A stretch of 64,000 nt of DNA, taken from Pegea sp. RAD2-039 (Eukaryota; Chordata; Thaliacea; Salpida; Salpidae). Made by a program: the position numbers and the translations under genes. Shown here piece by piece: positions 1 through 64,000 of the stretch. The notes under the pieces were generated by a model. The model had not been told where the DNA came from. It saw only the letters and a program-made list of their open reading frames with translations, and searched no databases. The stretch is from positions 682,001 through 746,000 of the forward strand of contig JAQGEQ010000354.1 in the NCBI GenBank assembly GCA_034620365.1, in the 5' to 3' direction. Position 1 is the stretch's first letter, and each line of letters starts with the position of its first letter.

Positions 1-104
1 ATTGAGGCCTCATTTTTACTGTTTTCTGATTAAATCAAACAGAATGAGTTTTTTTAAAACCATTATTAGATTTAAGTTTTAGTAGAATCAAACTTGTAAC
101 TTAC

Positions 105-1090
105 AGCACAAGTATAAACACATTCTGATTTGAAAGCGTAACCGGCAGTGCAGGTAATTGCTCCGTTTTCTGGTGGTACTAAAGCAGGCACACATTGAAT
201 TGCTAAAAGATAAAAACATGGTTTGCAAAATCCAAAATTGTCACAATCAACTTACAAATAACTTTCATCGGTCCGCCATATGCAATAAGCCTTGCGTCAT
301 TGCATACATATTCCATTGGTGATTCAAAACCATCTAGTAAATATCCAGGAATTGCTTCAAATGAGCAACTTGCTCCATACACTAACTCAGTTGGACAGTC
401 ACTTATTACATGAGTTAGCGGAGGTGGAAGAATACATTTCTTAACTGGATGAAAAAAGTTTGAATTGAATCACACTTTGAGTTACACAAAGCAATGTAGT
501 CTCAACCAGAGTTAAAAGTAATTATCTAAGTCACTAACTTAATTTAAGGTTAACTAAAACATTAAAATGATTTTATTAGGACATTAAAAGATAATTTTAT
601 TTGAGTTGTATTTAACAATGTGTTAAGCTACAAAATTATTGGTTAAGGATTAAATTTCATATTTCTAACAGTTCATACTTTGACAAATAGGAATATCGTC
701 GGACCATAGTCCACCACGTGTGCAAATGCTAACAGCTTCTCCAACGAGTGAATATCCTGTTTCACAGCTAAACCTGCATTCAGATTGAAAATAATTTGCT
801 TCACTACATCTTATAGAGCCGTGAGGAGGTTCAACGAGTTTACTGCATTTAAGTTCTGAAAAAAAAACGTTAAATGTTTATCACAGCCTCAAACAAAAAT
901 CCTTCCAACATACTCTCACAAAATGGGACATCTCCTGTCCACGATGAATCTTCTTTGCACCGACGCATTGATGAGCCCCGAAGCTTATAACCAGGATCAC
1001 ATGTGTACAAGCAAGCCGAATCAAAGTTGATATCTTCTGTACACTCGATATTTCCATTTAATAAAGCACCGACTTTCTCACATTCAATCA
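105..1090 (-). other. CCP modules 22-24 and the first half of 25
   Basis: Exons 914-1,090, 679-855 and 256-444 each encode a whole CCP in phase 1-1; exon 105-202 (98 nt, phase 1-0) encodes the first half of CCP25, whose second half lies outside the window. CCP22 and 23 are regular six-cysteine modules. CCP24 is irregular: the fourth cysteine is replaced (SFEAIPGY), the final cysteine is absent and the Trp is missing. In CCPs those two cysteines are expected to pair, so one disulphide is lost cleanly. Confidence 0.87.
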
Positions 1091-4000
1091 CTAAGATAAC
1101 AATTTTAAGATAAAGTCAAATTAAATTCTAATTAATTTTTAATAGACTTACTAGTGCAAGTAGCCTCTCTTCCATCATATTCACCATAATCCTGACACAC
1201 TCTAACAGAACTTCCTTCCATCTGGTATCCCTCATTACAAAAGATTCGACATTTTGTTCCGTAAACTGAATCATTATCAGAACACCTGTAAAAATATTTT
1301 TTTTAATTTTTGCACTTTTTTAATTGCTCACAGTTAATTAAATATAGATCTTTTGGTCACCTTAAGTAGCCGTTTTCTGGTTCATTTAAAGGTTCACACT
1401 CAACTATTTGACAAATAGCTGCTTCACCCGACCAGATATGGTCTGCCATACACGTTCTTTGAACACTACCAATCAATGTGTAGCCAATCTGAAAAAATCT
1501 TTTTGTAAAAATATCGATGACATTAAAAAAAAAATATAAAACTTACACCACATGAGAAGCGGCAGGTAGATAAATAGTTACTGTTGTCGGAACAGACCTT
1601 TCGTCCGTTATTAGGAATATTCAAAATTGGACATTCAACAACTATTAGTAGATATGAATAAAATTATTTTTTTTTAGAAGTATTTTTTAATTAATAAATT
1701 ACTCACTGGTACAAATCACTTGTTCTCCAGACCATGTGTAGTCTTCTTGGCATGTTCTAACAGTACTTCCTGTTGAGATGTATCCTTCCTGTATTTTTTT
1801 AATAGCTTTAAAGAATTTATTATTTTACTTTAAACCCAAAGGCGTTTGTGAATCAGCTTGAATTATAAGGCGTATTAAAGGTACATTTAAAACAAAACTT
1901 AATAATAAAAATACTATGGCCTGCTTCGGATGTAAGCAAGGACAGAAATAATGGAGATCCAGTTGTTGCCCGTACATCATGATTTAACTCTTGGCATCAA
2001 CAAGGTTATGCAGCGGAACAAAAAAACTGATGCGGATACGCCCAGCTGGCGTCGCAGGAGCTGTTAGAACGACATTGAGTACAGCAATGAGCTGCCAACG
2101 GGGTTCCAACTTTGGCTTTAAATTTGGAGTTTTACGTCTTCTAGAACCGTTGTCATAAAACTGATTAACAAGGCCCATCTACCCGGGTTTTTTATGGACT
2201 TTTCTTTGTCGTAAATACGTGTTCACCCAGCGACCTTACGCGTGTAGTCACTACAATACGGAAACAGACAAAACCAAACTTATTTACTGATATATTCTGT
2301 TTGAATAGAATACTTTCGTTAACGTGAAACCAGATTAAAAATTTTATTTGTTTTAGATTAGACTTACATCACAAGTAATTGTACAAGTTGAACCATATCT
2401 TGCACTATCACTGCACTCAACAAAAGCATGCCCGACGGATGGTAGAACCCCACAAGAGATCATTGAGCATGTAGTCTTCATTCCTGTCCATAAGCCACTA
2501 TCTTGGCATGTTCGAAGTTCAGATCCAATCAACTCAAACCCTTCCTGTTAAATAAAAACATTAAATCTTAATTATCTCTTTAAAAAACCCACAAACCTCG
2601 CATTTAAATCTACAAACTGAAGAGTAAGCTGAGCCAGCAGAGCAATTTTTGAAGCCATGATCGGGTGGAGACAGGACTGGGCATGTAATTACTGAAAATG
2701 GGAATTTTAAGTTTAGGTTTAAATTTTTCATACAAGTTGCTGATACTTACAGCTACAAATCGCTTCCACTCCAGAAAATAATTTATCAAGTCGACATTGA
2801 CGTTTAGAGCTACCAGACAAAGTGTATCCGTCCTAAAGAATAAAAAGCCATCTTAAATTTAACTATTCAGTTAATTTATCGAATAATTTTTGTTTTTTTA
2901 GAACTAAAGCAATTACGGTTCTGCATTTGCATATTTTACGTTTGTTGGACTTGGTGTGAATTACTAAACTATTATTATTTGAAATTTAATCAAAATTTCA
3001 TGATTTTTTGTATAATCAAAAGATTAAGTTGTAAACTCCATCTTTTAACTTAGATGAACCCTATAACTTAATGAGATTTTAACAACAGCAAAACAACACG
3101 AGCTTTACATCTCTTACTGTTTGTGTATTATATTTTGTATGACTAGACTTATTTCGGTAACTTAAGCATATGAAATTATCTAAAAACTGAGTCACGTACA
3201 TCGCATATCACTGTACATTCTGATCCATACAAGTTACTCTCTGTACAAATAATTCTTCCATTTTCTGGTGTAGATATCACTGGACACTCTATCACTGTCG
3301 AAGAAAAAATAAAACGTTAGTGACCCAAACAGCCAATGTTGTTTTGTTTGAAAGAGTAATGGATGACTTACAGACACAAGTAGCATCTTTTTCACTGGAC
3401 CACTGCCCGTTTTCTTGACATACTCTCACGTTACTTCCCACAAGCTCATAACCAACGTTACAAGTTAATCTACATTGTGTTCCAAAGTTGCTGTCATCAG
3501 AGCATCTAATAAAGATGAATAAAACTTTAATAATAATCAAGAGTATGACTTTGTTTCACCTTATATTACTATTCTCTGGTGTAGAGTAGTCTTCACATGT
3601 TACTATCGAGCATTCAGGCTGAACACCTGACCAAGTACCATCCTCCTGACACACTCTGACGTCATCGTTGAGAAGATTGAAACCGACCTGAATACTCAAA
3701 AGTGAAAACAAGAGCTTAAAGATGGTAAACAGATACTAACATCACACACAAATCTACATGTTGATCCGTACTCAGACCCTCTATCACACACTTTTCTTCC
3801 ATGACTAGGTGGTAATAATGATGCACAAGTTATCACTGCAACAAAGAGACAAAACTATTACTAAAGAATGTGATTCACTATATTATCGTATCGGTGAGTG
3901 TTAGCAAAACTTCGGTAAAGTTATCAATAAATGGCGAATAAAATATTACAAGCTCGGGTTTAATACAGATTAGTAACAAATGTTTAACCAGAAAAGATTT

Positions 4001-7000
4001 TTGAAGAGTAAATTTTTTAACAGCCACAATTCAGTTTATACAAAAGCTTACACGAGCAAACTGCCGATGATCCAGTCCAGCTTTTTATACTTGTACATTC
4101 TCTTTCACTGCTACCTTGTAACTCATAGCCACTCTAAAAGTAATTATTTAAAAATTAGACTTAATTTACCTCCTATGAATATTTTACTGAGTCAGTTAAA
4201 TTCTTACATCACATTTTATTGTACAGATTGAACCATACAGTTCATTCTCAGTACACATCATTTCTCCATTAGCTGGTGCGGATAACACGCTGCAACGAAT
4301 TCCTATAAGACAGAAAAGCCATTTTTATGATACAAATAGATCTAATGATGAATAGTTAAGGTGATGGAGGAAAAGCTTATATACAATTCTTTCTATTATG
4401 TGCTACTGCATTAAAGGCTTTATACTCGACATTTGTTAATCTAAAATTGAGGAAAATTTAAAAATGAGAAACTTTTTGGCAATTTTTGAATGGTTAGTAA
4501 AATAACTTACTGGTACAAACTGTCGCTGGTTCTGACCATTGATGATCAACTTGACATGTTCTAGTCACCGAACCACTTAACTCATACCCTTCCTGTAACA
4601 ATGCAACCATTTTTATTGAACGAAACGTTGACTGTAAGGAGCGAACACCAAATCTTAAGCTTAACCAACCGTGTGAAAATAGTCAGGAAGAAAATTGGAG
4701 TACAAAATCATCTAAAGCATCTTTTATAAGTTAACATTTTTTTTTTTTTGAAAAATTGTTTTATAATTGCAGAACTACGGATAGTATTACATTTTTATTG
4801 AAAAATTATTTAGTATATTAAAGGTTCAAAAGTTTTTTTTAATTATCAGATAATGATAAATTGTTTAATTGACCAAAATAGAAAGTTAGGTTCTATTAAT
4901 TTTAATTATTTCAAAAGTAAATCTTTCAATGCAAAAGTATAAGATATTTTTATCTGTAAATTTAAAGTATGTTTAGTAAATTGTTTCCAGCTGGCGACAG
5001 TCAATGGTAATGAGAAAACTACTAAAATAAGAAAAAAATTTATAGCGGAAAAACATTTAGGAGGTGTAAAAAATAAAAGAAGGACAATTTTCAGGTGCGC
5101 TCGTCTTATTTGAAATTCAGCAGAAAATTGAACCGCTTATTTTGTTTGTTTCTGATATACTTACTTTACAGTAGAAAGTACATTTAGAATTAAAGTCATT
5201 AAATTCGGAACAATCAACGTGGCCATTTTTAGGTGCTTCTAGCTCGATACATTCAATTCCTAGACAAAAAAGTTGATTTGGTTAAAACTGAAAAGAGTTG
5301 TTCAACCACTAGGTGTCACTATAACGTATCTAAGGTTTTAGATTGAGAGATGATCTAGCAGATTGTTTCATTTTAAGATTGGAGTTTTAGCGATATTTTT
5401 GTGACTCTTATCAAATCTAAAAGTAATATAAAAACTTACCAATTAAAATATGCGCCTAATCTGAGCTTAACTAAATATTAAATTTTCGGTATTAATAATT
5501 TCTTGGCTCAAAAAATTATTCAATCAAGATAAACTTTCAGTAGAAGCTTATGAGAGTTACAAAATTGATTACAAGAGATTCTTTGAATCATTTGTTTCTT
5601 CAGTTTTAAGTTCTATCTTCTGGAATAGATATCGGACTGTAAACTGTTTTCTTAACTACCAATCATCAAACCTAAGCCTTTTCATTTGGTGTAAATCCAG
5701 TTTCTTAACATTTATAAAATCGTAGAAAATATTACAGAAGGAATCAGATTCAGATTCTTATCACTTTGTAATTACAAATATTTTGTTTAAAGCTTTAACC
5801 TTTTTTATGTTCAAATATTTATAAAATTGTCTGTGAGACTTTTTCAGTATTTGAAAGTTTTTTTTGTGAGTACCAAACTTACTTTCACATGCTACTTCAG
5901 CACCAGTCCATACTCCGGAAGCCAAACATGTCCTAACACTCTCTCCAATCAAATCGTATCCAAGATTACAATTGAATTTACATTGCGACTGATAATTAGT
6001 ACCATCTGAACATCTATACATCAAACAATTCAATTATTTAAATTAAATAACTATTTTAAGTTAAAACAATTCAATTATTAGCAACTGTCTAATTATCATG
6101 ACGTCATCACCTTTTCTTTCCATTCTTTGCCGCGGTCAGGCGTGGACACGTCACGATAGAGCAAACAGTTTCTGTTCCGGTCCATCGATGGTCTTGGTCG
6201 CAGATACGAACCTTAGAACCTTCTTGAGTGTAACCAACCTAGGTACCAGAAAGTTAATGACTCGTATATTTGTGATTGTAACTAACGTTACAAGTGAAGT
6301 GACATCTTGAAGCATATTCATTGTTGTTAGTACAGTTTTTAACACCGTGGTTAATAGACTTCAATTCAGGACAGAAAATCTCTGCAAAAAACTTTATTAG
6401 TAAGAAAGTTAAGCTCTATTGTAATCGATTGAAACATTTTTCTCGTCTGCTTGCCTCTGGGCAACATTGATGATGAACAGTTAACACATCGCAGACTACT
6501 TTGTCTGGTACGTGATACTTGGTTTAAAGCTGAAAATCGTACTAAAACGAAGCGAAGCATAAAATATTTAAACTATCACCTAAAACTGGCGGACAGGTAG
6601 AACAACTTTGCTGGTAGCTAGTTCGAAACTTTTCTGATACAAGAAATAAACAACGCTACTTTCAAACGTTGCTGCTAATATCAATCTATTTCTTTGAAAT
6701 GTTTTCAGGGTTTGTGGTTAAATAAGCGAAACTAACCTGCTAATGTTATTTACTTTAATTTTTAGTTAGAGTTTAACAAGCAATGTCTGATTTTTTTGCT
6801 ATTGATTGTAAAATTTTTACTGGTTGCACAGTTCATTATGATAAAATCGAAAAAAATATTTTCTAATGTGATTTTATCAACTAAACAATTGTTACTTTAC
6901 AATAATTTAGTCTTTTTATAATGAAATTTGTCGGAATTTAGTTCTATGCCTTATAAGAACAATAGCTTCTGATTGTACACTAAAGATTTTGGTAACAGTG

Positions 7001-10000
7001 CAATTTCTTAGTTGATAATTCATACAGTAATGTTTGTGGCTTACGGTCTGTTATACAAGTTTTAAAGCTTAAATATTTTTGTGGTTTTACAATAAGCCAC
7101 TCACAAAGTCAATTTAAGAAAGTATAGAAAATATTAAAACTAACTTGTACATATAGCTTGTTCTCCAGACCAAGTTTCATCTTGTTGGCAGATTCGCTCT
7201 GAGCTTCCACTAATTTCATAACCTTCCTACAATCAAACAGAAGGTAAAAATCATATTTTTAATACTTTTGTTGAATTTAACAATCTGTGGAGTTATTAAT
7301 AGTACCTTGCATCGGAAGTAACATGCTGAATCGTAAAAATTGCCATCAGAACATGACATGGAAGAATGATCTGGAGTTTCTAACTCTAAACAAGTCACTC
7401 CTAGAAAAGGTTTATCAGATCTAAGAAAGTTTTTTGGATAAAACCAAGAGTAAATCCTAAGGATTTCTCCGAGCCATTGTAAGAAAGTTTGAATTTAATA
7501 CTTTTGTATGTATGCCAGAGTTATGTTTTTGTGTTTAGTTTATTTTAAATATAAAAAAAGTGATTTTAAATGTTAGTTACTTTCACAAACAAGATCTTCT
7601 CCTGAAAACTGCCCATTTCTGCCACATACCCTTGTAGTATCACCTGACTTCATTTTGTAACCAGGCTAAAAGAAACAGTTTTAGCTAGTCCTCTCACAAG
7701 CATCATATAAGTTGATGATTTTATCACCTGGCAGGACACAGTGCAGACTGAACCATAATCATCTCCTCTAGTACAAGCGATCATTGTATTTGGCATCTCG
7801 TCTGGTAGAGGACATGTAATTCTCACGCAAACCGGAGCAGAGCCAGAAAATGTGTAATTCAACCCACATCTCCGAGTGACGTCACCACCGACAAGCTCAT
7901 AACCTTCCTATGATATCCAAACACTTGAGAGTTAACAAATTGAGACTATTTTGATAAAACTCACGTAACAAACTAAAGTACAATCTGTCCCATACACAGG
8001 AGGACCGGACGATTCTTCGTCTAAGGAGTTGGTACAGTCATACTGACCATTTGCCACTGGTTTTGGTCGTACACATTGGATGACTGTAGAAGAAGCAAGT
8101 AGTCAAACTAAACGTGACGTTTGGAGAAGTTTCAGAAATAATTACTGTTAAACATAACTACCCACTAGCATCTGTCGGCTCAAAAGATTTATACAAAATC
8201 GGTTTAAATTAAATAAAACCTTAGATCAAGCAAAATTATTTCAATAATCCGAAAATGAAATGATTGTGCCGCACGCGACTGTTAACGTTTAAAGAAGAAG
8301 ATGAAGAAAGAGCTTCGATAAACAGAAAGCCTGGGGCATATGCTATTATTATCTAGCACAAGACTTGAAATCCGTTTTTGGGTGGGGTTTGCCTTATAAT
8401 ACTGATGAGTTCAAATTTTTTACAAAGCTCAATCGGACTAATCGTAAGTCACCTGACTTTCTGCACACTCTTGTGCACGCGTTGGACACAATACAGAAAG
8501 CAGGATTTACAAGAAATTCATGGGAGGTCCTTGAATGAAAGATGCAAGAATGTTGCTTCACTGGTTTTTATATTGTTTTGGGTTCGCTGTGATGTTTGAA
8601 ACTGAAAAACCACTTAATTTGTTTGGTTTTAAATTCGATGGGATTAAGGATATACAGTAACACGTGGTTACTTAGATATGTCGAAATTTATTCAAATAAA
8701 AATAGGCAAAAAGTAAAAATTGTTTGATTTTCTGCAAATATTTCTATTATTTTCAACAAAAATTATTTTGTAGAAGTAAAAATAAACACCTTATTTGTCG
8801 ATGAACTTGAAAAACTAGATTCAGGTTTGTAGAATATCATTTTAGGTAAGCTATAAACATTTGATTAATTAAAAAAATTATGGGTTGAATTTTTTAAGGG
8901 TTGAATAATAGAATTTATCTTTTATATGTTGTAAAAAATTTGGAGCTTAAAAGTAAAGCACGAAAAAGCTACTTTTGGTAAAAGTGTTTCTTTTAAATTA
9001 AGTTTATCACAAAGAAGTTATTTTTTGGATAAATCACATTAAATGAAGACAACATTTTGATAATTATTCGGTCATTTTTAGAAAGTTCAAGCTTGTATCT
9101 TCAGAGTATTATCTATAACTGATATCTGATAAAATTATAAATTACCAAATCATATGACGGTAGATGTTTAGTCTGATATGGAGAAAGAGAAAATGTGGTC
9201 AAAATATGAATTGTCTATTCATAGAGCACACTCAACATTTGCCGCATATGTAAGATTTAAATGAACGAAGTTACTTGAATCTAAAAGCAGATAAAGACTT
9301 GCAAAACGTGGCATACGCCTCGATAGTTTTTTTAGCAGCAGTGCAGATAGCTCAGACAGTTTTGAACGTTTAAAAAAGCTAAAAAAACGTAAAGTAAGAA
9401 CAAGAAAAAGGAGTATACGACAAAAATGTGTGTGTATGCACGTTGTATGCTCGATTCGTACACTTGCTTTCGATACACCACTTTTCTATAGCGTTAAGTA
9501 ATTTGCTCTTCTTTTGGTGTTTCTCTTCATCTTCTTCCTTTGTGTGCAAAGTGAACTGCATTTTGTGATCACTAACTTTCGTCTACGTGGCTCCTTCATA
9601 TCTTTTAATAGTAGGATTTAAATCTACTGCCTAAGACTGTTAGCAGACTGATTGATAAATATAAAATTCATCATTTGATGTCTAAATTTCTCGAGAAGGA
9701 TTCTAAGATTTAAAGTCTTAGATGCCATTTAGAATATTCTTAAATACTTAATAAGAACCATAAAATTGTCACAAAACTAAACAAACAGAAAAAGAAAATA
9801 TTTGTTTTTCAACTTCGAAAATATTTATCAATTGATTAAAGTTTACTTTTGCAAGTGATCCCATCATCTGTAAACGACCCATTATCTTGACACACTCGTC
9901 GTCCCTCACGTCTCCCAGTCGTCTCATATCCAACATCACACACCAGAGTGCATTCAGACTCGAACTTGCTCTCTTGTGTACAATTAAACCGTCCGTTTTG

Positions 10001-13000
10001 GATCTCTGGTAGATCCGTGCATTGAATCTCTGGAATCAAAAAATAAAAGATATTAAGACTCTTTCATCTTTTATTAATTAAAGACTTCCTATCATGTCTA
10101 TAAGCTGATTTTGCGAAGCTACAGGGTGAACCTGATACCACTGAGAGTTCTTGTCGATACAGACACTCATGTAATGACAAGGACTCTAGTGGGTCCAGGC
10201 TACCATTAATACAACTAATCGAAGAGACCGGCAACCCTAACTCAACCTCTTAGCCCATACAGTGCAGAAGAAAACTGAAGCAAGCTTACTAATGACTGGA
10301 GAAGAAGCAGATGAAGTTGCTAAGCTGGCTTGGTGAGTTACATAGACGAAGAAAAAAGAAGAAGAAAAAAAAGCCAAGTTTTTTTGACAGCACAACCAAG
10401 TTTTACCGCTTAAGCTTTTTTACCAGTCACGCTTGAATGAACCACGCACAACAAACAGCAGCGTGCAGCGCACACACACGACCGTCGATCAACACACACA
10501 TGTCTCGTCTCTTTCTTATGACGAAACAAGTCTAGAAGCCAGTGGCTCGTCAAATAGATTTTCGACTCGAATTGGAGCCCACCCGACGGACTTTAATCTC
10601 ATGAATTTCTGTATATCTGCCCCCTTTGAACCTCTGTCTACTGGAGTCTGTATTAATTACGCTTCGCTGTTCCCTACCAACTCCAATACTATACTGTGAT
10701 TGTCTACAAGGCGACGATTTTTGAATCATCTGCTTCCTGCTTCCGTAAACAACAGTTAGAGTTTAGTTTGTGTTTGTGACACTGGAAAGTTGAGTTTGTT
10801 ACGCACCGCTGCGTTTTTGTAAAAATCATTAAAATTTATTAACTATTTTATCATTTTTTTTAGTATTTTAATGAAATTATTGTCATACAGAGAAGGCATC
10901 AAAGGGTATTCCCTCGCTAAAAGTAGCTGGTCAAGTCGTCTGTCACGTGCTAGCAACTTTGCAATTCAAGCCTTCTGCTTCAGTGCAGACGGTCAGACTG
11001 CTTCAAGTTTTTTGATTCTTTTTTCAACTTTAAGATTCGCGGAAAGACTCGCTTCGGGCTCATGAGGGGAGCAGACGTTGCAATTGTGAACTCATGCGTG
11101 CAAGATTAGTTTGAATTGATGCAAAGGGAGACTTTCTTTGTAACACCCTCTAACGGCGACCGATTTGCTTAGCGATTTGATTGGTTAATAAAAAAAACTC
11201 AACTTTTTCTGTTGAACTTTGCAAATCTCGAATTTCAATTTTTCAATTTAATTAAATCGAACAAAATATTTTTACTTTTTAAATTATTTTAGGAAGTTAA
11301 AAAAGAAATTTGTAGAATGAAAAAAATTCAAGTTTAACCCCTCAAGTAACTCGAGCTATTCTACTGATAAATAGCTACCTGTCGAGCTAAATAGATTGAT
11401 TTCTTCATTCTAATCTCATTTCTTTGAACACAAAACTAAGCTGATATATTTGACTTTAGCAACTTATCTCAAACATAAATCATATTTCATATCTAAAAAT
11501 CTAATCATAAAAATAATAAAAGTTTTTTATCAGATTTATTTATCTATTACTCAACAAAAAGAATCTAATGATTTATAAAAATCTTATAAACTGGACTTAC
11601 TCGTGCAAGTTGCAACAGTTCCAACCCATTCTCCTGATTCATCGCACTGAATCTCAGTTAAACCATCTGATTCATATCCATCATTACAGGCAAGGTCACA
11701 GAAAGAAGCATATCGGTCATCTTCAGTACATTTCAGGGCTCCATTTGAAACCTCGGGTAATGGTCCGCAAGTAATCACTAAAATATTTTATGATTTTTAA
11801 TCTTTGACATTCTAATTAAAGTTTAAATTTAATCATTACAAAAAAAGTTTTTCTAAAATTGTTAATTGTTTAATTAAACCAATAAAAATATTTTACTTTG
11901 AAGAAGTGTTTAAATTACGATTTAGAATTAAATAAACAACTCTAAATTACAAGTTTAAAAGTAGAAAACTAATTAAATTAAAATATTTAATCTAATTTAC
12001 TAAGTTTAAGCTTTAAAATATATCTACATCAAATTCTCATTTCATAACTTCAAATTAGTTAGCCACTAAATGGCGCTAAACAACTACAAAACCTACAGCA
12101 TTCAAACCTAAAAGCTCTAAGAAAAGTTTCAACTAATCAAATATAAACTAATAAAACAAACAAAAAAAGAAAGGATTTGATACGTTCGCAAGAAGGAAAG
12201 GTTGACGACCAAATGCCGGGCGAAAGCTCGCCCTCACAGACAGATATCCGGTCGCCTATAACTTTGAGACCAGTCCGGCATTCAAACGTGCATACACTGC
12301 CGTGGTAGTTGAGGTCGGTACAGTTTCGCATCAGATTGATGTCATATTCATCTTCTACATCATCACAGGTGATTCCTATGCAAGCGGAAGCTATAAGTGA
12401 GCTGCTACGACATCCATTATCACAGAATGTCGATAAAAGATTATTTAAAGGAGCGCACAGTCACGTGATTGCACACGTGAGCGGCGAGAAGGTGTGACGT
12501 CATTAGACGACTAAATAGAACTTGTTACAGTTCGTCAATGCAACTACATAAAAGGAGATATCACTAGATGGCGTGTTTACATGAAAATGTCCTAAATGCA
12601 GGAAGAAGATAAAAGACATACTAAGGCAAGCTGGAGGATAGATGTTGGTCATCTCATAGGTCCCTGACTGGGAGCAAATTGCAGATGTGGAGCCATCTAA
12701 CTCGTAGCCGATATCACAGGAGAAATCACAACGAGATCCAAAGACTGCCTGTCCTTGACACTCGATGAAGCCATTTTCCAGAGGTTCCGGCTCCAAGCAT
12801 CTCACTTCTACGCATGCAGTTGAGAGATCAATCATTAGCAGCAGTTATCTTTTTTACAAGATTGCTAATGTAAGAGAGCAAATCGGACATGCAAAAGTGG
12901 TTTCTGATGATTATGGCCTAGTTCAAAATCACGTGACATCATGCAGCATGCAACACTAGAGGAGAGTATTGATCATGGAGTGGTTAGTGATTACATTGAA

Positions 13001-16000
13001 AGAATTAACTGGCGAGCTCAGGTTAAAATTTAAATTAACTTTTTCTTCTTTAGTTTGCTGACAACACTTATTTAGAACAAATTACAACGAAGATAGACAA
13101 AAAAGCGGAAAAAGTAGTGTTTCTAGACAGCATAGGTAAAAATTAGTCAAAGTAAACAACCAATCAAATCAATTTAATCGCCATGGCAACACAGCTGCTT
13201 GCAACAGCTAGAAAGTTTTCTTACGTCGACACACAGGAACCGAGCCTGACCAAGTGCCGTCTCCTTGGCAACCGATGACTTCACTGCCGTCCAACCAATA
13301 CCCATCATTACAGGAAAAATGGCATTGGGACATGTAGAAGGCACCGCGGGTACATAGCATATGGCCATCGGAAAATTGAATGTCGATGTCCTTGCACTTT
13401 GATCCTTACGAAATTGACAAAGCGTCCACATTTGCATATTAAAGACTACGTGACGTCACATGACGTCATTATGATCTCGAAAAAGCGCGATTTCAAAGCG
13501 ATAGTGACGTCATAATGCAGAAAGCCTTGAGTCTATTTTCAAGACTACCAAGAAGAAGAGCAAGCAGAGGGTTTTTGAGTTGTGGGAGACCTAGATATCG
13601 GAGGATACTCGGAGAAGCCTGGAAAAAAGGATAAGGATGCAACAACTCACTTTCACACTTCAATTTGCCGGATGACCATTTCCCACTCTTCTCACAAGTC
13701 CTTGAAACATCTTGAGCGATCTGGTAACCTTGGTTACATATCAAAGAGCACACACTCCCAGCATTTGCCTCGTTTGAACAAGATAGGCCTCCATGATGAG
13801 GAATCGTCAGCGGATTACATCCGGCAGCTAAATAAGAAAATTGTTAAAAATTTTGCTTTTATAAAATTATTGTCATATTAATAAACTAATAACGTCACTA
13901 GGTGTCACTATTTGCCCGCTTCTAGATGGCAGATAATAGTCACGACTCAAGTTTAATTATAACTAACTTATACCAGTAGTTTTCCTTTAACACTTCGTAC
14001 CGAAACAAGTTTTAAGATGTCAGTTTATCTAATCATATTTGATGCAGAACGAATTTGTAAGCAAAACTCTTTATCTTAATCTCATTTAAAATTTATTTAT
14101 TGGGTTTCAAAGAAGTTAATCGCATTTTTTTATAATGTGGTTGTAATAGAAGTTTGTGCCAAAATTATCACTCGGTAAACCAAATTGAATTTAATCGATG
14201 AATTTAATGCTTAAGTTAGTTTGTATCAGGAATTTTGCTGTATTTAAAGTAAAACCAAACTAGATATGTCTTCAACCCTAACATTGAATTAAACTAATAA
14301 TTTTTCAGGTTCATTAACTCTTTCAGTGACTTCAGCAAAATTCAAGAATTAAACCTTCAAAGGTATTCATACAGTTAAAGTGAAAAGCATATTTGATGTT
14401 TGTATTTCCGAAGTATTTCTAATAGTGGTAAGTTAAAGTAAAGTGCTTACGAAATGATTAATTAGAAATTTGACTTCGCGTTTTTAATTACAAAAAATAT
14501 ATTAAAAGACTTCCAAACTTAAATATAAAAGTAAATAGTTTAACAGAAAACTTATTAAACCAAATAAAGCAATTCATATTAGCAAAATTTATAAGTCAGC
14601 AAAAGTCTGAAATTTAGTCGATAATATTCCAATATAATTGGATTATTTTGTTTGTGATGTTTAGATTAAAAGGTTTGATAACAGCAGCTTTAAGCAACTT
14701 AAGAGATTTTCTTTCATTCAAAATCTTAGTTTGAAAGTGGTATTGATAAGTAGTCTTATTGATAGCATCAATCATAATAAGATTATTGTACGAGAGAGTT
14801 ACCGGTACATATAAGTATAGGAAGCTTTATACAAAAAAATTACTAATCTTAGAGAAATTATAAAAACTCTTAATCGAATTTATCTCTGAAAGAAGCTTAA
14901 AAGAGTTTTAAGTTTGATTTTATCAATCTAATTTTCAAAAAACAATAAATAACTTACAAATACAAGAGGGGACTTGCTCAATATCCCATTTTCCGCCTTT
15001 CAAACAAGTCCTTACTAATTCCTCTCCACCAACACTTAATTTCCAATCAGGAGCATCACAACTGAATGTACAAGTCACTCCTGTGATGATACTTTCACTA
15101 GAGCAAGACATACTTCCATGCAAAGGAGCAGGACGCTTAGGACATAGAGCTGCAAACATAGAATTACAAAATTTAAACTTCAAATAAAATGTTGAAGTTG
15201 TGATAACTATTTGTAAAAATAACTTTTACTAAAAACTCATTAGATAAATTATTTCATTTTTTTAATTTAGTTTTATGTCTAGACTTTGGAATTATTCTCT
15301 TAACAGAATGTCTGCTTCTTTTTTCTAAAACTTTGATTTTTTACTAATAGTTAAAGAACTTACAAGTGAGAAGGCCTTGCGCCTTAAACAAATACGGGGC
15401 AAAAAAAATCTGAGCACATGTCACTTAAGGTTTAAGCACATAACATAACTTCAAACTTAAATTCAAAAAATTCCAAGTATTGTAAATAACTAGGCTTGGC
15501 TCTCATCAGATAGCTTTGAAGTGCTTTAGCAAAAAAAATTGAAATCTCAATTAACTTGTGGAATATTTTCATCTTAAAACTTTTAATCTTTCGTTCTTAG
15601 AAACTGTTTTCGAGATCTAGTGGTCAACTTATATTTAAAATGCTTACATTTTATTATTTTAAATGTTTAATTTAGTTTCAAAATCATTGGGTTTACAAAA
15701 TAAAAAAGAAACAGAGATGGAATTCCAGTAATTTCCAACCATACATTGCTAGTTCGGTTATATTGACTGCAATTTTAACTTCAATTTTTAGTGATGTCAT
15801 TTTGTGAAAAATCTTTTGATTTTACAAAATCTTTTGATTATCTATTGAAAAAAGATGAGGTAATAGTCTGACTATAGGAACAAACCTCACATTTTTTTAC
15901 AATACCAAAAGATGCAGTCATTGAATGAGTTTTTTTTAAATTACACTATTACTGCAAACCAACAATCATGACGTAATCTCTTATAAAATGCAAATTGAGT

Positions 16001-19000
16001 TTGAGAATTACTCACTTATAGTGGAGCAAACTTCTTTAAGAAGATGACTTTTTATCTCCTGAATATCATCAAAGTTTTCAACCGATAGCACATGATGATC
16101 GACTGGAGGTGAGGCTATCGCTTCAAGTTCTGATCTGTTAAAATCTTCATGAATACTGTTTGCGAAGATTAATTGAATCTTTTACCGAAGAGCAGCAGCA
16201 ACACCGATTGAGAAGACTTCTACTTGAGCGTCTCTTAATCTTCTTGCAGGTTCATCCACACTATCCAAGATTGATTCGCCGTCAGTGATAATAATAGCAG
16301 TCTTGTGAACATCTGGAAAAACATTTGGATATTTTACAATCGAGTTGATAGAAAAGTTGTTGAAAAATTATTTGTATGCAGAACGTGTTTAGCTGACATA
16401 AAATCATTTTCATATCTTTCGTTTGTTGTAAGCAAAGAACTTAAACTAAGTGAAATAGTAAACAGCCTGTGTGTGATTTTCACTACAAAGTTAACAAAGA
16501 CTCAAATCAGACAACAAATAAAAATCACAAAATTTCTTAAAGAAACCACTAAAAATATGAAGAAAATCAAACAGTGTTTTTTTCCTGTATGTTATTAGTA
16601 AAAATCAAAAAAAAAACGTAGTCTTTAAGCTTAAATATTTAAATATTTTCTATGTTTTTAACCTCATATGAGAGCTGTATTTGGTTTAAAGAAAAATATT
16701 TTATTTACTAAACTGAAATTTTTAGTTTGTCAATCAATATTTTTGTATATATGTACAACATTAACCACAATAATGTTAAAATCATTAATTTACTTCTAAA
16801 AATTTGCAATTTTAGTTTATTTGTTAAATAATATTCTTTATTTATTTATAATAATTTATTTATAGCCTAATAGTAATAATATAAAATCAATCAGATTAAC
16901 AAGACTTTAACATTTCAAGATTTGTTCAAGTTGTAGTTTAAAATGATTGAAATTTAGTAATATAAATTTGAAATAAAATTGATATACTAAATTGATTTAA
17001 GATATGATCGTTATATTGAACAATTTATCCGAAAAATAATCATTTGTAATTTTAACCCAATTTTGGCTATTTTTGAATTTCACCTTATTAATAATGACAA
17101 AAATAATTCAAAGAAAAGTATGTTCCAGAAACAGACTAAAATAGGTCTCACTACTCAAAAATTCTCTAAGCAAATAAAGTCTAATCTATCTCAATAAAAC
17201 GGTGATTCTGTGTCGTGGACTCTTAACCACCGTTTATACTTATTCAACCATGGAGTATTATCTCCATCGGAAACGAAAAAAAGCACAAACCAAAAGATTT
17301 ATATATAAATCAAATTTAACAACAGAAAGCGCCCTACATACTTCAATTTATGGTATGCAGCTAGAAATGAACCAAATCTTAAGCTTGACATAAGATGAAA
17401 GCAACAAAAATACAGATTATCTTCATTATATTTTCTTGGCTACTGCATAATATTAACTATCCAATTTGTTTGTTTATAAAACGATTAGGAATAAGTTTTA
17501 TCTAAAGTGCTTCAAATCTTCAAATTTTAAATTAAGAAGTTTTAAATATTGGATAAAATTTTTAGTTGTAACTTAAGCATTTTGTAAACCTCTTCTAGCC
17601 CCATATGATTGTGAGAACATTGTTGTTCGGATGTAGTCTATAGCTCTTCCAGTGGCAGTGTTGCCTCCTTTATACGGCATTTCATTAATAGCTTCTACTA
17701 ATGCTTCCTTGGTAACATGCTGGTTCAAGGTGAATTCAGTTCTGTAAAAATAAACAATTTCAATCACTGATTTTGACATTTATACACTACTTTATCAAAT
17801 ATTCAAAACTTTAGAATAAAATAGGCTTTTTTAAAAGCTGAAAGTTAGTATTTATATTCTAAAAGTAATCTTAATTTCGTCAAATATTAAAAAAATTTTG
17901 ATATATTGAAAGTTTTGACAAGACTATTGAATATAGCTATTTTGAAGAGCTCTTAGACACAATTAGACTTATGGGAGAAAAAAATTGTTTTCTTATCTAA
18001 AAACTGTCATTTCAATCAACAAAACTTCCCAAGTTTAAAACCAGTAGTCATGATGAAATGAACATTTCTTGCAAACAAAAGTTATGCATACAAATAAGAT
18101 ATGATTTTTCGGTAGTTAACTCGTTATAAACTATTCGACTTTTAACGTTATTTTTGTTTCTGCTTCTTGAAATTAGAAGCATGTGTTTGCTTTTTACAAT
18201 TAATCACAGTTGAACCGTAACTACCTGACATTTTTAGTTTTATTGCAAGTTTCACTTATAATTGCTGCATGCAAAGCTTGAAATAGACTTATTAATTGCT
18301 CCATAATTATAATATATCATTAAGTTCTTACACCACACTTATTTAGTAAAAGTAGTAAACATCTACTTAAAAGCAGAAGCTGAAAATATAAATAAATCTA
18401 AAATAAACTGTATATTTTTTCTAACAGTCACTTAGTTAAGGTTCACCTTGGGTCATCTGAGTATTGAGCCATTCCTATGAGGACACTATCGAAACCTATA
18501 GTAAAAGCATTAACCAAATCTACTAAAAATTTTTGCATCTTTTTAAAGTTTGATGGTCCCACACTCCAAGAACCATCAATTAAAATGACGATATCAGTTT
18601 TGTCAGCCTTTTTGCAATCCTTTATAACGGTTCCTCCTCCTTGAGCTAAACCAATTTCAGTTGTTTCTGTAAGAGACAACAACAAATTGTATTCTGTAAA
18701 TAACTTTATTTTCAGCTTTTTAATTGAAAATTTCTTTATTGGTTTTTTTAGCACTTACATTTTTGTGTAGCTTCCTTATCACTTATAGTTTGTTTGATAC
18801 TTACATCAAATATTTATCTTACAATAAAGACAATTAATAACGAAATTTTTTATGCTTAGATTGAATTATTATTTTAGTAATAGTTAGTTTCAGCAGTTTA
18901 TGCAATCGACACAAACAGTTTCACTTATACAAGCACATGCACTGATTGATAGGTTTTATATAAAGTGTCAGCATTTTATTTATGAATAAATATAGTAAAC

Positions 19001-22000
19001 TTGCAAATCTAATTTTGGTAAAATAATCCAATTTTGTAACTTTTAATCTTTATCAAGAGGATTATACAACAAATATTCCATAACTATAATTTTAGAATCA
19101 ATGTAAATAGTTTAAGAAGCTTTTAATAAATATTTTATTTGTTTGTTTTTTAATCAAGCTGTTTTGAACAAATTTTTTTTTACTAAAAAAGTTACAATGC
19201 AAAGAAAACAAGTTAAAGCAGAAAAATACATTCAAATAATTTCAATGGCTTTTAAAATTTCGCTTTGGTTGCTTTATAACTACCAAGCAATATTGGTGTG
19301 ATTACTTTATCATTATAGTTTAGCTTTATGTTTCAATATTTAGCTTTATACAAGTAGCTTGAAAATTTGCAGAACATTTTGAATTACACGTTTATATATA
19401 GGATATAAATTTTATACAAACAATACCGCTAGCCATACCACCTCATGAGTATTAGTAGACAGTTGTTTGTACACTTGAACTGTGTAAGGTTTTTATCTAG
19501 CTGCCCTAAGCATTATAAATTTATGTAAAGGAAATAGTTATTGTAATAAAATTAAGATAAAAGATTATATTTGATGGTATTTAGCTGCATAAATGCATTT
19601 GTTGTGAATGCTTACTGTTTAAAATACTCAACAATATTTCTTACCTATGTCACCTTCTGAAACACAAAATGTTTATCGTTTTTAATTTTTTTAGTTGGAA
19701 AGATTTTAGTATTTAGCTAGCGTAGTAGATTATTGATAAATATGATGAATTAAATTCATAAAGTATAATCAAAATTAGTATTTACTTTAAGTGTTTGTAT
19801 AAGTTTTAAGAAGTTTTTTAATTAGCTATTTCTTTTTTTAATAACTATCAGTTCATCTTTGCTGTGGTGTAAAGTTAGAAATCAAGTTTTTATTAGGTTA
19901 GTTGAGTAAAACCAATGACATATTAAACCTTGTTTTAAAACAACAAACATTTTGTCGAACAATTTTTAATAAATCACTTTTGCACCTGTAGTAGTGACCC
20001 TTGAAATAGCAGGATCGCTGTATTGAGCATGAGTTCTTGATCTAACTTCAACTTGATATCTTGTTGAAGGATGAAGACTTCGAAAAGTGAATGATGTTGA
20101 GTAACTATCAAGTTCAATTAGTTGAGAGTCATGCCCATCTCCTTTAATCAATGTTAGACGATAACCAATAATTTCACTGGTCCTGAAAATATGTCAAAGT
20201 TAGATTTAACTGCAACCAGCTTTTTGTATGTTTGATTCTCAGCATAAAATCGAAAACTGAACTATTAAAAATGGACAGATACCCGAAACTGTTCCACTTA
20301 TCAGCTCACTTGTAACTTAGATTTAAAAAAATTCCATTGAATAGTTTAATTGATTTTATACAAACTCTTCAAGTAATTGAAACTTGTTAATGAGAAGACT
20401 TTTATGGTGACAAAGAATTCGGTAGAAAGGAGAAATAAAATAAAAAGCTTGCTACAAAATGATCACATGACTGTACGCTCGATTGCTCAAGATGGTGATA
20501 AGTCACTCAGTATTTTAATGTAGGAAAGAGTCATCTAACACTTGCTGATCGATATTACATCAGAATTTGGTTACTGATCGACCACCTCTACTTATGTAAT
20601 ATGTATAAGTCAGGCCCTCTTGTAATAGCAAACAGAAAATGTTTACTCTTGAAAAAGGACTCATGTGTGTAATTTAGAACTTGAAGGGTCTTAGCATTCA
20701 TGATTGCTCAATGATAGAAGAGTTTTAAGACACAGAGGCAACAATTTCTGAAGTCTTCAAGCAGTAAAATCTTTGAGTGTAACTCAAAATTCAATGTAGA
20801 ATTTTGATTATCTGAGCTGAACAGTACTTTGCGTTAAACTATTCATAATAAAAAAATTTCTAGAAAATAATTACATTTTAGAGATGTATTTATTAAGTTC
20901 TTACTTCTTTTACAAAAAAACAACTCAACGAAATTGCTCAAATGATTTGTGGTTGAATTAAAAGGTGAGAAACTATTGTAAAATGTTATGTTGAAATCTT
21001 GCTTCCATGTAAAACTGATGTGTCTTTGGACAGACACGCCTATTATTTTTTTGTTGATTGATCATCAATTGAAAATTTATTTTTATTATTCATATTTCAC
21101 AATATGATTGCAAGAAAGTTAGAAACTTTTTAGCACACTAGAATCAGTAAAACATTACGATGAACTCTTTGTGAAAACTTTTAATCTATTTACAACTTAT
21201 CCACAAAAATTTGCTAAAACAGCTTCTGTGCCCACTATACTAAATCAACATTTACCGAACATTAAGACTTCGAAAGTAAGTTTGGTCTCGTTTTTTGGTT
21301 AGCTCATTTTCAAATATTATAAATTCTTTCAGCAATTTTTTTTATTTTCAAAACAAATTCACTTTTGATCCCATGAAATCCATGTTTGACGCATGTATGC
21401 ATTTTTGTGTTGGAATTTAAACATTACATTACCACAATTTTTGAAAACAAGTTTAAAGATCAACTAACCGACGTGGATGATCCCAGCTAATTGTAAAAAA
21501 GTCCGGGCCTTTTTGGGGAAATTGAACTCGCCTTGGCTTCATTCCTGTAAAGAAAAACATTCACAGAACTAAAAATACTTTTCTATAATCAATCATTTAA
21601 TAGTAATAAAAAGATTTTTTATCTTGCAGGAAGATCAGAGTGAAATTTTTGTGCATGTAGAAGCAAAGCTATTTAAATAGTTGAAGAAAAAAAGCGACAA
21701 ACAACAAAATCAAGATGTTTCTAAGTAAGGATTATTGACGGGTGATTAAATATATGTAACTGACTGAAAGATGACTTGACGATAACAATAATCTTTAGCT
21801 GATGGAAGCTTTCAACTACATTCTTTCAACAGTTATTTAATATTTTTGTATAATTTGAACTTTGTAACTTTAACAAAGCACCAATGTTTAAAATAAAAAG
21901 ATCAGCTTTGATCTGTTTCTCTTTAAATAAATTAAAAAGAGTCTTTAAGCTCTTAAAATATATCGCGTACGTTTAATTTGTAGTTTTAAAATTGGGCTTT

Positions 22001-22632
22001 TACACTAAAGACTTCTTGTCAGAATTGATTTGCTTCAGAAGGTATTTCACACCTTAAAAGGGAAACAGTTTTATGCTAGCAAGAATTTGTTAAATTCTTT
22101 TAAGAGATTATCATAGTAAAGCCTTTGCAAACAATTACATAATTGACAGATTTGTAAAAGTCTCAAAATGTCCTGAGTATAAGAAAAGGTAGTGGATACT
22201 TTGCAAGATATGTAAGAATTGCAGAAGATTTTATCGGTAGATAATTTAATAAGTTTCACATTACAATAATCTCAGACAATTAAAGAAAATTTATGAAAAT
22301 TTTGAAGTCTGGGTGTGGCATAAACATTGAAAGTATCTTAATCATGTACACACATGTGAAAAAGATTAAGCTCAGATGAAACGGTCTTGAAAAATTAAAA
22401 TAATTGATCTCTTCAATTTGAAATCTATCCAAAAATATCGAAATAAGTAATATTATAACTAAAAAATTAATTCGAAAAAATAAAATTTTTTTCTTAATTT
22501 CTTAATTACCGATAAGAAATAAAAATTCACAAAACCGATAATCTAACCTGCAGCTCTTCTTCGTTGACAATCAACTTCTTGAAAATATGTTGAGACCGCG
22601 ACAAGAATGATAATAAAAAGTCTAAGCTTCAT
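105..22632 (-). CDS. Large secreted FN3-VWA-multi-sushi (CCP) protein, 3' end outside window
   Basis: Forty-two coding exons joined on GT/AG borders with matching phase give 1,810 codons without a stop; the gene continues past the left edge. Order of modules: signal peptide (residues 1-22), one fibronectin III domain (about 30-120), a micro-exon, one VWA domain (about 135-325), then 24 complete CCP modules and a partial 25th. This order recalls matrix and adhesion proteins: polydom/SVEP1 also joins VWA to CCPs, and FACIT collagens join FN3 to VWA. No EGF, pentraxin or collagen repeat is seen in the window. A secreted or cell-surface recognition role is inferred. The start at 22,632 is chosen because it opens a clear signal peptide and nothing coding fits upstream. 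Nearly all CCPs have six cysteines, as in selectins. No transmembrane segment is reached. Module identity is secure; the exact function is unknown. Confidence 0.9.
1152..7400 (-). other. CCP modules 10-21 built from recurring exon cassettes
   Basis: Twenty-one exons encode twelve six-cysteine CCPs. Cassette A is 95 + 82 nt (one CCP): 7,306-7,400/7,145-7,226; 5,165-5,259/4,511-4,592; 4,208-4,302/4,052-4,133; 3,200-3,294/2,751-2,832. Cassette B is 95 + 128 + 131 or 134 nt (two CCPs): 6,287-6,381/6,111-6,238/5,883-6,013; 3,741-3,835/3,560-3,687/3,372-3,505; 1,547-1,641/1,361-1,488/1,152-1,285. A variant, 2,597-2,691/2,368-2,544/1,707-1,788 (95 + 177 + 82), looks like two A cassettes with the intron between them lost. 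All first halves end in phase 0 after the fourth cysteine; B adds a phase-2 intron right before the second cysteine of its second CCP. Typical second halves read EGYELSGS and TCQ, then W-S/T-G. Confidence 0.9.
1950..2200 (-). repeat. Interspersed repeat, family R1, copy 1 (intronic)
   Basis: This block in the intron between CCP exons 1,707-1,788 and 2,368-2,544 matches 57,553-57,775 over several stretches, such as GGTTATGCAGCG, GTCGCAGGAGCTGT and TTGGCTTTAAA. On the minus strand both copies can be read with the shared peptide VVLTAPATPA followed by a shared SLHNL/PLHNL stretch. It is richer in GC than the flanks. It could be a fragment of a transposon coding region or a non-autonomous repeat; I cannot assign a class. 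Exact ends are unclear. Confidence 0.75.
7581..8083 (-). other. CCP modules 8-9, three exons
   Basis: Exons 7,965-8,083, 7,728-7,907 and 7,581-7,665 encode two CCPs. The phase-0 introns fall inside each domain, just after the fourth cysteine. The middle exon carries the second half of CCP8 and the first half of CCP9. CCP8 has an insertion rich in Ser, Glu and Pro between its second and third cysteines, and Phe where the usual Trp stands (NYTFSGS). This is the point along the gene where structure changes from one exon per CCP to split CCPs. Confidence 0.88.
8084..9846. other. 1.8-kb intron between CCP7 and CCP8; nothing coding seen
   Basis: No exon of either strand with fitting phase was found. 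A block at about 8,270-8,620 is less AT-rich than its surroundings and has a 73-codon open frame on the plus strand, but no recognisable domain; it may be an old repeat. The remainder is AT-rich intron sequence. Confidence 0.5.
9847..15149 (-). other. CCP modules 1-7, one exon per module
   Basis: Seven exons each encode one complete sushi domain in phase 1-1: 14,958-15,149; 13,651-13,827; 13,225-13,404; 12,622-12,807; 12,184-12,375; 11,601-11,777; 9,847-10,029 (177-192 nt). Each has six cysteines and most have the Gly-Tyr and Trp landmarks, for example NQGYQIA and GKWSSG in CCP2. The exon at 13,225 uses an acceptor ending GTAAG, which is weak but keeps the frame. Symmetric one-module exons are the classic unit for shuffling and duplication. 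Introns at 13,828-14,957 and 10,030-11,600 exceed 1 kb; the second holds a base-composition anomaly listed separately. Confidence 0.9.
10090..11170. repeat. GC-richer intronic block, probable degraded mobile element
   Basis: Inside the intron 10,030-11,600 the base composition shifts: runs such as GCGTGCAGCGCACACACACG (about 10,460) and a GAAGAAG-rich stretch (about 10,345) differ from the AT-rich flanks. Minus-strand reading around 10,905-11,060 gives a peptide with short stretches that look coding (LLARDRRLDQLLLAREYPL) but with internal stops. No transposase or reverse transcriptase motif is visible, so the class is not assigned. This is an inference from composition and broken reading frames. 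Confidence 0.4.
16016..18666 (-). other. VWA domain with complete MIDAS, four exons
   Basis: Exons 18,447-18,666, 17,590-17,741, 16,186-16,312 and 16,016-16,134 (220, 152, 127 and 119 nt) encode one von Willebrand A domain of the collagen/matrilin type. The metal-ion site is intact: DxSxS in VILIDGSWSVG, the Thr in YKGGNTATG, and the Asp in IIITDGES. The family uses this site to bind ligands through Mg2+ or Mn2+. Phases are 1-2-1-2-1, and the last three exon lengths equal those of the small VWA gene at 38-40 kb. Introns of 705, 1,277 and 51 nt separate the exons; the 1.28-kb intron (16,313-17,589) shows no feature. Confidence 0.92.
19645..19656 (-). other. 12-nt micro-exon in the linker between FN3 and VWA
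   Basis: A 12-nt stretch (AAGGTGACATAG on the minus strand) is flanked by a good acceptor (GTTTCAG) and a good donor (GTAAGAA). It is in phase 1 at both ends, as are the exons on either side, and adds Glu-Gly-Asp-Ile to an acidic/Thr linker. Because it is symmetric, the message stays in frame with or without it, so it could be alternatively spliced. Support is splice-site quality and phase only; RNA data would settle it. Confidence 0.6.
19986..21544 (-). other. Fibronectin type III domain, two exons (21,469-21,544; 19,986-20,182)
   Basis: Two exons (76 and 197 nt, phases 1-2-1) encode one FN3 domain. The conserved Trp of strand B is in FTISWDHP, the C-strand motif in IIGYRLTL, and the Leu/Tyr pair in LHPSTRYQVEVRS. 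The domain closes with VTTTG before the micro-exon. FN3 domains act as adhesion or spacer modules. The 1.3-kb intron inside it (20,183-21,468) contains nothing I can identify. Confidence 0.88.
22548..22632 (-). other. First coding exon: signal peptide of the FN3-VWA-CCP gene
   Basis: The exon encodes 28 codons plus one base. It begins MKLRLFIIILVAV, a basic start followed by a hydrophobic core, and is followed by a likely cleavage site near the Cys at residue 22. A basic stretch (QRRR) comes next. The donor is GTTAG and the exon ends in phase 1. The peptide sends the protein to the secretory pathway, which fits its disulphide-rich downstream modules. Confidence 0.85.
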
Positions 22633-25600
22633 ATTTTACTTCCGTCGATAAACAAAATAAAAAATCAAATAAAATTATAAGTAAGCAGGTCTCTTGTAGT
22701 ACCTGTTGACTTTAAAAGCTCTTTTTGAGTTTAACTAACTAAAGAAACTTTAAAAGCTGTATGCGTAGCAACAAATTAAGACTTGTAATGAAGATTTAAA
22801 AATGGTAAGACGTGTAGCAGGCATATGATCAGCAAACTAATAGTTGAAATCTACTTTTGCGTTGCTTTCTTTTTCTTGAATAGCAATGAGAGAAAAAAGC
22901 AAAACAGTCTATATCCTACTCATGTCTGCGTTTGAAAAACTTACAAAAGAAATATCAGAAAAGCTCTATCAAACTGTCTCACATATATTCAAGCTTGTGT
23001 AGATTTTTTACTTCCAAATAGTAAACAATTTAAAGTTTGTTATTTGTAATGTTTATAAATAGTTTGTTTATTTTTCAATTGGGATCTATTCATATGCAAC
23101 AGTCAGTACTTATACAGTCTACTCATTGGATATACGATAAGAAAAAGTGATTTAATACTTGTGCAAACTTCTAAACACATCAATGATAAAAAGTGATAAA
23201 TCTAAAAACATATATAAATCTAAGCTTATGTGTGAGCCAACAAAAATATCTAAATCGAAGTAACCACCCTGAAAGTACCTCAAATTTTTTTTCACTTATT
23301 TAAAGTGGGCTATGAATTTAATTGATATTCAGGCATATGTTGAATTTCTTTGTCAATTAAAAGTAGAAATACTGATGGATAGATAAAGAAGAATAAAATT
23401 AGAAATTTTGTGTCCTACTTAATTGTAACATTGTATAGTATTCCAAGAAATAAGGACTTACTCAATCTGTAGTATATTTGCTTACTTTGTACATTCTGAA
23501 TTTCAAAAATTACATCTAGCTTGACAAGTTAAAACATTTAAACGCAAAAGACTCTCAGCTAGTAAAATCTATTTTATCAAAGCTTTTTAATCTTTAATTA
23601 TTTGGTTGTCAATTAAGCTTTTCTCCTAAACATCTTTCTGCTAGATATTTGCAAAAACTCTCGTTGTACTATTGCTTTTAAATTTAAATTATGTTTATTT
23701 TTTGTTTGGGAATGTTATTTGGTTAGGAAGATTGAAACGAAAAGGCTTTTATTTGTTAAGTGTTGATCAAACACACTGGTATAGATTTCGCATTTTTCAG
23801 GTTAAACTTAGTTTACCTTTCAACTAATTGACATATCCAAAAAAAGATGCTTTAAATGCCTTGAACTATTTAAAATCAAACGTTGTATCAAAACAAGGCT
23901 GTGAAGAAATACTAACAGATTCTAAAACTTAAACTTGACTCTCCTGTTAGTTAGATTCAAGTGATAATCTTAGATGTGACTAATGCTTAGTGAGCAATTA
24001 ACAGTTGGTTTAAAGTAAATAAATCTCAGAAGACAATATTTAATCGTAACTCCCAAAGGATTCAATCAACTACTACTCTAAAAACTTTTCGGGCTTCATC
24101 TGATGTCTTAGATCTTTCTTTTATCTAAATGATAACTAATTGGAGAAGAAGGTATTTTTATTATACAAAAGGTCAGAACCTATGTTTTCTTATAACATTA
24201 AGTGATTGATAAATTCCACAAGGGCTCAACTATACTAACGTTGAACTTGATTTAAAGTAAAGTTTGAATATTTTTTTATATTTTAAATTATATTTTATAG
24301 GCATGAAGCTAACTAAGCATGATTAAAGTAAAAAGATTCAAATGTTTGAACAGAAGAACAAATAAACTGTTATAATCCACAAAAGTCAGAGTTAAAAACT
24401 AATTACTTTGAAATAACTGTCTTAGAATTTTTAAAACAATTTTTCATTCACTGTTTAACTTTTCTTCACCACATTAGCTGGTTTCAATTATCATTTTTTA
24501 ATATTTTGCGATAAAAGTATTTTGGCTCGGCTTATATTGATTTATCTTTAACCTGGCGAGAACATCTATGTTTTATTTGTCAAATTTTTAATTAGAATTC
24601 TTTTATATATTAAACATATGCACAAAAAATTATGAAACACATTCCAAAAACCTTAAGTTTGTCTTAAATATTATCTCGAATTTATATCAAATAAATGGTT
24701 GTATTTTAGGCGTTCAAATCTCTTGAGAAAAGTTTGATTTTTACTTAAGTAACCTTCAACTATAACTATTTCTGTATACAAAAAAATATAAGAAAATTCT
24801 TGAACTTATCTATCACCAAAAACTTGTTAAATAAAAAACTGTAAATTACCAAAAAATTCAAATCAAGACACTAAGTATTTGACTTATATAGTATAAACGT
24901 TATATTTATTTTACAAGCTGCAATCTTTTGGTTTTTATTTGAAACTTGATCAAAGCCATGCTTTCAAATAATTAATCTCAAGTTCCATATAAAAAGCAGA
25001 AGCTAAGACAGGTCTTACTTGTTTTATCAGACAATATTTTGGTTTTGATAACCCATTTTAAGCACAAAAAAAATATTAAAAGACAGAAATGTGACTTGAA
25101 AAACTTAATACAAAGAAGTTTTGGGCTTTGTCCGGTCTTAGTCACAGAGAGTACCACAAGAAATAGGTAAAAACTTCTTACAGTTCAAATCATGCGACTC
25201 AAGTAAGTTAAAAACTACATATTTTCAATTGTAGTTTTCAAATCTCTTTTTATTATTTGTTTCGTACTTTTTAAGCTTAGTGAGAAAGTCAAAATAAAAA
25301 CTTATATCAAATATAACATTATATAACTACTGTTAAGTTTTGAATCACTCTTATAAATATGAAAACAAAACTTTGGAAAAAGTAGTAAATGTTTTACTCC
25401 ATTATTTGCGCTGATTAAAAATTCAAATACTGTTCAAGTAACCAGATTACTCTTAAGTAGTAGAAGCTGACTCTGCTGGCGTTAATAACATAAAAATACT
25501 AGAAGTTTATTCGCCGATCTATTCTTTAAATGAAACTCTTGCAAGCTTATCTAATTCATTTATTAATAATTTCAATGAGTCAAAGTAATGGAAACATAGA

Positions 25601-27330
25601 ATCAATGATAATCATTAAGTTTTAATACAAGATTTTTACATCTAAAACTTCTTTGTTTTATTGCCATTCTCTTTTAATGACAAAAGATATTCAAGACATC
25701 ATCATGACAAACAATGATTAAACACTGGTTTTATTGTTAACAAAAGATAGGACTTACAAAGATAGTTGCCTTAACTAATTAATTTTTTCTTCTTACAAGA
25801 TTTTTCTATGTTGTAAAATAAGTGTACTGTGATTGGTAGTTTTGTAAACAAACATTTATATCTTTTATTTGATAACTACAATTAAACTAAACCTAAAACA
25901 TTAAATGAAAAATAAATGATGCTTTTATAAAAACATTTATGTTATCTTATCTTTTGATTTATGTAAAACTTTAGTTGTAATTCTCAGACCAAAACAACGT
26001 AAACGAGACAAGTAAATTTTGTTTTCATTATTACAACGTATCGGGCTCTATTTTCAAGGTTAGGTAAGATATTATATTTCAAAAAAAGATGTTTAATAAA
26101 GAAAAAAAATATCTTAAGCTCATGATAAGGGTCGAAGGTATTTGTCAAAGTCAAAATACACTTAAATTTGACAATAGTAAAAATAACCAAATATTCAAAG
26201 AATACAACCAAAATAAGATTGAAATTGTTTTCGTGTTATCTTATTTAACCACTATATCGTCTTTTATAAATTTCAAAATATATCACTGATTGATGGCTTG
26301 TCTGATCAACCTGTGAATGATGGCTAAGGGTCTAGACAAAAAATATTTAGGTGTTTCATAAGTATAGAGTAAGATTTGTAAAATTTTTAACTTTAGTAGT
26401 TATGAATCGGAAATTATATATAATCTCTTTAAGCTTGATTTATTATTTGTGTATTAGTTCAGGTGTAACAAGCGTTTTCGTCAAACAATAACTTTAGATT
26501 TAGGACCATAAAAAACACAAAAGAATTTTTGAAATTTATGTATGTCTTATGACTATAAACCCAACTGGTTAATTTCAGTTTTTATTCAGTTTTGATTTTC
26601 AAAAACTGTTAGTAACCAAATAAAATTGATGAGTTTAAAAGAAATTAATTTAGATATATAATACTTTTGTTTAAAATTATTATATTACGCAACCTGATAA
26701 ACACAAGTTTTTCCTCTTTCATAAGAAAAACTTAAAAAAAAAACAATTAATTTGATTTTCTATTATATTTTATCAATAGAATAGAAGATTTATTGTATTT
26801 TAACTAAAAATTTCAATTAGAATAAAAATATTTTTGCGCATACTTAAAGAGCAGATAAAAAGAATTAAAAAGGAATTAAAGAAATTTCAAAGAAAAAGAA
26901 AGTTGCTTCATTACCAGTGTACTATTAATAGTTATTCAACTTTTATCAAAACATATTTTAGGCTATTGAATATTTTGTGACTTTTACGAAGCTAAAATTT
27001 TGTTTTTAAAACAGTAAAAACATTAATGAATTTAGTTTTCTCCTTGAAACGTTAAGCCTTGATATAAGCCTATTTAAATTCCAAAGCAAGTATTCTTAGA
27101 ATTACTAACATTTTAAACGTCCTGAAAATCAGTTGTTGTGTTTATCTCTCAACCCTAAGCACATTTGTTTATATGTTTATAGCAGTTAAGTTTATTTTCA
27201 AAACCAAGAACTTTGGCATATCTTGACTATTAAAAGTACTGTAATTTTATTGTAATTATACTTTTTATAAGGATTAATTTTGAATTTCATATTTTTCAAC
27301 AAAGTTAATAACAATTTTATAAATCTAATA

Positions 27331-27395
27331 TTTATTTATTTATTTATTTATTTATCTATTTATTTATTACAATAAATTCAAAGGAGGGTGCCTGA
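27331..27395 (-). mobile_element. Truncated retroelement 3' tail with (TTTA)n run
   Basis: On the minus strand the sequence reads GGCACCCTCCTTTGAATTTA followed by a run of AATA/AAATA units (27,331-27,368 on the plus strand as TTTA repeats). It matches the distal half of the tail shared by the SINE at 45.4 kb and the LINE at 46.9 kb (GGCACCCTCCTTCGCATTTA). Only the last part is present, so this is a strongly 5'-truncated insertion or an old remnant. Confidence 0.7.
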
Positions 27396-30300
27396 ATATC
27401 AAAGCAGTAAAAACATTTTTTTTTTATAAATAACTGATTTGTAAAATTTATTTTTTTTGAATAACAGAATAAGTTTTTCTTTTGGTTTTAATATTTCACT
27501 ATTTAAACTAAGCCTTGAAATAAATTTTTTGATTTAAAAATTCATTGCTTAAAAACATTATCTTCAAGCATTTTTAAGCGTTTCATAATTTGTTTAATTC
27601 TAAATGTTTTACTGTAAAAAATGAGGTATTTCAAATTGATTTATTTAGATATTGTTTGTTATTGACAACAATTAATGAACATAGTTTGAATTTAATTATT
27701 AAATCTGCTTATCCAACACCTTTAAGTGCTGAAGCTTGTGTTTAAATTAGATGAGCGTCAAAAAAGTCAAACATAGCTGATATTTACATGCAAATTTACT
27801 TACGTACAAGAAGCTGTTTTTTGTTAATTTTATCATCTACTTGCATCATCTAATTTCAAAAAATTTCATATACCTTCAAACTCAACAATTATTGCTCAAA
27901 ACCATAAAAACATCTTAATTAAAATTTCATTCTTTTTTACAATCGCTAAAATAAAAATAGAAAATATAATAAAAGAAAATGGTTGGAGAATTATTCATCG
28001 ATTTTCAAGATATTTAGTGAGTCCTTTACAGAATATCTCCAAACTTTTTATTTTAATAGATAATCTCAAATAAAAAAATTTGACAGTTTTTAAAATAAAG
28101 TTTTTTTGGCTTGTTTACAAATTTCACCCTGATTTAAATGATGCTTTTTTATTTTACACTTGAAAGGATTTTTTCACTTTCAGATTTTTAAAAACAGTAA
28201 ATTTTAAACTTATAATATTTTAAACGTTTTATTTAACTGTATCTTCATTTATTAACTTTATTAATTAGCTTTGAGCCTGTAATAAATAATAAATCATTTT
28301 GTATTATTTTTATCTTAGCCTTATATTTTTAACTTAGATTTAAATCAAACATTTACTGGCCAGAATGTTTATAAAATATTGGAGTTAATTAACATTTTGG
28401 AAAAAACATATGTTCAATTTTTTTTGAAAGTTTTTATTAAGTTGGAAACGTTTATAAAATTGTATTTAAACAAATAATAATATATTTTAAAGCTTACATA
28501 AAATTTTCCTGGTTTATCTAAATCAGTGCTTTTGAAAAGCAATTAAAATATCCAAAGATTAGATTGTTTATACAATTGGCAGATTTATACCAAATCAATC
28601 AAATATTTTTCATGTAAAATAAAATGGTTTGATAAGTCCATTTAATAACGACAAACAGACGTTAGTAAAGCAACACTTGTTCGCATAAAACTTTTGGATT
28701 TCAGCCATCTACTTGTTTTAAATGTTGTAGCACTTATAAACGCTTATAACTATTTACAAAACAAATGTTTCAATTAAATTTTTCTGGAGATGAAGTCTGT
28801 GGTTTTTCCTCAAGGGTTTTAATATAAATTTTATTGACATCATCAAGACTTACATTGCATAACAAAACTTGATAATTTCTTTGGTTTAAAGAATAAATTT
28901 ATGTAAAAAATAAGCTACATAATTATTTGTGTACTTTAAATCTGAACCAATTAAAAAGAATTTGATTTAAAATAAATATTTCTATTTTTCTTCAACTCAA
29001 AGTTTTTCATAATAATGATTATTTTGAAGAAATCAAATATTTTCATCATTAATTATATAAATCTCATGAAATTTATAATTTTTAAACTTGTTAAAGTTAG
29101 TTTTAATCGTTTTGATTACGACCAAATACAAATATGTTACGTTCCCAAGGGTCTCTTGGTTATCAGTTTGTTAGATGTCTTAATTAGAAGTAAATATACT
29201 TTGTTTAGAAAATGTAGATTATATAAAGTAATTAACTCTTACATGACATTAAATTAAATTAAAAATCTTTTTAAAAGATTGATAGATAAACACTAAAGTT
29301 CAAACTAAAAGATCTTTCTTACGATTAGAGCTGTTGAATAAGTTTGAAAAAAAAAAAATCATAATTGTTGTTCCTTTTGCTTCAAAGTGACGTTGAAGTT
29401 ATTTAATTGGAAAGTTTTCAATTTTCTTAATAATAACTGATGCTTTAATAAGCAAAGTTAATTTCCATCAATCTGCGTTAAATGATTCAAATAACTTTGT
29501 AAAAACGAATAATAAGTAGCTCCAAGCCCATTTTTAAATATAAAAAGTATTTTATTTATTTATACAAGCTTATTTAAAATTTCCATTTCAATCTTTTTGA
29601 TGAACTCTTAATTTTATATTTTGAGACAGATAATTTATTTATGCTAAAAATAAAAAGCTATTTATTTATATATTTGTAATCAAGTAACATGTTGAGTATT
29701 TGCTATTGCTTTAATCATACTAATTATTACTTCTACTAAAAGGTTTTATTTATTTTTGATAAAATTACATTTTTAAAGTTCTTTTTCTGCATCTATGTTA
29801 TGTGTGGCTTATCCAGAAGTTCACGAAGACATGTTAGTTTATTAGATAAACTAGTCAGACATTTTTTTCTTAAATACCATCCTAATTCTGTTTTTTTTTA
29901 ACAACTTTTAATGAGTTTTTACAGTTATTCACATTTTATTTCAACTATACCTTAATATTAAACTTTTTTTATTAAAATTTTCTGAATAATTTGATATAAT
30001 CTAATAATTTTATAAAATTAAAACACTTCTACAATTAAATTTAGTGATATTTTAACAAAGTCTCGGGATTTTTAAACGCAGACGATGAAACATGGTATAA
30101 AGGTGGTAAATGAAATATGAATAAAGTTTTTTTTCATTGAATTAACTATTTAAAGTTTCTTATTTTCATTTTGAAATATTTGCAGTGTATAACTCAGCAT
30201 ACAAATTAAATGTAGATTTTCTTTACTTGGATAAGTTTGTTTAAAAAGATTCTTTAAGTTATATGATACTTTACTTTCTTACAAATTCAGTTCATTGGAA

Positions 30301-33300
30301 CTCATAGATAAATACACTATTGAAAATATATAAGTTTTCAACTGCGTTTTATTAGTTGCTTCATCATTTAACTGGGATCAAGATGAAACGTTTTTTAGAT
30401 AGATAGTATTTGGTATTTTCACTTTTTATTTTCAGTTTTGACTTATAGATTTTATCTTAAATTTAGCCAAATATCTAAGAAAGGGTTTATTTTAAAAATT
30501 TCTAAAAAGTGAACTCTATCTGTAAATCTTTAATTAATTGAAAAAACAAGTTTAAAAATTCAAACCAGTTCATTTTTATAGACGTTTTCAACATTTTTAT
30601 TTTAAATATTTACCTACAAGAGTGCTGTTTAAACAGTATAAAACTAAAGTTTCATGTTGACTACAATAATTTAAAATATTTTCAAACATTTTGGACTTTA
30701 GATTGTAAATTTGGTAATTGAGATTTTAACAGAATATTAATTTAATATAGTTTAACAAACAGTTTTTATGGTTTTAATTTTTCAAATGACCAAAGCTTAT
30801 TTTTTACTGCTATCTATCATTATTAAAATAAAGAGTTAAAACATGAAAGAATAAGTTAATTAATAAGTTAAATAATCTTCTATCAAGTGTTTTTGTTTAT
30901 TTGATATTTTAGACATCAATTAAAAATTGTTATGCAATCAATAACATTCCTGTTAACTATGGCTAATTAACATGAAACAACTACATTTATTTAAATAAAG
31001 CGTTTAAAAACTTGGTTTCCTGTTTGAAAAATTCTATCTTCTATTCTCTACTTAGTACTAATGAAAACTGATAATGTTTCAGCACAATTTTTCTGTGAAA
31101 ATTAATTGGATTTTTTTATCAATCGATTATTGTAGGAATATACTTTGAGGTCAATTAGTATTATAATTCATATTGTCTTAGTCAGCCTTAAATAGATTAG
31201 GCTTCATAAACTTATGGAAGTGGAAAACAGTCTTTTGAAAAACATTTTTGAAAATTTATCTTTTAATATCGATTTATTTCAAAAGGCTCTAGTTTTTAAA
31301 TTCTAATTATAAATTGGTATTAATTTTAAAACATCATTCTAAATACATACTTTATTCATACTGATAAGTGACGTCAGTATCTTGTTACAAACATCTTGTA
31401 AGTTGCTAGTAAACAATAACATGAATGTACTTTGATTATGTTGTTGTACAGTTTTAGAATAAATTCCCATGTGCTTAAAAATTTCTTTTCAAGATTTTAT
31501 GGAAGTGGTTAGTATTATTGCCAACAGTTGTTACAAATTTATCATGATAAAGAATAACTTGTTGCTTTGTCTTTTAAGATTAAAGACAACTTAACAAACA
31601 TTTTTATTCATGATTGAATCATGTAAGTTTCTCAACAAATTTTATGACATAATTTTTGCTTTATCATTTTTAATTGAATTATATTTATGTGAAATGAATT
31701 CATACAATTGTATATATAAATAGCTGTATGAAAACTTTAAAAGAATAAATAGATAAAACAAGTTTGAATTTAGAAAATAAAACTATTCAAAAAGTAGAAT
31801 CATGATCAATTTCTTAAATAAATTTTAAAATCTTATTTCTGGGAAAAATTCTTTGTTGTTACCTCATCGAAAAATCTGTTTCTAATTGTATTTTCTGTGA
31901 GCATCCTCTTTAGCATCTGTTATCATCAAATTTTTGTATTCGCAAATACTAAAAAATGAACCTTTAAGGAAATTAAACGAGCCCAGACTAATTTATTACC
32001 AAATCATTGAAACTTTCTTTAAGAATGAAAATAATTACTGAATATGGAAAAACATGATTAAATTAGAAATATTTAATTTAATCCATTAAGTTAGTTTCTT
32101 CTATAAGTTTCGTAATAAGCATCAAATGTAAAAGCTGACTCAAAACCTCTATCTTCATTAAAATTTAAATCTCCAAAAGTATTTTTCATCAGGTGATTCA
32201 TTAACTGTAAGACATGATTTATATCTCTTCTTACTACATTTTAGGAGAATAAGGAGTTTGTGATATCATTGTGAATATAAGTCACACATCTTTAAAACAA
32301 CTAATTAGAAATAAGTTTTTACTTTTGATACGCTTCAAGAGTTTAAGAGATAAAATCTGAACCAATAGAGAGCAGTTCATCGTATTCACTAATTATTTTG
32401 AGTAATAATCAGAGCTATAAATCAATGTGTCGAAGTCATATGCATCTGTTGCAACATTTTGAATAATAACTTTCATAAATCAATTTAAGCCAACAAAATT
32501 ATTCATCTTAAACAGTAGTATGTAAAGATAACTATTATCTTGAAATTCGAAAAGATTTTATCAAGTTTACTGCAAACCATAACTTGAAAATATTACTTTA
32601 AGTTTTTGCAATTTTATCAGCTATTTGAAGTACAATTTCAATTTCTGAAACAGCTGTTTTTGTTCAAGAGCTTTATGTTTTTAAATTTAGTAAAAAATTT
32701 TAATAAATGTAAAAGTTTTACCTGAAATTATAGTTATTAGATTTAATTCTTTGAGTAATGAATTGAAACTTTCAATAATGATAAAGTATCATATTTTTAT
32801 ACAATTTAGAAACTTAAAACAGCAAAAATTGAATTTCTAATCAAAAAATTTGTGAGAAAATATAAAAATAGGAAACTGACTAAATATAAAATGTAATTAA
32901 ATTTACTCTTAGATTTTTATAGATAGCAAACTGTATAATCCAATTATCCCTTACTCCATTTTTAACCGTAAAGCAACTATAAACATCATTTACTTCAAAA
33001 ATGTGAAAGCTGAAAACATTTTTGACAAATCATCATTAATTATCAATGTTAGTATTCTTGTTCAAGATTTTATTCTTATTTCCAATTATTGTTTGATAAT
33101 ATAGATAAATTTTGTTTATTTTGTAAACAATTACTATACAATCTTACTTCTAAACAAAAGTTTTTTTAGTTTTACGTGGTTGGTGGTTTTAACGAACTTA
33201 ATGCTAAAAGATTTGATTTGAACTGCTTCTAAATCCTTGTATATTTAAGTTCAAATTTTTCAAATTATAGAGTTTTTTTGAATTCCTGTTTTTTGAAATT

Positions 33301-36300
33301 TTTATATATTTTTTTTTATAAAAAGATATTTTTCTCTTTAGATAGTGTTGTTTTCGTATTCACTGAAAAACAATTAAACTAACAATTTTTAAGTTAAAAA
33401 AGAGAATTTGAGCTTTATAAATTATTTTTAACTTTAAATTTTTTAATTTACTATTTAAAAAAGAAAAAAGTATATTTGAATCTAATAAATTACTACTAAA
33501 AGCTATTTAGCAAAATAAAGTTACCGTTTCGAAGTTAAAATACTTTAAAACTTTGCATATTTGTTTTTAATATTTGAATAAAACTATTACATCAAAAACT
33601 AAAAAATAATAATTGCTTTTTCTGCATGAACAGTTTCAGTAATATAAGTTTTAAATTACACAAAGCTGTTATCATTCTATCAAATATATTTGAAGATTAA
33701 ACGAGTCTTCAGAATATTTACGTAAACGATTTATATTTTATGAAGTATCTTTTGAATGTCATTGTTTTTTAGCTTTACGAAAGTTGTTTGCTTTTAGTAT
33801 ATAATTTTTGACAGATATAAATTACCTAGCTCTTACAAAATGTAAACCCTTAAATGTGTTTTTTATAAAAATATTTTTATTTTAAGTATTAGAATGAATG
33901 AATGAAGTCATATTTATTTCAAAACAAAGTTTTACAAGTTAAAGTTTTCACGTATATATCACATAATCTTTTTTAATTTTCTTGTCAACTTATTTTTGCC
34001 AAATATTGCAAAAGTACTGTGTAAGAAATTTTGTTTGATATAGCAATTATTAATTAAAAAAATTGTTTCTGGTATCATTAAAAACTAATTCAATTTTATT
34101 TATTGTTGAAACTATTTATTTATTTAGCTTGTTCCTTTTATTGAGCTAAACAGAATTAAAAGGTTAAATAAATATAAGAAACAAATAATAAAGCTTTTAA
34201 TTAAGATGATAAGCTCTTTTTCAAACACAACAAACTCAGCAAACTAAATTATAATTTGCTTTAAAAAATTACAATATCTTAAGTTAAGCATAATTAAATA
34301 AAGGTTTCAAATAATATATTTAAATTTCATCTAAACATCTGAGACTAATCTTTGAAAATACCTCGAAAATTTGCACCTAACGTTTTTAATTCATCATACT
34401 TAGCAGTAACTTGAATTTACTTTAGATTATTTATGATAATTTTATTAAATTCTGAAGGCAACCTTATAAATTAAAACAAAATAAATTTCTTCAGTAGATT
34501 TGAATTTTATAAAATAAAAAAGTTAAAATATGCTATCAATCAATACAGTAAAACATCTAAACACATTCTATATAAATCTAACTTCAAAATATTTATTTTA
34601 TTTAAAATAGTTTTGTTGAAATATTTGTCTAAAAACATATTTCAATTTTTATTTGAGAAAATGTTGACTGTTATTTTGTAATAAAAATTTGATTTGCAAA
34701 AATACTAATTTGATTATTGTTGTTTTTAGAACTTAGTAAAATAAAATAACTGCTGTTTATACTTAAATAAATTAACAAATGTAAGCTATTTACCACATCT
34801 TGAACATTTTTCAATTATTTCTCAAAAAAATACAAGTTAAAAATACATCTTAAAATAATATGAAAGTTATCAATTAATTTTAACTATTGATTTTATGGTT
34901 CTATATTATAAGTTTTTTTGATATTATCATATAGAAGAGAAAAACTTAACGCGACTGTTATAAATTATTTTATAATTTGATTTATAAAAATAATTAATGT
35001 AAAATCTATACAAGCTTAAACTTTTATATTTGTATGTTGAGTCTTATGTAGTTTCTAGTTTAGTAATATTTGTTTTATAAGCAAAAATAGTTTCGTAAAA
35101 TGATGCTTCAACCTTATATCTAATTAACTAATGATAACAAATTGAAATGATGTACAAAGAAGTAGTTAACTTAAATATATAAATTTCATGTAAATGGAAC
35201 AAAATATTTTTAAATCTCTCTACGACCTTTTAGCTCATATCTGGTCTTTTCTACGAAAAGCATTTGAAAAAGAAAAAAATATTAAATTTATGTCAGCATT
35301 AATTTTGTAAAGTAAATTTAGCTTTTAAAAGCTAGTTTTGTCAACATACAAATAACTTAGCACTTAGCTAGTTCAAAAGTAATTTAAAAATCAATCTTTT
35401 AAACATTTAGCTTATTTAAATGTTAAGAAGTGTTGTTTATTAAGATAAATAGAATTCATTAATGTCTAATTTTCGAAAAAGAATTTATTATTCGATCAAA
35501 ACGAATTTGTATGGTTTCCGGGGTATAAATTAATATCTTGAGTTTATTTGGTTTCTATTCTTTAACAATATTTGTTTATATATTAACTTTTCATTCTAAC
35601 TTCAAATATGTCTTGGTCTACCTTATATGATCTTATTTTTGATAAAAATTTTCAAGTGTTGAGAAAAACTTTTTTAACTTATTTTCACGGATATTAATGA
35701 AATAAATTTATTGTAAACAAGTTACTCAAATTATTTTATAAATTAACTTTTGAATTGATTGGCAAAAAATTTTAATTTTTTTGTGAAGTTTCAAAAATAA
35801 TCAGACTGAAATGATTTTATAAAATAATTTTTTATAAGCAGTCATGACTAGGAACTGAAACAAAACTTTCTGTAATAATTTCATATATTTTTTGGCTGAG
35901 CTTTTCCAGACAAAATCAAATATTTTGTTTATATATAACTAATTCAGACATTTGCTTTCCTGTTGTTCTTCATTTTAGTAAACTTAACACTTAAAAGTTG
36001 TCAGTCAGTAAAAATTTTTTATAGAAACAAATCTTAAGTAGACTTTTTGAGGTTAGATGCAAGATCGGCATGCTAAAAATATTTACGGAATTAAACTTTG
36101 AAAATAATATTTAGAAAAATAAAATCTATTAACAATATTACAAAAAAAAAATCCCAGTTAAAAATGTTTTTCATCTTAAGTGTTGAGAAGCAAGAATAGA
36201 AACTTTCACTTTTACAATAAAAAGATATACAAATGTTTGATTAACTGTTTTAATATTAATCTCTATGTTTACTTTAAGATATTTTATTGTTAATTTTGTT

Positions 36301-37999
36301 CATAGGATATTCTTGAAATTCAAACATACTTAAACTTTAACAAAATTGATTTCTTTTAACTTTATTGAAACTTCCAGAGACAAATTACAAAAAAAAATGA
36401 TAATAGTGACAGATTATTTACAAAATTTGAATATCTATCATTATTCTTTGAGATTAACATATCTGTTATTTATAAAAATATCTTTATTTTATTCTCATTA
36501 TGAGGATTTAGACCATAAAAATTTAAACATCTGCGTCTAACCAAAAGTCTTCTAATTATCTGAGTTTTATCAGCTCTTAATCTTTCAATCCTTTCATAAT
36601 TTTCTTTTCTCAGTTTATTATTATCTTAGTTTTGTCTTCACTGTATTCCATGACTTCTTAATAGTTTACAAATATCCAATTTTTACTGCTAACAAAATTC
36701 AAAAAATAATTATACGTAAATGTATATATACAATTATAACTTTTATGAAAGTTCAAAACGACTTTAATTCTGTGAAAAAGTTATAAAAACCTTCATATTG
36801 TTCTTGAATTAATTTTATTATAGTTTTATGAGCTTTTAGACTTTATTTGAAGTTTTTATGTTTAGAAAATAATTTAAAAGATCTTATAGATTGATAGCAA
36901 CAAGAATATTGCTATTTAAATATTCCGTTGAAGGGCTTAAAGATGCCAACTTCAAATTTCGTTTCATCTAAAATTGTTTATGCTACGATGTTAAAACGAC
37001 CTTTAAATGCTCACTAGCGCCAGCAAGTGAAATATTTGTTTGGATAAATTTATTGCTTGATTCTGATTTTTTGATAATAATAACAGCTGATCATCAGAGA
37101 TAAAGTGGTCGATGAAGTTTTTGGAACCAATTTTGTTGAATTTGGTTGAAATTAGTTTTAAAGTTTTTCATTTCTACTTTATACTGAAATAACTTTTTCC
37201 ATTTTTAATGGTTGATTTCAAGAAAGCTGCACGCAATACTACTAGAATGTGGTCAGCATTTCTATGAGATAAATATAATGAAATTATTGCAGTTATTTGT
37301 GAAATTTGATAAAAAGTATATTTTTTCTAAATTTATTTTTAATAACAATAATCAATTCCTTATTTTAATTAAATTTCTAATAGCTTTATTTATAGTTATC
37401 ACATCAATTAGTGGTAAAATAAATTAAACTTTATACAAAAATTTCTTTATTTTCAGTCTTGCAACACTTTACGAAATTATTAGATTATTATTTGGTATTT
37501 TCAAAATCAACCTTTAAACTTTCCACTAAATTCTTTTTCTAAATTCTTTTTTTTTCTCAAAAATATTTTTTGGCAAATGAATACCAAAAAAATATTATTT
37601 AGCGTGATTTAATAAGATTACATAACAAATTAAAAATTTAGGTTAGCTAAAAAAGAACAAGTTATAAAAATTTGTAAAATTTAATTGTGGTATTTATGAC
37701 ATTAAAATTGATTTTGGTTTGGATGATGATCTGTATGAAGATTTGATAAAGATCAATTTTAGTTTATATCTCAATCTAAAGAATTTCAGAAAACATATTT
37801 TTGGTTGTAATGAAATACTGAAAGGACATTCCATAATTTTTGGTTTCACAACTTTTATTTTAATATTTTTTAATTAAATCTTTCACTTTAGAAAATATTT
37901 TCTAATATATCAAAATAATATTATCTTTGTAGGTTTTAAGTATGATGTCCAAATCAAATCTGTAGACATTGATATCAGCAAACAAATACTTAACATTGT

Positions 38000-38005
38000 T
38001 TTATT
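38000..38005 (-). terminator. Candidate poly(A) signal of the small VWA gene
   Basis: AATAAA on the minus strand, about 200 nt beyond the stop codon at 38,207. In such AT-rich DNA the hexamer is common by chance, so support comes mainly from position. Confidence 0.4.
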
Positions 38006-38206
38006 AGACTAAAGCTTTTCATTCTATAAATAATAAATCAAAGATTACAACAATAAAATTGAATACAAGTTGAAATCACAAAACATCTTTTCTTCTTAAT
38101 TATATCTTGAGAAAAAATGTTAAATCCCAGCTGCAGAAATTTAATTACAAAGAGACAATACCGGAAAATGGTTAAATGTATCTTGTTTCAGCAAATTGTA
38201 GGTGTA

Positions 38207-40631
38207 CTACTGATCATCTTCGGAGTTATCCTCATTTTTATTACCTGAAAATATAATTAAATCAGTTTTTATTGATGCTTAATACATGGTGTGAAATATA
38301 CCTTATTAAAAAAGTATTTTCTTCGCTAGTTTACTGTTTCAACATTAATTTCTTTAAAAATTTGATAATCTAAGTTTTAAATATTTATATATTGACGTTT
38401 AAATATTGTAATTATTAATAATAAAATACTCAATTTCATGATATGCTATTTTTTAATATTAAAATTAGTTGTTTGTTTACTTAAAAGATTTTAAATATCT
38501 GTAAAATTGATAAATGTTTTCCATATACTTTGAAAATTGAGATTATGAATAATTGTCTTAAATTTATTAAATCTAGCTGTAAGTCTAGAAGAAAATTTAT
38601 TAATAACAAATTATTTTGCTAATAAATCTACTATTAAAAAGAACATTTATCTTTGATGCTGTTCAGAAAAAAGATAAATCTATTAAAAACAAAACGGTTG
38701 ACCTAAAATCTTGACTTGGAAAAACTCTTAGAGCAACAAAACAATATTTACTTGTCAATGATTTTGTACTTAGTGGTTGAACGTATAGTATTTACCTTAT
38801 TGTAAGCTACTAAAGCTTCTTATGGAGATCAAAAAACCTAATTGAAAAACCTTTATACTTGTAAAGCAGACTTGTTCACTCTTTTTTTTTTGAAGCAAGT
38901 TTCAGTGAATGCTAATTTATTTTTTAATACTTGCACATAACTTCTAAGACTTTTAAATCTTTGAAGAAAAGTCTAACTTGTTTAATCAACTCTCTTAAAA
39001 ACTCTAATAAAAGTCGAAATAGTTTGAAAAAGTTGAATATACCTCAGGCGGTTTTTATGTTAGCTAACTCGATTTATGCTAATTTGTTAAAATCTGAATT
39101 TTACAAACAGTAAAAAGTTTCAATTGAACAGTCATTGTTAAAAATAGGTTAACTTAACTTGCTATATATGAAGTGAAACAAGATTAACAGATGTAAAACT
39201 TACTTGAGCGTTTACAAAACTTTTTCAGAAACCGTTTTTTCACCGAAATCAGATCATCAATATCTTCAATCATGAAAATATGCTTTTCCAAAGGAGTAGA
39301 TGCAATCTCATTCAAATCCAATCTAAATGTAAATGAAAGTAAGAATTGGAATAAAGTTTTGGTGATCAACAACTAATAAGAAACTTAAAGAAAGAACTAA
39401 CCTTAAAGAACCCGGAAGCCCTAAGATAAATAACTCGACATCTTTTTCAATCAAACGATTTACGGAATCACCAATTTGATCCAGTGTTGATTGACCATCG
39501 GTTAAAATGATTGCTTTTCTGGTTGCATCTGATGTTGTGAGTTTATTAACTTACTAACAGAATATTTCTGAAGTTTTTCTTATAAGAATATTTGTCAAGT
39601 TTTAGTTGAACTTTTTTATGTAAGAATAGTAATCATTAATTGTATTCTAAAATTCAAAAAACTTTAAATTTACATCAATAATTAAAAAAAATTAAGATCT
39701 TCAGAAATTTTTTTCATTTTGAATGGTTTAATCAAAATAATTAGGTTTCAAATATACTTGGCCTTGCTCCATTATTTCTTGAAAACATTACTTCCCGTAT
39801 ATAGTTGATAGCATTGCCTGTTGCTGTGTTACCTCCTTTGTAGGAAATGTTAGCTAATGCTTCTTTAATTTCTCCCCTTTCAGTATATTCGTTTAAGTAG
39901 AACTCAGTTCTATTAAAAGAGCATAATTTAGCACTTCGAAAACTTTCTGTATTTTATTGACCTTGTGTCAAATGAGTATTGGGCCACACCGATGTGAACT
40001 CCATTAGGTTCAATGGAAAATGCTTTTACTAAACTGATCAGAAATATTCGAAGCTTTTCAAATGTAAGCATTCCAACACTCCAAGAGCCATCAATAAGTA
40101 TTACAATATCGGTTTCTTTCACAAGTCGACATTTTTTTATCAATCGTTTTGTTTTTGGTTGATCTAATAGAATTTTTCTGGGTTAACCTTTTGTTAATAT
40201 CCAGCAGCCCATATACTTTTAAATATCGTTCTTGTTGCTCTTAAGATTTACACAAGTTAGGAGTTTTTAGTCAAATCTTTGTTTGAAACTTTTTTTAAGT
40301 ATTGATAAACTGGTTTTAAGAACCTTTGTTAACTTGCCTAGTTTGTTAATTTTGTTTGTTTAGGTTTAGATAGAAAAAATATTGGACTTCTGCTACTTAT
40401 CAAATAAGTTTTTAATAAAATTAGATTCATAGAGCAGCTGATGACATCCTTTAAGGTTTTGTATTTATTTTAGACAAGAATTTCCACTTTTATAGATTCT
40501 CTAAAGTGATTACATAAGCAAAGTACCTTACCTTCAACTATTTCTATCACATTCTTTTTCTTTCCTTTTTTTGCCTGAGTACAAAAAATAATGAAGCAAA
40601 AAGCAAACAGCACAAAAACAAGAAACTTCAT
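38207..40631 (-). CDS. Small secreted VWA-domain protein (245 aa), paralogue of the large gene's VWA
   Basis: Six exons: 40,532-40,631; 39,962-40,163; 39,758-39,909; 39,402-39,528; 39,204-39,322; 38,207-38,244, closing at TAG after 245 codons. It starts with a signal peptide (MKFLVFVLFAFCFIIF), then a Lys-rich linker (KKGKKKN), one VWA domain, and a short acidic tail (NEDNSEDDQ). The metal site is complete: DxSxS in VILIDGSWSVG, Thr in YKGGNTATG, Asp in ILTDGQS. Exons 3-5 are 152, 127 and 119 nt, identical in length and phase to the last three VWA exons of the CCP gene. The second exon's donor (GTCAAT) is unusual but its position is homologous. Probably a soluble matrix or adhesion protein that could share ligands with its neighbour; function is unknown. 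Confidence 0.9.
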
Positions 40632-41696
40632 TTAAAAATTCTTTCAATAGAGAATCTGAAGTCCTGTAAAAGTTACCAAAAGTTAAATTAACTTTTCAAA
40701 ATCAACTTTTTTCTGTGCTACTTTCTAAGAAGTTCTGTACAAATGCTAAGTTAAAATTAGAAGAAAATAGAAAATTTCCAGTTGCATTAAATACTTATTA
40801 TTTGTTTTCTTTGAATGAATTAGTTTGAAATTGCGATTGATTTATGTTAAAAGTCCGTATAAATATTTTCAAACTATGCTACCGTAGGGGCTTAAATGCA
40901 TAATAAAGAAACATAACTGATCACAACGTCAAGGAAGATAGTTGCGTGTCAATCATCTAACCATTGTTCCTAAAATCGTTGTGGTTTTGTGCTGATGAAA
41001 CAAGTTGGTACTGGCTTTTCTAATGCAGCACTATTTTCAAAGCTACAGAGCACATCACGGAAGGCAGAAAAAACTCGTTAAAGTTGCCAAAAATCACTTT
41101 AATTTCAGTATATGATGTAAAAAGTAAAAACTATAGATTAACTAAAGTCACTTCTACCTTTCACTTTCAATTACCTTTCACTTTTATACCGCAAATAGCA
41201 AATTGTCAACTTCAGTAACCTCTATTTTCTAATATGATCGACTACAAAAAGACAGATCTCTGTGGCGACAAAAAAAATTGAACTTTTTTAGTAGCTTCAA
41301 AATTTCAGAACAAATAAAAAAAAATATTCTGATAAAAATCATTTATTCGACAGAAACAACAAACTGACTACATTCTGATAAACTGGAAATTTCTAATTAC
41401 TACAAGCAAACTAATCTCAATCTAAAATAAGGATTAAACATATACAAGACGAAAATTTGTGATTTAATTCGTACAAAAAATATAACTAAAAAAATTTCTG
41501 AAGCAAATAAGAAATTTAAGATTTAGTTTGTCTGAAGTTTGACGCTAAGGTCGTAAATTCATTTAAAGAGAAAAATATAATTTTATTAGATTGTCTAATT
41601 AAAATTTTCAACCAAAAGTTTACATGATAACTGGAAACAGTAAAGTGAACACATCATTTAAAGCTAGTCACTAGCAAAACACTTATCTACACCATT
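40632..41696. other. Intergenic interval between the small VWA gene and the bHLH gene
   Basis: About 1.06 kb holding the upstream region of the small VWA gene and the 3' flank of the bHLH gene. No coding sequence, RNA gene or repeat was recognised. Confidence 0.5.
41582..41587 (-). terminator. Candidate poly(A) signal of the bHLH gene
   Basis: AATAAA on the minus strand, 110 nt beyond the stop codon ending at 41,697. The spacing is normal for a short 3' UTR, but chance matches are frequent here. Confidence 0.45.
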
Positions 41697-44600
41697 CTAT
41701 TCATCTTGAGAAGAATTATCTCTTCCAATTAGCTCAATAACATATCTTGCGTTTTCATCTGTCAAACTAGGATTCAAAGCTTCTTCAGCACCAAAATGTA
41801 AATCGCCAACTGAGGGTAAGATTTCATCAGAAGATTGATTGTTGGTGAGAATTTCACTGTGCCAGGTAGACTGCGTAACCTCACTAAATGGAAATTAAAT
41901 TGGTCAACAGAAGTTAGATGAAATCAATGAATTCAATTTACCTGTTAGTTAAAGTTGACATCAATGTTTTGGTGGAATATCCTAAAAACAAATATTTACT
42001 TATAAAGCCATCTACTGATCATTTCATAAAGTTCAAATCAATAGAAAGTGCTCACCGTAATCTACCGAATCTCCAAGCATGTTTGATACGCTTGGAAGAG
42101 AGGTGTAACATATATTACTTTGCGGAGATGAATTCATAAGCAACACAGAACTACCAACATCATCCAGCTGCTTGTCTTGCTCTATTTCTTTATTCTCAAA
42201 ATCCTTTAAATTGAAATTAAAGAGCAAAATTTATTCAGAGGTTTACATTGATGAGTAATTTCAAGTAATCAGCAACAAACTTGAAGCTCACCATGAGCTA
42301 ATAATCTTACTGCAAGCATTTTTCCATTTTATTGAATCAAATAGAAGTTTTAAAGGTTTGAAAGAAAATTATTATTATTCAAAACTACTGAACGTACAAG
42401 GCTAAAACAAGAATGATACAACCATCTCCACCAAATTAAAAGGCGAATTTCTTAATTAAATTTGAGCTATATTAACTCTAATAAGAAATAGAATTAATCA
42501 TCACTAGTTTAGTAAACATTAACTTTGTTTTAGTAAAGCTTGCACAAAGTCTTATAGATAGCATCGTCAAAATACATTTGCATTTAAAACAAACAATCAA
42601 CAAGTCACTTCAGTACAAATCTCATTTTACCATCAGTAAGACTAACTTCTATAGACTGAATTATCTTTTAAAAAGCAAAGCTTCTGTGCAATGTGTCTGA
42701 TTTCTAAACAAGTTAGTAATAAATGAACTAAAAAACAACTTTTATAAGTATTTAAAAGCTAACAAGAATTTAATCTAGTTATTTTTTGATGACACAAATT
42801 TGTAGATAAAGATGATAGCAACAATTACAGATAATAAATCAATACATACCTTAGAATCATAACCTGCAAAAGCATATTTTTCGAAATTCGGTTGGTAATC
42901 CATTTTTGAATCTGGTTGTTGGTGACCAGACTGAGCAAAACGCTGTGGAGCAGTGTAATATTGTTGTTGAGGTTGCTGGTTGGTGTAGACAGGTTGCTGG
43001 TACATATTCCAGTTCACAAAACAAGCTTCTGAAAAAGTAAACAAAAACAGTTTTGATTAAAAACCTTCAGTTCGCATTCATCAATATTTTTTTGAAATAA
43101 TTATGTTCTAAATTGATCAATTAGGATTTAGTCAAAATTTTCATCATGAATGACTACAATTTTAGAAGATATATTTTACAAACCTTTATCTTTTGGTGGT
43201 TCATTAATAGAAAAGTTTTGCAGGTCAGGGCAAGATTTATTATAGACATTGTTCATATTAACCACGTTTTGTTGTGTTTGTGAGTCATCAGAACTGCAAA
43301 ATTAAAGTTAACTTATTAAGATGATTTCTAGGAAACGCAAATTTTTGATTCATTAGAAATCTATTGGCTGAAATAAGAAATATAATATATATATATTTAA
43401 ATATTACAAAATCCACCTACTTAGGTACTACAGCAGGTTGATAATTTAGCTGATTTTTCTTTTCATCAGACCCATTTTGCAAAGGGTATATGACATGCTT
43501 AGCCAATTTTTTTATCGCAGATTTATCCTCATCTTTATTTTTACTTGAAGAACTTTGCAGTTGTTGGTCATATCGACTCACCTTGGGTAGTGGGTCCTCA
43601 GAATCAGTTTCAGCACTGTCATAAATATTTTGACAATAATAAAAGATTTTCTATAATTCACATCAAGTTATTAATGAAAAGTAAATAAAATTATTAGAAA
43701 AATATCAACAATTAAACTATTTGCATAAACAAGTGATAAATAAACAAAAAAACCTTAACTAATTGCCTGATTTTGTATAGAGAGGAAATAAATAAAAAAA
43801 CTGAAAGAATTAAACTTGAGCTACTTGTAAAAGTAGTTTGTGTCAAGAAAAATTATAGAAGAAAATTGCTGAACGACTTAATGTAGATTATGTAGAAAAT
43901 TAAAAGATCCTAAAAAACTCACTCAGCATTTGATTTTCCTTTCTTTATAAAAGACCTTTTCATTTCCTTCTTTTTCTCTTCAAGCTCTTGAATTCTATGC
44001 TGAAAATCTAAATAAATCTAGACAAAATAAAAGACATCATCAAGGATTTACTTTTTTTTCACAAAAAACTATCAACAGTATATTTTATATAAAATTTGCC
44101 GCTTTTCAAAAACATTTTTACTTTTAAAAATACTGCATCCAGAAGATTTTGGCAAGTTCAGAGAACTTAGTACATTTTGTAAACTAACTTAAGATTGACA
44201 ACATAGTTAAGATTATCAAGACTATAAATAAAAAATAATAACTACTAGACAAATGGGCGTGTCACTTAAAATCCGTGAAACCAATTAATGAAATGGTGCA
44301 TCTAACTAGCACCTAACGATTTTTGCAGTTTTCTAATAATTTAGGATTTAAAGTAATAAACAACATAGTATTTTTTTGAAAATGTTAAAAGTTGTTCCTT
44401 AAAATAAGTTGTAAATAAAAAAAGAATGTAAAAGATAAACTAATATTAGCAGTTCTAAAAACATTAATCATCAAACAAAAAATGCTACGCAAAAACTTAA
44501 ACTATCATTAAAAAAAATGAAATTTGGAGATTTTGTATAATTATGTTAATACCTAAATACTATCATGATATCAATGCTAAGTAATAGCAGCTAAATATAA

Positions 44601-45797
44601 ATCAAAATTATGCTTTAAAGTGTAAGCGCCTTAGTATCAAACCATGTTTGACTTGTGGTTTTTTCATATAATCAACTGGTCAAATAATTTTTACATAAAT
44701 GACAAAAAATGAAAATTAAGAATTATAAGCAAAATAGAAGTTAAATACTTACTCGTTGCAAGTGGTCACCACTATGTCTATTACAATGTTTATGCATTAT
44801 GTTAATATATTCAACAGTTTGTTCAAGTAGTGAAGCCATATCCTTCTTGATTATAGTCGCATATGGCAGCAAAGTTCGAAGCTTATCCAAAGCAAGATTC
44901 ACTCGATTTCTATCATAAATAAATTAACAAAATATTTGTATATATAAAAAACTTTTTTAAATAAACATAAACTAGGAGGAAGTTAAGCCAATTTTTCACA
45001 GATAAGTAAACTAAACTTCAAAACTAATTAAAAATAAACCAAGAAGATTTTATAAGAAGTTCTAAAAATCTTATATTAGAAATTTGATATAAGTAATGCT
45101 TCAAGTACAATACAAAAATATTGTCTAACTATGGTCTTCGAGACACTTTACATTTAACCAAAATTAAATATAAAATATATAAATATATATTAAATATATT
45201 ATTATTTATTATATTATTTATATATATATTAAATATATATTATATATATTTTTTTATTTTTTTGGTTTTCCAACCAAAATTTGGAGAAATAAATTTTATA
45301 AAAGAAGTTTTTGTCCTGCTTGGTGGCGAAGCGGTTACTACACCTAGCTACAAGGTACATCTAGCTAGGAAGTACCGGGTTCGACCCCAGGTGGAGACAT
45401 ATAAAAAAATCTGAGAAAAACCATAAAAAACTCCTGAGAATGTGTGTTAGTGAGATGTGCTCTCTTTAGGCACCCTCCTTCGCATTTATATATATAAAAT
45501 AAAATAAATACTTTAAAAAGCAGGTGGTAACAGTTTTATGCCATTTAAGAACTAAAACTAAATACAATTTTATTAATACAATAAATAGCCAACGTTCATG
45601 CTTACAAAACAAATCATTATATATAGTTTAAGCAATACCAGTTAAAATTTCAATCAATTTGGTGTTCCAACAAAAAAACTATCAAGAAAACTAATAAATA
45701 AGCGATGTATACATAACTAAACTATTAGATTAACTTCTTAATACTAATTTCCGAAAAAATAGAGTAAAAAAGGCTTTCACCTTCTAAGCTTCTCCAT
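41697..45797 (-). CDS. bHLH transcription-factor-like protein (369 aa)
   Basis: Nine exons: 45,781-45,797; 44,753-44,909; 43,923-43,999; 43,421-43,615; 43,184-43,293; 42,850-43,028; 42,056-42,203; 41,942-41,981; 41,697-41,883, all phase-consistent, 370 codons with stop. Residues 1-45 form a basic helix-loop-helix: EKLRRNRVN (basic region with the E-box-contacting Glu and Arg), helix 1 LALDKLRTLLP, helix 2 starting KKDMASLLEQTVEYI. A charged helix (HRIQELEEKKKEM) follows at about 59-71, an acidic Ser/Asp stretch at about 83-92, and a Gln/Tyr-rich segment at about 190-220 that may activate transcription. Expected role: nuclear, sequence-specific DNA binding as a dimer. The initiator Met lies immediately before the key Glu, so the usual N-terminal half of the basic region is missing. 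The first exon holds only 17 coding bases and is the least certain. Family not assigned. Confidence 0.8.
45165..45262. repeat. AT/TTA low-complexity tract
   Basis: Nearly pure A/T with ATATAT, TTATTA and TTTATATA runs, directly 5' of the SINE in the first intron of the bHLH gene. Such tracts are frequent insertion targets and also expand by slippage. Confidence 0.7.
45313..45505 (+). mobile_element. tRNA-derived SINE with LINE-related 3' tail
   Basis: The head carries RNA polymerase III box A (TGGCGAAGCGG, 45,324-45,334) and box B (GGTTCGACCCC, 45,378-45,388). A GGTG/CACC D-stem and a perfect 8-bp hairpin (CCTAGCTA, 45,343-45,350, with TAGCTAGG, 45,362-45,369) sit where the anticodon arm would be. 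A short body leads to the tail at 45,436-45,489 (GAGAATGTGTGTTAG to TTCGCATTTAT), which matches the end of the LINE at 46,901-46,954, and then an A/T-rich simple tail. It lies in bHLH intron 1, antisense to the gene. SINEs of this build are copied by the reverse transcriptase of the LINE whose tail they carry. Confidence 0.85.
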
Positions 45798-45853
45798 TAG
45801 ATGATAAAGATAAAGAATCCAAGTTAAAAAGAGACTTGAGGCGTAGCATCAAG

Positions 45854-45887
45854 CTTTTATACAGAACTAATAATGCGATTTTATTGG
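45854..45887 (-). promoter_or_regulatory. Candidate core promoter of the bHLH gene: CCAAT and TATA boxes
   Basis: On the minus strand CCAAT lies at 45,883-45,887 and TATAAAAG at 45,854-45,861, about 57 nt upstream of the proposed ATG (45,797). This predicts transcription starting near 45,830 and a 5' UTR of about 30 nt. It supports the very short first coding exon. In AT-rich DNA a TATA match alone is weak; the pair in the right order is moderate support. Confidence 0.4.
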
Positions 45888-46429
45888 TTAATCAAAAAAT
45901 TCGTTTTTGCGAATTTTATGATTAAATTTTTGCATTGCAGATCATTGTAATATTTTTATCGTAAGTTTATGAAATTTTTCAAATTTTTTCTTACGAGTCT
46001 AAGTTATAAGAAAACTGTTTTCAAGTGAATTAAAATTTTGCATTATTTTCTTTACTAACTTAAGAATTTCATAAGTGGGTAATCGGTATTTATGAAAAGT
46101 TCTGACAAACAAATTTTTAAGAAATGTTTAACTTTTTTATCTATGGTGTTTGTGACCTCTAAAAGAGGCGTAAAACCAAGATCAGAAGGAAAAACTAAAT
46201 GATTTTAAATACAAAGTTCTGGGTCCACCATGGGCTTTGAGAGTTGTCAAGGTCTTTTTTTTCAAAAAGCGAAAGTAGCAAATAACCACTGGACCCTCAT
46301 ATCTTTTTTTCACATTCTCATCGCATACAATTGTGAATACCATCCTTCCAGCCCAAGATATCAGTTCACAGAATGCCATGACCAACTATAACAAGCCTTA
46401 AAAAAACAATTCTTCTATAACTCTAGGTA
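45888..46429. other. Upstream flank of the bHLH gene
   Basis: About 0.5 kb without a supported gene. The minus strand has a 67-codon open frame at 46,182-46,385 with mixed, protein-like composition (for example WAGRMVFTIVCDE), but I recognise no domain and no splice connection. It may be more of a repeat next to the LINE end. Confidence 0.35.
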
Positions 46430-46975
46430 TGTTCTTCGATAATTATAAACATCGTCTCAGCTTCTTAGATTTCGACACTTTGGAAACTCGACTTAATTAT
46501 TTTTAAAATTATCACCAATTTAATTAACCTTCAGTTTGAAGATTACTTTTCCATTAATCCTTCCCTCAAGTTATACCAACTCAGACGACACATATTACAT
46601 CTTAATAACCCCATATCACCTGGTACATTAATCAGATTGAATTTTTTCTCATACTGCACAATTAGTACTTGGAACCAGCTGCCATCAGACATTGTCATGT
46701 TAGAATCACTCGTGTTGTTCAAGCAGAAGTTGAACCGTTATAATATTGCCAACACTGCCATTTCTACACTGTTAATTTTTCCCTTTTTTAATATTATTAA
46801 CATTCTATGTAATTGTTCACTATCATGTTTGAGGATCACCGAAATGCCATGTGTTACATCTTTTTCTTTTTATATTTCTAACTTAATAGATGTTATTTGT
46901 GAGAATGTGTGTTAGCGTGAGGTGCTCTCTTCACGCACCCTTCTTCGCATTTATTGAAATAAACAAAATAAATAA
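46430..46975 (+). mobile_element. 3' end of a non-LTR retrotransposon (LINE), degenerate
   Basis: Plus-strand reading shows the terminal part of a LINE reverse-transcriptase protein: HRLSFLDFDTLETRL (about 46,449-46,493), then after a frame break NFFSYCTISTWNQLPSDIV (from about 46,637) followed by LVLFKQKLNRY. These match the RLxxLxLxTLExRR and FSxRxxxxWNxLPxxxV signatures near the end of LINE ORF2. The frame stops at TAG in GAGAATGTGTGTTAG, then a 3' UTR with the stem GGTGC/GCACC (46,921-46,925 with 46,935-46,939) and an A-rich TAAA-like end. Catalytic reverse-transcriptase motifs are absent: this is a 5'-truncated copy. Clade is not assigned; CR1/L2-like is plausible from the hairpin and end repeats. 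Confidence 0.82.
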
Positions 46976-47853
46976 ACCTTAAATCAATCTAAGCAATTTT
47001 TTATTAAATTTTTTTTCGTCAAAAAACTTTCCAACCTATAAAAATTATTACACAACTAGAAAGCAGATAAATTAATCTGAAATACAAAGAAACTAAAATT
47101 ACATCTCTGATAAAAATAATAATATTTTTATTTCTGAAAAATAAACTAAAAAATGTCTTACGAAACAGATGCTCTTAAATAAATAACTTCTTAATTTTAT
47201 TCATAAATTTCCAAAAGTAATATCTATACAAAAACACCAATTGTTTTTTCATTTTGAAAATTTTAATTCAGCTATAGTATAAAACACAAATATAACATTT
47301 TGATTGTATTCTTAATCATTTTCACTAAGCTAAACATAATATGTATAAAATAATTTTAAAAACAAAATTGAGATACAAAAGTATAAACAAAATAAAAAGT
47401 TCAGTATTTGTGTATAATTAAAACTATTAAAATATTTCTGCACAGTTGATAATAAAGTTAAAAAAACTGACAGCAATGAAAATAGGGAATCATAAACTGT
47501 TTTCTGGAGTCTTAAGACAATAAGCAGAAAAGTTTGAGGGGTTTACAAGATTTAGTCATTGAGTTTAAATAAACTTTTTTTTAGATAAAATAGTATCTTT
47601 AATGCAAGCACATCATCAATCAGAAAAAGTTTGAGAACCGTTGATATTAAGATCTTGCCCAAAATAATAAAACCAATCAATAAAAATAGGATTTTTTGAA
47701 TTTGAGGTAAAAACATAAAATAATTAAAAAGTATTGATATAAAAGCAATCTAATCAGGTAAAAAAACTACAACATTGATAAAAATTGATTTTAACAAACT
47801 AAATAAGATTAAACATTTTTCATACAAAAAAAAACACTATTTAAAAGTCATTT
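46976..47853. other. 3' flank of PDZD11
   Basis: About 0.9 kb of AT-rich sequence. No exon or complete repeat was recognised. A string near 47,619-47,643 resembles the end of hAT transposons but has no partner (see rejected items). Confidence 0.5.
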
Positions 47854-48603
47854 TTACACCATTCCAATTCTTTCCTTTTGAAGCTTATATCCTATAAAGG
47901 TTTTATTTGATTAAAACAAACCATTTATACCAAACATAATTCAGTTATCAAAGAAACAAACTTACCATATGGAAAGTACTGCACTTTTAGTTCTAATGTT
48001 TCACTGTTTTGTAATACATCAACTACCTATAATCAAGACATGGAGATTTTATAGACTAAATTTCATACAAAAACTTATTTCTTCTTGATTTTTATAAACA
48101 ACTATTTTAAAATCAATACAAACCTTTGAATGTTCTATATCTGAACAATCAAGACCATTTATAGAAATAATTTTATCACCAGATTTCAATCCAAGTCTTT
48201 CAGCTTCACTACCTTCTTTAACCTAAATAATATAAAACCAACAACTAAATTACAATCATAATTCTTTATTTCTAACCATTTAAAGATTATATCAATCCAA
48301 ACTTGATAATCTTATAAATATTATAGAGTGATAAACTTGATTAATAAAAAATATAAATTATAAACAAAAATATACCATTGATATATAAACACCATATTCT
48401 TCAGCAGGACCCCCTCTAATAAATAATCCTAGCAAATTATCATGATCTTTCTTTAAATGAACAGTTCTTGACAAAAAAGTTATCAAATTGTTATTATACT
48501 CAAGATTGTTCAACCTTTTATCAGGTGGTATCCATGCCGGTGGACTTTGATATGGAGGAAGAATAGATTCTTGAGAAGCTTTTGATTTATTCCTCCAAGT
48601 CAT
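47854..48603 (-). CDS. PDZD11: PDZ domain-containing protein 11 orthologue (141 aa)
   Basis: Four exons: 48,376-48,603; 48,124-48,222; 47,966-48,026; 47,854-47,891, giving 141 aa; vertebrate PDZD11 has 140. The N-terminus has the diagnostic PPAWIPP motif (residues 21-27), then YNNNLITFLSRTVHLKK leading into the PDZ domain. The carboxylate-binding loop is LLGLFIRGG (about 57-65). Further family markers are DIEHSK, VQYFPY and the QKER tail. The protein is a small scaffold: its PDZ domain binds C-terminal tails of membrane transporters, and its Pro-rich N-terminus is known in vertebrates to bind PLEKHA-family WW domains at cell junctions. All introns are short, and the start agrees with the family. 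Nothing is unusual apart from the C-terminus IGMV. Confidence 0.95.
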
Positions 48604-51318
48604 TTATAAAAGAGCAAAAACGTTTTTAAATTTAAATTATACTTATTTCTAAAGTCATGTTTAGGGTAAAAAGTTTTGATAAATAGATGATAAAATATTA
48701 ATTAAATAAAATACAGATTTGCAATTAAAGACTTAAAAAAGTAATTTAAAAAAAAAAAATATTTTTGTCACTGAAACTTTACATTATCTAATTAAAAAAA
48801 TCAAATAAAATATTTGGATCAAGTACTAATAATCTTAGATAATTAGTGATAACACAAAAAGAAATTAAAAAAATAATACTAGGTTGTGGTTATTATGGCA
48901 GTAATTATTTATGTTCTTTAACATATGGTTGCAGATGAGAAATTATACATCTTTAATAGCTTGAGAAACAATTAAAAAACTTATAAAAGTCTATTAAAAC
49001 TTATTTAAACATATGTACTTAAAGGTGATGACGTAACCTTAACTGCAAATATTGTTAAACACTTTTAGGATTTTCTAAATAGTAAAAGCTAGTTTAGCTT
49101 AAAATAGTTTCAAGTTTAGAAAACTTCATCTAAAATTATACAACAAGTAGTATAAGAAATAAACAAAGTATATTTTTAGATAAATTATAGTAAAGTTCTT
49201 TGAGGTTTGTAGAAGCATAATAAATTTAAAAACAATATTTGGTAAGAAACAAAGCAATAAAATTGTATTTATTGATATAGCCAATTTACAATAATGGATT
49301 TCATAAGGAATTTATTTAGATTTGTTATGACTATTTTGAATTTTTTCTATTGATAAGTTTTACAAAATTTTACGTTTTCTAACTTATTTTATATCCATCC
49401 ATCTTTAGATTAATTAATAAATAATTTATTAAATAAAAAAATGGCAAATTAATGTTACTGCTCAACGGCTACAAAAGCAATATTTGTAAGTACTAAGAAC
49501 CACAATAAAATATTTCAGAGCTTAAAAGATTAAATAAGTATAAACTGATACCTTTTAGACTACTTTTTAACTTAACTAAACTAATTTCTGAAGTATAAAA
49601 ATAAAATTATAATATAAAAAATCTCACAAACGATAGTTGAATATGTTAAAAATCTTTTTACTTTAAACTAAACCTCTAATAAAGTTTAACCCACTTTCGA
49701 TTTTTTTTTTGAAAACTAAATTTTCTGTCACATAGAGCCTTGACTTAAAAAATGTTCAAATAACAAAAGATAGCCCAATAACTTGTTATAAAAAAGATTT
49801 CTATAATTTTTAAGCGTTTTATGCATTTTAAAAATAAAATATTAAATTGAGGTGACTATTGATATGAATAATTTTTTTATGGTATTATAAATACAAGTTT
49901 TTCGAAAAATTTATTCAGCTCTGACAGGCATGTACACGGTTTTGATATTTTAATCATTATTAAGCCTTATATGAATAAAGTTAAACTCAGAAAAATTCCT
50001 ATGAAAAAGAATTAAAATTGTTTTTGATTTGTATTGAATTTTCAATTCAAATTCAAATCTTATTTTTTTTCAATTTAAACTTTAGATTTTTTCGATTACT
50101 TTTTATTTAGTAATTACTCATTTAGTTGTTTTTATGTTTTGTAAAATAAATAGCCTTTTTAAGAAAAAGTTAGAAAAAAGTTTTTTCTGCTTAATATTTT
50201 TAGTTACATTTTTTCAAGCTATCATCAAATTTTTATCATTTTTTTAATAAAAACATGTTTGCTGTGATAAATTTGAAATTATTATAAATAAGTAAACAAC
50301 CTTATTAAAAACCCACAAAAAAATTAAATCCAGTATTGGACTAATTAGCTTTCAGCCTTAATCCTTTGCGTTGATTGCTTGGCAACAATAGAAATAACAT
50401 TTTTATGCATGCTGTTAAATGCTTAACCAATTTGCTTGAAAATTAATTTATATGTTTTAGTTTTGAAAAATTTGAAGAAGTTTGTTTATGTTGTTATTCT
50501 AATTTACTAAAAAAATTAAAAAATAACATTGTTTTGAGGCTGTAATTAATATTCTGTCATTGTATAACTAGAACTAGCTACTAATCATATTCTTAATTTT
50601 ATTTTAAACTTGACTGAAATTTAGCTAAAATACTGTTTGTGAAAGTAATTTTATGCTGTAAGATATTTTATTTGCTTTTTTTATTATAAAAACAATTTTT
50701 TATAAGTCTTAGGAATTTCTGTTTATTTTTTTATTATTATTTTTATTACATTTTTTATTTTCATGATTACTACTTGAACTTTTTTTTTTTATTTTATACT
50801 TTTTTTTTTATTTAGTCAGTCATTGTCTATAATAAGTACGACTAGAAAATTTATTTTTTTTTCCTTGTTTTTTAAACAATTTTCTGTTTTAATTTCTGCT
50901 TTTTATCTTGTTTTATTATTGAATATGTTTTTTATTATCAATACTCATTTAAATCAAATTATTGAAAGAATATACTTGGAAATAGAAAGTTTAATATTAA
51001 TAATCGTTAAAATTATGTTTTATTGTTTTGCTCATTATTAATTTAACATTAACAAAATTATCTTAGATACTAAATTATCCCTAATATATGCTTAGCAAGT
51101 GACTATTGGTTTTATGATTCCTAGAAAAGGCATCTCAACAAAAGCTACTTCTTTAAAAAAGCTGATGTTCCACTTATATTTCATTCATAAAGTTTTTCTA
51201 ATTACTTTTTTTTCTTTTTTTCCCTTTTCTAATTTAATTGGTAATCCTTGATTTAGAATTTATAGAATATTTTTTTTTTCTAGAAGCATCAGAAATGATT
51301 TGAATCAAAAGTTATACA
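48604..51318. other. Divergent intergenic region between PDZD11 and the 1,115-aa gene
   Basis: About 2.7 kb separating two genes transcribed away from each other, so both promoters should lie here. It is extremely AT-rich with long T and A runs. No coding exon, RNA gene or recognisable repeat was found. Confidence 0.5.
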
Positions 51319-54300
51319 ATGGATAAATGTGATAATATTCAAATCATCCTACAAAATTTAATTTCAGGAGAATATAATGAATCTAAAGTCTTTCAAATTG
51401 TTCTTAAACTTTCACCTCTACTTAAGCACCCCTTTCCTCTAGCTAGTGATATTGTGAAGAAACTTTGGTTTTCTGAACTTAATAAATCTGATGAAGGGTT
51501 AACAGCCGTCCAGAACAGTACAAATGAGGTGATGATATCAAAACTTCAGCATATTTGTGTTAAATTAGCTGTAAAATTCCTTATTTGTATAAAGAAATGT
51601 TTTCTTAATCTTTTTAGCCCATCTAAAAATGAAGGCAGTATGTCTTGTTGTAGCTGTATGAATAATAACGAGTTAAGCTTTATTTCTGATTGTCTGAAAA
51701 AATCAGCATTTTTGATTGGAATTCAGATAACAAAAGATAAGTTTCAAGAGATTATAATTGAAGTTATGGATGTATTGTTCCAAAAGAAAGTTACTATGGT
51801 CAAGAACATTATAAAAAATTTTGAATGCATAAAAACACAGTTTCAGAAATTACTTGAAGAAAGTAGAATACTTGTAAATCATACAATTTTTGTTTTATGT
51901 AGCTCTAGTATTTGTAAAAAGAATGATGATATTTATGACTTAGTATATCACTCTATATTGGAAAAGCTTTCTGATGAAATGTTAAGAATATGTGATAGTT
52001 TAAAACGTGTTCTAGACAAAAAATTAAAGCAAACTATTGAAAGATTTCCTATTTTAAATGGTACTCAAAATCAAAATGAAGATGCTATTAGTTTAAAAGT
52101 TATTAAATCTCTCGCTTCTTTAATTGATTCCTTTTTTGTTATTGAGAATGATATACTTAATTCCAAAATTTTAGATTTAAATGAAGATTGTAGTCAGTGG
52201 AAAGGTAGAAAAGGTGTTTTAAAGCAGCAGAATCATGTTAGTAGTATACTACAAGTAACTCATTTGAAAAAAGATTTAAATTCAACAAAAACTAATTTAT
52301 CTTCTGAAAATTCTTGGTTTTGGAGTGAAGGAATAAAAGATTTGTTAAATATTATATCTGAAAGTATCACTGTGATCTTAACTGACCAAACTAAATTTTA
52401 TTTAGATGAAGCTCAAAAACTTATTGATCAAGGCTTTCCTAATGCTTTAGAAATGATGAATATCTCAAATTTGTTTATAGATGTTTCTATTCCTGTACCA
52501 AAAATTATTTTTAAGTGTGTTGGATCAATTTTAAAACTTATTAGGGACTTTTTGCCTTTTGCTAGACTTGGAAGTAAACATAAACCAATTACAAAGTTAT
52601 TAATTAGTTATTTGGATATAATCACACAAGTTATGAAAGAAATAAAGTTATTTTTGTCATGTTTAATAGAAAGTTTACCAGAAGAATTATCAGAAGATTA
52701 TTCACATAATATCTTAAGTACAATAATGGCTGTAATTCTGATGTTAAAACATTGTGGAAAAATTATATATCAAGACAATAATAGTCCACCATTTCAAAAT
52801 AGCTTGCAGGCTTTTAGTAAGCTTTATACTAAAGTTGAACAAATTATTATCCAGCATCAAACTTCTTTTATTGCTACCTCTATTTTACAACAAGTCCCAA
52901 AAGAAAATATAAATAATCATTTTTCAAATCACGTTCAAAATTGGATTATGCATTGTACAAAATTTTACAACAGTCTAATAATATCTTTACCACGGAATAT
53001 ATCTTCTTCTATATTTTTACAAGTTTTTATTGATTCTTTGAAAATCTTTGCTGACAGAAGCTGTGTGTATACAAACAAAAATACTACAACTAAACAGTTA
53101 CAATGTAATATTTCAAGTATATTACATTTTTCCTATAATGTTATATGTATAACTTGTAGTTGTATTGAGATTTTGGATCTAAGCTCCTTTAATTTTCACT
53201 ATCAGGATTTTAGTAATGGAAAAAAGATTGTTTTTCTGGGAAAAGAATTGTTTAATGCTTATCTAGTAACCATGGCTTCCTTTAAACTGTTGGCTAATAT
53301 GCTGAAGTTAAGAAGACAGAAAAAGTATTTAAAATCAAAAAGTCTTGTTTGGTTGAGTGTCATTGAACCAAACTTATTTCCACTTCAATGGAATGGTAGA
53401 TCAGACAATTTATCAGATAATCAACTTTTTTATTTTTTAATAAGAAATTTAACATTTAGTGAATCTAAACGATTTCAATTTACTCAAAACTTACTTAAAA
53501 TGAGGAACAGCAATTTTTCAAAAAAACTTTTAAATGGTGAAATTATTCTTCCTCAAATGAAGTTAGATAGAATTCAAGAACTTATTTTTAACTCACTTTA
53601 TCATGAAAACTTTGTGTTTAGTCAACTTTTGTTAAGCTGTATTGAGCTAACAACAGACATTACAAGTAGGAATTTTATCAAACTTTCATATTTGAAACTG
53701 GATAGTTCTGCTCATACAATTTGGCAAAAAATAATTCATAAAATGTTAATACCTTCTGTAGAAACCTCTGTTAAGTTAGTTTATAAGGTTATTCAAACAG
53801 AAGCTTGGACTTATGATATCAAGCAGCACTTGTCTCAGACTTCTGATGACACTGTTGAAGTTTTATTTGCTTCAAAATCAGAAAAAGAATTGTTGAGCTT
53901 ATGCTTCAAAACTCTTTTGAAATCTCTACGACTCGCAGCTGGTTCTTTGGATGTCTTGGCTTGTCATATTTTGAAAATGTTTCATCTAAAACTGATTTCA
54001 ATTAATACTCAAATACAAATTCCATTTGGAACTTTTGGTGCTTGTGCCCTTATTCGTTCCTGCTTTGCTTTATTAACAGAAGAACATAAACTGCTCACTT
54101 TATTATGTGTATCAGACTTACCAGAAGAACATAAAAAGATTTTAAAAAAATTATCTGATATCATTTCTAAACCAAACCTTGGAATAAAAGATTATTTAGA
54201 AGAATTTGTTGATGATTTACAAACTGAATTGGATGCTTTTATAGGATGTACAACTAACATTTTTGGTGATGTCAATATAAACCTTGCAGAATTTAAAGAA

Positions 54301-54762
54301 AGTGAAATATCTTTTCTGGAGCAGGTAGAAGATAACAGGCTGTATGTAAAAAAAGAGATTATTGAGGAAACTTTGAAGCTGGCTGATATTTTAAGAGATA
54401 ATTGTGACGATATATGCAGACAACTTGGATTCAAATCACAACATCCTACAGGTTACTAACACTAATTATACTTCATTAACATTAGATACTTTTAATGATA
54501 ATTATATTTTTAATGCCAAATTTCAAATCGTTTTTTTTTTATCTCAGAAACAGATATGGGTACAGTGAGACATGATCTTCTTCATACAAATCTTCAAAAT
54601 TTTGATACTCAAGACATCATCATGTCTTGTTTACTGTCTCTTCCCGACGAAAAACTTTTACATCTTTTGAGAAAAAAACGAAATTTGGAAGATGAGTTTT
54701 CTTGTTCCGTTGAAGAAAAAAAGTTTCTCAAAGATATTGATTTATTTTTAAATCAGCCATAA
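51319..54762 (+). CDS. Large unrecognised helical protein, two exons (1,115 aa)
   Basis: Exon 1 (51,319-54,451) is a 3.1-kb open frame; using the donor at ACAG/GTTACT and the acceptor after TTTATCTCAG joins it in phase to exon 2 (54,548-54,762), which ends in TAA. The unspliced frame would stop four bases into the intron (GTTACTAA). The protein is rich in Leu, Ile, Ser and Lys, with many amphipathic helices and no signal peptide or transmembrane segment, a composition typical of HEAT/ARM-like scaffold proteins in DNA repair or cell-cycle complexes. A Cys cluster (MSCCSCMNNN) lies near residue 110. The C-terminal helix carries LLSLPDEKLLHLLRKKRN. I do not recognise the family and assign no function. 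It has one intron while its neighbours have many. Confidence 0.9.
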
Positions 54763-56105
54763 TGTGACTTTTAATTATTCTATCTTTCACTGTGTTTTTT
54801 AACTTCTATGTTTTTTTGTAAAATTTGTTATTTTTCTATTTAATCGCGAAAACATTTTTCTAGTAACAATTTCATTAAAATGAACTTTTGTTAAACTTTT
54901 TTCATATTGCTTTTTATATTGTAACAACATATTTTTATAGTAAATGTCCCAGTTTTGTTGTCGAATTTTTTCTATGATTTATTTACGAGTTTTTCCATCT
55001 TTTACATGAAATATTATTTGAAATTAAAAACTAATGTGATAAAGCCAAAAGCTTTGTTTTAAAAACTTATACAACTTTTCTATTTAACTTTATGAGACAT
55101 CAAAACAAATTTTGTACTTTAAAATTTATTTACCATGACTAGTCTTTATAAAAGCTAAATGAATTATTCGTTAAAACACCAAATAATCATTTTGAAACTT
55201 AGTAATTTGTTGCTAGTATATCTGCAAATTGAACAGCTAAAATATAAATTTAAAGTTGTTATAAAAAGCCTTTTTGAGAACAGAAGCAGTTTTAGATTCT
55301 TAACATACAATTTTCTTTGCAAGTTTTTTTTTAGTTTAACAAATTTTTTAAGTTTCAAAAATATTTTGTTTGAGTTTAAAACCTTAATTTAATTCAATAA
55401 TACTAAAGCTGTCAAAATATCAATACAATTTCGTGTTACTTCACTCAGCTAACACAATTATCTTTTGTAATTCTATATAAGAGGCAAATCTTTTTTGGTC
55501 GTTTTGAACGACTTGTGAGGCTGTACAAACAAACTTTTATCCCTTCATACAATGATTTAAATGTGAAATAAGATAATATCTTTCTTTCCTATTCAAACTA
55601 ATCTTTAAAAGAAATTATCAAGCAGTAATATTTAAAAAATATAGACTAACTATAAAAAATTCAGTTCAAGATAATTTAGAAAACAGTTGTTGTTATTTTA
55701 CATTTGATTTTAGTTATATTATCACTAGAAATAGTAAATTGACTCTAACGATAGATAGTACTTGAATCTTCAAGTCTTGAATACATTAAAATAACAATGA
55801 TATAACAAAATAAGTGACGTGTTGACATTAAATTTTATTTAACAGTATAATTATTTATTATTAACATTGAATAAAAATAAAACAAATCACACCACCTTTA
55901 CTGTAGTTTAGATAAAACAAAAAAGTATAAAAATAAAACAACACGCCAAAGTAATTGAAAATAAGGAAATAAATGCGGACCTAAATTTTAAATTATTGTC
56001 GATAAATATTTACACAAAAAGTCAAAAATGAAGTAGTTACAGTTTAGGGGATTTTTTAATATTTTGCTTTTCAGCATGTAAGTCATTGAATGACTAATCA
56101 TAATT
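54763..56105. other. Intergenic interval between the 1,115-aa gene and LYRM7
   Basis: About 1.3 kb, holding the 3' flank of the upstream gene and the promoter region of LYRM7, which has the same orientation. Open frames on both strands near 55,160-55,390 are AT-driven and overlap each other. No gene or repeat is supported. Confidence 0.5.
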
Positions 56106-57026
56106 ATGAGTAATCAACTAAAGCAAAAGGTATTATCAGCATTTAGAGACATTCATCGAGCTCGTTTTCAAGTTTTTAAAGGTGATCAGAATGCATTGGC
56201 TATTACCAGAGTTGAAATTAACAGAAGGTAGTTAAATTTATTTAATTTTTCTGTTGTTTAATGTATTTTCTTTCATTGCTCTCTCATTATAACATAAAAC
56301 TTTTATTTTAGTTTCAGATTGTTTTAAAACATTACTTTGTGTTAACTAAAAATGTTTAACTATTATTTGCAGTTATTTTAATTGCTATTGACCAAAATAC
56401 ATTGTAGTTAACAAACATTTATTTTGATAAAATGTTTTTAGTTACAACAATATTATCAGTTTACTGTTAATTATGAAAATTAGTCAATAATCAGATAATT
56501 ATTGTTAAAATATTCTTCTCTTAAATTTAAGTGTACATTAGTCAGGTAAATGATTATTACCAATTATTTTATTTGATATTTTTTTCTAAAAGCCAACATA
56601 TTGTTTTCTATTTATGTATATGGATAAGTTACATAAATTATAAAAGAAATTAATAAAAAAATAAGTAAAAATAGAACATTTCTTTTCAGCTAATTGTATT
56701 GAAAGTTGGTGATTAATAGAATTTCATTTATAGATGCATCTAACATCAACATTTTCAATTGATACAGATATAGAGAGAACATTAATGTAAAAGAAGAAGA
56801 CAAGATCAATGAATTAATAGCTCTTTCACATGATTGTGCTCTTGTACTTAGGAAGCAAGTCATTCAGGTAGAAGAAGTTGAAAATGAGGGAAATGTTATT
56901 CATCGAGTAAATATAACCAAAGACACTCACCTAATTGATAATACTGAATTTCAAAATAATATATCAAAGAAAGATTTGATGACAGCAAAATTTGCTGGTA
57001 AAGTTAGTAGAGATTTCAATAAATGA
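56106..57026 (+). CDS. LYRM7: Mitochondrial complex III assembly factor, LYR-motif protein (126 aa)
   Basis: Two exons, 56,106-56,227 and 56,768-57,026, joined in phase 2, encode 126 aa. The N-terminal half matches the LYRM7/MZM1 family: KVLSAFRDIHRARFQVFKGD, then ALAITRVEINRRYREN, a region of acidic helix (EEDKINELIALSHD) and VLRKQVIQ. LYRM7 works in the mitochondrial matrix, holding the Rieske iron-sulphur protein before it is inserted into complex III. The first LYR residue is Phe here (FRDIHR), as is usual in this branch. The protein is about 20 residues longer than the human one, and its C-terminal part (from about residue 80) is not recognisably conserved. The intron is 540 nt. Confidence 0.88.
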
Positions 57027-57117
57027 ATTTCAGTAAAGTTAGTTAGACTATTTAAATGATTTTTTTTTATTCTTATTTGTTTTTAGTTTCTGTTTCAACT
57101 TTTGTTGTAAAATTAAT

Positions 57118-57123
57118 AATAAA
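57118..57123 (+). terminator. Candidate poly(A) signal of LYRM7
   Basis: AATAAA 92 nt after the LYRM7 stop codon, preceded by a T-rich stretch. Position is plausible; the hexamer alone is weak evidence in AT-rich DNA. Confidence 0.45.
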
Positions 57124-57552
57124 ATTATAGTTTTAAGCAGAATGATTGAGTTTATTTTAAGCTGTCATTAATTTTCAACTTATGGTTGTGTAAAGATTAA
57201 ATTTATTAAATATATTTGTCAAAATGTTGGTGCTTCTGTAAATTTCTCAAGAATAGTTCAAGACGATAGTAATATGTAAACTACTTCTTATTTGAGTTAT
57301 GTTGAATATTTAATATTTTTTAAGTTTTAAAATCTCTTATGATAATTTATTTCTTTTAAAGTCTCTTAGGTATCAAGTTAATAAAGGAAGTAATGAAAAA
57401 GTGTTTTAAAATCAAATACTTGCATCAAGTCTATAGCATTATAAATTGCTTGTATAGAACAAAATGCTAAATCCACCTTTAAATCATCAATTTGTTAAAT
57501 GAATAAAGATAACGACCTCTATTGGCTATACTAGAAAGCCAGGGCAAAAAAC

Positions 57553-57775
57553 ATGGAGACCTAGTTGTTGCCCATGCAGCAGCATTCCACAACAGCTAGG
57601 TTATGCAGCGAAACAGATAGAATGTTGTAGCTGCACTCAGCTGGGGTCGCAGGAGCTGTCAGAACAACACTGAGTACCGTAACGAACTGCCTACTAGACT
57701 CAAACTCTGGCTTTAAAATTTGGAGGTTTCAAACCCAGAACCCCACTTGGTAGGCAGGTAGACGCTTCCCCATAC
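57553..57775 (-). repeat. Interspersed repeat, family R1, copy 2
   Basis: Matches 1,950-2,132 in several blocks: ATGGAGA then AGTTGTTGCCC, GGTTATGCAGCG, GTCGCAGGAGCTGT, TGAGTAC and TTGGCTTTAAA. On the minus strand the shared peptide VVLTAPATPA is followed by VSLHNL, in the same frame as copy 1. It lies 3' of LYRM7 and 0.2 kb from the transposase relic. Boundaries are approximate. Confidence 0.75.
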
Positions 57776-57959
57776 AGATGTATCGTTTAAAGATTAAACT
57801 TACAAAAATACGATTAGTTACTAATACTAGTTTATAACAGTCTTTGAGGTTCTGAATTCATATGATTGAAATACTACTAATAATAATAGAATAGCATTTA
57901 TTTCAAAACTTCTGTGGAAGCTGAGGAAAATTTCAAATTTTTTATTTATTCTTAATACA

Positions 57960-58915
57960 GAAGTATATGAATTCGAATGTTTAAGTTATTGTAAGTACTA
58001 GTGTGAGTGCAGTGCAGTATGAGTGCAGTAACATTTGGAGGCAGAAACTTGGCAGCGATCTTGCCATCAGCTGATATAAGTTCGTCCTCATTTGGATGGG
58101 AAGAGTAATTGTCGAGGAACAAAATGGCCCTTTCTTCTTGTCCAAGCTCTCCCAGCTTTTGTTTCGTTTCGGGAACGAAACAGTTAAAAAAACAATCTGT
58201 AAAATATCACGGTTGACCAAAGTATTTGCTTGATTTTGGTAGATAACCGCCAGCGCCTCCTTGTTGAGATTACAAAAAACGCGGATTTTTAGCCTTACCA
58301 ATTAACAATAAAGATAACTTTATTGTTCCACTGCCATTTGCACGGGTATTTATTGACACCCTGTTTTTTGCATTTTTCGTTCCATCCGGCCGGTTTTGTA
58401 CTGATGCTAAGGTATGTCCAGGCAACATTCTAAAGTACAATCCGGTTTTATCGCAATTAAACATTTGATGTTTGGAGTAACCCTGGGTTATCAATTTATT
58501 AATAAATTGCTCAGCAGATGAACTATCTGAACTTAATTTCTCACCGCATGTTTTGAGATTTCTCAAGCCGAATCTCCTGCAAAACTTTCATTGAAACCCC
58601 AAACTTGCTAAAAAGGGCTTAGAGTGTTCACCGTAAATTAAACGGTGGAACTCAGGGGCCTTTTATAACAGTATTGGACCAGTTACTGGACAGCCCTTCT
58701 CACATTCCTGACGAAACCAGATGTAAAGATTAAACTCCAGCAAACAAACTTGCGACATAAACGTAAAATGGATTTTTTTCAGCTTTCCAGTGATCTCCAT
58801 TCAGGAAAACATTGATTTAAGCTGAATTAATTAAATCTACTTCTCGACTGAAAACGGCCGAATTAGCGAAGGATCGGATTAGCTGCGGCCGTTATAGCGA
58901 TGATTAAACGGTATT
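57960..58915 (-). mobile_element. Relic of a Tigger/pogo-like DNA transposon
   Basis: The transposase pseudogene plus about 100 bp of unusually GC-rich flank (58,840-58,910: ACGGCCGAATTAGCGAAGG, then CTGCGGCCGTTATAGCG). The flank has the AGC/GCG-rich character of pogo-class ends and contains the partly repeated units CGGCCG and GATTAGC. The other terminal repeat is not visible, in line with loss of the 3' part of the transposase. Outer limits are approximate. Confidence 0.65.
57985..58800 (-). pseudogene. Broken Tigger/pogo-type transposase
   Basis: Minus-strand fragments in two or more frames give the CENP-B/Tigger order: WFRQECEKGCPVTGPIL (N-terminal DNA-binding region), GLRNLKTCGEKLSSDSS, then MFNCDKTGLYFRMLPGHTLA with the first catalytic Asp (CDKTGL), KLSLLLIGKAKNPR, and further on FLDNYSSHP with the second catalytic Asp and KFLPPNVTALI. 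The expected PMDQG region and third acidic residue after VTALI are absent. Stops and frame changes occur near 58,275 and upstream of 58,570. The family (DDE_1 domain) cuts and pastes DNA; this copy cannot be active. Confidence 0.88.
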
Positions 58916-59531
58916 TGATTTATATAAAAGTCATTACCAAAAGTATATTAGAAAATTTACTATTTTATTTAATAATTTTATGATAAAACTAATAGTTAGA
59001 CTACAAGTCGGTTTATATTATTATTATGAGGTATACTTTTTCAAAATCATAAGTTTTAAAGAACAGGTTTACATTATCTAAGAAACTTTTTTTCGCTAAG
59101 AAAAGTTTTGTTCCATTTTGGTGGTGAAAAATGTTATAGTCTTCAGATAAATTCAACCAATTGCTTAATCTAAGGTTTTAAACAAGCTTGATTAATTTAA
59201 AATGTAAAACTTGGGGGTCACTAATTATTATGGTGATAAATAGTTTTTCTATATTTTGTCAGTATACTAAAAAAATTCCAGAAATATTCAACATCAGCAA
59301 AACAAATTATGCAAAGGCACTAGACACAGTTTAACTTTTTTTATAATTCTTATCATGATAAAAATGAAATACTGATTGCAATTTTATAGACAAAATCGAA
59401 GAAATTAGAAATAATTTGTTTAAAAAACTTCTAACAGTAACAAATACAATTTATTTTAACAACAAAATGGTTTACCAATACTTTAGTATTTAAACTACAC
59501 ATCTTTATAGTGGATATTGTAAATTCAGTTG
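58916..59531. other. Intergenic interval left of the coiled-coil gene
   Basis: About 0.6 kb of AT-rich sequence between the transposon relic and the stop codon of the coiled-coil gene. Apart from the poly(A) signal near 59,450, nothing is recognised. Confidence 0.5.
59450..59455 (-). terminator. Candidate poly(A) signal of the coiled-coil gene
   Basis: AATAAA on the minus strand, 77 nt beyond the stop codon ending at 59,532. The spacing fits a short 3' UTR. Confidence 0.45.
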
Positions 59532-62500
59532 TTAGTTTTTATACAGTTGTATTTCAGATGTATGAACAAAAACGGGCTTTTCTTCTTTTTTATAAATCAA
59601 ATCCTGATTCATAAAATTTCTCAAAAAAGGATAAGGAATCCGATCATAATCTGGATGTTTTCTTTGTGCAGTTGAATAACTCCGAAAAGATGATTTTTGA
59701 ATATCAGGAGCTTTTGAACTCTCCGAACCATGGGCTGTTTGGGGTCTTTTTTTAAGAATAGGGGTTTGTCCGACTTGGTAGCTTCTATTTATGTATCTTG
59801 GAACGGAACTTTCAAAAGTTTTGTTGTTATTAGATTGATGATTAGATTGACGTTGGTGATACTGAAAGTACAATCTAGTCAAAAGCATTGATATTTTAAA
59901 GATTTAATTATCAAATAATTTGATTAATTTTCAGTTAAATGCATTTAAAAATTATTTATACTGTAAATATGACTCATTAATTTTCTATAATTCTCTTTTA
60001 AGTTTAAAGAAACAAAACTATTTATCTTCTATCTTATATTACTTGAGGAAACTGGACTTTTCGGGAACCAGTACGAGAATTCTTCTCATTAAATCTAACT
60101 TCAGCACTAGGAGGCCTGGATGCTTCGAATTCACTTGACACACCGCTGTCCACTGTTTGATAAGATGTAGTAGGGGATGGTGATTTGGGCATAAGAGCGT
60201 TTTTGTGTTGATGAAAAGTCGCAATTGCTTTATTAATTTGCTCTACAGTGGGTACGGTGAGAGCTTTTTCAGTAATATGAAATTTCTTATTTGATTGAAC
60301 GAGAGTTTGAACTTTCCCTCCTCCAAATTTCTTTGAAAATATTTAAGATTACAAATCGTAAGACTCAAAGAGAATATTATAAATAGTTTATTCATCAGCG
60401 CTAATCTTCTTACCTGGACAAGTGACATTTCTAAAGGGTCTTCATTTAACCCTTGCTTAGGGCTCTTGATGTTGATAGCTGTTGCATATTTTACGTTTTC
60501 CATCTCCTTGGGACCTATTATTTCTTGAGCGGAAAGCTCCTATAAAATAAGATTGATATTTTCTACTTGAGCTTGTACTGCTACTTTTAGTGATAATAAT
60601 TTTAGCTCGCTGTCTTTTAGAGAATAAGTGCTCAAAGTAATGTATAAAAATTGTTTTAATAAATTAATTTTACAGAATACAAACTCACTGAAGCTTCTTG
60701 ACAAGTATTGCTGTTATCTGTTACTGTATCATCTAGTGTAGTTGATTCATTGTGAACTAAATCCTGGTATTAATTAAAACAGATGAACATTTAAATAAAT
60801 GAAACAATTAAAAGTAATTTAATACAGACTTAATTGTATTTATTAGACTTAGATTAAATATTAATATTAAGCAAAAAATGATAAAATGTAAATGTAACAA
60901 TCATAATTTACCTCACAATTTTAAAGACTTATTTATCGGAAATTTGTTAAAAACAGTTTTAATTTAGTTGTTTGCTTTTACAATGATAAATTATTAATGT
61001 CACAAAACCAATTATTACAAAGCTTACTTTGTCGAAAATAGTTCCATATTCAGTTTCAAAAGGTTGATTAATTTTAACGGTCACTTGTGGAGAAATGTAC
61101 TGTGTTGATATTGTCCTTGTCTGTCCTAAATTACTAAATAAACAAAATAAAAATCTTCAGTGACTTAAGAAATGCTTGTACAGATTTTATCTTAAATCTT
61201 TCTGAGATGATTTATTTAATAAAAGACTTTGATGGTACAATTTTAAATCGATATAATAAAATGAATTTGTAGCAAGTATAAACATGATGTTTTTTGTCAT
61301 TGAGAATAATTTAGTCTGTTTTTAAAACTAAAAAGGGAAAATTGGAATATTTAAATTCAGACTTGAACTTTAATTATTAATTAGTTATGTGATTAATTAA
61401 TTTTGATCAATTGATAAGTTAAACAGAATTTGTTCTGTACTTTCAAGGTCAATTATTTGAATTTAAATATTACTCTTCCAATTTCATTAACAATAAAGCT
61501 TGTATATATTGAAAACAAAATTGATAATGAAAGTCTTATACCAAAAATTTGAGCAAATAAAAGATTTTGAATTAATTTATAAATCAGAAAATGTTTTGTA
61601 AGCTCACTATTCATGAGACTGAGTTTGAACAGATTTGGTTGAACCTCTGGTGGTTTGCGTGGATTTAGATACCATTCTCTTGGCTTTATACTTCTGAAAA
61701 AATTAAATAAGGGTTATACGTGTAATTTATTTTATAGAAAAAATTAAATCGTGAATGAAACTTTTATAAGTACTTGCACTGTTGCTTTCAATTCATTCAC
61801 TTCCAGAAGCAAAGTTTTGGATCTGAAATGATAACGTTTTTATCTCTTTGGTCAATTATTTCATTTATTCACGACTAATAGAAAAATATTTTATAAAAAT
61901 GCTCCTTAACTATTGTGATAAGATATTTTTACTTATGATGCTATTGTGATTTATTTGTTAATGATTTAAAAGGAAGACAGTGTTTTTACTAGAAAAGTTT
62001 ATTGAATAGTCAACAACACAATAATTGTTTACATCTACTGAAAGAGAAAATGCTTGAAATACTAGTAATTTCTAAACCTTTGCTTTTCCCATTTCAACTC
62101 TTCTCGTTTAAGAATTAGTTGATTTTCATTTTTCATTAACCTATCTCTATAACTTTGCATCTTTGGTGCTTGACTTTTCTGAAAATACAAATATTTGTTG
62201 TAAACAGGTAACGTGTTAATATGGATCTACACAATCTTTAAAATTATTTAACTCTTTTTTACTGATATGAATTATAAAGCAAATAGTGATAGTTTTTATA
62301 TACTCATGATTCTATACTTTGTATTATAAGTTTGATTGGATATAAATGTTGTAATCGTTTATTTTGTAGAAATTACAACTTATAAAATGTTTTATTATGT
62401 AAATATACAAATGTTTCAACAATTGTAAAACATTTAGCAATACATTTTCGGACATTTAATTTAAAGTTTTAAAACTCTTCAAACAAACTTTACGAATTAT

Positions 62501-62879
62501 TTGATTTAAAAGTTTTAATATCTGACTATCAAAATGTTAGTGCTGAAAGTATTTCAACACTTTTAAAGCAACACTATAAGCAAAAAGTCAACGACCATCT
62601 TGAAAAACCAATTACTTTTGTCATTTCCTTATATGGTCTTCTTGGAATCGATTTGGTCAGTTTTCGCTCCAGTTCAACGACTTCTTTACATTTTTTTTGT
62701 AACTCCATCTCTAACTCATACATTCTTGTACCCCAATCAACAAAAGCACCACGTGTATAGGGATTAGCACTTGGCAGACATTTTACACCATTTGATCTAT
62801 TATCATAGAAGGAAGAATACAGTTGCTGTATGTATGGCGTCTCTCTTTGACCAAAAGCTGTTACTGTGACAGAAGCCAT
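59532..62879 (-). CDS. Coiled-coil protein of unknown function (474 aa)
   Basis: Nine exons: 62,616-62,879; 62,078-62,178; 61,774-61,822; 61,608-61,693; 61,028-61,133; 60,689-60,763; 60,414-60,539; 60,043-60,330; 59,532-59,861. They total exactly 475 codons with stop. No signal peptide or membrane segment. An N-terminal motif (NPYTRGAFVDWGTRMYELE) leads into a coiled coil at about 50-75, and a second charged helix at about 100-135 (NENQLILKREELKWEKQ). A Ser/Thr/Gln-rich linker (STQTTRGSTKSVQTQ) follows, and a basic, Pro/Ser-rich C-terminal half (RPPSAEVRFNEK, then ILKKRPQTAH). The layout resembles centrosomal or ciliary coiled-coil proteins, but I do not recognise the family and this is only an impression. 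The donor of exon 1 (GTAATT) is weak but phase-correct. Confidence 0.85.
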
Positions 62880-64000
62880 GCTTGAATTTTAAGTTTGTTA
62901 TTTCTTCTTACTCTTATCAATTCAAAATATAAACAAACATTTATTCGTTATGAATAGTATCTTAGCGGCTGAAAAATTAAAAATAAGTACGAAAAATTGT
63001 ACTTTTACGAAAGTAATAAAAATATAAAAGGATTTCTACTATATACTGAATAACAATTGTATTTAAGAAGATTACAATTCATGATATAGTATGAATTTAT
63101 TGCATTTAAAAACTATTATATATCAAGTAAAAATGTTTAAGATGTTCTAATAAACTTTCTGTCAAGCAATGATTAAGATTACAGATAGTTGATTATTGAT
63201 TATGAGAGTGATAACAAATCTCTAAAGATTATCTGAACAGTTTGCTAACTGAAAAATAACTTTAGATTAAAGCTTATCACAAAACGAGTTTTGTAGAATA
63301 ACTAAAGCTACTACTCAATTTTCTTATAATTTAGTAGACACACAGTACAAGCTGAACTAATCTCATCTGAGATAATATAAAATTGACAAAAGCATACAAA
63401 ATCGTCGATGAAAAATTGTCCACTTGGAGAGCTTTATGATGTTTAAGCACATTTTAGATCCATGACAACATTTATAGGAACAAAACGTCATTTAAGCAAA
63501 AAAAAAGTCAAAATAATTTCAATATTTGCTAATAGACTATAAATTCACTATAAACTTGTTTGTTTAAATCTTTATTGGCTTTAAGGCGTCCTCAATTTCG
63601 CTAAGTCTTACATCATTAAAGTGATCACTTTTATTGTTTTAGTTTTTAAAACCGTGATACAATTGCTGGCAATTAAGAATAAACTCTTTAAAACAAACTT
63701 TAAATTGCGTCTTATAAATTTAATACGAGATTTTTATGTATTTACCGACTTATCTTAAGTCTTATCCTAATGTATGTTTGGTAATGTAAGTTTTATGTTT
63801 TTAACGACTTACAAATTTTCAATAAACGCTGCAAATTGACTCTTTTCAGATCTTCTATCTTAAAATTGTACTTCAAATTCATTTGTAATTTTCGAAAGTA
63901 AACCATTGCAAACTTGAGCTTATTAATATTTCAAGAATGTGATAAAAGTAACTGTCTGATAAATAATGTATTGACGCATCTGATGAAAGATAAACAAACC
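62880..64000. other. Upstream flank of the coiled-coil gene, right edge of window
   Basis: About 1.1 kb of AT-rich DNA with no supported coding exon, RNA gene or repeat. It should include the promoter of the minus-strand gene starting at 62,879. Confidence 0.5.

Follow-up and report, generated by a model that had tools for sequence, protein, structure and literature searches.

The sequence analysed here (the window) is a stretch of 64,000 nucleotides from Pegea sp. RAD2-039, C46:682001-746000, where C46 denotes the contig JAQGEQ010000354.1 that carries it; window positions are written with the prefix w, w1 being C46:682001. The genome that we searched comprises 105.7 Mb in 387 contigs, and 250 kb of fetched loci have a GC content of 30%. 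For the gene model, 60 kb of contig to the left of the window were added, exon chains were assembled with a finder of our own, and boundaries were set by hand. The complete gene lies on the minus strand and has 66 exons in unbroken phase, with 65 introns that are all GT-AG and a single stop. Its start codon is the ATG at w22632 and its stop codon lies at w-4354 (C46:677646), with an AATAAA about 330 bp beyond it; the corrected model encodes 2761 residues. The window holds 41 exons (w105-w22632), one fewer than the 42 of the initial annotation, whose continuous phase is retained; the other 25 lie to the left, at C46:677646-681966. The modules follow one another as signal peptide, FN3, VWA1, 33 CCPs, VWA2, Gly-X-Y runs interrupted by two non-collagenous inserts, and lastly a basic tail (Table 1).

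Table 1. Parts of the gene in window positions (negative values lie left of the window).
Part	Position	Strand	Basis
Exon 1, start codon and signal-peptide-like leader	22548..22632	-	ATG, hydrophobic leader by eye, phase-1 donor
Exons 2-3, single FN3, residues 31-113	19986..21544	-	Pfam fn3 E=1.2e-11; phase-1 introns both sides
Exons 4-7, VWA1, MIDAS DGSWS + T + D	16016..18666	-	Pfam VWA E=4.2e-49
Exons 8-40, CCP1 to CCP24	256..15149	-	Gene model, CCP profile
Exons 20-22, CCP11-12, 95/128/131 nt, first alike triplet	5883..6381	-	Exon lengths
Exons 27-29, CCP15-16, 95/128/134 nt, second alike triplet	3372..3835	-	Exon lengths
Exons 35-37, CCP20-21, 95/128/134 nt, third alike triplet	1152..1641	-	Exon lengths
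Exon 41, first half of CCP25	105..202	-	Gene model
Rest of CCP25 to CCP33	w-34 to w-2162	-	Gene model, Pfam
VWA2	w-2218 to w-2948	-	Gene model, Pfam
Collagen region and stop	w-3001 to w-4354	-	Gene model, Pfam Collagen

One boundary was revised. The acceptor of exon 7 was moved such that a 30-bp intron became one of 51 bp and the exon now spans 16016-16134: the product, now shorter, agrees in length with VWA2 and the upstream VWA, and 30 bp is less than any other intron of the gene measures (at least 48 bp). The Pfam results for the first 762 and the last 692 residues, the CCP cysteine counts, the CCP and VWA identity percentages (other than that between VWA1 and VWA2) and the intron scan refer to the uncorrected model, which has seven extra VWA1 residues and shifts later positions by seven.

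Controls set the gene apart from chance. With a profile of 37 CCPs taken from three other contigs, stop-to-stop frames of the gene region gave 45 hits (E<=1e-3) on the minus strand; the plus strand, w23001-64000 and each of 20 dinucleotide shuffles gave none. As an exon chain, the coding strand scored 1387, the opposite strand 275 and five shuffles 129-156, with a finder that was in part trained on this gene. In the first 762 residues, Pfam recognises fn3, VWA and Sushi (E=2.6e-44); in the middle of the protein, Sushi alone passes the cut-off; the last 692 residues match Sushi, VWA and Collagen. A cEGF match inside the CCP array stays below threshold (22.8 bits against a cut-off of 26.6). The signal peptide, FN3, VWA and CCPs of the initial annotation are confirmed in position, on the minus strand. 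Rfam at gathering scores has no match in the window, and a COX1 search for a mitochondrial contig returned none.

Both VWAs carry the residues of a MIDAS-type site (DxSxS, T, D) and are predicted to bind metal: the letters read DGSWS...GGNTATG...TDG in VWA1, which had already been called MIDAS-competent, and DGSWS...GGNTKTG...TDG in VWA2. The two domains are 46% identical. Upstream of the gene, at w39187-40631 on the minus strand, a stand-alone secreted VWA gene consists of a leader and one VWA with MIDAS letters; tblastn found no FN3 in it. Its VWA shares 48% of its residues with VWA1 and 36% with VWA2, and the gene is a tandem relative.

The 33 CCPs, placed with a profile of their own, mostly lie one residue apart. 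They are encoded by single exons, by split exons or by exons common to two neighbours, and a phase-1 intron marks 27 of the 32 CCP-CCP joins (none at 8/9, 11/12, 15/16, 18/19 and 20/21). All but one show a six-cysteine pattern, 30 with exactly six cysteines and two with seven, and in 32 of the 33 an extra cysteine pair sits ahead of canonical Cys2. The claim of at least 24 six-cysteine CCPs in the window stands for the number of modules, CCP1-24 being whole and CCP25 half present, and falls short by one for the cysteines: CCP24 (w256-444) lacks canonical Cys2 and Cys4, leaving six cysteines in 23 of 24, while its exon and splice sites are intact. Canonical Cys2 and Cys4 pair with each other in CCPs. 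A CCP model from 13 window exons has E-selectin as its top Foldseek match, equalled in Z by CD55 and Crry; on this model, the repeats are predicted to be six-cysteine CCPs, that is, a CCP fold with an extra cysteine pair before Cys2. Six-cysteine CCPs are also common in arrays on contigs C57, C25 and C247, and this abundance means that the type is not special to the gene.

On average, the 33 CCPs are 34% identical to one another and 28-33% identical to 42 CCPs from five further clusters. The closest pairs are CCP14-17 (53%), CCP16-21 (52%) and CCP15-18 (50%), and a 70-nt DNA repeat, 74% identical, is common to the exons at w1701 and w7139. Together with the three exon triplets of 95/128/131-134 nt, which we take as probable traces of block duplication, these likenesses point to duplication within the array, and the CCP spacer seems to have grown in this way.

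Extension by about 4.4 kb to the left, where the initial annotation had proposed to look for a transmembrane segment or further modules, adds the rest of CCP25, eight further CCPs, VWA2 and a collagen region. Past the window edge, VWA2 begins at 2.2 kb and the collagen at 3.0 kb, joined by introns of 50-65 bp. No clear membrane anchor was found. A 19-residue stretch at position 1832 has a mean hydropathy of 1.89, above the usual cut-off for such an anchor; it straddles CCP25 and CCP26, and was taken as a non-anchor because the border and the cysteines of these modules fall in it.

The chain passes from VWA2 into Gly-X-Y sequence within about 20 residues. Four runs of at least four triplets (2506-2523, 2577-2636, 2672-2734 and 2737-2751) comprise 52 triplets, which is short for a collagen stem, and the stop follows 10 residues after the last run. 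Pfam assigns Collagen to this C-terminal part with E=4.6e-20. The statement that the protein is built without collagen is true of the window and ceases to hold past its edge. The last cysteines, at 2491, 2501 and 2503, lie ahead of the first collagenous segment, with a Cys-Gly-Cys immediately before the first run and none after 2503. Of the non-collagenous inserts, that between the first and second segments has a best PDB match at E 0.013, taken as chance, and the helix-like one between the last two has no Pfam match.

Do all these modules belong to one protein? The introns at the borders of FN3, VWA1, the CCP array and VWA2 (1, 3, 7, 51 and 55) are all in phase 1, which favours the single secreted FN3-VWA-CCP protein of uncommon module order proposed initially. 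At the 3' end, the introns between CCP33 and VWA2 (55 bp) and between VWA2 and the collagen region (52 bp) are so short, in a gene with a median intron of 65 bp, that these parts should share a transcript. Introns longer than 700 bp (1-5, 7, 8, 13, 14 and 19) all lie in the 5' half, where a shorter or separate transcript may be conceivable. The joins between FN3 and VWA1 (intron of 1319 bp) and between VWA1 and CCP1 (866 bp) are predicted from phase and from a scan of introns of at least 200 bp for alternative signal-peptide exons, in which introns 4, 13 and 33 yielded weak candidates and introns 7 and 8, by the criteria set, none. It is quite improbable, in our judgement, that two genes have been falsely joined across a long intron such as 7 or 8, one for a short secreted FN3-VWA product and the other for a CCP-VWA-collagen protein. 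Introns 3, 5, 7 and 8 measure 866-1319 bp, read-through beyond exon 7 is halted by a stop after a few codons, and the gene at w39187-40631 shows that short VWA genes exist here; against this stand the phase-1 continuity across the join and the scan result for introns 7 and 8.

To place the architecture, we compared it with known module combinations. In FACIT collagens such as XII and XIV, an N-terminal part of FN3 and VWA modules is followed by interrupted Gly-X-Y sequence and a short C-terminal tail. The Pegea protein likewise has FN3 and VWA in its long N-terminal non-collagenous stretch, with a VWA close to the collagen, short inserts between the Gly-X-Y segments and a short C-terminal tail. 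In collagens XII and XIV, however, the spacer consists of FN3 repeats, whereas here it consists of 33 CCPs. From CCP30 to the C-terminus, Pfam returns VWA, VWA_2, vWA_SIBA-E (below cut-off), Sushi and Collagen, and no TSPN or LamG ahead of the collagen at E<=0.001; the two cysteines of the COL1/NC1 junction are also missing, given that the last cysteine is at 2503. The layout resembles collagen XII with CCPs replacing the FN3 arms. In collagens VI and XXVIII, VWAs flank the helix on both sides. Here, too, a VWA adjoins the triple helix, and the best PDB matches by sequence include collagen VI chains, but no VWA follows the helix and CCPs are present. The C-type lectin and EGF that precede the CCPs of selectins are absent above the Pfam cut-off. 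PMC5612238 describes high levels at metamorphosis for the Ciona savignyi genes annotated as collagen alpha-6(VI) and alpha-1(XXVIII). PMC3390340 describes a VWA in the Oikopleura house protein oikosin 35 and CCPs among the oikosins, not necessarily in the same protein.

An N-terminal VWA with a long CCP array is shared with polydom (SVEP1), and we weighed whether the gene could be a true polydom ortholog with lost modules. Polydom modules named in PMC12549020 are ephrin-receptor-like, HYR, EGF and pentraxin. A Pfam search of the whole protein in four pieces (E<=0.001) placed HYR, EGF and pentraxin nowhere above cut-off, which extends the initial remark on missing EGF and pentraxin to the complete chain, and the gene has an extra FN3, a second VWA and collagen that polydom does not. 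A polydom-like gene with a VWA, a cysteine-rich part, three CCPs and HYR lies elsewhere, at C42:403001-411000; its partial VWA is 28% identical to VWA1 and 20% to VWA2. With the module set missing and a separate polydom-like gene in the genome, we rejected this reading, which we regard as extremely improbable. A VWA with many CCPs is insufficient to name a gene polydom.

Long six-cysteine CCP arrays that end in a C-terminal VWA occur at three other loci of the same genome: C8:1803001-1810000 (gene at 1805.6-1810k), C38:496001-503000 (gene at 496-500.8k) and C57:1002.9-1019.5k (gene at 1003-1019k). Pfam confirms the one on C38; the start of the C57 VWA was judged by eye and has no DxSxS motif. 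No FN3 or collagen was seen in these exon chains. Of the matches listed in a search with the collagen part, none falls on C8 or C38, and those on C57 are confined to 943-973k. The VWAs of the C8 and C38 arrays share 47% of residues with one another and 26-31% with VWA1 and VWA2; a six-row VWA tree, in which one branch of three is starred, is used for this pair alone.

The initial observation was right yet incomplete; with the gene completed, the reading shifts from polydom-like without collagen to collagen-tailed FN3-VWA-CCP-VWA. Most probably the protein is a collagen-type matrix linker of an unusual kind, not polydom. What is read from the DNA is the exon chain, the module order, the MIDAS residues in both VWAs, the six-cysteine CCPs and the Gly-X-Y runs, and the collagen stem combined with two VWAs with MIDAS letters points to a matrix bridging molecule. 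We consider it probable that a single gene encodes a secreted, trimeric, collagen-tailed matrix protein whose CCP arms and VWA heads bridge or space fibrils and cells. One transcript would give one protein without a membrane anchor, a chain of about 300 kDa with the layout SP-FN3-VWA1-(CCP)33-VWA2-COL-NC-COL-NC-COL-basic tail. Three chains would join via the collagen runs, aided by the Cys-Gly-Cys and the helix-like insert. With the stem in the matrix, and each CCP being 3-4 nm long, three CCP arms of roughly 100-130 nm would carry the FN3-VWA1 heads far out. There, the VWA heads may bind a ligand via metal, either matrix collagen or a cell receptor, and the molecule would bridge fibrils and cells or space them, the role ascribed to collagen XII and its FN3 arms.

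It appears rather unlikely that the protein is a soluble molecule of the defence or blood system. In that reading, the collagen stem would gather the CCP arms into a multimer, on the pattern of C4b-binding protein or collectins, with a C3-like protein, microbes or blood cells as the ligands of the CCPs and VWAs. The CCP model fits complement regulators no worse than E-selectin. By its title, one study cited in PMC5612238 reportedly places a Ciona FACIT collagen in haemocytes in inflammation. The protein, however, has no protease or lectin module by Pfam, and its six-cysteine CCPs recur in many other arrays of the genome. A Botrylloides CSMD3-like multi-sushi gene marks blood cells according to PMC12212465, but the second module is ambiguously named there; it is likelier to be CUB than VWA, because CSMD3 is a CUB-sushi protein. 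According to PMC9265791, the Ciona sushi protein vCRL1 probably acts in the blood system and is uninvolved in self/non-self recognition at fertilization. The latter point weakens the idea that the gene encodes a polymorphic self/non-self recognition protein, as earlier proposed for vCRL1 itself, as does the want of a clear membrane anchor; although CCP-rich loci are numerous in the genome (at least 150 scored matches), such a function seems very improbable. The complement-like or allorecognition role first suggested for the gene finds no positive support, and the collagen tail favours a matrix role. We also hold it unlikely that the gene represents a class of tunicate non-fibrillar collagens, collagen-XII-like with FN3 arms swapped for a duplicating six-cysteine CCP rod, that acts as both matrix tether and surface complement regulator, for example in the tunic or at wound sites.

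The gene, preferably read as a matrix linker, shows how a chordate matrix protein can be assembled by phase-1 module shuffling. If expressed, it would test whether CCP rods can take over from FN3 rods in forming the arms of a matrix molecule with a collagen stem. Among the papers listed in a search of open-licence literature, none describes this architecture, which is no proof of its being unpublished.

Several further loci were observed. At C247:466.4-473.3k, a ricin-type lectin exon precedes a six-cysteine CCP array, with a tandem-repeat frame ('DIVLMTSYAS') close by. Among animals, the pairing of cellulose synthase with a GH6 domain marks tunicates; CelA-like exons at C14:71914-72770 (E 2e-29 and 1.5e-4, below the bacterial cut-off) lie 1.7 kb from a GH6 exon on the same strand (C14:74494-74718; 27.5 bits against a cut-off of 27), an adjacency used to place the genome among tunicates. 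A spliced-leader pattern gave 0 exact matches and no support for a rotifer, a negative that by itself rules nothing out. A dispersed repeat has 76% identical copies at w1995-2125, inside intron 33, and w57590-57720, and a translated piece near 1013.9k on C57 resembles it by eye. Exon-like frames at w58033-58576 (minus strand) resemble a DDE transposase, likewise by eye.
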